From: Aldrovandia affinis
Lineage: Eukaryota; Chordata; Actinopteri; Notacanthiformes; Halosauridae
Reading direction: 5' to 3'
Length of the DNA stretch: 64,000 nt
Assembly: GCA_029706075.1 (NCBI GenBank)
Contig: JAINUG010000026.1
Coordinates: 7,086,674 to 7,150,673, forward strand
In this document: piece by piece, positions 1 through 64,000 of the stretch
Numbering within the stretch: position 1 is the stretch's first letter
Layout of the letters: each line of letters opens with the position of its first letter
The notes under the pieces: generated by a model
What the model saw: the letters and a program-made list of their open reading frames with translations, nothing else
Told to the model about the DNA's origin: nothing
Databases searched by the model: none
Position numbers and translations under genes: made by a program

Positions 1-843
1 AGATTACCACAGAACTGAATCTACCCCTCCATGACCCAGTCTCAACAAAAACTCTACATTGTGAGCTACACAAAACTGACATTTATGGTAGGGCTGCCAT
101 TGGGAAATTGCTTGTAACCAAGGCCAATGTGCAACAACGCATGGCCTCATGTAATGAGCACAAAGCCTGGACTTTAATATATAATACTGTAATATATATT
201 ATATATGGACTATAATATGGGCTGACGAGTCTTTTACTTACTTTAATCTTTTACTATTTTTCCTGCATCCAGATGGGTTTGGAGAAAATCAAAGGAAGTC
301 TTCAACCCACATTGCCTGTTCCCAACTGTTAAACATGGTAGTGGATCTGTTATGGTATGGGCAGGCATCTTGTGGGAGTCATTGGGTCCGATTATTACAC
401 TGCATGGTAGAATTACAGTTAAGGAATACAAAGCTATTGTAGGCGACCAGATTCAACCTATGATGCAAACATTCCTCAAGATGTTCCCATATTCCAAGAC
501 GATAACGCCCCCATACACACTGCTAAATGGATTCAAGAGTGGTTTCATGAACACCAGGATGAAGTCAAATACCTTCCATGGCCTCCACAATCACCAGACA
601 TCATTGAACCACCTGAAAAGTTTTGGAACGTAGTGTGGAATGGATTTCCACCGCCTTCATCTCTCATAGAACTGGAGAATTTCCTTTCTGAGGAAGGTCC
701 CACTAGAAAGTGTATAATAACATTCCAAGAAGGATTGAAGCTGTTCTAGCAAATGCAAAGGACAGCCCAGTTCCTTATTAGTTCATTATATTCAATAATA
801 TTCATATATTGTTTGGTGTTTCAATGATTTTGTCAACCCCCTG
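1..843 (+). pseudogene. Tc1/mariner transposase remnant, runs off left edge
   Basis: Decayed DDE transposase of a Tc1-like cut-and-paste transposon. Bases 1-180 read in frame as the second DNA-binding part, then an AT-rich insertion near 180-210 interrupts it. Bases 310-430 encode the conserved stretch KHGSGSVMVWAG, 495-545 the QDDNAPIHTA block around the second catalytic aspartate, and 575-640 the WPPQSPD block before the third acidic residue. Several frameshifts and stops make it inactive. The right terminus is recognisable: the end reads ...GTCAACCCCCTG at 843 followed by the target dinucleotide TA at 844-845. The 5' end lies outside the window. Family assignment rests on motifs seen in the translation. 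Confidence 0.8.
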
Positions 844-866
844 TATGTCTCACTCACACGTACACC

Positions 867-1345
867 TGTCACACGCCACGTGACAATCCCTGGACGGGAA
901 TAGAGCAGTCTGGAAACAGGGAGTGGAGTTTGTCGGTCTACGGACCGGATTTTATTATTTCTTTAAAAGTTATCTGATCCCCGACACGGGCAGAAAACTA
1001 GACCGGGAGTTTTTCAAACAAATAAACAAAACTAAATCTGTCCGTCGCCCTCACGGGTTCGGGACACAAAAACAATAAACTTCAAAACACAACAAACTTG
1101 TCACAAAATAAACTGTTTTACTTTTACTTTCACTTTCTTTCTTTCTTTTTCAGTTGCTTTTTTCTCCTCGGTCTCCCACACCTTTGCCTTCCTTGTTCCA
1201 GCCACCTACTGAAGAGAGCAGAGCAGTTTTAAAGCACACCGATGTGATTAGTAAACACAAGACCGGTGTGTGCGTTGGCTGCTCTGCCAGTAGGCGTGGC
1301 CGCTAATCACCCTGATCAGCTGCCGAGACCGACACCTTCCACACA
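867..1345 (+). repeat. Interspersed repeat with a second copy at 59261-59728
   Basis: Begins with the near-palindrome TGTCACACGCCACGTGACA and ends near GAGACCGACACC. It shares many blocks with 59261-59728 in the same orientation: the start, a CGGTCT.CGGA..GATTTTTATTAT block, a CCCTCACGGGTT block, CAGTAGGCGTGGCCG.TAATCACCCTGAT and the end. There is no ORF. The size, TG start and AATAAA motifs suggest an LTR-like sequence, but I could not find a clean target duplication, so the class is open. It starts only 22 bases after the Tc1 end at 843. Confidence 0.55.
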
Positions 1346-1413
1346 TACATATAAATACACGCATATATTTACCTGTAGATATCTAATATTGTCAGTAATA
1401 AAAAATTAATAAT

Positions 1414-1800
1414 AGGGGTCTCCCATGTGGTGTAGCAGTAGAATGTCTGATGCTGCCCACTGTGACTGGGGTTCAATTCCACTGGCCACGCCAGTTTCGG
1501 CTCTGGCCGGGAGTGCCACTAGGGGGCGGCAATTGGCTGTTCGCCCCAGGGTGGGGGGAGGGAAGCTCTATACGAGCTCTCTGCGTATAGGAGTAGCCTT
1601 GTGCACATACCGGAGTTACCGTGACGGCTTAGCGGGTTCCGGCTCAGAAGAGGCGGCGCTCCGCTGCATGTCACTGCTACGGCAGTACGGCATCGAGCTC
1701 TCAATATGAGGGAGGGGGATAATTGACTTGAAAAAAGAGAGGGTATAATTGGCTACTAAATTGGGAGAAAATGGGGAAAAAATAATAATAATAAATAAAT
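1414..1800 (+). mobile_element. tRNA-derived SINE, type I, copy A
   Basis: The head is tRNA-like with an A-box region (GTGGTGTAGCAGTAGAATG, from about 1426) and a B-box (GGGGTTCAATTCC, from about 1469). The body carries CTGGCCGGGAGTGCC and GGCAATTGGCTGTTCGCCCC. The tail carries AATTGGCTACTAAATTGGG and ends in an A/T-rich run with AATAAATAAAT. It is the same family as the minus-strand copies at 5403-5756 and 48964-49327. Short ORFs here are not genes. Confidence 0.85.
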
Positions 1801-3350
1801 CATTAATACAAATTATGTGCACTTCAAGGAATAGCATGAAGTCCAATTACACATGATGATTGTGATGTTATTGATAGTGATGATGACTGATCTGACCTTT
1901 GTTAGTAGACACAAAGACTTGGGAAAAGCAGTAAACATACAAAATAATGTGTGGTCTTAATTGAGAAATGTAGATTAATGTATTTGCTACAAGAGGGAAA
2001 ACAGACAGAAAACTGCCTACATTACAGCATAAGACATAGGTCCAACTGCCAATATCCCCTAAAAAGGAACACAGGAAAACACCTGTGAAATAGTGGGGTG
2101 CTTTTCAGGACGTTTTTTTTCTGTGGCAGGTCATTTCCATTTTCATAGCAAAAAAGCAAATAATGGAAGCCATTCTTCTGCCCCTCACTGTTATCAGCTC
2201 CTTCCAAATGTATTTATTTTTTGCAGGCAGAGGGGCTTTCTTGTGCAGCACAAAAGAGAGAGGTTAATTTGTTTTCCAGTGCAGTCACAGTCACATTTGT
2301 GACATACATAACCGATAATTTAGCTACCGGTGCCTGACTGCATAATACTCTTCCCAGAGGACGTCGTACTGAGTAGGGCACAAGCACAGAGGGAATATCA
2401 GAATTAAAATGCTCCAGCTATATTCCACAAAGCTGTTACACATTGGCCTATTTCACAACTTCAATTTTTCACTTTCTCCTCACTCCGAGCAAGGCTTTTC
2501 CAATGTGTATGTCATAATTTATACCCTTTGCTATGGTTAGAACAAACAGAAACAGACACAGAAAGGCTGAAGTAAGATCTTATAATGTGTTCCTAAGCTG
2601 GGTGAATGAATGTTCATGTTAACACATCTTTGCTGGTTGTCACAGGAAATTAATTGCTGATGATCAAATATGGTGACCCCCATCTCTGTTCAATCAAAAG
2701 CCAGTTAATTACATCTACTAATTATCGCTGACAATTTGCCACTTGGATAGCCAGAGATTTTACGCAAACGACAAATCGGTCACCCTCTCTCAATCAGCAC
2801 ATTGTAATTACAGCGCTCAACAGTGTTAACTAGTGCTTTCAGCACAACTGGCTTCACATTATCATTCAATAAACCGCACATATAATGTCTGCGTTTTATT
2901 GTGTTCACTGTTTTAATGCAGACTTTTTAAGGCACACTGAGGATCAAACCCACAACTCAAAGGAGCCAAATATATGCAATTAGAACATAATTTGCATATT
3001 GTAACATTTCAACAGTCACAGGGAGCACAGCTTTTATCAGCCAGCTACTCTCCCATTACGAGATTCACAAAAAAGATGGATGCAGCTTCCGCACACTGTG
3101 TATTTGCAAATCTCATCGTGTCCCTGTCAGAACCAGTGGTGGCTGCCACTAGAGGGGTGTTAAAGTGCCACCCCATCTGGCATTTCAAGCTATTCTCAAA
3201 AAACAAAACACAAAAATGTTCCACACAAAAAGCCACATCCACCCAGATCCATTACAGTTTTTGAAATGGAGGATGGAGGACTGACTGTAATTTAATTTCA
3301 ATAGAACATAGCAATAAGCTGCAGTACCCACCATAACCACTTGATCCCCA
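1801..3350. other. Unique non-coding sequence, no gene seen
   Basis: No ORF with recognisable motifs and no repeat structure. The stretch at about 2640-2830 has balanced composition with several TAATTA-type homeodomain-like cores and could be a conserved non-coding element. That is inference only. Confidence 0.4.
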
Positions 3351-3354
3351 GTGC

Positions 3355-4200
3355 CATGTTACAATACAATACAACACAAAATGCTCTTATATAGTGCTCT
3401 TCTTGCAAACAACCTAGGGTGCTTTATAAGAAAAAACATAATAATCATCTGAATCAGCTAAAAGTCCAAACTCAGAGGACATTACTGTAATGTAATGTAA
3501 TGTAATGGAGGAATAGGCACATGAGCTGCACCTCTGATATGGCTTGTCATTGAGTTCCAGAGATGAGGTTCAGAACAGCTAAAAGCTCTTCCCCCAACTG
3601 TTTTTAAATGACTGTGAGGTGTCACCAAGACATCAGCAGTTGCTGATCGCAGATTGTAACTGGGAACATAAGGTTCAATCATATCCTGCAAGTATGAAGG
3701 TCCAAGGCCATGAAGTGCTTTATACGTAGTTGAGCAAAACCTTAAATTCAGCCTTGGCCAATGGAATGTCTGAAAGACAGGAGTGATGTATTCTGTGCGG
3801 CACAGGTGTGTGTAAGCACTCTAGTTGCTGCATTCTGCACTAATTGAAGCTGCTACAATGAAGAATCTGGTAAACTGACGAACAGAGCTCTACAATAGTC
3901 CAGCCTAGACATTACAAAGGCATGTACCAGCATTTTGGTATGTTTCTCTGACATAATTGGTCTCAATTTCGCAATATTGCACAAGTGAAAGTAAGATGTC
4001 TTAACTACTGACTTAATGTGGTCATCCAGCCACAGCCCAGGATCCATTATAACTACCAGTTTTTCTACAGTTTCCAGCTGTTTCAGAGAATGGCCATCAA
4101 ATGGGATGTCTATACATGGTAACGTAGTCAAGCTGGGCCTGGAGCCTACCAGCAACACTTCTGTCTTTGGTGCCACACTGGAACTAAGCAGCTCCATTTG
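3355..4200 (-). mobile_element. CR1/L2-superfamily LINE 3' part, antisense and decayed
   Basis: On the minus strand 4197-3853 encodes the C-terminal part of a LINE reverse transcriptase: the KTEVLLVG block, LPCIDIPFDGH, and the SRLDYCRALFVSLP motif typical of the post-catalytic region in CR1/L2/Rex elements. A stop follows, then the continuation [11 protein letters not shown] (about 3850) and a downstream block around 3691-3482 with LVTPHSHLKTVGGRAFSCSEPHLWNS. A pentanucleotide (ATTAC)n run sits near 3484-3508. Frameshifts and stops abolish coding. The catalytic domain and 5' end are missing, as usual for 5'-truncated LINE copies. Confidence 0.7.
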
Positions 4201-4507
4201 TTTACAATTTTTTATTTTATTAACCGTATAGGTTTACCCTCTTCAAGAGAGTCAGAATTTTTTAATGTAGTAGTGGGCTTGCCTACAGTGGTGTTGGAAC
4301 AGTGAAGTTAGAATAAAAATGGTACATTCCCTGAATCCAGTAGCCTTAACAGTCAAATGCCCTTGTTTAAAGTTCAGCACACAGTGTTAAAACCCCTCAC
4401 TTATCCTATATTTATTTGATTTAATATAATAATTACTACACAGGATACCAATTATCAATTAAATCACCGAATTTGTTGATAGGCAGAGCAATTTGGTGGA
4501 TCAACCT

Positions 4508-5343
4508 TCATCAAAATATACAACTCACAATTCAATTAAAATTAACAGCTGGTTTATTCAGTTACAACAGTTAGACAACATATTCAACGTCCAATCTACA
4601 GACTTAGGTTCAACTACCTTAACAAATACTAAATCCTAGACATAAAATTGATATGTAACAATCACAAAAGAAATGAAATGGAAGAAAATCATACCAAACC
4701 AAGCTTGTCTCTCTCCAAAAACGCAAACACACGCAGCCAAGGAGTGAGCTGAAACCATATCGTCCAAGAGAACAGGAAAAAAAACGTGTAGAATTCCACC
4801 CAAATGTGCCTCGAGCCACCAACGGGTCACACTTTAAGTGTTTGGAGGGGGGGAGGTTGGCAGACTCCATTCTTAGCCCATAATTTATGATTTGGGGAAG
4901 GTCCAGCGCAAGCCAGGTTCAGACCACCTTTTTATATTTTGTTTTGGGTCACTTACAACAAGATATATTTTCAAGGTCGCCATTGATATGCTCCTCTCAT
5001 GTTGAGAATTGTGGCGATATCAAACATCACTAGGGCCTGGAGATGCCAGCTTAGTTTATACAGAGATGTTGGTTGAGCTGATATTTGGAGAGGCATAATA
5101 TGCTCAAGAGCATTGCTATCAAGTGACAAGGCTAATCATACAGTACCATGTTGACCTCTGCTTTAATCTGGCAGACCATAATTATTTTCTCCATGATCCA
5201 TAATTTCCAGCTCATAGACAGACGTTGTGGTGTGTGGCTTATTAAAGCTACATACTCAAGTGCCCTGGCCTCACTCACAGAGCAGTAAGCCCTCCAATGA
5301 TGGCCCCACTCTGTCTGCCTGCACAGGATGACCAAAAGGCACC
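4508..5343 (-). repeat. Unclassified interspersed repeat, inverted partner of 53099-54244
   Basis: Read on the minus strand this aligns with the plus strand at 53099-54244 over essentially its whole length, starting at GGTGCCTTTTG and CAGGCAGACAGAGTGGGGCC and ending at GTGAGTTGTATATTTTGAT. Shared landmarks include GAAATTATGGATCATGGAGA, CTCTTGAGCATATTATGCCT and AACTGAATAAACCAGCTGTT, which contains a polyadenylation-like AATAAA. There is no intact ORF. It could be an LTR or an untranslated part of a retroelement; no terminal motif settles this. Confidence 0.6.
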
Positions 5344-5402
5344 TCCCCGACAGTGGGCAGGGCTAGCACCTAAGGCCCTGCTTCAGGAATGTTGGCTTAA
5401 TT

Positions 5403-5756
5403 ATTATTATTTTTTTCAATTTTCAATTTTCAATTTCTGCTGTCCCTCATATTGAGTCCCTCATATTGAGAGTCCACTGCCGTAGTCCTGATACCAGCAG
5501 TGACATGCAGTGGAGCACCGCCTCTTCCGAGCCGAAACCACCAAGCCGTCACCATAATTCCGGTATCCGTTCCGGGGCACTCCTATACGCAGTGAACTCG
5601 TATCGGCTTCCCTCCCCCCACCCTGGGGCGGACAACCAATTGCCCCCTCCCTAGTGGCACTCCCGGCCAGAGCCGAAACTGGTGCGGCCGGTGGAATTGA
5701 ACCCCAGTCGCAGTGGGCAGCGTCAGACATTCTACTACTACACCACTCGGGAGGCC
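5403..5756 (-). mobile_element. tRNA-derived SINE, type I, copy B with target duplication
   Basis: The reverse complement begins GGCCTCCCGAGTGGTGTAGT with a B-box GGGGTTCAATTCC, followed by the same body as copies A and D. It is flanked by a 14-bp direct repeat at 5389-5402 and 5757-5770 (ATGYTGGCTTAATT, one mismatch), which is the target-site duplication and fixes the ends. A short CAATTTT tandem tract lies in the tail. Confidence 0.9.
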
Positions 5757-5770
5757 ATGCTGGCTTAATT

Positions 5771-6350
5771 GTTTTTTTTAAATGAATAACATTTAAAAAC
5801 TTTAATTTACTTTTAGATAATTTATTAGGCTAAATCAATCATAGTGACCAATGTACTCATTTACAGAGGTATAATTTGGCAAGGCTTGGACAAAACCTAG
5901 GCTTTGGCTTTCTGTCTCTCACTATATGATGGATTCCACTTTAAGAAATGGCATACAGTACAAATAAATGGTGTCTAGGTTGAGTGCTGAATTTTTTTCT
6001 TTTTTTAAACAAATACCATGATGGTTGTGTGAGTGGGAGCTGAAATGAAAAGGTTGCAAACATGTCTTCCCTCAAACACTCTGCGCTATTCATCTCATCT
6101 GCTCACAGCCAGCTCTGCTATCATCCGTTTCCTGGTGGAAAACAATACATTCTGAGGACAAAGAAAAATATGCTTGGGTTTTATTTTGAAATAACTCAAT
6201 TAGATGAGAATTTCATCGCAACTCAATTGTATGGTTCTGTGTCGCTCTGAAACCTTATAAAGCAAGAAATGTAAGTAGATTTTTTTTTTGCTGTATATAT
6301 ATATATATATGAATACAGGAGCCTACTGTAGCCTACTGTATATATATATA
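5771..6350. other. AT-rich spacer with TA microsatellites
   Basis: No gene is seen. (TA)n tracts at about 6295-6310 and 6339-6350 flank a repeated GCCTACTGTA (6320-6340). This belongs to the palindromic target of the Tc1 element that follows. Confidence 0.5.
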
Positions 6351-7513
6351 CAGTCAAGCCGGAAAGTCTGCACACCCCTTTTACCCTCTCCACGTTTCAT
6401 TGCATTACAGACTTATTCTACAATAGATTAAGTTCATTTTTTGTCTCAAAATTCTACACAAAATAGCCCATAATGACAAAGTGAAAACAGGTTTTTAGAC
6501 ATTTGTGCTAATTTATTAAAAATCTAAATGTAAAATATCATATGTACACAAGTGTGCACACCCTTTGATATGACACCCAAAAGTGAGCTGAGGTGCATTT
6601 TGTTTCAACCATCTCTGCACCACTCCATCAATCAGGCCTTTTTGGTAGTGGCTAGATGGAAGCTACTCCTGAGTGAAAGGCATATGTCAGCCCACCTGGA
6701 GTTCGCCAAATGGCACTTAAAGGACTCTAAGAGCATCAGGAAAAAGATTATCCGGTCTGATGAGACACAAATTGAACTTTTGCTACCATAAAGGTCTGAT
6801 TGATAGAGTGCTGCAGAGATGTTTGTCCTTCTATCAGGTTCTCCCATCACTGCAGAGGAACTCTGAAGCTCTCTTAGAGTGGCCATTTGGTTCTTGGTCA
6901 CCTCCCTGACCATGGCCCTTCTTGCCCGGTTACTGAGTTTGGCCAGACAGCCAGCTCTAAGAAGATTGTGGTGGTTCCAAACTTCTTCCATTTCACAATG
7001 ATGGAGCCCACTGTTCTCCTGGGTGCTTTCAATGCTTTAGCAATGTTTTTATACCCTTCCCCAGATCTATGCCTCAACACAATTCTATCTCGGAGGTCTA
7101 TGGAGAGTTCCTAGGACTTCATGGCTTGGTTTTTACTCTGATATGCACTGTCAACTGTGGGACCTTATATAGACAGGTGTGTTCCTTTCCAAATCATGTC
7201 CAATCAATTGAATTTACCACAGGTGGACTAGAATCAAGTTGTAGAAACATCTCAAGCAGTATCAGTGGAAACAAAATGCACCTCAGCTCACTTTTGGGTG
7301 TCATATCAAAGGGTGTGCACACTTGTGTACATATGATATTTTACATTTACAATATGCACAAATGTCTAAAAACCTGTTTTCACTTTGTCATTATGGGCTA
7401 TTTTGTGTGGAATTTTGAGACAAAAAATGAACTTAATCTATTGTAGAATAAGTCTGTAACGCAATGAAACGTGGAGAGGGTGAAAGGGGTGTGCAGACTT
7501 TCCGGCTTGACTG
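6351..7513. mobile_element. Tc1-like element, long inverted repeats, chimeric interior
   Basis: Ends are inverted repeats of about 250 bp, 6351-6605 and 7269-7513, starting CAGTCAAGCCGGAAAGTCTG and differing by a few bases and one 10-bp indel. The flanking dinucleotide is TA on both sides. The interior holds transposase fragments in opposite directions. On the minus strand, 7120-6798 encodes the N-terminal helix-turn-helix part (IVLRHRSGEGYKNIAKAL and onward, with a frameshift). On the plus strand, 6645-6785 encodes the next part, ending in the first catalytic block RSDETQIEL. The two meet at inverted 39-bp copies (6608-6646 and 6784-6822). The second and third catalytic blocks are absent, so it is non-autonomous. 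Confidence 0.85.
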
Positions 7514-7544
7514 TATATATATATATATACAGTAGGCTCCGCTT

Positions 7545-8700
7545 TTATTCATAACCTTGATAAAGATGAACAAAAGAGATTGTATAAAATAAACGATATA
7601 AGTAATGAGGTATTCAGAAAATTCAGAAAATTCCAAACCTACATTACTAATACAATTGTTCAGAAAAACATATTTTGTTTTATTAATAATATTTTTTTCC
7701 AGAAAACATCTGGAACACAATTATTCACAACCCTAACTATTCTTTGAAATTGAATCCAACAAAAACAAATCTTCATAAATATACAACTTATTTGAAGTTC
7801 ATTGGAAGGTTATGGAGCACATTTGAAATACTGTGGTCAGCAATTATCATTGTGAAAGGCAAAGAACTCCCTGAAAGCATCAGACAAAAGGTTATTGACC
7901 TCTACAGATCAGGAATGGCTACAAAAAAATCACTAAAAAGTTAGATACCACGTTTCACTGTTGTGAATTATTGGGAAGTTTAAGGCCACTGGAACAGTGG
8001 CTAACCTGCCAGGTAGAGGACGCAAGTCTATCTTACCCTCACGTGTAGTAAGACGGATGGTATGAGAGGCAAAAAGAAGTCCAAGGGGCACAGTTCAAGA
8101 TCTCCAATACAACCTGGCACCTTGGGGTTACAAGGTGTCTAAAGCTACCATTCGATGGCAACTACATGACAATGACCTTTATGGCAGAAGGAAGCCTGTT
8201 TTGAATACAGTTCCCCGAAAAAGGCATCTGAAACTAAATCTGAACAACAATTGGGACCGTGTCTTGAGGCCAAATCAAGTTTTTTGGACAGGCCCATTAG
8301 CATTATGTTTGGTGTCCAAAGAATGCAAGTAATGTTGAAAAGCACCTCATGCCTATGGTGAAACATGGTGGTGGATCTTTAATGCTTTTGGGTTGTTTTA
8401 CATCCACAGGCCCTGGGGCCCTTATTAAAATGGATGGAACCATGAACTCCAGCATGTACATTTTGTCCAAAAACCTTGGACAAAGGTTGGACCGTCCAAT
8501 AAGACAACGATCCCAAACATACGTCCAAAGAAACTAAGAAATGGACAGAGCACAAGATCAATGTCCTGGCGTGGCCATCTCAGTCTCCAGACCTGAATCC
8601 AATTGAACATTTGTGGTTTGAACTAAAGAAAACAGTCCAAAATAGCATCTATTAACATGTTCTATTGTCTGAAATGGCATCACATGTGCACACCCTTATA
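7545..8700 (+). pseudogene. Tc1-like element with decayed transposase
   Basis: An old Tc1 copy abutting the previous one. Terminal-repeat-like sequence occupies 7545-7740. Transposase coding follows: KELPESIRQKVIDLYRSGMA near 7860-7925, the GRGRKS-like linker near 8010, a WQLHDNDLYGRRKPVLN block near 8155-8205, KHGGGSLMLLGCF near 8352-8400, a second catalytic block around 8505-8520, and the [15 protein letters not shown] block at about 8570-8615. Stops and frameshifts interrupt it repeatedly. The 3' terminus is not clear. The 7545-7740 part resembles 17240-17530. Confidence 0.8.
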
Positions 8701-8739
8701 TGTCTAAAATAATGATGTGTGGCCTACAATTGGCTAAAC

Positions 8740-11700
8740 TATGAACAGAGGGTGTTTTTGGTCTAAGTAGATCTGAACAGATGGTGTTTTTGGTCTAAGT
8801 ACATATTGATCAATAGGGAGAATTAATCATTTGGGGTATGGAGTATTTTTTATAATGTAACTGTCAGGAAAATTCAGAAGCAAAGGGTACAGAAGGTAAG
8901 AACTGAGAGCATGTGGGCATTGCAGGTATTTATTTGGGAGACCCTGAAAAGTGCCTTGGTGCTTGTGAAGGATGAGCCTTCATTTATCTGTTAAAATGCA
9001 CACTGTTGGGTAGGAAAGTACCAAATGTTTAAACTTGTCAAACCATTTTAATTGGAATGGATGTTGATAGGGTCATTATATGTTTGTCAAATGTGCAGGA
9101 TCTTCTGTTTCACTCAGTGTTCAATTTACAAATCTCTCAAAGTGATCTACACCAACCATTTCCTTTGACTCATTGTGTTTGTAATTGAGAGTGTGTGGGA
9201 GTGAACGCCAGAACCCATGATTGCCTCACCTGAGTTCGACCTGAGCCAATTTAAGGCAATTTAAGGCATTAAGCCATTTATGTGCAGGTGTGTGGCTGCT
9301 GAAGGGGAATCGATATGACTCTTGACAAGGCATAAGTATGGATGATGCATAGAGTGCTTTCGTGCTGGTTTGGGATTATTTTTTAATTAAATAGTTTGTA
9401 TTTTTGTAAAGAGGCTCCTTCTCTGTTTTTTTATGGCCGGTGCATTGGCCATCATCGACACAGTGCTGAATAGGTATGGGGTATTCCCTGCCACCCATAA
9501 CTTGGCATAATGCATACCTGCCATCCCAATCTTTGATGAGCTCAATTTAGACATGCTCATTCTGTATGCTTCCGTACCATTGTACGAAAGTCTGTTAACT
9601 CGTTGTGTGCTGTCTGTCAGTGTTATCTCAAATTAAGGTTTATTGATTCTGTATGTGTTTTATGTTTATGTTGTGCTTGGCTAGCTGCATGCATGCACTG
9701 ATGCACTATGAATTGACCTGGTTGAACTGACCTATGGAGCAAAAGGTTAATCAGTGAAAAATGTGCAGATAAGGTAGACAGAAATGACCAGGTACGATTG
9801 TTGCGTCAGAATGAGAATGTTCCGTTGTTAACCTTCCAATCATCACATTTATGACCACACACTGCAGGGACCACTCATCAATGATCACACTGGTGTGATC
9901 GTATGCATCATGGATCAGGGTTAATATATATTCTGTTACTAGTTTATTACATATTATTACAGATTTAGTATGTGAAAACTGGAAATAATTCAAGCCGACA
10001 GGTTTTATTTTTTCAAATGCCAACATGGCTTATTCTTTTTAAGAGTTATGGAAGTAGATTAAAATGATTTAGAGATGTTTAGAGAGTAGAAACTATTTAT
10101 CCCCCCAAAGGAATAGGATTCATGAAATGAATGAATATTACAAGTTTACTGCAGCACTGCGTGTTTGGTTTTCTTTCATAGTATAGATTCACAGTGCAAG
10201 ATTCATCAAAACGTTCTCTTCTGATGAAAAATAAATATTTGTTCCTTAATTTCTTCATCTTAAATGTTTGAAAGCATCTGTACAGGGAAACAAACACTTG
10301 TAGTGAAAATGTACCTCGTACTCTCCCTGCATGTGTAAATTCTCATTAAGATCTAATCTAAATGACAGGACAAGTTAAATTCACACAGGACTCAGGAACA
10401 CATCGCATTTGTGTCTAATAACCATAAGTGCTCCAAGATGTTATGAATTGTTACATTGTATCAATCTGTAAAGTAATACTTTTACACAACCACGTTAAAC
10501 ATCTGATTGAAAGCAATGCTGGAAAACTTTTTAGGGGCATAAGATGGAGCTGAATCAATAGACTTTTTGTGAGTTCCCACCACTTTAAGGTCCTTTTCAG
10601 AATCTATTTAAGAAGTTTATTATACTTTACTGATCATGTAATTTGCTTGTATTGCCTTTAACCTTGTTTCATAAAATCCTTATTAACTCATTAGGTAAAA
10701 TCTATTTTTTTCCCCTCATACATTGTCACTGGCAAGCAGCTCTTGGTGGCTTTTTTTGTTGTTCAGTTTTTCAGCATGCACATATGCACTGTGCCCATAA
10801 CTGTTTCTTAATTTAGAACCAGTTTATCATTGTCTTGGCAATGGAACATGGTGTTTAATGCATTTTATCATCGCTTAGATCGATGGTTCGGCAAAATAAG
10901 TCAAGGTGTTCAGTGATTGATGGATAGCAGGAAAAAAACAAGAAAAACAAGAAAAACAAAGCATTTCTGCAAGGAGCGGGCTTGATCTGTCACGTCTCAG
11001 ATCATCAAAGTCACCGGAGCTTATTATTATTGCCTCGCAAACTATTCAAGTCTTCCAACATTTGGCTGCATTGTGCAAGAGCGCAACCTTGATTTGTCGA
11101 CAAGGGTTTGATTGATTGTTGGAAAGTTCTGAATGAATTATTAATGTAATCCCTTCCTCAGAGCCTGAGGCAGACCTTGGTGGAGCTGCAAATGCACACG
11201 GGCCCATGTTTTATCCGCTGCGGCTCGAGTGGCGAATTTCAATGGTGGTGCAGCAAAACAATCACGGCAATAAGTGGCCTCTCCGCTTGGTTCAGTAGCC
11301 GCTTCCCATGTAGCCACGCAAATGCAGGTGCTCATCCAATGTCTCAGGTGATATTTCGGTGCTTTCAGCAAGTCACAGAGATTAACCCAACTCAACACGG
11401 GTACATGTTTGGGTGCTCACTACAGCTGCACAGACCTGTTAAACTGCCTCAATCACAATCATTCAAAGTGCTGTACATCATCAAAAAATTCAAAAACTAA
11501 GGCCTGGATTCAGATAAATATTTGTCCATTAACTTACAAGTACATGCAAGTGTTCCTTTTTTTTCTTAACAAACACAGTTAACAGTGAGTCTTTTTAGCT
11601 AACCTCATCTTCTAATCATCTTCTTCTGGTTAAAAAAACCCCCACCAAAGCCAAAGTTAAGGACAAATGTTGATTGAATCCACACCAAAGCAAGGAGTGG

Positions 11701-12430
11701 TTTGGCAGTAACACCAGCTACAGCACAAAAATAGCTTTTGAACATGCAGAGAACTGCAAACTACAAGTTTTACTGTTATACTGTAAGATGCCCTTCACAA
11801 ACTATTATTAACAGTGGTTTTGTCACTTGAAAAACTGCAATTATTGCAAGGTATGTGCATATACTACATCCATTAACATGTCCAGTACGGGCATGCAGAG
11901 ACGTCACTATCTGCATCTGCATCTTTTCAACCAACAAAATGATCTGTGATCTGTATTCGGATATAAACTCAGAAGTAGGTGTGGCTTAAACTGGAAGTTG
12001 TATAAAACTAAAGGAAATACAGAGAAAGCAGAGATATTAGATAGTATAGATCCTGCCTACTTCTGTGTTCTGATCACATTGCATCATGGGGACTATAGAG
12101 AGCACTCCGAGCTGCACTCTCTCTATTGACTTATTGAAAATACACTATATATTCAGACTGCTCTGGGTTGATCACAACTAAGTCTAATACTTTTGCAAAA
12201 ATGTTTATTGATTACAACAGATACAATTCTACTGGAATAAGATACCATTTTATGTGATCAATGCTTATTGTGAAGAGTTTAGCCCAAAAACACAGTATTC
12301 CTGAATGAAAAGGAGTGTGGTTAGCATGAGCAGTCATTCCATTGACTGTCATTGAATAGAGATTTTTTTTTACAATAACAAAGTTCTATTTCTGGTGCAA
12401 ATTCCACTTTAGATATCTGCTTAATGTTAG
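8740..12430. other. Unique non-coding sequence, 3.7 kb
   Basis: No ORF shows a protein motif and no repeat family is recognised. Composition is AT-rich, with a less AT-rich island at about 10980-11400. That island has the longest open frames of the stretch (85 and 107 codons on opposite strands), but with no coding signature I can support. It could be a conserved non-coding element. Confidence 0.4.
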
Positions 12431-12486
12431 CTACCTACAGGTAACTGCCAACTGCCAAAATAAACCACCAATAAAACACCAACATA

Positions 12487-12684
12487 GGGGCCTCGGATAG
12501 CATAGCGGTCCAACACACTCGCATTGACTGGTGCTTTGCAAGTGTGAGCTGCCTATTACGGTCGCAGTTCGAAACCCAACTGTGCCAGACCAGCCCTGGC
12601 CGGGAGCCCCGATTGGTAGTGCATTTGGCTGTCCGCCCCTGGGAGAGGGTGAGGCGGCACAATAAAAATAAACAAACAAAAAAT
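12487..12684 (+). mobile_element. tRNA-derived SINE, type II, copy C with target duplication
   Basis: The head begins GGGGCCTCGGATAGCATAGC and has a B-box-like GTCGCAGTTCGAAACC. The body has CCTGGCCGGGAGCCCCGATT and TTTGGCTGTCCGCCCC, and the tail is A-rich. A perfect 13-bp direct repeat AAACACCAACATA lies at 12474-12486 and 12685-12697. It sits inside the Tc1 element, so it inserted later. The core module is shared with type I SINEs. Confidence 0.9.
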
Positions 12685-13437
12685 AAACACCAACATAAAG
12701 TGTCTTAATAGGGTGTTGGGTAACCAGAAGCCACCAAGACAGTTTTAATGGACCTTAGCATAGATTCTACAAGTGTCTGGAACTCTTGGAGGGATGAAAT
12801 GCCATTCTTACATGAGAAATTCCATCACTTGGAATTGGTAATTTTGCTGATGGTGGTGTAAAAAGCTGTCTCAGGCGCTGCTCCAGAATCTCCCATAAGT
12901 TTTCATTTGGGTTGAGATCTGGTGACTGAGAAGGCCATGTTATATGGTTTTCATCATTTTCAAGGGTGTTTGGTTGATCTGGATGGATAGTACCTTAGAT
13001 GATGGGCAGCCGACTCATGTAAATGGGTGCTCTAACCTCTGGTTCCGACAGATCATACTAGCTCATGTATGGCTCCTCGGAACTGCTAGTGTACGGCAGT
13101 GGCCACACCCTGGCTCCTAACCTCGGCTGGTTAGCAAAACTACATGAGTGAACCTGTATGGTGGATTCCTGCAGGTGAGGGACGTCTCCCCTCAGTACAT
13201 GAAGACTGCAACGGCGGAATAGGCGGGCTTGGTTGGTAGACTGAATCACCCGGTTATGAGGGCGAAGCAGCAGCAGCCGTTCATTCGACTGTGGCATTCC
13301 TTCGGAGCATCTATAGGAGTGCCGATAACCCGCTGCCTTGCGGTGTGTGGCATTGGTTTTCCAAAGGCTAGCAGAGTAAACTGTACCCAAACCTCAGTAG
13401 TTCTGGCGTCACACTGAGTATTCAGCCACTTGAAAAC

Positions 13438-14761
13438 ATGATGAGTACAACCTACAGCTCCAGGGTTAAAGCCCCTGCATTGAATCTTCCCACTCAGGAG
13501 ACTATTGACACTCAGTCCCATGACGACAGCGTCCGAAACCCTTCTGGGAGGGCCTCATCTGATAAAAGTAGTCGCCTGAAGGGACTTGCTAGACCAAGTA
13601 AAACCATCTTCTTTAGTCAGCTAAACTGTCATAGCCTTTCTTCTCTGTCTTCCAGAGAAGAACTTAACAAACACCTTTGTGACTACGATACATCCGTTGC
13701 CTGTATTCAAGAACACCGTCAAATGCATGGACAAGACGACCCTGACATCCTTGTATCTAGTATAGGGTCTTCAACCATTTTTACTTCCTCCGCAACACGG
13801 AACCTACATGGTTCTGCCATTGGGGGTGTAGCGATTACTGTCAAAACATCTTTGCTCCCTCTGCTCATTTCCATCTCTAAGATGAACAGTAGAATAATGC
13901 TAGCAGTCTTTAAAGGCAATCCAAAGACATACGTTGTCTCCTGCTATTCTCCAACTAACGTCAGTGACGAATCATCTATTACCAATTTTTTTGAGCATCT
14001 CAATGAAACTATCGCCTCCATTCCCCAGCATGCCCTCCTTCTTATTGGTGGTGACTTCAACGCCCATGTAGCAAGGAAGTTTTCCTACCACCCTGCTACT
14101 AACCGAAATGGTCAGTTTCTCACTGAATTTGTTAACCAAAATAACCTTCTTATCACCAATACAATGTTTCAGAAATCGTCAAAGAAACTCTGGACTCATT
14201 GTTCACCTAATAAGTTCCTATCACAGATCGACTTCATTCTTTGTCGTAAACAATGGAGAAATAGCATCCAAGATTCCCAAGCATATTCCACCTCTGATCC
14301 GATCGGTTCCGACCACCGCATTGTCTGTGCTAAGGTTAGGCTCAGTCTTCATTCTGCAAAACCATCTGCTCTCTTGAAGCTAAATTGGGCCGCCATGACT
14401 ACGGATCAAAATCTTGCATCTGCAATTGAGGACCATATTTCAGATGAGTGGTTCTCTATGGACACTGATGTCCAGTCCTATGGCAACTTTGTTGATACAT
14501 GTGTGAAAATTGGGAAGTCAATCCTTCCGTCTCAAGCTAAACTGCCTCCCAACCTTGTTTGCACTAGCCCAGTTAACTTAGCTAGGACCAATGTGCTAGC
14601 TTCCACAATCGATGATCTCCCTGCTACTCAGTCCAACCTCAGAGCTGTGTATGACGAGCAAGAAGACATTAGAGTCAACAACACAATTAGTACTTTTGAC
14701 AAACGTGAATTCACCAGTGACTTGCATTGTGCCTGGAAATTAGTTAAACAGCTCTCTGGTA
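13438..14761 (+). pseudogene. LINE endonuclease (APE-type) region
   Basis: The frame opens at 13438 and encodes an apurinic-type endonuclease that nicks target DNA for reverse transcription. Visible motifs by residue: QLNCHSL at 61-67, IQEHR at 90-94 with the metal-binding Glu, GGVAITVK at 129-136, CYSPTN at 169-174, GGDFNAH at 204-210, SQIDFILC at 262-269 and SDHRI at 291-295. These are the expected catalytic blocks in the expected order. The frame is open without a stop through about residue 441, then enters foreign sequence (14762-14880). The remaining 55 codons of the 496-codon ORF come from that insertion and a shifted frame, not from the LINE protein. Confidence 0.85.
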
Positions 14762-14880
14762 GATATATATATACATACATACATACATATATGCCATTTA
14801 GCAGACGCTTTTATCCAAAGCGACTTACAGTAGTGAATGCATACATTTTTGTAAGCGGTCCAACACTGTATTCATCCAAG
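14762..14880 (-). mobile_element. Antisense L2/SINE 3'-tail fragment inside the LINE
   Basis: A (CATA)n-like tract (about 14771-14790) is followed by CATTTAGCAGACGCTTTTAT and CAAAGCGACTTACA. This is the complement of the UnaL2-type tail seen elsewhere here. The stem-loop is antisense to the host LINE. The LINE reading (EDRMASWKSHF) resumes at about 14881. No clear target duplication was found. Confidence 0.75.
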
Positions 14881-16500
14881 GTGAAGATCGAATGGCCTCA
14901 TGGAAGTCTCATTTTGAAAACCTTCTGAATTCTGATAATAATACCAATGCTTAAGGTACAATTGACCCAATCTTTAAAACCAACTCTAACATTCCCACCG
15001 GCAAATTTTCTCAAGCCGAGGTCAATGCGGCTATCGCGCAAATGAAACTTGGCAAGGCCCCTGGTATGGACAGCATCCCTATCGAAGTTTGGAGGCTTCC
15101 CAAACTGAAGAAGTGTCTTACACACTTCTGTAATACAACCTTGGAAGGAAATTGCCCGCCTGAATGGGGCATCTCCGGCATTGTGCCAGTTCCGAAAAAA
15201 GGTGACCTGACCATCCCAGACAACTATCGGGGAATCAGTCTAACTCAAACAGCTGCAAAAATCTACAACCGTCTTTTGCTGAATCGTATTCGTCCTGAGT
15301 TGGAAAAGGTCCTTCACCCCAACCAAAATGGTTTTCGGCCTCTGAGATCTACTTCTTCACAAATCCTTGCTCTCAGATGAATAATTGAGGAAATTCGAAA
15401 TCATCAGAAAGAAGCTGCAATAATCTTCATTGACTTCCGCAAAGCATTCGATTCTATCAACAGTGTTCAGACCCACAATGTTTAAAATTTTGAATGCTTA
15501 CGGAATCCCGGAGGAGATTGTAAATGCCATCAAAATTATGTATGAGGATACAAGTGCAGTCGTTCTCACTCCGGAAGGCGAAACTGATTCATTTTTCATC
15601 AACACCGGCATTCTCCAGGGTGATCCACTTGCCCCCTATCAATTCATCATAGTTTTGGACTACGCCCTGCGGATAGCAATAAACGACACTGACGGTCTAA
15701 CTCTGACCTGCCGTAGAAGTAGTAGATATCCTGCTCAACACCTCTCTGACCTAGATTACGCTGATGACATTAGTCTGCTTGCTGACACCCTTTGAGATGC
15801 AGAATCTCTCCTCCACAAAGTTGAAACTTGCTGCAAGTCCATTGGTCTCTCTCTTAATGCAAAGAAAACTAAGTACATTCACCTCAATCCCTCCACCACT
15901 GGTGACATCATAGCGCTTGATAGCAGTAAGATCGACAAAGTTGATGACTTCAAATACCTGGGCTCCTACACAAACTCGACCCACGATGTTGAATGTAGGA
16001 AGGCTCAAGCTTGGTCTGCTCTCCACTCATTGAGGAATGTTTGGCAATCTTCAATCCGTAAAAGCTCCAAAATTAACATCTTTAAAACATCTGTGGAGTC
16101 CATTCTCCTCTATGGGTGTGAGTCTTGGGCCCTCACCAGCAAGATCACTAAGTCCATCGATGGTACCTACACGGATGTTGCGTGCTGTCCAGAATGTTTC
16201 CTGGCAGGACCACCTTCCAAACTTTGCCCTGTACGGTGCCCTCCCCTCCATCTCAAGTGTCATCAGACAGCGTCGTCTTCGGCTAGCTAGCCGGCTAGCC
16301 GCTGGCTCATTAGCACAATGAGCCAGCCAGTCGTGTCCTCCTTTGGACGCCAGACTCTCCCCGTCGTAGAGGTCGACCTAACATCACCCTTAAATCGTCC
16401 ATTGAACTGGAGACAGGACTGTGCGGATCGTCTCTTCGCAATGCAATGCTTGACAGGGAATGCTGGATGAAGCTCATCAGGTCATCACAGATGTGAATGA
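14881..16500 (+). pseudogene. LINE reverse transcriptase region, broken
   Basis: Continuation of the same LINE. LGKAPGMDSIPIEVW (15048-15092) is the first RT block, followed by VPVPKKGDLTIPDNYRGISL (about 15187-15246), NGFRPLRST, IFIDFRKAFDS (about 15423-15455), GILQGDPLAPYQF (about 15607-15645) and the catalytic YADD at 15757-15768. Beyond it lie KTKYIHLNPS, FKYLGSY and LLYGCESWALT (about 16108-16140), then the C-terminal RMLRAVQNVSW block. Stops occur at 15378 and 15793, with a frameshift near 15460 and another after 16150. Confidence 0.85.
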
Positions 16501-16789
16501 ATGAATTAATTAATTAATTAATCATTTTCATGCTCATCAAACCAGTGACCACTTGTGCCCCGTGGATAGGGCATTGTCATCCTGGAAGAGACCACTCCCA
16601 TTAGGATAGAAATGCTTCACTATAGGATGAAGGTGTATCACTCGGAATGGGTTTGTATTCATTGGGGTTTACCTTTCTCTCTAAGGGGTTAAGTGACGTA
16701 AACCATGCCACCTACATCATAACAGAGCCACCAGAACCCTTAATTTACTCAACTGTTTCCTTTATTTTGGGAGTTACCTGTAGCTGCAT

Positions 16790-17235
16790 GCAGCAAAGCC
16801 AGTTAAAAAAGCACAAGCACAAAACAAGCGGACTGTGTGCAGTGGAGAGAATCCAGTCCAAAAATGTTCACTATGTTCCTATGTGCCTATGTGTGTATGT
16901 CTCAGCAGCAGATTCTGGACGCTTTCATCAGTGAAAGATAGGATAGCAAAGTTATTTTCTGCAGGCCTAATGGTAGCTCCATAACGTACTATGAATATAT
17001 ATATATATATATTTGTAAAGGTTATTTATCAACTTTGGGTAGAAAAAATATCTGTATACAGCACATTATCTGTGCTTTTCCAAATAGAGTATTCAGGTTC
17101 TGATACACCCTGAATGTCCACATAATGAATCCTGTGTCCAATAAGTCACCTTGTGACAATTGGATCTGATGAGTGGACATTATGATATTAATAATGAATG
17201 TTCCCATAAGCATTGATGTGCTTGAAATCATGTTC
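16790..17235. other. Unique spacer with TA microsatellite
   Basis: No gene is seen. (AT)n lies at about 16995-17011. Confidence 0.4.
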
Positions 17236-17239
17236 CACC

Positions 17240-17530
17240 TGATAAAATCAACTAAAATGATTCACACCCTTAATGAAAATGAGCAATAAAATAAACAATA
17301 CAGGTAATGAGCTATATTTTATGCTTAAAAATATATGCTTATATTCTAATACAATTGCTCAGAGAAAAAGATTTAGTTTAATAATTTTTTCCCTAAAAAA
17401 ATGATTCGCACCCATGCTTTCAGTACTCTTACTACTGAATCATCTTCTATAGTGTTTTATGAGATTGGTGAATGTACTGGGGGGTAAAGTCTGATTACAG
17501 TTATAGTTCAAAAACCCTTTTTCTATTCAT
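17240..17530 (-). mobile_element. Tc1-like terminal fragment
   Basis: Sequence from ATTCACACCCTTAATGAAAA through GCTCAGAGAAAAAGATTTAG to CAGTACTCTTACTACTGAAT matches the inner terminal-repeat region of a Tc1 family and resembles 7545-7740 in this window. Only the end region remains and there is no transposase frame. Confidence 0.55.
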
Positions 17531-17539
17531 TAATACAGG

Positions 17540-19720
17540 CACTGCTTATGGAGGCACACCTTGGTTCTGCTGAGGTACATCACACAGAAAAACACATGAC
17601 AGCAGTGTTCTGTGACTGTTTAATTTCCACGCTACAAAAACCATGCTGTTCATGACATTCCTATCCCTTGGAACGTTAATTCTTACATCTTGATATTCAT
17701 AATCGCAGTCGCAAACAACCCTCCCTTTTACATAGAATATGATTATAGAATGTACATTGTGCAATTAAATTCATCACAGCATATGCAAAGCCTTCTTTGT
17801 TTTAAATGGGTCATGTTTGTATGTTTTTTGTTGTTGTTCTTTTTGTTCATTGTTATTCTTTTTTCCCTTTGTGTGGCCCGGTCTTAAAGTAGCAACTTTG
17901 GCTCCTTCCAATGGAAGTCTCCTGGGGGTACCAAAGACTGTGTTTTGAATGTGTCATCTGTCATTCGTGGAGCTCACTGATGTACGAGTAACCACCCTGA
18001 AAGATGGAGCAAAGCAAGAAGAAAGAAGAAAATGAGAGAGAAGAAAAATGTTAGAAGTCCAGAGATCCAACGTTTAGATGAGCATTCATCTCAGCAAAGA
18101 ACCCTGTCTCTCCAAAGAAATTCCAACAAAGACCTTTCTTGTTTCTTGCAAAGGCAAGAAGGTTAAGGGAGTCTGTCAAAACTAGACCAAGAGAATCCAG
18201 TAACTCTCCTCTGGCTGTTTAGCCACTCCAAATTGTCAATTTCTATGTGGGGTGGGGGAGGGAGGGGTCAAATAAAAACATTTCTTAAAAAATATGGTAA
18301 TGGCAAGTTAGCATATTTATCATTTGTAATATGTTTTTTCTTCTTTTTCTTCTCTTTTTCATTGTCTGTTAAGCAGCGGGCTTTGTCAGCAAGTGCAGCC
18401 ATCTTCATATTTTGGGCCATAAAACTTTGGCTGTCCCTGCACTTTTAAAAATGTCTGTAGAAGTAGAACTGAGATTGTTACAATGATTTTAAAGGACCCC
18501 CCTCCCCCACCAAACCCCCAAAAAGCACAAAATCAGCATGTTCTATTGCCAAGACTTCCCTTTCATTTAAATGAATCCACTTATGTTGATTTAAACCATT
18601 CTACTTCCTTCCCAGGACTCATTTTAAACATCAATGTCTGCCATCTTATCCAAATTGCTCCTGCCTTTGTCCGTGTTTGAAAATGTAAATATCTCGCTAT
18701 TGTTCCTCTGCAGCACTGTGTGCAAAGTCATTGACCAACTTTGGGTAGAAAATTTTCATCTAATGCGTTTTGTAGGAAACATTTTTAAAAATGAACAGCG
18801 GCCAGTGATTTCTGTAAGAAATCAGAACCTAATTACAACCATTCTGTCTTTGCCTCCTGGTTACAAGTGTGTCAAAGAAAGAATAAAAGAAACCCACTTG
18901 GAAAATGTGTGCAATTACAACCACAAAAAGATAGCTTACATATTTTCTGAGACATGATGTATGGATTTGCACCAATATCTCCAAATACATGTGTACTGTA
19001 CCATCAGCTGCAGAAGTAACCGCTATGCACCCTTTCTCAAATATTCCACGATTTACAGATATTCGCCAGCTTCCTTTGAAATGGAATGGATAGGGTTCAT
19101 TTCATATAATAAAAGCATTTTGTCTGCATTCCAACATCCTGCCAGACAGTGATAGGGAGTACAGATGGCTGTTTTGACAAAAGTGAGATTTAATGCAACG
19201 TGAGGGGAAACCTAATGAAATGTCCTCGATTTGCTCATACATATTCCGACGCCAGGCCTTTGTTTTGATTGCTGCTTTGTTTGTATCTTGGAGGACTGTC
19301 AGTGTATTTTATTACTTTGCTTTAACACAAAGATTAAGTGAAATGCGAACAGACAGAAGACAAACGCTGAGTGAAGCTTCAATATTGAATATCACTCTTA
19401 GAAGAAATTGCTGTCTAACCAGGAATATGAAAGTAAACAAATTGCCGGCCTCATTTAGAGTATGTGTAATCCTTATAAGCAGTTTCATAAGCCTAAAAAT
19501 AAAAAAATGCAATTTGCTTGTACCAGGTATCAGGAGACCAGGTCATAACATTGCATACATATTTGAAAATAATTTTATAGCAAACACAGGAAAATGAGTT
19601 TTAATGCAGGCACAACATGAAAAAAACTATTTTTTGTATGGAACATCCTACAAAATTAAATAGGGTAGAACCTCTGAGATATATTGAAATGCAGGTTGTT
19701 CAGAACTCTTTGAAAGTGAC
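17540..19720. other. Unique non-coding sequence
   Basis: No recognisable coding motif. ORFs of up to 134 codons (19193-19597) occur in AT-rich sequence without domains or splice context. 18540-19160 is less repetitive than its surroundings and may include conserved non-coding sequence. That is inference. Confidence 0.4.
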
Positions 19721-19722
19721 GT

Positions 19723-19725
19723 GAA

Positions 19726-19792
<67 letters not shown>
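19723..19792. repeat. (TA)n microsatellite
   Basis: Nearly pure TA dinucleotides over about 70 bases, followed by an impure TG/CA-rich stretch to about 20045 (TGTGTGTG blocks with GAGAGAG). Confidence 0.95.
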
Positions 19793-19794
<2 letters not shown>

Positions 19795-19799
19795 CTTAA

Positions 19800-22190
19800 T
19801 CCTTATGTATTTGAATCGTATAGTTATATTGAATAATTATAGCACAGTGAGAATACATATACAGATTGTATGTGTGTCTCTGTGCGCATGTTTGTGAGAG
19901 AGATGTCTGTGTGAGAGAGATCGGTTCATGTGTGTGTGTATGTGTTTGATTGCCTGCTTGAATATGTGTTTGTGTTTGTTTGCGTACGACTGTGTTTGTG
20001 AGAGAGATGCCTGAGTGTGAGGGAGAGGTGTGTGTGTGTTCACATGTGTCGGCCTCCTTATAATGTAATAATTTTACAGCTTCACTGCTGTTCATCTTCA
20101 TTGCTGCAAAGTCATTTGTTTCTGCACACATAAAGAGCTGCTTCTCCCAATCAGCAAAACAGGTGCTGTTTGGGCTGAGTTTTCTCTGTGCTGTAGACTC
20201 TATAGTGGAAACAGGGGAAGAGGAGTCTTCAAAAACAGCAGCCTTTGAAGGATAGCCATGTCTTCTCTCTCCTCTCTGTACTTTCCAAAAACACAGCATG
20301 TCAGTTCTTTTTTATCTTATTTTGTGTGTCCGTATAGCAACACCCATGTCTGGTAGCAGATTACACTATAATGTAGGCTTTCCAAATATGAGACAGTGCT
20401 GTTGGGTATGGCTGTGTGATGGCAGAGGACTCATGTCTTACGATAAATAGCAAGCTCAAGCTCTTCTATATTTAATAGAGATCTTCTGAGAGAAGTTCTG
20501 AGATAATTAGACATATAATATAAAGATATTCAGTGCACGGAAGCCATGCAGGGAATGAAGGTAAAGTCGCATGCAGGTGGCCATGTGTTTGCTCAAGGAA
20601 AATTTAAATAAAGGGTCACATTAAAACAGATATGAAGAAGTCTGAGGCATGAAGACCGGAGTTGTGTAACACGTCGTCAATTATTGAGGGGCGTGTATGA
20701 AGAGTCGAGCGAAAGAGAGCAGCTGTAATATTTAATAACCGGGGCCTCTTTTCACCGGGGATTCATAAAAGAACATCACACGCTCCGTACTGCATTGCGC
20801 GGGCTGCAGTCACCAGAGAAAGGGAAAAAAATCAAGACTTTCTGCTAGCATCCTGAAAGTGACATTGAGGCAGAGTCCTTGAAGAAAAAAAAGGACAAGC
20901 ACTCTGGGGACTGATATCTTTCCTTTCTCCTCTCTGTCACTCCGTCCCGGAGTTTCACAAGCTTGGGAGCCTGGCCTACGAAGAAGAGGAGGAGGAGGAG
21001 GAGGAGGAGGAGCAGCATCCAGCCACAACCCAGCTGAGGCTGCTTTATTAAAACCGGTACATTAACTCCAAACCCAGAAATCCTGCCTTTATTGCAAGGT
21101 GTTGCGGGAGCCCGTCGGGTCAATCTGCAATAAAACGCATCAATTTTGCCGTCCTTGCCACAGCTAAAACCCCCTCAGCTGAATCGTTAACTCCTCTTTA
21201 AAGCTGCGTGGGGGCCCCGGCACGCCACTCCCATAACCCCTTATAGTGCATTAACCTGACTTTCCAACACCCACAGAGAGAAAATAACTGAGAGACAGGC
21301 TGGGCCTGTGCCTGTGATAAAACAGATTTAGAGGCACACATCTGGGAAAAGGAGGAGGTGGCAGCAGGGTGCAGAAAGAGGCCGTTTAACTTCACCTGAA
21401 ACAGACACCAAAGCCCAATTCAAATCCAGCCACACTGTCCATTTCCCACTCCTTCACCACCATGCTCACATGTAAATATAAATAAAAATACATATTTTAG
21501 GCAGAGACAACATTTTCCGGGAAAGAAAGAAAATAAAACCCCATAAAGATTAACGCTACTTTCTGCACTTCCCATCTGCAGGTGTCTCAAAAAGTGGGAC
21601 GGGACAGGGGAGGGGGGAGGGTGGTGGTGAATTAATGTCATTAATGAGCTAGATTGGGACCACTGGAGATTAATGATTAATTATGTCCCATTTCCCCCGT
21701 TGGACTCCTTGGAGACTAATAAGACACGTAACGCGGTTGCAATCAGCCAGAGGGGAAAGCGGCCTCACCGAGAAATGTGGGGATAGGTCAAGTTGAGGCC
21801 TGGCGGGATGGGAGCCTGCAGGGTCTTAGATCACCACCACCTGGTGCGCTCCCCCAAGAGGCTACAGTCTGCCATGTAACTCTGCAGGGCACCCAGCACC
21901 CAGAGTAGCGATTTTTTAGTGGGGGAAGGAAGGCTGACTTCATCACTCATATGTGAGGACTCCCTCTCTCCGCTTAGGAAACTGGAGCACAGCAAAATTA
22001 GCATAGAGTTCACTTTCAGTTTCAGGTGGAACTGAAAAACAGAGTTTCCCCCATGGTTTGTGATGCCATGGGGTGTCTAGCGGGACATCTCTCCCTCGAA
22101 GGCACTATTCCAAAATGACACCTCGCGTCTCCTCATGCTTAGTCAAGCAGCACAGTGGATCACCGAGGCCTTGTTCATACTGATAACAAC
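19800..22190. other. Unique, partly GC-richer non-coding sequence; possible regulatory block
   Basis: A (GAG)n run lies at 20981-21013. The interval 20640-21400 is less AT-rich than its neighbours and contains several non-repetitive blocks. It could hold a promoter, an untranslated exon or conserved enhancers. The open frames in it come from the GAG run and lack protein motifs. Confidence 0.4.
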
Positions 22191-22195
22191 TGTAC

Positions 22196-22198
<3 letters not shown>

Positions 22199-22235
<37 letters not shown>

Positions 22236-22242
22236 TGTGTGT
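22199..22242. repeat. (GT)n microsatellite
   Basis: Pure GT for over 30 bases, then interrupted GT/GTTT to about 22257. Confidence 0.95.
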
Positions 22243-23471
22243 CTGTTTGTTTGTGTGCGTATGTATGTCTCACAAACTGTAAAATGGGGTCACAAAGGGC
22301 CAGGTTGTTTTCTTGCCAACAGATTCTTGATAACGAGATTCCGATATTTTGCTTGCTATATATATTTTGTGCTAAAGGCATATTCTAACAAAACAACCAA
22401 ACAAACCATGAACAGTTCTTGCAAATTAAATCAATGAGGTCATAATTCTGTGTCTTAGAGAAGATAACCTGTTTTATAACATTTGCACTGCTTAAATTAA
22501 AGTGACCCTTATATTGTCCTGTAGCTTGTGATACCAAAACAATACACTTTACTGAATTACATCTATCCAGACATATACACAATGTCTTTGCTAAGATACA
22601 GTATTTTCTATTTTTAACTCACTGTGTAAAACATTCATGAATAGGACAGATGATGATATAAAAGAACAAGATGAAGCCATTAAGAAATACATAATTAGGC
22701 AATGCATTATAAAATGTGCATGCACTGTGCTCTCTTCACATGTTTACATTTTCATGCCAATAGCATGATGCAAAGGGTCACCCATCAAGCTAATCCACTT
22801 GAACTAATTTCATTTATACCCCCTACTGGGCAAAGCAAACCTCTTGCCAGCATCCAATTAATGTTGCACCTATTTCCATGGTTCTTACATAATGCCTGTC
22901 TAATTAGGCTCTCAAAACCCAATTTTTCTATCCGTGCCAGTACTTTCTCAATATTGTTTCACTAAATAGTATCCCTCTTCAAAAAAGTAGAATGTAGACC
23001 ATTGCCCTGTTATAAAGGGAAATTGTGGAAAATAGTTGAAAAGTGCTACAGCACCCTCTACTGGTCAGCAACAGAGATGTCTAGCACACTTGCCTTAGAT
23101 GCAGCTGCACAAGATTGCTGTGCACGGGTTGTAGGTGGCCGAACCATCATACCTATGCCTCTTCTCATGACCAGCTCCCTATCAGTGGTAAACAATCAGC
23201 CCAAGCCCCACGGCTGCGCGAACGTGACGCAGAAGGGTGTATCCACATTTCTGTTCACTCTTCTGGTCGACTGTAACAGGGGCGCTTTCTACGTGTAAGG
23301 GGAGAAAACAAGAAAGATGAACGGAGAATAATAATCACCTCTCTTCTGTTTTCACCCACCAGTGCGGCTGCTGGAGGGGGGTAACATCATGAATGCGCAC
23401 ACAGGATTGTAAAAAATGGCCAATTTCACGAGCACCACATCTGTAAATCTCAGCATAGCATGTCGGGTAAG

Positions 23472-23629
23472 ATGTCGGACCCTGACAAGAGCCCAGTAAT
23501 TAGTGAGACAGCGGAGGGGTCAGGCTCCCAAACCCAGGATGACAGAGGCCCCCCGTCGCCCACCAGGCCAGGAGGAGGGAGGACCCAGGGGTTTCGCTGT
23601 GGTTTGTGCATGGGGACCGGGGAGTCTGG
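23472..23629 (+). CDS. Candidate first coding exon, gene not recognised
   Basis: ATG at 23472 with A at -3 opens a frame of 52 full codons plus two bases that stays open up to a strong splice donor, CTGG|GTAAGC (intron begins at 23630). The translation starts MSDPDKSPVISETAEGSGSQ and ends with FRCGLCMGTGESG before the donor. It is hydrophilic, rich in Ser/Pro/Gly and Asp/Glu, and looks like the disordered N-terminus of a nuclear protein. The Cys-x-x-Cys pair near the end could begin a metal-binding unit that continues in the next exon. The stretch is clearly more GC-rich than its neighbours. I see no downstream exon I can pair with it. Chance occurrence remains possible. Confidence 0.35.
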
Positions 23630-24077
23630 GTAAGCACCAGCATGATCCCAGAGGCTATGATTCAGTAGAAATGTGTGCGGTCCTGTGTGCATCATGTTCA
23701 GTCACGCAACATGCTTCACCTGCAGTCGGCTGAGCTGAGTCTTCCTGCCCCCGCTGACTGAAACTGGCACCGGATCTCCTGGAACACGTACCCATGTCAT
23801 ACACCATGTGGTATGATGCAGGGTTAATACTGCTCTCCTGTGAATCACTGTTTGTACTATGCAAAGACAATAATGTAGAGTAATGTTACTTTTGCTAAAT
23901 CAATAAATGGTGAGCTCCATGCTACCTTCAGTATACTTTTTTATTGTTATACTCTATATTTGTATTTATTCAGCTTGATGTTTACTGAAATTATGGCTGT
24001 TCTGTACCTATTATTGTTGTTATTCTTTTCCACCCTGTGATATTTATTCAATGTATTACACAATATAAGCCTTTGTA

Positions 24078-24138
24078 AATCACTCTGAATAAGAGTGTTT
24101 GTCACAAATAATAATATATATATATATATATATATATA
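24078..24138 (+). repeat. Decayed L2-type tail plus (TA)n
   Basis: GTAAATCACTCTGAATAAGA with GTGTTTG at 24078-24104 is a mutated form of the stem-loop tail, with the stem halves CACTCT and AGAGTG retained. (AT)n follows at 24115-24138. Confidence 0.55.
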
Positions 24139-24363
24139 ATTTTTTTAAATACATAATAATACACTTTTATTTGTTATGCACCTTTCAAGAAACCCAAGGT
24201 CGCAGTACAGTAGGAGGAGTTGATAAACGTTACATAAAACATACATTTAAGCAGATAAAAGAAACAGGAGACACATACACCAAGATGACAACAGACAATA
24301 ATATAAAAACACAACAGTATAAAACAACTACAGTATAAAAAAAGAAAAAAACAGGAAGAGAGA

Positions 24364-24364
<1 letters not shown>

Positions 24365-24410
<46 letters not shown>
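24365..24410. repeat. (TG)n microsatellite
   Basis: Over 20 uninterrupted TG units. It produces spurious poly-His/Thr frames on the other strand. Confidence 0.95.
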
Positions 24411-24412
<2 letters not shown>

Positions 24413-24419
24413 GTAATGC

Positions 24420-25795
24420 ATGTGACATACATTTAAATAAATAAAACCTATATCAGCCTTAGTTCACATCTTGTACATTAAGGTTGCAAATACAAAAACT
24501 TAGAACAAAGGCCTTAGAATACTGTACCTCATGCATTTGCATCACAACGACACATGCATAGTTGCATGCACACACACACACACCACTAATGTCCACACCA
24601 CATTACAGCATTAGTCTTACTGCTAAGCTTAAGTAGCCTGCTATCATTATCATAAAAGGAATGTAGCCCTCTTTGATCTTGAGATGTCGTTAGTTAAGAA
24701 GCTGAAACTTGATAATCAAGAGCCCTCAATGTTCCATCCTGTCCAAAAATAGTTCTATCCTCTGTTATTTGAAAAAAAAGGAAAAAAGTAACTGCTTGCA
24801 TACAGATATCTATTACTATTAGGTAGAAGACAAAGAGTGCTAGCCTTTTCCTTTTTACTGCAACACCAGCACACTCCAACACTTCATTGCTGCATGTAAG
24901 CAGCTCTGGCAAGGATTTAACTGTGCGTCACTTCTAACTTCACACTCTTTTGCAGTTGATTAATACATCATAAAGGAAATCATTTGACATTCAAGCTTTG
25001 TGACCTTTGTTGGGGCTTATATCAAGAGGCATATGCATTGAACGAGGGGGGTTGGAGAGGGGGTAGGCTGTGCTGGGCTGGGCAGGGTGGGATTGGCCAA
25101 ATCTGTTCCCCAGAGGGCACAGGCCACAAAGCTAAACGTTTTTACTCAGGTGGGTACCCCAACCCCCATACATCTTTCGGAAGGGTTGGGGGGGTAAGGG
25201 GGTGCACATGTAACATGTGCAAGCTATTTACAGTCCTCTTCCAGCCTGAAGTCCCAGACTCAACCTGTTTCAGAAAAATGATTGGTCTGATATGTGGAGA
25301 CCTGCGCGTGTGTTCCCGGCGTCTTGGCTCTGAAAGAGCCAGGGGATCAAGTCAGTTATGATTAGGAAGAGAGGAAGGACAATAATCAATAAAACATTAA
25401 AAATACTAAAAAAACTCCAAGGGAATGCAGTGGTCTTGCGTTTCAGACATGCACTTCTAATTAAGACGTCTATGGCTTCAGGGGCTGGATAGGGAGTCGC
25501 AACAGGAGGCATTTGCAGTGATCTGAGAGGGCCCGGTTCAAAGCGCATCTCTAGTGTAAAACTATGGGCTGTTGTGGTTTCCAATTACCCTCTGTGCGGA
25601 TGATATAGTAGAAAGATAAGAAATACATTTACCACAAACACACGTATGGACGCTCATATACAAACACACATACAGTCATTCATACTTACCCAAAATACCT
25701 AGACATCAGAAAATCTGGGGGCCTAAACTGGGGGCCTCCTAAGAATCCCTTTCTTTCCCCACTCCACCCCTGACGTGGCAGGACAAGAAGCAACC
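24420..25795. other. Unique non-coding sequence
   Basis: No gene is recognised. G-rich runs occur at 25048-25200. Confidence 0.4.
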
Positions 25796-25798
25796 TAA

Positions 25799-26631
25799 AG
25801 GCGGAATTATGTTTCTGTGATGATACACATAAACGTCTTTGCGTAGCTACGCAGAGAAGGGGTTTATGGGTAACCGCAGAGGCTCGCAGAGGAGCTGATG
25901 TGCACACCTCCAAAATTTCAACAACACGCTGCACGTAGCCGTGGTCATGTGTGTCAAACACTGATTGATTGAGCAGGGAAGTAGCCTGCTAGCTAGCTAA
26001 CTGTAGCTCAGTTGTAACATCGCCAGCTAGCTGAAATGCTAACATTACAGCTACAGCAACATAGCTATGTATCGGATGTAATGTTGACTATATGACTATC
26101 TACTATATGACTGGAGATGGCTTATTGTTAGCCACGAAAACCACGTATAATCACATCTTAACCAATCAATACCAACAACCCTTTACCACACAACCATATA
26201 TTAAGCTCATGGCCAACTTCCACCAACACCGTTGCTTCAATGTAACCTGTGGCGGATGTATTTCTTTCTAAGGTCAGAAGAGTGGTGATGTCAAAGTACA
26301 AGTACGTTTCAAATGTAACAGATTTGAAGCGCTCTGCATACTTGCACTCTCGGTAGAGCATTCTTTTGAGTGTACTTGGAAGTGCGTTAACTGGAGAACG
26401 CATGACGCAAGTATGCAATTTGGGACACAGCCACAGCCTTTGTTTACACTGGTGGTGAAAACAAATTTCCTTTTCTGGGTTTCTTCTTCGTTTTCTGTAA
26501 ATCTTTTAGTTTAGTAAATGTGACACTGCCCCCTAGTGCACGCGTTACGTGCAAGTATGTTGGCAAACACCTATGCGTATGATACGCATACATAATCGCA
26601 GATTCACAGACGTAGAAGCATAATTAAGCCT
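25799..26631. mobile_element. PIF/Harbinger-like non-autonomous transposon
   Basis: Imperfect terminal inverted repeats: left AAGGCGGAATTATGTTTCTG, right the complement of AAGGCTTAATTATGCTTCTA. Each is followed inward by GCGT/ACGC-rich sub-terminal motifs (TTTGCGTAGCTACGC on the left, CCTATGCGTATGATACGCAT on the right). Flanking trinucleotides are of TWA type (TAA left, TTA right; one mismatch). The interior (about 25980-26450) has no transposase. Assignment to Harbinger rests on terminal resemblance. Confidence 0.55.
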
Positions 26632-26639
26632 TTACTCTG

Positions 26640-27980
26640 AGCGATAGAGAAACTTTGGAGCCTCCTCCTCTGCCACCACCCCAAATCTCCAGCACCCCCC
26701 TCCGGCGCAGTTCAGATAAGAAAGTTCTCAGGCCAGCACCACCCGCTGCCTCCCTTGATGCCACTATCATTACCATCGTTTTATTCTGGTTTGGTCTACC
26801 CAGCGGGCCACTGACAATCCCTGTGAAGAAGACACTCCATCTCTGTCAGCCCAACCCCATCATCTGATTTATGTTGGACACGACAGGAGCAGGCCTCAGG
26901 TGGGGGAGGAACAATGAGCTATCCTCAAAGGTGGGGGGGAAGGGGGACTGCTTTATCTCTCCCCACAACATTCTGGAAGGGGGGGGAGTGCAGTTTTTCC
27001 TCTCCTTGGGCCAGGAATGACACTTATAGATGGGTCGTGGCATGTTATTAATAGCTTCAATTTGTCAAAAACGCCCATAATGAAGTTTGTCACGATTGAG
27101 GGTTCTGTTGGGGGGGCGATGGTGCGCAAGTGCTCCTGTTGAAAATGAGTCCTATCCAGGGTCAGCCCAGTGCCTCATGAAATGCGTTATTTGATCTGTG
27201 TTTGTTTGTAAAATCATGATCGAAGATCGTGAGTCTGCTAGTCAGCTGTTTGTTGGCACAATCGATTTGCACGATCCATCCAATTGTTCATTTGCAATTA
27301 AAAAAATAATTTGCAAGATTCTTTGTTGGCATGTATCACAAAATGTGCTATATTATATTCAGTATGCCTTTTATTTATTTTTTATATACAGTAATTGGTC
27401 ATATAACTTGTGCATATGGATAGGGAATCTGTGATCATCCTAGCCCTCTTCCACAGCAATGCATAGTGGTCTTTCTCAATAATTTCACTTCAGTTTCAAA
27501 TGGTTTAATTTGTGAAACTAATGTCACAGAAAATGGTGAACTTCTTGGTGGATAGACACATTATCATTGTTAGGTTGCTGGGGCATTAGAGGCACGGTTT
27601 ATGCAGCGCTAGTGATAATTCCCCAGGGCATTCTTCCTCTGCTTTTATAGTATAGATCTGCCTGTTTCCAAGGACTGATTTGTCAGAAGGAACATTGTCA
27701 CGGTCACAACCACCCAAGTGAAGCTCTGTTACCAGTTGAGCAGTTTAGACTTGGTGGGAAAGGTAGGTGCCAGACTGTTCTACAAGACCTCCAGGACCAT
27801 TAAGATGGTTAGCACTGCAGTCTCCCATAAACTGCAATTGTTTAACCGCAATATGGCAGGCTAATTCTGTTACAGCAAATGCCTCTGCAGAAACATCTGC
27901 TAGGTTTACAGAAAATATTAATACAATTAAACATCAGTGTGAATGAACGAGAGGGAATGCATGCCTGGTCATCTAGGTAT
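26640..27980. other. Unique non-coding sequence
   Basis: C/G-rich homopolymer-like runs at 26660-26700 and 26920-26990, otherwise AT-rich. No gene is seen. Confidence 0.4.
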
Positions 27981-27983
27981 ATA

Positions 27984-28565
27984 CAGGTAACTGCCAAAAT
28001 AAATTAAACACTGGAGTAAATGAAGTGAATAATATAAGGTATCTTGAAAGCAGGTGCTGCCACACAGGTGTGGTTCCTGAGTTAATTAAGCAATCAACAT
28101 CCGATCCTGCATCAAAGTCATGCATTAAAATTCAGGGTAGGCCCAGTTTGGCTATCATGGCTAGAAGAGATCTTAGTGACTTTCAAGAGGGGTGATTGTT
28201 GGGGCATATTTATCAGGTGCTTCAGTGACAAAGACTGCTCAACTTACTGATGTTTCACAAGGAACAGTGGCTAAGGTGATGTTGGCATGGACGTCTGAGG
28301 GAAAGACATCATCACCTAGGGGCAACTGTGGTGGAAAGTGCATACTCTTTGATCATGATGTTCGTGCATTGGTTCGATATGCAAGGCAAAACAGACAAGC
28401 AATTCTGTATCAGTTCACTACAACTATCAATCTAGGGTGTGAGTACACAGTTTAATCAAGAACAGTCCATTGAGGACACAGAGATTGATACACCTTTATT
28501 CCACCTAAAAATACTCAATTCTGAGTAAAGTGGTGCAAAGGACACAAAGGAAACAGCCGAAAGTT
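27984..28565 (+). pseudogene. Tc1-like element, 5' half with transposase N-terminus
   Basis: Starts CAGGTAACTGCCAAAATAAA after a TA at 27982-27983, the same terminus as the element at 12438-16780. Transposase coding opens at ATG 28158 (MARRDLSDFQEG) and breaks at a stop near 28194. It continues at 28195-28455 in another frame with a helix-turn-helix part (GASVTKTAQLTDVSQGTVAKV). The rest is truncated and no right terminus is present. Confidence 0.8.
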
Positions 28566-28648
28566 TGGGCTTATTTACTTATTATTTGTTATTTAATTTT
28601 TTTATCTCTCCTGTCCTCCCCAATTTTTGAACTCACCAGCCGCCAATG

Positions 28649-28649
28649 A

Positions 28650-28681
<32 letters not shown>
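28649..28681. repeat. (CATA)n microsatellite
   Basis: About eight ACAT/CATA units adjoining the 5S-derived SINE. Confidence 0.95.
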
Positions 28682-28682
<1 letters not shown>

Positions 28683-28689
28683 GAGTGTG

Positions 28690-29000
28690 TATACACATGA
28701 AATATCAGATACTCAGCTCTTTGGCACAAGAGGGCTAAGGGAGGCTGGGCTTGGTAATTTCTTAGATGGGAGACATCCTTGTGAAGTCAAGTCCCAGACT
28801 AGTGTACTGTACTAGTGGAGATCCTGTGTAGTAGGAGGCGCTGTTATTCAGATGGACATGTTAAAGCAAGGATCTTAAAGGATCCCATGCCACTTGTTGA
28901 AAGAGTAGGAGTGTTAACCCTAGTCACCCCGCCCTGATCCCACATACATCAAAAAGAGAATTGAGTCCTCTACTGACCTTCCTGGTATAAATAATGGTTA
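28690..29000 (+). mobile_element. 5S-rRNA-derived SINE (SINE3-like), decayed
   Basis: 28715-28790 resembles the 3' half of 5S rRNA, the internal-promoter end: GGGCTAAGGGAGGCTGGGCT and TTAGATGGGAGACATCCT. The following body matches a teleost 5S-SINE layout from memory: GGAGGCGCTGTTATTCAGAT, AAAGGATCCCATG and GAAAGAGTAGGAGTGTTAAC. It ends in an AATAAATAAATC tail. It is not a functional 5S gene, because the 5' half of 5S rRNA is absent and the rest is diverged. Confidence 0.7.
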
Positions 29001-29009
29001 AATAAATAA

Positions 29010-30943
29010 ATCAACAAATCAATAAATACAATAAGAGTGATGAATGCAAATGTAGACTTCTAAAGTCTATGGATACACAGAATTTGAACATTCCATGGGG
29101 ATTATATTCCAGTGAACCCCCCAGAAAAAAACAAGAAATCTGAAATTGTGTGTAATTCGGAGTAAAAAAATCTTCATTCACGTTTCAGCAACTCCATTCA
29201 CTTTCAGGTGGGGAAATTAATTGAGTGACATTATTAATGACCTCAGTTACAGTTCTTAGGCTGTCCTTTTAAAAAATTGACGAGAAAGAATATAACCTTG
29301 GATTTGTCCTTCTTTTTGTTATTATTTAGCAAACATTGAAATACTGATACAACTAATTTATTAAAGATCTGATCGTTAAATATTCCAATAATCAAAAAGT
29401 TGGTCTCATCCCTTTCACCAATGTTTACTTTATATCCAAAGGATATGAGATGGAGTGTAATGTCCTGGGCTGTTCTGCTCCATGAGGCATGGTACCACCT
29501 GCCACTGATCCAAAACCATCAGTGATGGATCTCTCAAAAATTCTCTTCCCATTATGCTGGATGAAATTGACTTTTTTAAAAACCCTCAGTTATCCTAATA
29601 GCCACAAGGCTCCATGTGGCAAATCTATCCCTTTAGCTCTCCGTTTATCCCCGCGCATTAGTCACAAGACCGCCACACGATTCACATGATAAAGCATTTA
29701 TGGGCCTTATTAATCAGAACACAACTCAAAAAGGACTCATTGTGTGTTATGTCAGCCAGTTACAAATGAGCATGTAATGTGACATTCTCTGACGAATGAA
29801 AAAAAAAATTCTGGTAAATTTGAGATGACATGACCATTTCTGCAAGTAACCTCGATAATGTGTTGCGGACTGATGTTAACCAAAGATTCAGGGAATTCGG
29901 AGCAGTGGGACCGAGAAAGGCTTCCGGCAACTTAGCTCAGGGCAGTCAGACTGAAGCCAATCAGAGAGTAGTATCAGGGGAACGAGATCGTGCCCTGACC
30001 TCCACCATTCACTGAAGCCCTGCAGCCATGGTAACAGTAGGCCATTGGACCACCAGGTCAAAGAGATAGCCCCCTCTGTATGAGGCCCAGATTCTGAAAC
30101 TGCCCCACTTTCCCATCCCCCCAGCATAACACCAACGCTCACAGGGACCCAGGAGCCATTATAATGGGAGAAATATGTTTATTACCCCCTCATGCCCACC
30201 CACTCCCCCCACCACCACCAAACCATTCAAGGTTGCACTTGCTATTCTGTTACACCTGAACACCTCTCACACTATTCATTTGTATAATCTTCATTGGCCA
30301 AATGACTTCCTGCCCAGTGCCTGTGAATGCCACCCATCCTTCCCCACACCTCCATAATATTCGGTTATCTGTGTGGATTCCGCAATGAGAGAGGAGCCTA
30401 AGGAAACTTGGAAGTAGCTATTCCATTAAAACAGAAGCCGCTGTGGGCAAACAGATGTAAACATCACCTTTCTAATCCCTGCAGTAAAACATGTGCACAA
30501 ACACACTAAGTCCCTCAACCACCCTGTCGCCGTTACTCACGCACAATGGCATTCACAGAATCAAAACAACTATATATATTAATGTTAAATCCCTTCATAA
30601 TAAATGACAGAGAAAGACATGCAAATTGGTCAACTTATTGCACAATATCTCCGGCTTTGGCGCGCGATCGCTGACAGCAGACTTGGTATTCATGCCTACC
30701 GCTCCTGTGCTATCAAAAGTGCAATTGGGCTTTTAATCAGCGCAAAGCTGGAGAAGTAAATAGAGAGAATACGACCATTCGTAATCGTTAGATCAAAACC
30801 AAGGGCAATTTGTCTCTTTTGCACTCTTTTCTTTCTTCTGTTCTGCTCTCTTACCTTCTCCTTACCCTATCCAGCTCAAAAACGTGTCAAACAATCAAAT
30901 AGTTAAAATAATGAGCCCACAGGCTCATTCACATGAGACCAAA
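29010..30943. other. Unique non-coding sequence
   Basis: No gene is seen. 30640-30760 (around GGCGCGCGATCGCTGACAGC) is compositionally distinct and low in repeats, and is a good candidate for a conserved non-coding element. C-rich tracts occur near 30180-30230. Confidence 0.4.
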
Positions 30944-30947
30944 ATAC

Positions 30948-31377
30948 TGTGGCATCCCAAGGGGTAGCTCGGGGAAATGACTGCCTGCCCATTTTAAATT
31001 GTGTGGTTGACAAGAGCCAGAGAAACTACAGCTCCCAGCAACCTCCCCACCTGGCCACCAGCTGAAGCAAATGAAGCAATTGGGACTGCTGGCAGCTGAA
31101 ACCAGTATTGGACTGAATAAAAGGACTAATTGTGCCGCATTGAAGGGGAGAGTGGAGAGAGCAGTTGCAGGGTTTGGAGGGTTTGGAGGGTTTGGAGGGT
31201 TTGGAGGGTTTGGAGGGTTTGGAGTTTGGAGAAAGATTCTTTAAATTGTAAAATTATTTAGAAAATGGTTATTCAAATTATCATTTTGTTTGTATTCCTG
31301 CCTCCTCTGCATTTAATCGCTTGCCTACGCCCTCTGAAAAGATCCTTGTGTATCACCCGACACCCAGTGACACTACA
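30948..31377 (+). mobile_element. Solo LTR, 430 bp, with 4-bp target duplication
   Basis: Begins TGTGGCATCCC and ends GTGACACTACA, flanked by ATAC at 30944-30947 and 31378-31381. The ends match the LTRs at 41122-41757 and the solo LTR at 46337-46631, especially the U5-like TTGCCTACGCCCTCTGAA segment (31320-31338). It contains a 9-bp tandem repeat (GGTTTGGAG, about six copies, 31170-31228). Confidence 0.85.
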
Positions 31378-31554
31378 ATACATATTATTGTATTTAGGTC
31401 CCATGTGAATACTGAATACAGAATGAATGTGCATAGCAGTGCACATATACTGCTTCTGGGTGATGAGTCGGAAAACGGGCTTGCACTCTATAAAATATGA
31501 GAGAAATCTAATAAGTAAAATTATATCAAAACATTTTTTTTCTCAAAAACACGT

Positions 31555-32095
31555 GTTGCAATTATTGACACCCTTAGATATTATTACGAACAAAATCTAA
31601 ATGAAGTACAGTATATTCCAATTTATATTTTATGTGTTCTAAGTTCACCTGAGTCTTTAGGAACTCTTAAGTGGTCATCCATGACCTATTTCACTCGGGT
31701 ATAAATATGAGGTGACACACAGGTCAAACTACCTTAATCATCCATCAACATGGGGAAGATCAGAGAATACACAAATGAAATAAAACAAAAGGATGTTGAC
31801 CGTCATAAATCAGGCAATGGCTATAAAAAAATAGCTACATGCCTGGAAATACCCATATCCACTATTAGGGCAATAATTAAGAAGTTTAAAACAACTGGAG
31901 CAGTGATGAACCTGCCTGGAAGAGGACGGAAGTGTATTTCTCCCCCACACACAGTGAGGAGGATGATTCGAGAGGCAAGAATTTCTCCAAGGATCAAAGT
32001 TGGAGAATTGCAGAAGTCGGTTGCATCTTGGGGTCACGAAGTCTCCAAAACTACAATTAGACACTGCCTCCATTCTAAAAAGCTATTATATTGTA
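31555..32095 (+). pseudogene. Tc1-like 5' end with intact transposase N-terminus
   Basis: Terminal-repeat-like sequence (AATTATTGACACCCTTAGAT, 31559-31579) precedes an ATG at 31750. The frame encodes the bipartite DNA-binding region: MGKIREYTNEIKQKDVDRHK, the first helix-turn-helix GNGYKKIATCLEIPISTIRA, the GRGRK hook (GRGRKCISPPHTVRR) and the second domain up to TTIRHCLHSKK. At about 32083 it runs into unrelated AT-rich sequence and stops at 32112. No catalytic domain remains. Confidence 0.8.
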
Positions 32096-32119
32096 TTGTT
32101 GTGTATCAGTAAATGGCTC

Positions 32120-35100
32120 ATAAGCTATGAAATAAAAGTTATCAACACAAAAAATAAAAAACATTTTGGACCAAAAATTATTCTGTTTACACTGTGTTGT
32201 CAAAAAGAATTATCTGGACACATTAGGGGTGGGAGTACACATCTACATACACATCACAAACAAAAGAATGTTATCTTCCAGTGTTTACTGTGCTGCAAAC
32301 TGGATAGCTAGCAGTTAACACTGTTGTGAATGTAGCAAGAAGCAGAGCTGCAAACATTATTAGTCCCTCAGCCATACTGTAATTATCTGGCCAATTTATA
32401 GAGTCAATACACTGTTATTGTAACCTTGTGTTGTTCCCCTTATATCACTGTTATTGTGAACATGAGCCCACTCCCTCTCACACACACATAACCGAACAAT
32501 GGATTTAGATGAGGGTTATGAGATCAAGAAGTGGACTTGTAGATTTGTCGTTTTGAATCCCAGGTAGGCTGTTAAGCAAGCTATTTAACCTGAAATATCT
32601 TACCTGAGAAGTAAGATAATAGTTTTCACTTTACATGGAGAAAGTATTCTATGTAAATTAATATTCCATCAACTCCAAGCACAACCGTATGATTTGACTA
32701 TAATGACAATATGCAAAAGACATAGACATAAAGACAATGTAAAACAATATCTTAGTGAGCTGACGAGCTGATGGGTTGGCGGGGCATGGCCCATACTGAT
32801 ACAGCACCAAGAAAATTGTGCTGCATAGGTATGGGGCATTCCACAGAAGTAACTACAATGGCCACAAGCTCTCAGTCCTTACAAACATTAACTTCTGTAC
32901 CCTCTGACCTCATGTAAACACAGAATTCATACAAAATGTACACTGCCATACAATAAATCCCCAAACTTGGGTTATTTTGTGTTTCTCCCTTATTGCCTTC
33001 TTCAGCTTTTTCCTCTTTTTCTGCTACTCCTTCTTCTTAATTGTCCTGCCACATGCATCATCAGAAATGCTCCAAGCCTACCAATTATTAATTCACTATG
33101 AATACAAAAAAGCATTGAGGTGTATTAGCTAGCTAATGTTACTTACTGTAGCTGGTTTGCAATATTAGCTAGCTAATATGTTCTACCGAATATAAATGAG
33201 GACCATCAACTCAATTGCTTAACAAATTTGCCTATCACAAAGGCTTGTGAAGCCACTCAGGTCCCATCATCCATTGTTTCAACTCCAAACTATCTGTCAG
33301 ACTATACCTTAAATCTATAATATTTCCCCTAACATAAACCATCAAGTAATGTAAATAACGTTACATATATTAGTTAGCTAATACTGGCTAACTGCTATGT
33401 CAAAAAATTATCAAAAATTTCATATGAAAACTCATTGCTGCCAATTCTATGGTTCCTTGGCTTCAGCAGTATGTTAATAACATGAAGTACAGTCACTCTT
33501 TGCTTGCATGTCACTGTGCATTCTACCTATCTAGAAACTAGTAAGATATAAACAGATGTTTGATATCTAGCTAACTGTTAGCTAGCTAGCTTTATAGGGC
33601 AGCTCATTTAAATTTACCATTAACATATTGACTTATATTTGTTAGTAGAAATTCATCAAAAACATCCACCTTCAACAAAACTTTTTTGTGTAGCCTATAC
33701 GACCATCGATATTTTCAGATTCAGAATATGGAGTGAAAACAAAATCCTCCATCCTGAACTTTCTTGCTGTAGAAATCTTGAGATTCTCTTGTTAGAAAAT
33801 AGTTAATGACTAGCAATAACATATTACATACTTACAGTAAGGTTTGAGCAAATGAATACAACTATTGAGCTACTAACTCAATTTGTTTAAAACCAAAAAT
33901 CAGCATAGGTTATAAATCCGCTGTTAGTTCTCTACCTAGTAACCACACATACCTCACTGAGATGTCAATATGATCTCTGCCAATTCATATGGAATATGTA
34001 TTTAGCATTTGCTCATTGGCAATACATCTCCAGGATGTCAGAATTATACGGTTGATAGACACCTAGCAGCTCTATTTGTGACATTTATGAATCAGGTACG
34101 CTGTACATCCGCTTTACACTCGATTATACAGCAAACATGCATCAACCCAGAAAATCCCAGATTCAGTCCTTCAATGCTCCCACCTAGATAGCTCGCTCAA
34201 AATAATGACAGATAATATTTGTAATCAAATCCATTTATTAAAAACGTCTTGCATGTAATGATAATAGTAATAATAACAACAATAATAAACAATAGACTCA
34301 ACAATAGACTAATAATCATATAATGATATGATACTGTACTGTATAACTACATAAACATGAATCATAATAACAATATGGTTAATAATATGCCTAATAATTT
34401 TGCTATGCCCTTCCTAGAGCCAACCGTCAGAAGTTTTGCATGTGTTTTTGTGCCTCAGCCTCAGTGGGAGCCAGCAGGATTCCTTATTGCTGCAGCTGCA
34501 TGTTGAAAATACAATTCTTCTTTTAGAAAGTTTATCATAAATTATTTTCATGCCATTAGGAGAATCACAATAGCTACAGTTAGCTATACGTAATCTATCC
34601 AGGGCTTGAAATTAACGTTTTCATGCACCAGTCACTGTAATTTCAGGGCCATCTCCAGTGAGCTATCTCATATGTGCACACTGGAGATTTTTCTTTGATT
34701 TTCGTTAATGTTAGGCAAGTTCAAGCAACAATAATAATGTATCTTAAATAGTTAAAGCAAGGAGAACACCCGACATAAATTGTTCACAAATTCAGCTTTG
34801 CAAGACAATGTTAGCCTTGGAGCTCCTACCCACTTAATAGCTTAATATTGCAATGCAACGGTCTGCTAGCATCTGAGGAGATGAAGTAATGTAGCCTAGG
34901 CTATGAATATTTGATATAATTTAATATATTTCATATTAACATTAATTCTACACATAAAACAGCTATAAATAATGGTACAGGGAAATCTGACAAGGGGACT
35001 GTAAGACAAATGAACCAATTATGCCCAGTGACCAATAGCTAGCTAAGCTAATGTTAGCTAAGTTGGTGAAAATAGCTATAGCTAACGTAAGTGCTGCCAA

Positions 35101-35270
35101 TGAAATAACATGGGTAATTGGCAAAATACCATATATACCATATACCTAACCTTTTTTAAACACATAATGCGTGCTTTTCACTCATGTAATAGCAATTAGC
35201 TACATTAGCTATTTTAGCTCACTAATTTAATGAATTAGTTATCTAGGCTTTACCCATTTTACTTACTTGA
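32120..35270. other. AT-rich non-coding stretch with TAGCTA-rich blocks
   Basis: No gene or full element is recognised. Repeated GCTAGCTAA/TTAGCTAGC words cluster at 33125-33185, 33565-33590 and 35035-35090, a pattern common in fish intergenic DNA. Confidence 0.4.
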
Positions 35271-35274
35271 AAAC

Positions 35275-36250
35275 ATTGAAGGTGATGATGTGAGGTACGG
35301 GATAAGGACCCAGACGCAGACCAGGATCAGGCAGAAAGGGATGTTTAATTCAGGCAAGGATCAAAACCAGTAGACAGAGTAGCGAAGACACAAAATCGAA
35401 ATCCAGAGAGTAGTCAATAAACAATCCAAAAAGTCAAAACCAAGAAATAAGAATAGGCAAACAAAACAGAATCGGCAGGCAAACTCGAAGTGAAAACAGA
35501 AGGGGTGTCTCGGGAAAATGCAACAGACTCTGGCTTACTGACAATCGGCACAGGGAATGATGATCAACATTCTGACAAAGAGTGAACATAAACACGGAAC
35601 TTATATACAAGCAGGGAAGGGAAACACAATAGGAATCAGGTGTGACTGGGAGGAGAGAAGGGCAGGAACACAGGTGAAAATTATGGGATTCGCTAATACA
35701 ATAACGAGGGGAAATGAAAGACACGGACTGGGAATCACACAGACACATAGAAATATACGACCTGGAAGAGCAGGCAGACACGTGCACAGTTCGAAGGGGA
35801 GGAACGCATAGAGAGAATGTGCGTGCAAATGAAACGAAACGTGAGAAGCGTACAGGGATAGGACAACGAGAGAGAGAATGATAGCGATAGATAGAAGTGT
35901 GAGATAATTAGTAATCAGTAATGTTAGTAACTTAATCTAAATCCCTAATGTTAGTAGATTAGTAGGTTAGTACTATATACATCTAACTAATATATACAAA
36001 GTGTTACAGGAAGAAAGAAGGAAGTAAAACGAGATAAGAAACTAAGACAGAAAAACCGAAAAGTAGAATTTCCCGAAGTGCATGACAAAGACAAGGAGTG
36101 GATCTCGAACAACAAGGCACAATGACAGACGGGGAACAGAACGTGAATGAAACGTGAATGATGAATGATAAATAAACAAAGTACAAAAACAAACCGAACA
36201 GAACTAGCAAAACATAACAGATGAAAAACAGAATGAGAAGTAGCATTTCC
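35275..36250 (-). repeat. Unclassified retroelement-like repeat
   Basis: Purine-rich plus strand starting near GGATAAGGACCCAGACGCAG, with AGGAACACAGGTGAAAAT at 35667-35684. Opening and later words resemble 63475-64000 (GGACCCAAATGCAGACAC, AGGAACACAGGGGAAA). It is probably an antisense LTR or internal retroelement part. No ORF supports this directly. Confidence 0.35.
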
Positions 36251-36274
36251 CTAATCAAATTGATGTTACACTTT

Positions 36275-36332
36275 GTTGTACGTCGCTCTGGATAAGAGCG
36301 TCTGCCAAATGCCAGTAATGTAATGTAATGTT
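36275..36332 (+). repeat. L2-type 3' tail fragment
   Basis: GTCGCTCTGGATAAGAGCGT followed by CTGCCAAATGCC and (TAATG)n. It contains the perfect stem CGCTCT-GGATA-AGAGCG. Confidence 0.8.
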
Positions 36333-36689
36333 GCCCCAATGTAGTGGCAACGAATCAATTTCCGTGCAGCATGAAGATGTTCAGATGCCCTATATATACG
36401 TAAGGACATGCATTTTTACCACCTCTGTCGGGAACCTGCAGTTCTGTCCTCCAACACCAAGAGGTTGATGGATGACATTCTAAAGCTACTTGTTAAGCAA
36501 TCTACACATTACGATCTCTAGTAATCATTCAGTTACCACAACTGAGGTGAGTATTGCAGTATAGTATACTAGACTTCTGTAGGACATGTCATGCCAAATC
36601 AAAGAAACTGATATGTTGAAATGAGTGGGCAGATACAGTATATACATAATCCAAAACTTAAAGATTGAGGTGTGCATTTTACTGTGTAG

Positions 36690-37846
36690 GTAACCGTTTC
36701 ATTGCGTGCTAGAATCTGTTAGTAACCCGGTGTTAGATTTCCAGTTTAGTGGCTGTGCTCTGTACCCGTTTCACTGGGTTTAGTGTTAGTTAATATAGTT
36801 AACATAGTTATTATAATTATAATTATTAAGCTGTTTGGTGTTCCTGTGTCTTAGTGGTAATCGCTGCTTAGAAGTTTTTCTGTCAGAAGTTGATTAGCAG
36901 TTAGCTTAGAATCAGTTTAATTGTTTCAGGTGTAAACGTCCATCTCTGTAGTCGGGCGTTCCCTGAGTAGTGGGTGGTGCCTGTTAGCCAGTTAATTGTT
37001 GTCTATTGTTATCAGCTGGCATTCACCACTTAGTGCCTAGCACCACTCAGCTTTTTAAGTAACCATAGTTGTGGAAAGCGGCAGCTTTTCGCGGCAGCCT
37101 CCCCGTACGAAGACTTGGCGGATAAAGACAAAGGAGTCTACCTATAGGAGTCAAGACTCGGCGGACAAAGACAAAGGAGTCTACCTATAGGAGTCAAGAC
37201 TCGGCGGATAAAGACAAAGGGGTCTACCTATAGGAGTCCACCGAGGGAGGCCAGCTAGGGAGTTTTGTATCTCCCTGTTCTTCCTCTGCATCTAACACTA
37301 AATGCTAAACACTAAATGCTACCTCCCTATCCCAGTCCATGTCTCCTCTTATAGATTTCCTAGAAGGAGAGACTCTACTCACACCCGAAACTTCTCCAAT
37401 CTCATCCACCCTCCTAGATCTCCTGGTGTCGACGTGGTGGTAGCAGGCGGACTATGGAACTGCCAGTCCACTGTCCGGAAGGTTGATTTAATCTTGTCCC
37501 AGGTCTCCCTGCAGTTCCTGGCGCTCACGGAGACATGGATCACTCCGCAGAACATGCCCACCCCTGCTGCTCTCTCCCCTGCCTACACCTTCTCACACAC
37601 TCCACGACCCACAGGTAGAGGTGGAGGGACAGGTATACTGATCTCTCCCCTGTGGAGATTTGGTATTGTTGGATTGATGGAGCGCAATTGGTCAGGACCG
37701 TGGAATCACTTGCGATCTTCCGCAAGAGACTCAAAGAGATCTCTTGCGCAAACTATGATTGTTCCTACCATGTATTTATGCACATCTTGTAAGTCGCTCT
37801 GGATAAGAGCGTCTGCTAAATGCTTAAAATGTAAATGTAAAAATGA
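36690..37846 (+). mobile_element. L2-clade LINE, internally deleted, with 5' leader
   Basis: The leader (about 36690-37300) holds three 43-bp tandem repeats. Endonuclease coding follows from about 37470 (VDLILSQVSLQFLALTETWI, and the GRGGGTGILIS block ending near 37655). It then jumps at about 37685 straight to the C-terminal end (NWSGPWNHLRSSARDSK) and the 3' tail. That tail (37785-37846) has the stem-loop CGCTCT-GGATA-AGAGCG and (ATGTAA)n. The entire RT is missing, so the copy is non-autonomous. The 5' boundary is approximate. Confidence 0.75.
37111..37239 (+). repeat. Three 43-bp tandem repeats in a LINE leader
   Basis: Units start at 37111, 37154 and 37197 (AGACTYGGCGGAYAAAGACA, then AAGGRGTCTACCTATAGGAG). 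They differ by very few bases. In LINEs such 5' monomers can act as promoter units; that role here is inference. Confidence 0.9.
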
Positions 37847-37849
37847 AAC

Positions 37850-40640
37850 AAAAGGACAATACACAACCATATCAAACCATGAATGGGACTACAATTATTG
37901 GCACGGCCAAACAATGAATGCATCACAAGTAAAATCAACAACACATAGTGTATATACTGTAAATACTGAATATTGTTCGTACAGTAAATGCATTTGGATC
38001 ATGTGTTACTGTTCTTATTTAGTTTTTCATAGAATGTTTTGGAAGGCTAATACATGTATGTGCGTATCACAATATTGTATTGCCAAGTGTAAACAAAGCA
38101 GACATTGATGTAAAATGACAAATACATGTACAATTTTGAAATAATCTTGTGTCATTCTTTGTGTCATTATTCACATTATACCCCAAAATACAAAACTAAA
38201 TACAATAAAATGAATAAAAATAGCCCATTCAAATACTTAACATACTTTAAAATTGTCCAACTTAATTTACAAATATATGCCTTCCATCGATCCAATTATG
38301 TCCTTAACTTGGACTTGTTATCAGCAATCACCAAAATTAAATTGACAAACCGTTTCTGAATAAAAAAGTATTGGGTAGCATTACTTTGGAATATGGAATA
38401 GTGCTTGATTAATTTGTGTGAGCTAATGTGGTCAACTGGACCTAATTTTATGTTTTATTTCAGATCGACATTTTGCAAGTGATTTAATTACCTACAGACA
38501 ATGCTTTGTATGCTGAGTAACTTGGCCTTTTTGTACATTAAAAACGTTTTTGGTTGAGATTATTAATACAGCAACTAGCAGACTCAAGGAGCTGGATATA
38601 TCATTCATATCAAATCAAAACACGTAAATGATTTTGAACACATTCAACGACTCAAGATTAGCAGCCGTGGAATTTATAATTGAATTTTTATCTATCGCCT
38701 CCTGCACTTGGAGAGCATAGTTGTTTAATCACATTAGACATTACATTATCATCTAACACCTTTATGAATGGCACATTGTATTATAGATTGCATTATATTA
38801 TAATTGTATGATTTATTCCCACTAAGCTCACAGAGGGTCTGGCTGCTCTGAGGCGAGAAGTCATGCCGCTTACAGAGGCTTGTTGCCTCAACAAGCCCCA
38901 ACAAGAAGTCCTCGTAGATTTTTGGCAAATCCGCAGATCAAAACAGTTGACAAACTTTAATTAAAAAAGGAGTTTCGCCGATTCAAACATGCTGTTTAAC
39001 CCACATTGGAAAAGGGGGCTGCACAATGTTTTTTTTTTTTATCCCTTACCTTTCCCTAATATATACATGTCTGGTTTTCTGATTCAGCCCCACATTTTAA
39101 ATAAAAATGTATGTTGATTTTTGAAATCTTACTAATAACGTTCATTTTCACACCTTTTTTTGCTGATTAACTTTTTAGTGTCTGCCCAATGAGTGTCTAC
39201 GATCCCTTCATTTAACAAAAAAAAAGCATTTAAAAAAGTTTTGGGGAAGTGAAATGGGGACACAAATAAATAAATATTAGTGATTAAATATGTAGGTGAG
39301 TGAAGCATTACAGTAACTCATACATCCTTAAGAAGCCAGGCAAACTTCAATCACACCTACCAATAAAGTGGGACGATCAGGAAGGATATAGTGAGTGTAG
39401 ATCTCACTGTTCCAGGAGTATTTATTGGTTGCATAACGCATTGCCCTGGCTGGAGATCAAGGAGTCTAACAGTTTGTGTAGGGGGGGAAATATTATATAA
39501 TAACAGAGAGGAGGAAATATTTTTCATTACAATTTCACAAAATAGGAAGATAATGATAAGCTGTTATAATTGTTACATATAATTATTATTGTTTATATTA
39601 TAAATGATAAGCTGTGTATACCACTATAAGATGTACAAAGTGGAGTTGATTGGCTTGCTAGATTCCAAGACAGCAGATGAGGAGTTCAGATCTATCACTG
39701 TGGCTTTGAAACTCAATTAAATGTTTATAAAAAAAAATAATTCAAAGCAGTTATTTTCCCTCTTTCATTTTTAATTGTCACTGAACTTCACAAATTGTGT
39801 TTGTGAAGAAAAAACAATACTGTGAGTCAAAGTTGAGAACAAATATTGATTGAACCCAGGCCTGTGTTCTACGCTACCTTTGCATGCGTCTGACTCTAAT
39901 AAGAAAGAAAGGGAAGAGGTCCAGTCTTTGTTATCATGTTAATATATACACTTCAGAAACACTTCTTATCCTTTGCCAACAAATCCTTATGTTTATTCAT
40001 GCGTTTACATAACTCCCTGTTAGAAAAATTGCATCCTGTCGATTTTGTTTGATGTTTTTTTTATTGTATTTTATGAAGTCATTACACAATCTCCCATTTT
40101 ACAGTCCTGCTAAATAAAAGTAAATTCCTATTTCTCCACACCCCCTCTATGACCAAAAGGTTATTGCTAAAAACGTTGAGCTATAACAAACATGTAATAA
40201 ATTCAATAATAATGGATTGCATTTACATATTGACTTTCAGGATCTCAAAAGGACAGTGAAGGGGGGTGAACTCACACCAACCACCAGCAATGGGTAGCAC
40301 CCACCCACCTTTTAGTAATTTAGTAAATGCAGAGAAGCCATGCAATTTTATACTGCTTTTAATTAACTGATTGTATAAACAAAAATTACAATATCATGAG
40401 CTAGAACGGCTGACATGATTAATGAGCAATGTTCAACTGCTTGTTGACAAGGTGCTGCTTTTATTTGATGTCTTTATTCTTGGCATTAACATCATCCAGG
40501 GAGAGAGCTATGGCACCTCGTGTTACACAAGCCATTAATTGCTGCAAGATGCTGACAAGTACTAGAATGCCATTTGTCTCATATTAAGCACAAATATTGC
40601 TGAAATCTCATAACGTCTGCACTTGGCACAACCTGAATAT
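37850..40640. other. AT-rich non-coding sequence
   Basis: No gene is recognised. 38640-39000 has fewer repeats and several TTAATTA-like words and might be a conserved non-coding element. Confidence 0.4.
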
Positions 40641-41121
40641 CTCCCTAACCAGTTGACTTCCTTTGCATGATTTGTTTATGGGTGCAAAGTACCCCCACCG
40701 CCCCAACCCTCAGTTTGGCCTCAGTTTGAATCAGCGCAACACTTTTTTGAGGCGTTTTCTTTTTATTCCAAGCCTTACGATCTGCAATGAAATGGCCTGG
40801 ATCAAGACAGTAAAAACAAACGTGTTTGTCACTGACATGATTGGAAATTGTCTTACAAATCATAAGGAAGGCCTCCTGCTTTCCTGAATTTAGGAAAACT
40901 CTTTCACATTTTTTTCAACAGGTAACAAATTTATCTTTACGCACAAACGGGGAAAACACCGTTTTTTGCGCTAGTACTGTTAATTAAGATACACAACCAT
41001 TTTCTCTGGCAGACAACCCTTAAAATCTTTCAACAAAATTAATTTGTGTAGTTGGTCAATAGTTGTTGTCTTAGTGGCTATACACCATTTATCAAAAAGA
41101 GCTCTGTTTTCATGAACATAC

Positions 41122-41757
41122 TGTGGCAGCCGGATGGGCTGCACTAGGAAATGGCTGCCTGGCCTACAACACATGGCAGCCATTTTTCACTACATTTCCC
41201 AGCATGCCACAGTAACACCTGAACCAAGTCAGGTAATGGAGATAGAGAACAGCTGAAAGCCATTTCAAAGGCCTATTTAAAGGGCGGTTGCCCATTGTTC
41301 TAGGAGAGGAGTCGGAACGAGTTGGGAAAGGAGTTGCTGTGCGAAATTGTTGAGTAAATACCTGTGAAGTCATTGACCAGCCAGGATTTACAAGGAGTGG
41401 TGAGAGAGAGTTTTTTTGAGAGTTTTTGGAGAGAATTTTTGAGAGTATTTTTGGAGAGAGTTTTTGAAAGAGTGTTGGGGAATTGTTTTTGCTTTGGGAT
41501 TGGATTGATTGGATTTTGATTACGGACTGGACAACGAACCTTGGACCTGGATTGCGGATTTGGAACGGACAACAACAAAGAGACAAGCCTTGTGGACTTT
41601 GTGTTTGTATTCCCCCAAAGACCCCACCCTGCGTTTTGTGTTGTTTGTTTCAATAAATCATAACTTCTGCTGATATTACTGCCTCCTCAGTGTTTTTACA
41701 CGTGCCTACGCCCTCTGAACGGTCAGTGAGTGTCGCCCAACCCATGGGGACGCCACA
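41122..41757 (+). repeat. 5' LTR
   Basis: Starts TGTGGCAGCCGGATGG and ends GGGGACGCCACA, giving a TGTGGC...GCCACA inverted terminus. A TATA-like TATTTAAA lies at 41274-41281 and AATAAA at 41652-41657, in the spacing expected for an LTR promoter and polyadenylation signal. A run of AGAGTTTTT-type repeats (41405-41475) lies between them. A 140-codon minus-strand frame here is not a gene. Confidence 0.92.
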
Positions 41758-41759
41758 TA

Positions 41760-41776
41760 TGGTGGAGAATGCGGGC
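41760..41776 (+). promoter_or_regulatory. Candidate tRNA primer-binding site
   Basis: TGGTGGAGAATGCGGGC begins two bases after the 5' LTR. It starts with TGG, as needed to pair with a tRNA CCA end. I cannot name the tRNA from memory. Confidence 0.6.
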
Positions 41777-41849
41777 AGAGGGCAGCACAGATAGGCAAGA
41801 GGAGGTAGTGCAGCAGGGGTTTTGTTTGGTTTGTGCAACAGACTCCACG

Positions 41850-43568
41850 ATGGGAGAGATGCAGAGACTAAAGAGACGGGCAGCCATGGTGGAGGACCGA
41901 TGGCGTGTCACCCTCCGGGAGGTCCAAGAGCTGAAGCAGAGTGCCCAGCTTGAGCTGTGCAAGGCAAAATTGGAGGTGAGCACCGCAGAGGATCGCCACC
42001 TGATGGCCATGATGAAGTTGAGAGAAGAGCTCCACATGGACTCCCTGGAAGTGATGAGAATCATGGCTGGGGAGATGGAAAAGGAGAGGGCATCCCTTGG
42101 CGATGAGATGAGGCGGGTAGAGTCCCACAACCTGGCGCTCAAAGAACAGGTGAGCTACCTAACCCAGATGTGGGAGAATGAGCAGCGACATTGTCGGGAC
42201 ATGCAGGAGTCCCGGGACCAGGCCGCAGATGAGTGTGCCAGGGCCTTGGGGGATGCCCAGACCAGGCTCGCCCAGAAGGAGGCAGAGCTAACGGAGAACC
42301 ATGCGTCCGAGGCGGAGCAACTCCGGTGCCGAGTGGAGCAGGAGAGCAGGGATACGCACCAGGTCGAGGCCAACGCCCTGCGGGAGCAGCTGGCCCAGCT
42401 GGAGAAGAGCGTGGAGCAGGAAAAAGCCCAGAACCAGGAGCTACAGACCGAGCAGGAGAAGCTCCTGGCCCAGAGAGATGACGTCAGCTCCCAGCTGCAG
42501 GAGGTGAACCGCGCCAACAGCCGGCTCCTGGAGCAGCTGACTGAACGGGCCAGGAGAAAGGACAAACTCCAGCAGGCGCTGGAGGAGACCAGGAAGACGG
42601 CGGACAAGCGCCAGGGCAGGCTGGACGAGCTGGCCATCGGCGTGGCGCAGGAAAAGTCGCGCTACGAGAAGGAGCTGCGTGGCCTGCACGAGGACAAGAA
42701 CCGCACCGAGGAGGAGATCCGGTCACAGCTCCGTGACGAGAAGGCCCGCACTCGGGAGCTGGAGAGCCTACAGCAGACGGTGGAGGTCAGACTCAAAGAG
42801 GCGAACGAGACGGCGGAGAAGAGTGCGCTGGAGCACCAGGAGCAGGTCCAGAAGCTGCAGATGGAGCAGACCGCACAGCTTCAGGGGAAGATGGCGGAGA
42901 TGGAAGCCCAGCAGCGGGCCACAGAAAAGGCAGGTCGGGAAGTACTGAAGGTCCAAGCCGAGACTGTGCTGGACCTACAAGCCCGACTGAAAGGGGTGAG
43001 TGAGGAGCTGGACTGTGTACAGTGTGTTCCTGTCACCCAAGACGCTGGCACGCAGGTGGAGGTCCCGCAGCCAGCGGAGCTGGGAGGACATGATGACCAG
43101 ACAGTGGAGTGGGGACAATGGTCCTCAGTCCCACTCAGCCTGCCGGACCTTCCAGGGAGCCAGGAGGAGCTATGGGGGGACCATAGTATGGAAGAAGGCC
43201 TCATAATTATGGCCGAGGCCGGTTTGAACACCCAACCATCTCCTGAAAAGGTGAGTCCATCCCCCTCACTAAAATTGGAAAAATTTAAAAGAAAAGTGAA
43301 GATTAGAGGTTCTCCACTGAAGAGGAAAGGAAAACGGAACAGGCAGATGGGTAGACGGAGTGACCATGGGAAGCATGGGTGGAGCAGAGATGCCAGAAGG
43401 ACAAGGAAAGAAAAAGGGAGAATTAACCGTGTGGTGAAGAGAATGTTTTCCCCAGTTGCCCTACCTGACCCCCTGAAAGGAAAAGGGAGGTGGAGGAAAA
43501 GGCTGAAGCCTGGACACTGGATTCCGGAATGGCGTAACGGATACCGGAGGAGCCATGGGGGCTGGTGA
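41850..43568 (+). CDS. Long coiled-coil protein carried by the LTR element
   Basis: Intact 572-codon frame. I chose ATG 41850 (A at -3, G at +4). In-frame ATGs upstream lie inside the LTR (41730) and in the primer-binding site (41769). Residues about 1-385 are a nearly uninterrupted charged heptad-type coiled coil (blocks such as EQLAQLEKSVEQEKAQNQEL and QLTERARRKDKLQQALEETR). Residues about 386-470 form a less ordered acidic linker. Residues about 475-572 are strongly basic (FKRKVKIRGSPLKRKGKRNR and RKEKGRINRVVKRMF) and end in an aromatic GHWIPEWRNGYRRSHGGW. No zinc knuckle, aspartic protease or polymerase motif is present. The DNA is GC-rich, unlike its AT-rich surroundings. Layout suggests multimerisation plus nucleic-acid binding, like a Gag in outline, or a captured host myosin/golgin-like coiled coil. 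I do not recognise the family. Confidence 0.8.
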   Translation: MGEMQRLKRRAAMVEDRWRVTLREVQELKQSAQLELCKAKLEVSTAEDRHLMAMMKLREELHMDSLEVMRIMAGEMEKERASLGDEMRRVESHNLALKEQVSYLTQMWENEQRHCRDMQESRDQAADECARALGDAQTRLAQKEAELTENHASEAEQLRCRVEQESRDTHQVEANALREQLAQLEKSVEQEKAQNQELQTEQEKLLAQRDDVSSQLQEVNRANSRLLEQLTERARRKDKLQQALEETRKTADKRQGRLDELAIGVAQEKSRYEKELRGLHEDKNRTEEEIRSQLRDEKARTRELESLQQTVEVRLKEANETAEKSALEHQEQVQKLQMEQTAQLQGKMAEMEAQQRATEKAGREVLKVQAETVLDLQARLKGVSEELDCVQCVPVTQDAGTQVEVPQPAELGGHDDQTVEWGQWSSVPLSLPDLPGSQEELWGDHSMEEGLIIMAEAGLNTQPSPEKVSPSPSLKLEKFKRKVKIRGSPLKRKGKRNRQMGRRSDHGKHGWSRDARRTRKEKGRINRVVKRMFSPVALPDPLKGKGRWRKRLKPGHWIPEWRNGYRRSHGGW

Positions 43569-43823
43569 AGACCAGAACCGGAGCGGTGACCGCTCCGTCC
43601 GTGGAGCCCAGAGCCTGTACCCACTGGTGGCCATTTTGGGGCAGAAAAAGGTGAGCCACTTGCGTCCCTCATTAATGTCTGCCAGACATTTTTTCAGGCA
43701 ACCAGAGACTGGGGATTCTGGACGTTTGACCCAGGGGGGACACTTCCTGAGTGGACCTGGAGAGGGGGACCCTCCTGGTGGCCGCTGGACATAGGCCGCT
43801 CGGCCCTCCCCGAGGTCAGAGCT

Positions 43824-43836
43824 GAGGAGGAGGGTG
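43824..43836 (+). promoter_or_regulatory. Polypurine tract
   Basis: GAGGAGGAGGGTG lies directly before the 3' LTR, in the position of the plus-strand primer. Confidence 0.65.
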
Positions 43837-44472
43837 TGTGGCAGCCGGATGGGCTGCACTAGGAAATGGCTGCCTGGCCTACAACACATGGCAGCCATTT
43901 TTCACTACATTTCCCAGCATGCCACAGTAACACCTGAACCAAGTCAGGTAATGGAGATAGAGAACAGCTGAAAGCCATTTCAAAGGCCTATTTAAAGGGC
44001 GGTTGCCCATTGTTCTAGGAGAGGAGTCGGAACGAGTTGGGAAAGGAGTTGCTGTGCGAAATTGTTGAGTAAATACCTGTGAAGTCATTGACCAGCCAGG
44101 ATTTACAAGGAGTGGTGAGAGAGAGTTTTTTTGAGAGTTTTTGGAGAGAATTTTTGAGAGTATTTTTGGAGAGAGTTTTTGAAAGAGTGTTGGGGAATTG
44201 TTTTTGCTTTGGGATTGGATTGATTGGATTTTGATTACGGACTGGACAACGAACCTTGGACCTGGATTGCGGATTTGGAACGGACAACAACAAAGAGACA
44301 AGCCTTGTGGACTTTGTGTTTGTATTCCCCCAAAGACCCCACCCTGCGTTTTGTGTTGTTTGTTTCAATAAATCATAACTTCTGCTGATATTACTGCCTC
44401 CTCAGTGTTTTTACACGTGCCTACGCCCTCTGAACGGTCAGTGAGTGTCGCCCAACCCATGGGGACGCCACA
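43837..44472 (+). repeat. 3' LTR
   Basis: Same 636 bases as the 5' LTR by direct reading of the blocks and of the frames they contain; no difference was noticed. Confidence 0.92.
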
Positions 44473-44792
44473 ATACTCTACAAATGTTTGAGTGGCAGTT
44501 TCCCCATGGCCTCTAAACCTTTGGCAATATGCTTCAGGAACTAATGCATAAGAATGTAGCACAGTAGTCTTGCCAGACTTTGTTCAATGGGCAAGTCAGA
44601 AACGACTTTATCCACAAGTTTATATTGCAACAATATAGACCACATTTCCTTGGGCCAACGCAAAGTAGCCGATATTTTCTCAAAAGCAGTGAAGTAAGAA
44701 TCAGCTTCTATGAACGGGGGCACTAATTTCATATGCCTACTCACATCAAACGCAGAAGAAGTGGTGCGCTTACGATCAGGCGTACTGGTTGT

Positions 44793-45588
44793 GACCGTTC
44801 CTCACCCAAGAGGCCACTCAACTCCTGGTCCAGGCCCTGGTGATCTCACGTCTGGACTACTGCAATTCCTTGCTGGCAGGCCTTCCGGCCTGCGCCATCA
44901 AGCCACTGCAACTAGTCCAGAACGCTGCCGCTCGTCTGGTGTTCAACCAGCCGAAGTTCACCCACGTCACCCCTCTACTCTCCTCTCTGCACTGGCTCCC
45001 CATCGCAGCACGCATCAGATTCAAGTCACTGGTGCTTGCTTTTCAAGCGCCAGAGTACTGCTCCCCCATACCTCCAGTCACTCATCACTCTCTACACACC
45101 TCCCAGACCCCTCCGCTCCACCTCCTCTGGTAAACTGACTGTCCCTTCCCTCCGGGCGCCTGGCAGCCGCTCCTCGCGGTTTCGCCTCTTCTCTGTCCTG
45201 ATCCCTCGCTGGTGGAACGACCTTCCGCAATCAGTCAGGACCGCGGAATCACTTACAATCTTCCGCAAGAGACTCAAAACCCACCTCTTCAGACTCCACT
45301 ACCACTGAACTCTGTCCATCTAGCTAAATTGTCTTCACCGCTGTTTACTTGTTCAACACTATAATCCCCCAAAAAAAATAAATAATAAAATAAAATAATT
45401 TCACTAACCTTTTCCTTCCCGGTGTTACAGGTATGGTACGCAGATGCCTGCAATGATGTCTATTGCTATATTCCTGCACTGATCTCGTGCGCTAACTACG
45501 ATGGCTCCTACCATGTATTAATGCACATCTTGTAAGTCACTCTGGATAAGAGCGTCTGCTAAATGCTTAAAATGTAAATGTAAATGTA
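44793..45588 (+). mobile_element. 5'-truncated L2-clade LINE with target duplication
   Basis: Encodes only the post-RT C-terminus: [40 protein letters not shown] and LHWLPIAARIRFKSLVLAFQ, then a short 3' region. The tail is CACTCTGGATAAGAGCGTCT with (ATGTAA)n. A 7-bp repeat TGGTTGT at 44786-44792 and 45589-45595 bounds it. It lies within the minus-strand gag remnant. Confidence 0.88.
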
Positions 45589-46336
45589 TGGTTGTAGGTG
45601 GCGGAAGTCCAACAGGAGAGACAGCAGTGGGAGACATAACAGAGTTAAAGACAGACAGTCTGGTCAATAGCATAGCTTTATTAACCTCTGCTTTAACTTG
45701 AATATGGTGTAGTTGCCATGCTGTTTCAGTCTCTAGCTCAACAGCTCAAAGATGAACAAGCTGAGTTTCATGTTCCTATCTCTTTCTCGCAAGTCAAGCT
45801 CCTTGAGCTTAATAGCCAGCAAAGGTTTGAGCTGAGATGTACTGGGATCCATGCCCAAAGAGGAAACTTTGGCTTCGGCCTCAGACTCCCCCCTCCGAAG
45901 CATCATTGCCTCGTAAACCTCTGGTAAAATCTCAAACTCCACCAACTTATGAAACAGTTGCTTTTTTAATAACCCGCTTTGCAGCATCGCGAGGAACCTC
46001 TACATTAAAGGAGTCTCCAATTTCTAACAGATCAACCTTACGACACTGATCAAACTGGTAAAGAGTAGGGAATAGAGTAAACATTACCAAATCAAAAGCC
46101 ATATCTAACTCTTAGGAATGAAAGAAATTCAAGAAAATGGCACCCACCCAGCTAGTCAAACGACGTCACGGTTTTCTCTCCTTTCCACACTCACCAACTC
46201 CTCACAAACACTTCCCTACTCCTCTCCCAGTGTGATGGGAATCAGCCCTTTAACAGCTTCCTGGAGGGCTATTTAGTTTGTTAGGCTATTTAGGGATAAT
46301 AGTTCACACCAGATTTTACAACAAACTTATTTACAT

Positions 46337-46631
46337 TGTGGCAGCCAAAGCGGCTGCACAAGGAAATGGCTGCCTGGCCTCCAACACATGGGAGCCCGAG
46401 AACACTACATTTCCCAGCAGGCCACAGTCACACCTGAGCCGAGTCAAGGCATCAGTCGCTATCTGTTGAAGTTGCGCCCTGTTTGCGCGCGATGGGAACA
46501 GAATAGTTTGTCAAGAAGATTATTAGTTAAATAAATTGTTTTGTTTTGAATACTGCCTCCTTCGTGGTTTTCAACTTGCCTACACCCTCTGCAAGGTCCG
46601 TGAGTATCGCCCAACCCCCAGGGACACCACA
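46337..46631 (+). mobile_element. Solo LTR, 295 bp, same family group as 41122-44472
   Basis: Begins TGTGGCAGCCAAAGCGGCTG and ends GGGACACCACA, flanked by ACAT at 46333-46336 and 46632-46635. It shares AATGGCTGCCTGGCCT, TACATTTCCCAGCA and the U5-like TTGCCTACACCCTCTGCAAG with the 636-bp LTRs but lacks their middle. Confidence 0.88.
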
Positions 46632-46639
46632 ACATAAAT

Positions 46640-46930
46640 AACTGCGCTATAACTACCCAGTCTGGTCAAGTGATAGGCAGGAAGAGCCAAAAAAAACAAC
46701 AACTCCAGATCAGTGAGTCACGGCTTCTTTATGGTTGTCCCTTCCCCTCTCCGCAAATCCCGACAGTGACACAATTGGAAGTCCAATCCAGTGATTCCAT
46801 CTGCCGCTAACCAGAGAGAGGTAGAGAGACGGAGAGAACACACACCACACACACACATGCAACCTGAACAATATTAATAATAATAACAATCAGTAAAAAA
46901 AAAAATTTAACGTCCAGGGACGTAACAGTA
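46640..46930 (-). repeat. Possible LTR/leader of the old Gypsy-like element
   Basis: Lies upstream (minus strand) of the gag remnant and contains a CA-rich tract (46840-46860) and AAATTTAACGTCCAGGGACG. Its place fits a 5' LTR or leader, but no terminal repeat partner is found. Confidence 0.3.
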
Positions 46931-47068
46931 TTAAAAAGCTTACTGGACCCTAACACCCTACTGTGGTAGTATTAGTTAGTTATGAGGTCACTGGGATTAA
47001 TTTATTCTGTTATTATGTTATTGTTTTTACATGTCACATTGTCCAGCTGGACCAGCTGATCATAGGAA

Positions 47069-47301
47069 TAGGATCAGATGAGGTGAAATTGGTTGCCTAT
47101 GGATACAACAGGAGTGTTCTTCCTGGGATGCTTACCTGTAACCCTTGGGTCAAGAAGTAGTTTCAGAAAGCTGGAGGATCAGATGGACAATGTCCATAGG
47201 ATCAGATGAGGTGAAATTGGTTGCCTATGGATACGACAGGAGTGCTCTTCCTGGGATGCTTACCTGTAACCCTTGGGTCAGGAAGTAGTTTCAGAAAGCT
47301 G
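47069..47301 (+). repeat. Tandem duplication, 128-bp period
   Basis: 47069-47173 and 47197-47301 are 105-bp copies with about three mismatches, separated by 23 bases. The 65-codon frame across the first copy ends at a stop before the copy ends and is not a convincing gene. Confidence 0.9.
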
Positions 47302-47309
47302 TGTTCAAG

Positions 47310-48945
47310 CTTATTAAATAAATACCCTGAACAGGAGCATGTGCCACAAAACATTTGCACTTTCTCCAGTCAGAATTGACTGACTAACAAAAGCAAGTCA
47401 GATGATTATAGGATCAAGCCACAACCAGTACATTTTGAGCAACTTTCAAAGGAAAGACAAAGCTTCCATAAGGAGAAATGTTGCAAAGCATACATGTACA
47501 GGTTTTTATGGAGGAAATTAATAGAGAGAAAAGACAGTGGCACAAAACATATCTCTGGAATGATCAAAATGGGACCAACCATCACTATGGATAATCATCA
47601 CAAGTTAACAATATAGGGGAAAGAGGATTCCGATTTTATACATTCCACAATGAAATATAATCAAATAAACACATATTGCTGCTGTGTTGATGTTTTGATA
47701 TAATAATTAGCATCCGTGATCAGATTCTATAATTAAATAACAGATGAAAAGGTACCCCACATAATTTGCTGAAAATCGAAAAGATTGGTGTACCGTTTCC
47801 ACTAATTAGCGCATCGCTATCACATGTCCAAGATTTGTGATTTACTCAACAAAAATGGCACTAAAACTAAAGCCAACAAAACCTTTTGCATAGTGAATTA
47901 GAGGTGTGACAATGTTTCCATGTAAAACAGCACAAAATGTATTATGATCTATTATGGTAAAGGAGAGAAAATAGTATAAAACAAATAAAATCTCCCCTAC
48001 TATGTGTCACACAGATTTAACAGCACAACCAAGCCATCTCTTTCTTTGATCACGTGTTTTAAGTTGAATTATCTCATCAAAACTCCAAATTATACTGTGA
48101 AATTGTGAAAAGCAATCATTTTGAAGATTTTTCATGGATATAAGTAGAATGCTGTCATGCCTTAAGCCATTACAAAGATTGTTCTATGAATATGCTTCAG
48201 TATATCTCAATTGTGACTTAAGGCCTGGCAAATATAGTTGTGGATGAAAACATTGCCATGTGTCCCGGAAAATAACTTGGAAGCACAATAGTTGTGTGTG
48301 GGCTCTATTTCTTTCCTCTGTTCATGATTATTTTTTCATCTTATTGCAAAGTTTGATGTGCGTGTGAATCACTTTTATATTCGATTGTGACTTTAGATAT
48401 GTTGTAAATCATGAATGTGGACAGATGAGAGAAAACTAATGGAACTGGCAACTCTAAGAGCCACTGCTGTCACATGAGAAGAGCTCAAAAATGATGCCAG
48501 GTATGCCTCAGGCACTAATCAAATTTCTTGATATTTGAATTAAATGGCAAACTAACAACCTGGACCACCAAATGGACTCTACAGAAAACAGCAAACAAGT
48601 TCAAAAAGCATATATGGTTCCTGGTGCCTTACGGTTTACAACTACAGAACAATTAAACTTGTTTGTTTCTCACCTGGGGAACAGGGCTGCTGGGATTGTT
48701 TTCAAATCCTAAAACAATGTCACATAATCTGTCTACTAATGAAGACAAAAAACAATGTTGTGCACAGAAATTCAAATCCAATGCCCTCAGTGTCTAATTT
48801 TGGAAACCCTGCTTCCAAAAAGACTGTCATCTTACAACAAACTAGTCACTAAGGAAACACACATTTTTCCAGTTCTCCACAGGAATGAATCCATATGGCA
48901 ACTATTATCATTTCTATGCTTTTCCCACTTTTTCTCAGAATTTGG
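47310..48945. other. AT-rich non-coding sequence
   Basis: No gene or repeat family is recognised. Confidence 0.4.
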
Positions 48946-48963
48946 AATGCCTAATCATATTCT

Positions 48964-49327
48964 TTTTTTTCTTCTTTTTTTTCTTTTTCCGATTTTACCC
49001 CATTTTTCTCCCAATTTGGTAGCTAATTACTCCCGCTGTGCTTAGTTAAATCCCCTCCCTCGTAGTTCGCTGCCATAGCCCTGTGACCGGCAGTGACAAT
49101 GGCGAAGCGCTGCACTTGTCATGCTGTCGACTGTAATTCCGGCACCCCAGAACCACTCCTGTGCGCAGAGAACTGTGTCGGCTTCCCCCCCCCTCCCTTG
49201 GGGGGACAGCCAATTGCTGCCCCGGTGGCACTCCCGGCCAGGGCTGACTCTGGTGCGACGGGGAATCAAACCCCGGTCGCCGTGGCCAGCGTCGGACATT
49301 GAAACCACTAGACCACGCGGGAGGCCC
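48964..49327 (-). mobile_element. tRNA-derived SINE, type I, copy D with 16-bp target duplication
   Basis: The reverse complement starts GGCCTCCCGCGTGGTCTAGT, with a B-box GGGGTTTGATTCCCC. The body and the CTACCAAATTGGGAGAAAAA tail match copies A and B. The perfect direct repeat TGCCTAATCATATTCT lies at 48948-48963 and 49328-49343. Confidence 0.93.
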
Positions 49328-49344
49328 TGCCTAATCATATTCTA

Positions 49345-52300
49345 AGATGGGCTCACTGCAACCTCCACTGTAAAATCCGGAGAGCATAGACAAGCACATA
49401 CTTTCCTCAGAAACATGTGAGGTTTGAAAGTTACAGTCTACAAGTTAAGCTTGCACAGACATGAGTCGGAGGAAGACACTTTATAACATGGGTGCAGACT
49501 GTGGGTGCTCGATTGACCAGCAGATTGGCCACAGTTGGAACTGTCACAATACCAGACTGTGGGGCTCATCCACACACTACAACAGTGCCTTAACAGGATG
49601 AGCAACCTAATAGCCCTCATGTAGCAATTAGAACTCAAAATGAATGTTTTTATTAGGTTGACATAATTTTAGGAAAAAATTGCAGCCAAAATGCCCATTA
49701 GCTTTTCAGTCCCACAATATATCAGTGCGATATCAGTGACAGCTACTCCATGTTTTCTGAAAACCAACACAAAGGGCAACACTGCCTGTTGAGGTTTCAA
49801 ATAGTTTACAGAACTGTGCACTTTGCTAGTATCTAAACTCTGGTAGAAACTGAAGAAGCCCGTTTGGATAGAATCCGTTATGCCGCTCTAATTAGCAACC
49901 ACCTGCAGGTGCTCTTGGCAGGTACATCACCTGTAGGACTATGTCCTGCTCCTGCAGAGTAAAGGATGGCCCTCTCCAGGGTGCTGAAACTTAGGTAGAT
50001 TGGCCACTGTCCATGGTGCTGCAGTGCTTCCAGGTACAATGCTGGAAAACAGCAAGAGTCAATGGCGTAGGTCAGGATGTTGTCAGGCCATTTCTCTGCA
50101 TGCTATCACATTAATATTGATAAGGTGATTACTCTTGTCTTTGGGCTGGTCAGAACTCTCGATACATACAGTGTAATTATTATAAACTAGCCAAACACCA
50201 GTTATTACCTGTGAAATATTGCCCAATGTTAAAAGTATGGATCGACCCTGCAGCCACGGGAGCACACTTGCATCCATACTTTTCTGCACTTTACCAATGT
50301 TACGTATTGAAGCAGGCATATGCAGTTGCAGGATAAAATGCAATTAAGTTCATTACTGGCTAAATAGAAAATGGGTTTAGCTGGGTAGTGGTCATATAAA
50401 AAGTGTTGTTTGTGAAGGGGGCTTTCTCTCTCTCTCTCGTTTTACTGTTCCACATTTCAGTGTGTCGTAATACCAGCCTCTTTATTAGCATTAGGGTGGG
50501 TTTATTATTTTCATGCAGTCCTCCAACATTAATAATAGCATGTAAAAGTGCTTTGCTTCTGTGTAACAATTCACACACTCTGGGGGGAGTTCGGGTAAGT
50601 GCAACTTTGCATTCTAATTTTACAACACCATTACCATATAACTAACACTGTAAAGTAATGACTAATTTACTAAGACTGGTCCTAATTACACAATCAAAGA
50701 AATTAAACGCCCTCATTTGCAATTTTGCGGTAAGAGACATTCATAAAAACCAGGTACAAGTAACGTGGGAAGCACAAGAAATACAAAACTTCAATTTACA
50801 GGTCAGGAAATAGAGCTAATACAGGTGACATCAGCATCTAGAAAAAAAACTAAAATAAAAATATCGCCGCAAGTGACAATTAACAGGGTTCAAGCAAAAC
50901 GTGCCAATCATTGCTTATTGGATGAATGCTGCAAACATTTAGCCTACAAGCTCAGGAAGGCATTAGCAAGAGGGTAAGTCATTGTATTGTTCATTGCTCA
51001 TTGCAATACAAGTTCCATAATCATAGGTCAAACAGACCCTGAGATATGCCTCATATCCTGTTTACATGTCTTCGCCGTCAACTTTATTAGTGCATAACGG
51101 CCAAATGGTTTAAATCAACAAAAGTAGAATTGCTTTTCAGGGTTACTCCAGGCATACTTTGAGTGAAATTTGGTGAATATTGGATCAACTGTGAGGGAGA
51201 AGCAGCAAATATGTGTTTTTGACAAAATTCGAAATGGTGGAAATCAAATATGGTGGAAAGTGAACACATTATATGAGAAATTTGCCTCAAGCCAAGAATT
51301 CAGAGGAAAAACTTAAAAAACGTAAAATGGTCTGTAATAACACTACCCATCTGGCTGACCAGGATAATTTTGTTTTCCTGAGTAGTGGGTAAGATTTGGA
51401 ACCTGTCTGCCAAGTTTGGTTGCTGTAAGCAATGGTAGTACCCATTTACCGGGGTACTCCTTTGAGTGAAGTTGGTGAAGATTGAATCAACTGAAAGTAA
51501 ATGAGAAGTTCTATTAAACAATACGTATACTATATAGGATACATATATTTACAATTCTGAAATGATACTTTCAGAATTGTAAATAAAGACCCTACTTAAC
51601 AGCCAGGTTTCTCCGTAGACTCTCCCGGTTGCTTAGCTGTCTGTAGATACAGGTATTCCTGAAAATAAAGCTGACATGAACCAGAGTATTTTGCAACAAC
51701 ATTTGTGATTATTTGTTTTCACTGGAACAAATCAAATAGCACCATGGAGAGCGCAATAAAGAATTGTGGATTGTAAAATGCCTGCAACTCAAGAAACTGT
51801 ACTTTTAAATGATCCGGACGGAAGCAATGTAAAGTTGAGAGCAACTTTACCATATCCGGCAGGGAATTTGATCTCTGGGTGCATGGCTCTAGTTTTTCTT
51901 TTATATCCTCCAATAGCGTGAATAATGTGTGGTTGTGTAACCTGTATCGCTTCACTGCTTGCTCTTCAGTTAATCAAAAGAGGATGAAAGACACTCATAT
52001 TTTATTTTATTTTGCCTCTGTGTCTTCTCCTGACTCTGATGACTGCTGCCACGTTTGGGAGAGATAACTCCTTATTGACATACCTTTTATAGAACGCAAG
52101 CTAGGCTATGTCAGCACTCAGTGACCTTTAACAATGCATTTTCCATAACCTTTAACAATGTATCATGAGAATGATGCCCTTCATCTTGTTTGTCCTCCAT
52201 GGCAAATCTAGACTCAGTTTGCACCTGGGTTACAGTGGCTGGTTTTGAGGAAACTGCTGTGCAAAATTCTGTGCAGATTCAATGATTTTTGTAATCTGAA

Positions 52301-53040
52301 TGGCTCATTCTTGGTAAGCAAGTGTCTTTAATCAAAACAACTTTCCTAGTTCATGATCAGCTTGAGTGTTATCAAACTGCATACACCAGTGTGCATGCAT
52401 TGTTTGCAAGTGTTTGCACGTGTTTACATTTTTTCTTTTATTGGTGCTTTGAAATTTGTATTAAATGACGGATTGCAATAGAGCCGGATTCAATCAAAAT
52501 CGCTAATAGCCCCCTATTCACCCATTACGAATCTTGTATTATCAGCGGCTGCAATTTCAGGATGCAAAACCGCTAGCACAAACCATTAGCTGCTCAATTA
52601 CATTTTTTACATCTTGATTTGTCGTCGAATTAAAAGGTTTGATTGAGCTGAAGCCTGGGAGGTGATTTAATTTTAGGTAGCAGTTACAGTGGTGATTTTA
52701 TGTAATTTGTTTCAGCCTTTCCCAAAGTTCCAAAGGCTGTGCTTTTTTCTGTAATTATGGTGGTTCAAGTGGACGGGACCCAAGCTGGTTACACTTTAAT
52801 ATTACAATATCTATATCACTGGGTGATAGAGCTTCTGCAATAGGCTACTTTTCTTCAGGGTAGTCAATATTATAATAATAATAATAATTTGGGGGCGTAC
52901 AGTGACAACTACAATTCTAGTTTTTTTTAAATTCAGGCTTTTAGCTGTCACTTCTCAACTAATGTGTTATTATTAATCATGCAACTCATAGAACACCTCT
53001 TGATTCCTCTGTCACTGTCTGCTCCACTTTGATGTTGGGA
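49345..53040. other. Unique non-coding sequence
   Basis: No gene is recognised. 51130-51200 and 51445-51500 share a diverged motif (TACTCC...TTTGAGTGAA then TTGGTGAAGATTG-type words), which suggests an old internal duplication or repeat fragment. An ORF at 50765-50977 has no supporting motif. Confidence 0.4.
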
Positions 53041-53098
53041 TGGGGTTTGAGGACATGGAGATTCATATGTTTATCTTTTGGGTCTCAGTGTTGGAAAG

Positions 53099-54244
53099 GT
53101 GCCTTTTGAAAAACCTGCGCAGGCAGACAGAGTGGGGCCTTCTTTGGCAGGTTTATGGCTCTGTGAGTGAAGCCAGGACACTTGGGTATGTAGCGGTGGT
53201 GAACCAGTGCCACACCCTACAACTTCAGGTTTCTACCTATGAGCTGGAAATTATGGATCATGGAGAAAATAATTATGGCCCGCCAGATTAAAGCGGAGGT
53301 CAATATGGTATGATTAGCCTCTTCACTTGGTAGCAATGCTCTTGAGCATATTATGCCTCTCCAAATATCAGCTCAACCAACATCTCAGTATAAATGAAGC
53401 TGGCTTCACCAGGCCCTAGTGATGTTTGATATCGCCACGATTCTCAACATGAGAGGAGCATATCAATGGCAAACTTAAAAATATATCTTGTGGTAGTAAG
53501 TGACCGAAAACAAAAATAGAAAAAGGGAGTCTGAACCTAGCTTGGGCTGGGCCTTCCCCCAAATCGTAAATTATGGGCTAAGAAGGGAGTGAGCCAACCA
53601 GCCCCCCCTCAACACTTAAAGTCTGACCTGTTGGTGACACAATGCTTAGATTGGGGGTGGAATTCTTCAAGTTTCTCTTTCTTGCTTCTCTTGGAAGATC
53701 TGGTGCCAGCTAACACCTCGGTTGCGTGTGTTTTGCATTCTTGGAGAGAGACAAGTTTGGTTTGGTATAATTTTCTTCAATTTCATCACTTTTGAGATTG
53801 TTACATGTCAATTTTATATCTAGGATTTAGTATTTGTTAAGCCGAGATATCCAATTGAATGTTTATTTCCATGTGGGTGATAATTGTTGGCGCTATCCAG
53901 TTCGGAACTTACGTCTTTCAGGTCGCGGCCCAGATGAGAGCGGAGCTCTGGTACGAGCAAGCTTGTGAAATGGTAGCGATAATTTTTCCTGAAAGTGGTG
54001 GTTTCACAATTTGCTAGATACAGCAGTTACTGCCTGCAAGCCTCACCTTAGTTGTCAAACGGAAATAAATGTTCCATATGTGAGAAGGCAGAACTAAACC
54101 CAACATATTGGAGGTTCCGATTTAGTATTTGTTAAGGTAGTTGAACCTACGTCTGTAGATTGGACGTTGAATGTTTTGTCTAACTGTTGTAACTGAATAA
54201 ACCAGCTGTTTTAATTGAATTGTGAGTTGTATATTTTGATTAAG
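53099..54244 (+). repeat. Unclassified interspersed repeat, inverted partner of 4508-5343, with insertion
   Basis: Matches the other copy in opposite orientation, except for an extra 277 bp at 53842-54118. The extra piece lies between two perfect 18-bp copies of GATTTAGTATTTGTTAAG (53824-53841 and 54119-54136), whereas the other copy has this word once. The extra piece begins CCGAGATATCCAATTG and ends AACATATTGGAGGTTCC, reminiscent of LTR/primer-site junction sequence. Reading frames are short. Confidence 0.6.
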
Positions 54245-54249
54245 GTTTT

Positions 54250-55380
54250 CTGGGACTGTGTATACATAAATACTGTCCAAATAAATGTTGAACTGATTGG
54301 TCAAGTCCCATGCTTAAAAAAGAAGAGAAAATACTTTGTTCTTCAAAATTAATTTGAAATCCTTGGTGTAATTGAGTACAATGAAATTTAATGAAATGTA
54401 TTTTGTATTAATCTTTAGATTTTTGCTTGCAAAATTTCACTTACACAGCTGTGAATTCTATTCAGTGTATTTGTATTTTATTAAGTGAAGAAGTGTATTT
54501 ATCTCTAAGAGGGGTCTTCTTTTGTATATAGATCTGTTGAAGCAGTCCAGTTTAAGAGCTAATAAGAAATGTAATATTTGTAATTCGTTTTTTATGTATT
54601 TAAATGATGTATCCTCCCTGAATGTGTCCTTTTGTTAAATATATTTAAAGGGCATGCATTTGTTGTACAATGAATACAAAATAAAAGCAAGAAATATCAA
54701 AAAAGGTGGACGGGAGCAAATCCAGCTTCATTCATCAAACTCATTGTCTACATACCTCAACCAATAAACATTTACTTCATACGCCCTCATCCTAAAAGGC
54801 CTCATTGCAAACGGCATTGTACAAACCACCCACATTCATGCACTGTTCCTCAATACAGCCTCATGCTAAATACCATTGCCCAAACTTCTCTCAGCTTTGT
54901 AAAACTGGAGTGTCGGATGATTCCATATCAGGATGATGTCATTTAGGATGAAACCTGTGGGCAGGGCTGCTTCTCCCTATAGGCTAACCAGGCAGTAGGG
55001 ACCTGGTCTGAGACCCTACACAGACCCTATAAATGTTTTTATATTTATATCTACTGAAAAATATCCAATCTACTGTTTTTTTTGCCTTTTTTCCCCTTTT
55101 CATCCCTGGAATCGCCACTTATACATTTGGCTCACCTCACTGCGACAACCCCTGCACTCGTGCGCGCTGATACAAAATCCATTATTGTGATACACTTGCA
55201 TGCAGCCAACAGATTTCTTTTTTAAGGGTTGTAAGGCTCAGCCTGTACACAGAGTGGGTGCGTTGCTGACTGAGCCTATGGGAGGTACAATCTGCTCGTT
55301 TATTGGTTATTTGTACAGACAAAATAAAAAAAGGTAAGCCCTTCTAAAATGGTTAGATCTGATTGGTGGAGGGTGATTGG
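54250..55380. other. AT-rich non-coding sequence
   Basis: No gene is recognised. Confidence 0.4.
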
Positions 55381-55381
55381 C

Positions 55382-55603
55382 TGGCAGTGTAGTGTAATGG
55401 TTAGGGAGCTGGGTTTGTAACTCAGAGGTTGCAGGTTAAATTCCCAGGTGGGACACTGCTGTTGTACCCTTGAGCAAGGTACTTAACCTGAATTGCTTCA
55501 GTAAAATATCCAGCTGTATAAATGTATTGTATGTAGAGAAATGTAAACTGTGTAAGTCGCTCTGGATAAGAGCGTCTGCTAAATGCCTAAAATGTAAATG
55601 TAA
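55382..55603 (+). mobile_element. tRNA-headed SINE with UnaL2-type tail
   Basis: The head is TGGCAGTGTAGTGTAATGGT with B-box GGTTGCAGGTTAAATTCCC. The body has CCCTTGAGCAAGGTACTTAA. The 3' end is GTCGCTCTGGATAAGAGCGT, CTGCTAAATGCC and (ATGTAA)n. The tail equals that of the LINEs at 36690-37846 and 44793-45588, as expected if the LINE machinery mobilises it. Confidence 0.88.
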
Positions 55604-55614
55604 TGCAAAATGTA

Positions 55615-57405
55615 ATTGTCAATCAACAACATGAAGTGGCTATCTTTGCCTCTTACCTCTCCTCTGTTAAGTGTGCATTTTCGTCTTTGAAATGCAATCC
55701 TCTGCATCTAAGCCACGCAACCCAACTCTTCTCTACATTTTCCTCTCTCCCTCCTCCTCCCCCGCCCCAGTCCTCTCTAATTGCGGATGACTTTACATCC
55801 TTCTTTCGCAAGAAAGTCAATGACATTCACAACTCCTTCTCCCCAGCCCCTCCCCCACCTACCCCTCCCTCACCTATCTCGCAACCCAAACCACACACCT
55901 CCCTGTCCTCCTTCTCCCCCCTCTCTGACCCTGACATCTTATTCACTCCCACCGTCCTACCACCTTTGATCCCATTCCCTCCCCCGTCTTCCAGTCCATC
56001 TCTATGGACATCCTCCCCTTTGTCTCCAATATAATCATCTCTCTTTCCTCTGGTACTGTCCCCTCTGCCCTCAAAAGGGCCCATGTCATCCCCCTTACCA
56101 AGAAACCCTCTCTGAATCCTGCTGACATCTCTAATTATTGACCTGTCTCTCTCCTCTCATTCCTATTCAAGACTGTAGAATGGGCTGTATATAATCAACT
56201 GTCTCTTGATCTCCTACAGAATGACCTGCTTGATCCCAACCAATCTCCTCTGCTCGTGGTCACTGATTCTCTCCACTCTGTGAAGACTCAATCACTCAGC
56301 TCCGTCCTCCTCCTGCTCAACCTATCGGCTGAATTTGACACTGTTGACCACCAGATCCTGCTCTCGCCGAGATGGGAATCTCAGGATCTGCACTAGCATG
56401 GTTTGAATCATACATGGCTGAACGGTCCTACCAGTTGGCCTGGAGAGGATCCCTCTCCTCTCCCCACACCCTCTCAACCGGTGTCCCACAGGGCTCGGTG
56501 CTAGGCCCCCTCCTATTCTCCCTGTATACCAAATCACTTGGTTCTGTTATCTCTGCTGATGCCTCAATCACCATGGAAGGCTCCGTAGTGTCTCCATCCC
56601 TGTCTGCCAGGAGCCTTGAAGTGACTCTGGATGACGAGCTTATCGGGGCACATCGCAGCGATGACCCGGACCTGCCGATCCTCCCTCCCTCTGTTCCTCA
56701 CCCAAAAGGTCACACAACGCCTGGTCCAGGCTCTGGTAATCTCACATCTGGACTACTGCAATTGCTTGCTGGCAGGCATACCGGCCTGTGCCATCAAGCC
56801 ACTGCAACTAGTGCAGAATGCCGCCGCATACCTAGTTTTCACCTAATTATAGACTCTATTTATTTAAATTTGCCCTCCCCACACGGAATTCGCCCACCCA
56901 CATTCTGGAGTCTCCCTTACATGCTTCTCATTGAATTCGTGCCGGCTCACCCTCCCCCTCCCCCTGGAGCGGACAGCCAAACGCCGCCCCCCATCGGGGC
57001 TCCCCACCAGGGCTGGTATGGTACAGTCGGGTTTCAAACCGGGACTGTGATAGGCAGCTCACACTTGTAAAGGACAAGCTAATAAGGGTGTGTTAGACCG
57101 CTACGCTATCGGAGGCCCCCCTACCACTGATTCTATACATTAATTAACTGCCATCACCACTGTTTACATATTTTAAAATGTCATGATAAAAAAATCTAAA
57201 AAATAAACGAAACAAAACGTAACTTTTCTTTCCCTGTGCTATAGGTACGATATGCAGCTGTCAACAATGATGTCTGCTGCAGTGTTACTACACTGATCTC
57301 TTGCACCAACTTTGATTAATCGTACCATATTTAAATGCACTTTTTGCTCTGAATAAGAGCATCTGCTAAATTCTGTAAATGGAAATGGAAATGGAAACTA
57401 AATGT
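55615..57405 (+). mobile_element. L2-clade LINE, RT region, decayed and SINE-interrupted
   Basis: 55795-55850 encodes the linker before the RT (DDFTSFFRKKVNDIHNSF). 56040-56120 encodes the first RT blocks (ALKRAHVIPLTKKPSLNPAD) and 56477-56530 [18 protein letters not shown]. The catalytic YADD segment is deleted: the frame jumps from KSLGSVI to a later region. C-terminal [20 protein letters not shown] follows at about 56744. A SINE splits the 3' region. The tail (57340-57405) has a mutated stem-loop GCTCTGAATAAGAGC and (TGGAAA)n in place of (TGTAAA)n. Many stops make it inactive. Confidence 0.8.
56850..57117 (-). mobile_element. tRNA-derived SINE, type II, copy E
   Basis: The reverse complement starts GGGGGCCTCCGATAGCGTAG, with a B-box-like GTCCCGGTTTGAAACCCGAC and the body CCCTGGTGGGGAGCCCCGAT and TTTGGCTGTCCGCTCC. 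It sits in the 3' region of the LINE, which resumes at CTACCACTGATTC. The inner end is approximate. Confidence 0.8.
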
Positions 57406-57409
57406 CAGA

Positions 57410-59255
57410 GCAAGATCAAAATGGCACCGAAAAGACAGTACCCATCTGGTGTTGAACAATGCAAGAAGAAAAAGCTGCAAGAAGAAGCTTGTAATCAAGA
57501 TGAAGGTACGTGAAGGTACGTGATGTAAATATTGCACATTTAATAACATGTCTCTACACAGATTTAGTTTGTAAGAACAGATGCTTGCAGAGAGTTCAGA
57601 AATTTGGCTAGCCAGCTACCAGATGGGGGTGAAGACCAGTGGCATTGGGGGAAGTTAGCCTCAAAACAGGGGCCAAAACTTGCTTAGGGCAACAAAAAGG
57701 CAAGAAGCAGCAGTGCCTGAGCATGTCCTAAGTGGGACTCAGTTACAGTAGGAAAACTCCCTGTACTACAGAATTTATCCAAACATTTACCATTGAAGTG
57801 AAATAGTGTAATACTACAAAGATTCCTGAGTGTAAATCAAAGGTAAAGCTGGTGCGAGACCAAAAATCTGTTGCAACAGATGCAAAATTGCACTGGATGG
57901 ATCTACTCACTGCCAAACCAACCTACACGAAACACAAAAGTCACAGCCTTCCGACTCATGCAAGACTCAATGTGTTGTGATGGATGGCTCACATCTACAG
58001 CTTCCCAGGTAGATGGCTGCTCATTTCCTTGGACGCAGATCCGGTAACTTTTGCCATTGGGGTGAAGAATGCTACTTGGCACCAATGTCACACATACTGA
58101 GATTAGTCAGCGGTGCCACCCTTACGGGTTCTGCCAAACCCGGTGCAGAAAGACAGCATTAAGCTGACCGAGGACTGGCAGAGCGAATGAGACATGGAGT
58201 GAAATGAAAGGCAGGGGCATTGGCATTCTGCACCACATGCTGTCAAGCCCCCATAAGCCCACAGTGCTTATCACACTGTGCTTTGCCATCCGCGATGGCA
58301 GCGAGAGGGCCGCTGCGCCCGGTCGCTTCCCCGCCCCACGATGAAAGGCAGAGCCTTGGCTAATTAGCATGACCAGCTGATAAGATAGCTGTCGCTTAGG
58401 TTCATTAAAAACCAAGCCACGTTATATTCTTTTGGAGTTGGTTTCAAAGTGGCTAATTGTGGTTTTTGAAGTTAACTGTGTTTCCAGGGCTTTTTTTATT
58501 CCTTTTTTTAAATCCGCCTGGATTTTATTTTTTTATTTTGTAGATAGGAGTGATTATGGGAGATTAAGACATGCAATACAGACTTCATTATAACAGCTGG
58601 AGACCGTCTTCTTAGCCATTTTCCATATGCACACACCAAACCATAAATCAAAAAAAAGTATGGTTAGCACTTCATATTTTTTAATCATCCTAAAATGTTA
58701 ATAACACTGATTGCTTTGCTATACTTTTGCTAAGCAGGCACTACTCACCCCTCTCACAGATTTCTAAGTTGATTAAACAAGGTCTGTGCTGTAAGACAAA
58801 GGCAATCAATGAATAGTCCCCTTCGGTCTCTTGTTTAAAAGTCAAATAATTTATAAGTGCCTGTGACAGCTGCTTTGGGAAGGAAGTCATGCCACTTCTA
58901 GGGAGTAAAGCATCCTGACATTAAAACAGCAGTAATATTGGAACCCAAATGCAGGCCCACTAAGACCTCTTCATTGCCTGGATGGACAACCTCAAACCAT
59001 AAGCATATCCTGTCCAAATGTGCATAATAATGAAGGCAACCTATAGTTCCTATATTGTAACACAACTAACATTGAAATACATTTGAGCCCTCCAACATCT
59101 ATCAGGTGTGATTGGTCACTGGTTGAAACAATCGCAAGGTATGGAACAGTAGCAAGCATGTAGTCTTACACACTACAACGAGGCCTCGCTCACTACTCCC
59201 GCTTCCCCTTACGGGTAGAGAGTTTATTCTATTTAATTTTGTTCCCACTATATAC
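57410..59255. other. Unique non-coding sequence
   Basis: No gene is recognised. 58080-58430 is GC-richer, with a 97-codon minus-strand frame but no motif. It is a possible conserved non-coding block. Confidence 0.4.
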
Positions 59256-59260
59256 GTGAG

Positions 59261-59728
59261 TGTCACACGCCGTGTGACACCCCAGAGTGGAACAGAACAG
59301 CTGGACACAGGGATTGGATTTTTCGGTCTGCGGATCAGATTTTTATTATCTCTCTTCCAGAGAGAGAGAGAAAGAGAGAACTGGTACTGTACAAAAAAAC
59401 AACAACACTTTGGCCATCCCCCTCACGGGTTTCGATTAAAAACAATAAAGCAAAACAACAAACTAAATAAAAATAGTATTTCGGCAAACACTATAACTTA
59501 AATACACACAGGCAGACTTTCTGTGTGCCTTTATATTTCTCGGTTATCTCTCGGCCAGCATTCAGCTTCCATGATCCAACCACCTACTAAGAAAACAGAG
59601 CCGCTTTTCAGCACACAGGTATAATTAGTTAATTCTGCACAGCTGTGTGCTCTAGCTGCCCTGCCAGTAGGCGTGGCCGTTAATCACCCTGATCCCCCTC
59701 CCCACCCCCGCCTAGACCGACGCTTTAT
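59261..59728 (+). repeat. Interspersed repeat, partner of 867-1345
   Basis: Starts with the perfect hairpin TGTCACACGCCGTGTGACA (8-bp stem) and ends near CCTAGACCGACGC. The internal blocks are the same as those listed for 867-1345. A GA-rich microsatellite (59359-59380) is private to this copy. Confidence 0.55.
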
Positions 59729-59734
59729 CTAGAG

Positions 59735-61720
59735 TGCTCTCTCACTGTGTGAAAAATTACGATTTTTGACTCTGCCTTTGCATTCTGCCACACTGCTGTT
59801 CTGACAGACAAAGGGTCTATGCTACTCTGTTGGTGTTATCTACAAGATTGAGGTCATCACCTGGCCACCAGCCTCCAGCTGAGGAAAACTGGGAGCCATT
59901 AAGTGAGGAAGAGCGAGAGAGAAAGAAAGAATAAACTGGGGACATGTAACGCTGGAGTCAGTACAATGCTGAAGCCCTCAATTTGATTTCATTATAAAGT
60001 ATTTTGTGTTGATCAGTGGCAAGAAATCCCAATTAAATCCATTTTGATTCCATGAAGTAAGAAAATAAAATACTTTTATGTAATATACTGTATATTATAT
60101 ACAATTATGTATTTCAAGATAGTGCAAGTAGCCTCTGGCTGTTAGACAGTGTGCTTAATATCAGCCATATTTGAATAAATGTAATAATTTGGTCTAAAAC
60201 ATCTTAACACAGTAGGTGGTAGCATCTTGTTTTTGCCCCTTGGAAAATAAACCAAAAGCGTAATTTTTAAAATCTCCTTTCCAACACCAGGGGAGCCAAC
60301 ATAGGAATGGAATACAGCTGAGTTAATATCAAAACTCTCCCAGTCTCCCTCACCGTATTATCTCACCTCTCCAGAGCTGGTATCGGCTGGTCTCCACCCA
60401 CATGCCAGATGATCGGGTCCCCTTCTATCAGTTCATCTTGGACATAAATTACTAAATCAAATCAGCCAGCCTGGAATTCATTGTTAAAGAAGAGTCATCT
60501 GTGGCCAGCTGTGACATACACACAAGCAAATGCGCACAATCACACACGCACACACACTCTATTTCTTTTGGTGCATGCAGTATGTGTTTTTTTAACCTAT
60601 ACACAAATGTATCAGACATGCTATATAGATAAATACACAATGTGCAAAGATAATACAGACTTTTTAGAAATCCACAATGATAATATATGAGAACAAGCAA
60701 TGAAAGTCACCCTGAGTAAAGTCTTCTGTTCATCAAATTATTATTACATTGGACAGACGTGAGAACAACCTGCATCAGATCTCTGGGGAAAGAAAACAAT
60801 AACAGTCCACTCGACCGTGCTGATATGCGGCTTGTTGGATCGCTGTGGGGGCCTGCCAGGGCAAGCGGTTGGGAAAAACGCCATTTTTAATCGGCGTGGG
60901 GGGCACTAACACCACCTGGCCTCTTTCAGCCAAGGAGCAGAGCACCTCCAACTGATTACATCTGCTGTGCGCGTCAGGGGACACGCATGAGCGGAGCAAC
61001 AAAAGGGCCCTCGCTTGCACCCAGCGCACTCGGAGGTGATGATCATGGATCCCCCTCCCCCCGCCCCCAAGAGACACCGCAGGCTCATCTCCACCATCAG
61101 CAGCACAGCTGTGAAATTACTCACTGCTGCAGCAAACGAGAGGAGAGAGGTAATTCACCAGGACGACATGAAGGGCCCTCACTGACTCAGCCGTCTGGCC
61201 AGACCCACCCAATGAACGGCGTTGTGTTTACTCCAATTTCATACTGAATTACACACCATCTTCACCTCGCCAAGAGAGACACTATTATTATTACTATTAG
61301 CTTCAGAGCCAATTGAATTGATTTAAGTTCTGTGATTGTATTAGCTCGCTGCATGTTGAGTGGTCTCTGGCCTCTGGTTTCACACCAGGTAATCTGCTGA
61401 ACATTAGAGAAGGGAATGCATTTCAATGCATCTGACAGTGCTCAAGCGAACATATTCCCAAGAGCATAAAAATAAGTGTATATTGGAAGAAAAAAAAATC
61501 TAGTGAACTAGTATTTATCCAGGAGAATGATACAGTGGTCAAGCTCAAATTCAGTTTTAAAAACAATAGCACTACGCTGCTGTAATTTGTCCCTATATTG
61601 ATTTCCTATTTTCTTTAATCTCTTGAGCAATGACGTTTAATTAGGCATTTTAATTGAAATGCAGCTGTCCTTATGCAGTTGTCCTAACAGGTTGTTGTCC
61701 TTAACAGGTGAGATGTACTG
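59735..61720. other. Unique non-coding sequence, possible regulatory block
   Basis: No coding exon can be supported. 60770-61260 is GC-richer and contains overlapping short frames on both strands without motifs. It could be conserved regulatory DNA. A short CA-rich tract lies at 60541-60556. Confidence 0.4.
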
Positions 61721-61724
61721 TGTA

Positions 61725-62952
61725 CAATGGGGGAAATAAGTATTAAACACATCAACATTTTTCCCAGTAAATGTATTTCCAATGAGGCCATTCAAGTGAA
61801 ATTTTGGTATTAACTCAAGAAATCCAGACAAAAAATCTAAACATTAAAGTCCATATGTAAATAAAGTTATGTGTAATAAAGTGGAATGACATAGGAAAAA
61901 AGTATTGAACACACTAACTGAAATTAATTCAATACTTAGTGGAGAAGCCTTTCATACAGAAAGCTTCAAGGCGCTTTCTGTATGAAGTAACTAATCGCCC
62001 GCAGTATTCAGGTGTGATTTTGGCCCATTCCTCTACACAGATTGTCTTTAAATCTTGAAGATTGCAGGGGGCCCTCTTGTGAATCTGGATCTTCAGATGC
62101 TTCCACAAATGTTCAATTGGGTTTAAGTCAGGTGATTGACTGGGCCATTCCAACAAGTTGATTTTCTTTCTCTGAAACAAATTGCAAGTTTCCTTTGCCG
62201 TATGCTTTGGATCGTTGTCCTGCTGGAAGGTCCACCCACATCTCATCCTCAGCATCCTGGTGGATGGCAGCAGGTTCATCTCAAGAATCTCTCTGTACAT
62301 GGCTCCATTCATTGTTCCTTCAATTATATGAAGTCTGCCAGTACCACGAGAGGAGAAACAGCCCCACATCATGATACTTTCACCTCCAAACTTCACTGTT
62401 GGTAAAGTGTTATTCGGGTGATGTGCAGTGCTATTGATGTTGCTTCCACTTACGGATAATGCCCCCAATGGTGCTTACTGGAAGATTCAGAAGTTGTGAA
62501 ATACGTCTGTAGCCAATTCCATTTTCATGTTTTGCAACAATCTGGTTGCGAAGGTCTTGAGAGGGCTCTTCGCTTTTACCCATCATTAGATGTTTCTTGT
62601 GTGGCACCTTGGTAACAAAAAAAACCTTTTATAGCCCATCAATATATTCTAACCCAGCTGACATTAATTGGCACAGATTGGAGGTAGAGTTGCCTCCTAA
62701 TTAGTTATGGTTTTCAGCTGGTTCCTTGCCTTTCCTTGCTGTGGTGTACAGCTTTTTCTTAGTGTGTTCAATACTTTATTCCTGTTTCATTCCCCTTTAT
62801 TACACATAACTTTATTTACATATGGACTTTAATGTTTAGATTAAATACCAAGTTAATACCAAAGTCTGGTGCAAATTTCACTTGAATAGGCTCATTGGAA
62901 ATGCATTTACTGGACAAAATGTTGATGTGTTCAATACTTATTTCCCCCATTG
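61725..62952 (-). mobile_element. Tc1-like element, complete ends, internally deleted transposase
   Basis: Inverted repeats of about 190 bp (61725-61914 and 62760-62952) start CAATGGGGGAAATAAGTATT and are flanked by TA at 61723-61724 and 62953-62954. The minus strand opens at ATG 62586 with the first helix-turn-helix (MMGKSEEPSQDLRNQIVAKH). A stop then follows at the junction near 62465, where the second DNA-binding domain and first catalytic block are deleted. From 62468 to 61929 a 179-codon frame keeps [25 protein letters not shown] and [15 protein letters not shown], with DD34E spacing between the second Asp and the Glu. It is non-autonomous but young-looking. Confidence 0.9.
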
Positions 62953-62959
62953 TATGTGC

Positions 62960-63460
62960 TTGTTTTGTTATGTTTTTTGTAATTTGTTCTATTTTCTGAC
63001 AAATCAAGTATTTGGTTGTATTTGTGCAGTCTGATTTATAGCACCTGTAACACAGGGAAATAAAAGTTGAATTCGTCTTTAGTTTAAATTAATTCATCTT
63101 TAGTTTAAAGATGAATTCCTTAAAATGCATATCTTCAGGTCATTGAACCTGGCTGACAATTTCTGGATCCAACTAGAAAACAAGATCCCCTTCAACAGTT
63201 CATAAATCCTCATACCTAACCATGAAATGTTGCATTTATAGTCCAGGCTTATCTGTCTGAGAGATGTATTATATGTTTTAACAAATGATCATTGCACAGT
63301 TCATAACCTCTTAATCAATTATTTTCCTTACTTTCCCCCCTTTGTCTTACCGTGGGCCCTAATCTAACCTGCACTCAATCACATGCTATTAATAACCTGC
63401 AACTTAAGGCAAGGAGAATTATCATTTTAAAACAGGCCACTCCTTTTGAAACTGTTAGGG
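62960..63460. other. AT-rich non-coding spacer
   Basis: No gene is seen. Confidence 0.4.
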
Positions 63461-63464
63461 ATTA

Positions 63465-64000
63465 CACTGATCGGACCCAAATGCAGACACAGACACTGAG
63501 CGGGCAGGCAGGCAGGCAGGCAGGCAAGTGGGCAGGCGGGTAGGCGGGCAGGCAGGGAAGCGGGCAGGCTGGCAGGCAAGCAGGCAAGCAGTCAGGCAGG
63601 CAGGCAGGGAAGCAGGCAGGCAGGCAAGTAGGGAAACGGGCAGACGAGGAGTGAACCTGGACACGGAGAGGACGAATACACATATAAACAGACGAAGATA
63701 ATGAATGCGGAAGACAACGCGGTTTGGGAGAAGTCTTGATGCGTGTAGCTACCACTGAAGCGGAGACAGCAATCTGACGGTGAGTGGATGAGAAACCGGG
63801 GTTGATATAAACTGTAGGGCTGATGATAATTGATGGCAGGTGTGCAGGCAGCGCAGGTGTCGCAGATCCATAGTAATCAGGAGGGAGCTGGAGAATGCAG
63901 AGGAGGAAAGCCGCGCCCACAACACACACGCACAAACACGAAACTGACAGGGAGAACAGGAACACAGGGGAAAGGGAAATGGAAAACACGAGGAAACATA
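63465..64000 (-). repeat. Retroelement-like repeat with GGCA minisatellite, runs off right edge
   Basis: The start CGGACCCAAATGCAGACACA resembles 35303 onward. A (GGCA)n-type minisatellite with variant units fills 63498-63641. Downstream is purine-rich sequence with AGGAACACAGGGGAAAGGG. Minus-strand frames here are Cys/Pro/Leu repeats generated by the minisatellite and are not a gene. Confidence 0.5.

What the first reader, a model, noticed from the sequence alone, without database searches (positions are those of the whole stretch)
41122..44472. Recently active non-autonomous LTR retrotransposon whose only cargo is a coiled-coil gene
Seen: two 636-bp LTRs that read as identical, ATAC target duplication, primer-site and purine-tract candidates, and one intact 572-codon ORF in place of gag-pol. 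Known: identical LTRs mean recent insertion, and elements without pol are mobilised in trans. Inference: this is a distinct family in which a protein-coding cargo has stayed intact while pol is absent, which implies selection on the cargo or very recent capture.
Basis: partly seen in the sequence, partly recalled or inferred. Interest (0 to 1): 0.88.

Follow-up and report, generated by a model that had tools for sequence, protein, structure and literature searches.

The report
Pol-less LTR element encoding coiled-coil protein
This looks like a recently inserted jumping element that cannot copy itself: two identical ends flank one gene for a long coiled-coil protein with a strongly basic tail, much like a known zebrafish element that carries only a structural gene.

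Summary
Two 636-bp LTRs (41122-41757, 43837-44472) are identical at 636 of 636 positions. They are flanked by ATAC/ATAC, with a primer-site candidate at 41760, a short purine tract at 43824-43836 and one 572-codon ORF (41850-43568). With the element and one ATAC removed, an 82-codon frame reads open across the junction in a decayed, weakly gag-like sequence. No credible Pfam domain was found in the ORF or in ten other frames of the element.

The ORF is predicted as about 380 residues of helix, then mostly disorder, with a tail of net charge +28 in 92 residues. Two apparent solo LTRs in the window share the LTR ends, so the element belongs to a wider group.

Best reading: a non-autonomous LTR retrotransposon copied in trans, whose protein probably serves its own RNA particle and whose middle may be captured coding DNA. 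The closest published case I found is zebrafish BHIKHARI-1, which has a single coiled-coil Gag ORF and no pol, but a capsid domain.

The parts
41118..41121 (.). target site duplication, left copy (ATAC)
41122..41757 (+). 5' LTR, 636 bp, TGTGGC...GCCACA
41274..41281 (+). TATA-like box (TATTTAAA) in the 5' LTR
   Evidence: motif match only
41652..41657 (+). poly(A) signal AATAAA in the 5' LTR
   Evidence: motif match only
41760..41776 (+). primer-binding-site candidate TGGTGGAGAATGCGGGC; first 9 bases would pair with an alanine tRNA 3' end (recalled, not tested)
41850..43568 (+). single long ORF, 572 aa: coiled coil, acidic linker, basic tail
41853..42989 (+). predicted coiled-coil part (residues 2-380; helices 2-164 and 170-380; no proline before residue 394)
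42480..42854 (+). GC3-rich core of the coiled coil (codons 211-335, GC3 0.90 against 0.54-0.57 in codons 401-572): possible captured coding DNA
43290..43565 (+). basic tail (residues 481-572, net charge +28), candidate RNA-binding region
43248..43256 (+). best splice-donor-like match (AAG/GTGAGT, cut before 43251); others in the ORF at 41976, 42150, 42996, all in phase 0
43698..43862 (+). possible alternative last exon: after acceptor-like TTTTTTCAG ending at 43697, 54 codons open in frame with the four donors, stop TAG inside the 3' LTR; no RNA evidence
43824..43836 (+). short polypurine-tract candidate GAGGAGGAGGGTG
43837..44472 (+). 3' LTR, identical to the 5' LTR
44473..44476 (.). target site duplication, right copy (ATAC)
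46337..46631 (+). apparent solo LTR of a related family, 295 bp, duplication ACAT/ACAT (related sequence, not part of the element)
30948..31377 (+). apparent solo LTR of a related family, 430 bp, duplication ATAC/ATAC (related sequence, not part of the element)

Best explanation
A non-autonomous LTR retrotransposon inserted recently into a decayed older retroelement. Its RNA starts and ends in the LTRs, is primed at the site beside the 5' LTR, and is copied and integrated by the enzymes of a related autonomous element (inferred). The single ORF makes a long self-associating coiled-coil protein with a basic tail. It most likely works in cis as a stand-in for Gag, binding and gathering the element's own RNA before a partner's particle or enzymes act on it (inferred). 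The ORF looks composite: an element-like basic tail joined to a coiled coil whose GC3-rich middle may come from captured coding DNA (weakly supported).
For: Shown: LTRs identical at 636 of 636 positions; 4-bp duplication ATAC; an 82-codon frame reads open across the empty site with one ATAC, at most 48 with both copies kept; primer-site and purine-tract candidates; no credible Pfam domain in the ORF or its pieces or in ten other frames of the element; coiled-coil periodicity in residues 1-400 (0 of 1000 shuffles); helices 2-164 and 170-380; tail net charge +28; related LTRs with conserved ends, variable middles and 4-bp duplications, as expected of a group sharing an integration machinery. The ORF begins 92 bases after the 5' LTR, the usual place of gag (recalled). 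Precedent: BHIKHARI-1 has one ORF, no pol in any reference-genome copy, N-terminal coiled coil, C-terminal glycine-rich patch and recent insertions (PMC10996621, section 5 read). Composite ORF: highest GC3 over 120 codons 0.908, above all 2000 synonymous shuffles, whose maximum is 0.875; NCG codons 10 of 20 in the core against 11 of 79 elsewhere, Fisher p 0.0012, with segments chosen after looking.
Against: No capsid domain, zinc knuckle or other Gag hallmark was found, and a 380-residue coiled coil is not typical of Gag (recalled). The fold model is single-sequence (mean pLDDT 66.3, pTM 0.25) and could miss a domain. Residues 1-130 alone show no significant periodicity (68 and 80 of 1000 shuffles reach it). 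The CpG peak is not significant (1667 of 2000 synonymous and 1779 of 2000 codon-order shuffles reach it). No partner element, RNA or second copy was seen.
Confidence: 0.5

Rival explanations
1. Captured passenger: the ORF is all or most of a host coiled-coil gene picked up by recombination during reverse transcription. It does nothing for the element, which is copied purely through its LTR, primer-site and packaging signals.
For: GC3 0.90 in the core against 0.54-0.57 in codons 401-572, and overall GC 0.41 in the window outside the element; predicted 380-residue coiled coil with no Gag domain found. Capture of extra ORFs by LTR elements is published (PMC5408684, title, abstract start and passages).
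Against: No recognisable host family: Pfam and PDB matches are weak and generic to coiled coils. The ORF's last part and the leader have element-like composition. The basic tail fits an RNA-binding role (inferred).
Confidence: 0.3
2. Diverged Gag of a known fish retroelement lineage (such as the lokiretrovirus-related BHIKHARI group), with pol lost by deletion; the capsid domain is present but unrecognised.
For: Same plan as BHIKHARI-1: one ORF, coiled coil first, possible nucleic-acid-binding end, pol absent, young.
Against: Residues 1-393 contain no proline and residues 2-380 are predicted as two long helices; residues 381-572 have no regular structure apart from helix 512-532, with net charge -10 in 401-480 and +28 in 481-572. 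That leaves little room for a capsid fold, though the model is low confidence. No Pfam match.
Confidence: 0.17
3. Assembly or gene-conversion artefact: an old element with LTRs made identical.
For: Identity alone cannot tell recent insertion from conversion or collapsed assembly.
Against: Clean duplication, frame open across the empty site and open ORF all agree with recent insertion.
Confidence: 0.03

Closest known systems
Zebrafish BHIKHARI-1 (Bik-1), PMC10996621
   Same: Two LTRs around a single long ORF (617 aa there, 572 here), no pol in the element, N-terminal coiled coil, C-terminal part suggested to bind nucleic acid, recent insertions with duplications, solo LTRs.
   Different: Bik-1 Gag has a predicted capsid domain and a glycine-rich end; here no capsid is found and the tail is Lys/Arg-rich. 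The coiled coil here looks longer (inference from a 617-aa protein that also holds a capsid). Sequence relationship was not tested (no BHIKHARI sequence on hand).
Plant TR-GAG elements (search listing only)
   Same: Non-autonomous LTR elements that keep only a gag-like ORF (recalled).
   Different: Plant elements with a recognisable gag domain (recalled); none found here.
LTR elements with captured extra ORFs in bdelloid rotifers (PMC5408684, passages)
   Same: LTR elements carrying non-standard ORFs, some with coiled coils; [quoted passage not shown]
   Different: Most extra ORFs described there accompany gag-pol (my reading of the passages); here one ORF of unrecognised kind stands alone.
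LINE-1 ORF1p (abstract start of PMC10202459; coiled coil recalled)
   Same: Works-like comparison: an oligomeric RNA-binding protein of a retroelement.
   Different: Non-LTR element; no homology tested or claimed.

Membership tests
LTR retrotransposon | Paired direct LTRs with TG...CA ends | tested here: met
   636 of 636 identical, TGTGGC...GCCACA
LTR retrotransposon | Short target duplication | tested here: met
   ATAC/ATAC; 82-codon frame open across the empty site
LTR retrotransposon | Primer site complementary to a tRNA 3' end | tested here: inconclusive
   Candidate at 41760; tRNA match only recalled; no tRNA gene in the window
LTR retrotransposon | Polypurine tract before the 3' LTR | tested here: inconclusive
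   12 of 13 purines at 43824-43836, 17 of last 22; short
Non-autonomous LTR retrotransposon | No reverse transcriptase, protease or integrase | tested here: met
   No Pfam enzyme domain in the ORF or its pieces or in ten other frames of the element; best chance match RNase_PH_C, E 0.1-0.19, below cut-off
Non-autonomous LTR retrotransposon | Autonomous partner sharing terminal sequences | not testable with these tools
   Genome search unanswered; only related LTRs seen
BHIKHARI-like Gag-only ERV | Single ORF with N-terminal coiled coil, pol absent | tested here: met
   residues 1-130 alone are not significantly periodic
BHIKHARI-like Gag-only ERV | Capsid domain in the ORF | tested here: not met
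   No Pfam match; single-sequence model, low confidence, shows long helices and disorder only
BHIKHARI-like Gag-only ERV | Sequence or tree relationship to lokiretroviruses | not testable with these tools
Ty3/gypsy or retrovirus lineage | Reverse transcriptase phylogeny | not testable with these tools
   No reverse transcriptase found in the element

The most novel reading that the evidence does not exclude
A fish-type LTR element that replaced its capsid protein with a captured coiled coil joined to its own basic tail, and that makes nested isoforms by splicing. Four strong donor-like sites lie in the ORF, all in the same phase, and join in frame to one acceptor-like site that gives a shared 54-residue tryptophan-rich end. 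It would be a capsid-free, pol-free element that still supplies its own RNA-gathering protein.
Probability: 0.1. Interest if true: 0.75.

Novelty: new variant of a known kind. Interest (0 to 1): 0.45.

Why it matters
Elements with one intact non-enzymatic gene test what an LTR element must supply for itself and what it can borrow. BHIKHARI-1 Gag is reported as essential for mesoderm development in zebrafish (PMC10996621, preprint, abstract passage). A second, structurally different coiled-coil ORF without a capsid would ask whether such genes arise repeatedly and whether the coiled coil, not the capsid, is what is kept.

Tried and rejected
Relatives elsewhere: the protein in IMG/VR matched one stretch by pattern but no relative. 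The primer-site pattern gave 4 stretches. Their best match to the element is the 18-base site itself (E 0.006), and the other matches in the first 30 rows shown have E 0.86 or more. The ORFs of the three that I listed look phage-like by eye (L001 not listed), so I treat them as chance. LTR-end patterns gave 0 in viral contigs and 0 in genome contigs.

Host-gene identity: Pfam and PDB at loose thresholds gave only weak matches, many of them coiled coils. The best for the core piece were Pfam OVT1 (E 0.0097, below cut-off) and PDB syntaxin-1A (E 0.031). Rejected as evidence of origin.

CpG island as proof of capture: rejected. The peak does not exceed shuffles; only GC3 and the NCG count do, the latter by a contingency test with segments chosen after looking.

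Structure-library search: not run, because the model is low confidence and coiled coils give meaningless matches.

Papers: all 10 searches used. Rows shown were 2 of 2, 30 of 42, 20 of 69, 20 of 135, 15 of 18, 10 of 10, 10 of 8,498, 10 of 48, 10 of 54 and 8 of 11. In the titles and abstract starts shown I saw no LTR element made only of a long coiled-coil ORF without capsid. Rows not shown, subscription papers and Repbase were not seen.

Full report
WHAT IS THERE. The element occupies 41122-44472. Its two LTRs are 636 bp and identical at all 636 positions, begin TGTGGC and end GCCACA, and are flanked by ATAC on each side. With zero differences the 95% upper bound on LTR difference is 0.0047 per site. 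At assumed rates of 1e-8 to 2e-9 per site per year (my assumption) that means at most about 0.23 to 1.17 million years. Gene conversion or assembly collapse could mimic this. When the element and one ATAC are removed, a minus-strand frame of 82 codons reads open across the junction; with both ATAC copies kept the longest such run is 48. A flank piece in that frame matches the Pfam SCAN model weakly over residues 22-63, which lie outside the LTR (E 0.0008, 19.6 bits, below the 27-bit cut-off); the pieces on the other flank match nothing. So the insertion probably struck a decayed gag-like gene of an older element.

ANATOMY. The LTR holds TATTTAAA at 41274 and AATAAA at 41652 (motif matches only). 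The primer-site candidate lies two bases after the 5' LTR. Its first nine bases would pair with the 3' end of an alanine tRNA; that is recalled, and no tRNA gene was found in the window. The ORF starts 92 bases after the LTR and runs 572 codons. An upstream in-frame ATG in the primer-site candidate could extend it. The longest open frame of the internal region (602 codons) is reached by 1 of 2000 Markov simulations. The purine tract is short.

THE PROTEIN. Residues 1-400 have 16% Glu, 11% Gln, 12% Leu and 3% Pro plus Gly, with no proline before residue 394. The hydrophobic period is 3.58 residues over residues 1-400, reached by 0 of 1000 shuffles. In pieces, 80, 4 and 5 of 1000 shuffles reach the observed power for residues 1-130, 131-270 and 271-400, and 322 of 1000 for 401-572 (68, 3, 6 and 222, where shuffles were scanned on a coarser grid). 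The single-sequence AlphaFold model gives helices 2-164, 170-380 and 512-532 and no other regular structure, with mean pLDDT 66.3 and pTM 0.25; residues 380-511 and 532-572 are almost all below pLDDT 50. Net charge is -17 in residues 1-400, -10 in 401-480 and +28 in 481-572; the only CxxC is at 389, there is no cysteine after residue 400, and no CCHC knuckle. Pfam gives nothing credible in the ORF or in ten other frames of the element, and PDB nothing at 0.01.

COMPOSITE ORF. GC3 is 0.74, 0.83, 0.90, 0.65, 0.57 and 0.54 in codons 1-120, 121-210, 211-335, 336-400, 401-480 and 481-572. The peak over 120 codons (0.908) exceeds all 2000 synonymous shuffles. The CpG peak does not exceed shuffles. 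NCG codons are 10 of 20 in codons 211-335 and 11 of 79 in the other five segments (Fisher p 0.0012); these segments were drawn after looking. CpG at codon junctions is below expectation in all six segments, 0.63-0.67 of it in codons 121-400 (not significant for 336-400) and 0.27-0.36 in the rest. This fits a middle acquired later than the ends, but constraint or base-composition differences could do the same.

SPLICE-LIKE SITES. Five RGGTGAGY sites lie on the sense strand of the 2079-base internal region and none on its antisense strand. The rest of the window has 5 in 121,298 strand-bases, which predicts 0.09. Markov models of order 1, 2 and 3 predict about 0.5, with 0 of 3000, 0 of 2000 and 1 of 2000 simulations reaching five. 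Of 3000 synonymous shuffles of the ORF, 3 reach the four seen in it. All four in the ORF are in phase 0; the fifth, at 43651, lies after it. Joined to the acceptor-like TTTTTTCAG ending at 43697, each of the four continues into the same 54 codons, stopping in the 3' LTR. The pattern was chosen after it was seen and no RNA was available, so this is a lead.

RELATIVES. Two apparent solo LTRs in the window, 46337-46631 (295 bp, ACAT/ACAT) and 30948-31377 (430 bp, ATAC/ATAC), share the LTR ends with this element (for the first, 84.5% over 110 bp and 81.5% over 81 bp; for the second, 80.4% over 46 bp; alignment and duplications). Their middles differ. Hence a wider LTR group is or was active here. 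No other primer-site match within 3 mismatches exists in the window. The host is probably a ray-finned fish (inference from four UnaL2 LINE tails, and a Tc1-like transposase remnant).

COMPARISON. BHIKHARI-1 of zebrafish is the nearest published case I found: one 617-aa ORF with coiled coil, capsid and glycine-rich end; 196 insertions, 25 with both LTRs, eight of those with a full-length ORF; none encodes pol; transposition is inferred to be complemented (PMC10996621, section 5 read in full and passages). Ours works like it on current evidence but fails the capsid feature, and sequence kinship could not be tested. PMC9341512 (passages) and PMC5408684 (passages) give background.

VERDICT. The class (young, non-autonomous LTR retrotransposon) is well supported.

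Noticed in passing
window 46337-46631: 295-bp apparent solo LTR with the same ends as the finding's LTR and an ACAT duplication.
   Followed up: yes
window 30948-31377: 430-bp apparent solo LTR of a further related family with ATAC duplication; holds a 9-bp tandem repeat at 31165-31224.
   Followed up: yes
window 41976, 42150, 42996, 43251, 43651 and 43697: Excess of strong splice-donor-like sites on the sense strand of the element and one acceptor-like site giving an in-frame 54-codon end.
   Followed up: partly
window 43735-43789: 28-bp imperfect tandem repeat, 1.9 copies, between the ORF and the 3' LTR.
   Followed up: no
window 41404-41473 and 44119-44188: Imperfect 12/25-bp GAGAGTTTTT tandem repeat inside each LTR, in the stretch where related LTRs differ.
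   Followed up: no
window 14788-14841, 36265-36318, 37777-37829, 55539-55592: Four UnaL2 LINE 3' elements; endonuclease-like frame at 13372-14925 and RT-like frames below cut-off at 15796-16287 and 56348-57067.
   Followed up: no
window 61932-62474: Transposase remnant matching Pfam DDE_3, E 4e-13, Tc1-like by inference.
   Followed up: no
window 37110-37238 and 47068-47301: A 43-bp tandem repeat (3 copies, 95% matches) and a 128-bp tandem repeat (1.8 copies, 97% matches).
   Followed up: no
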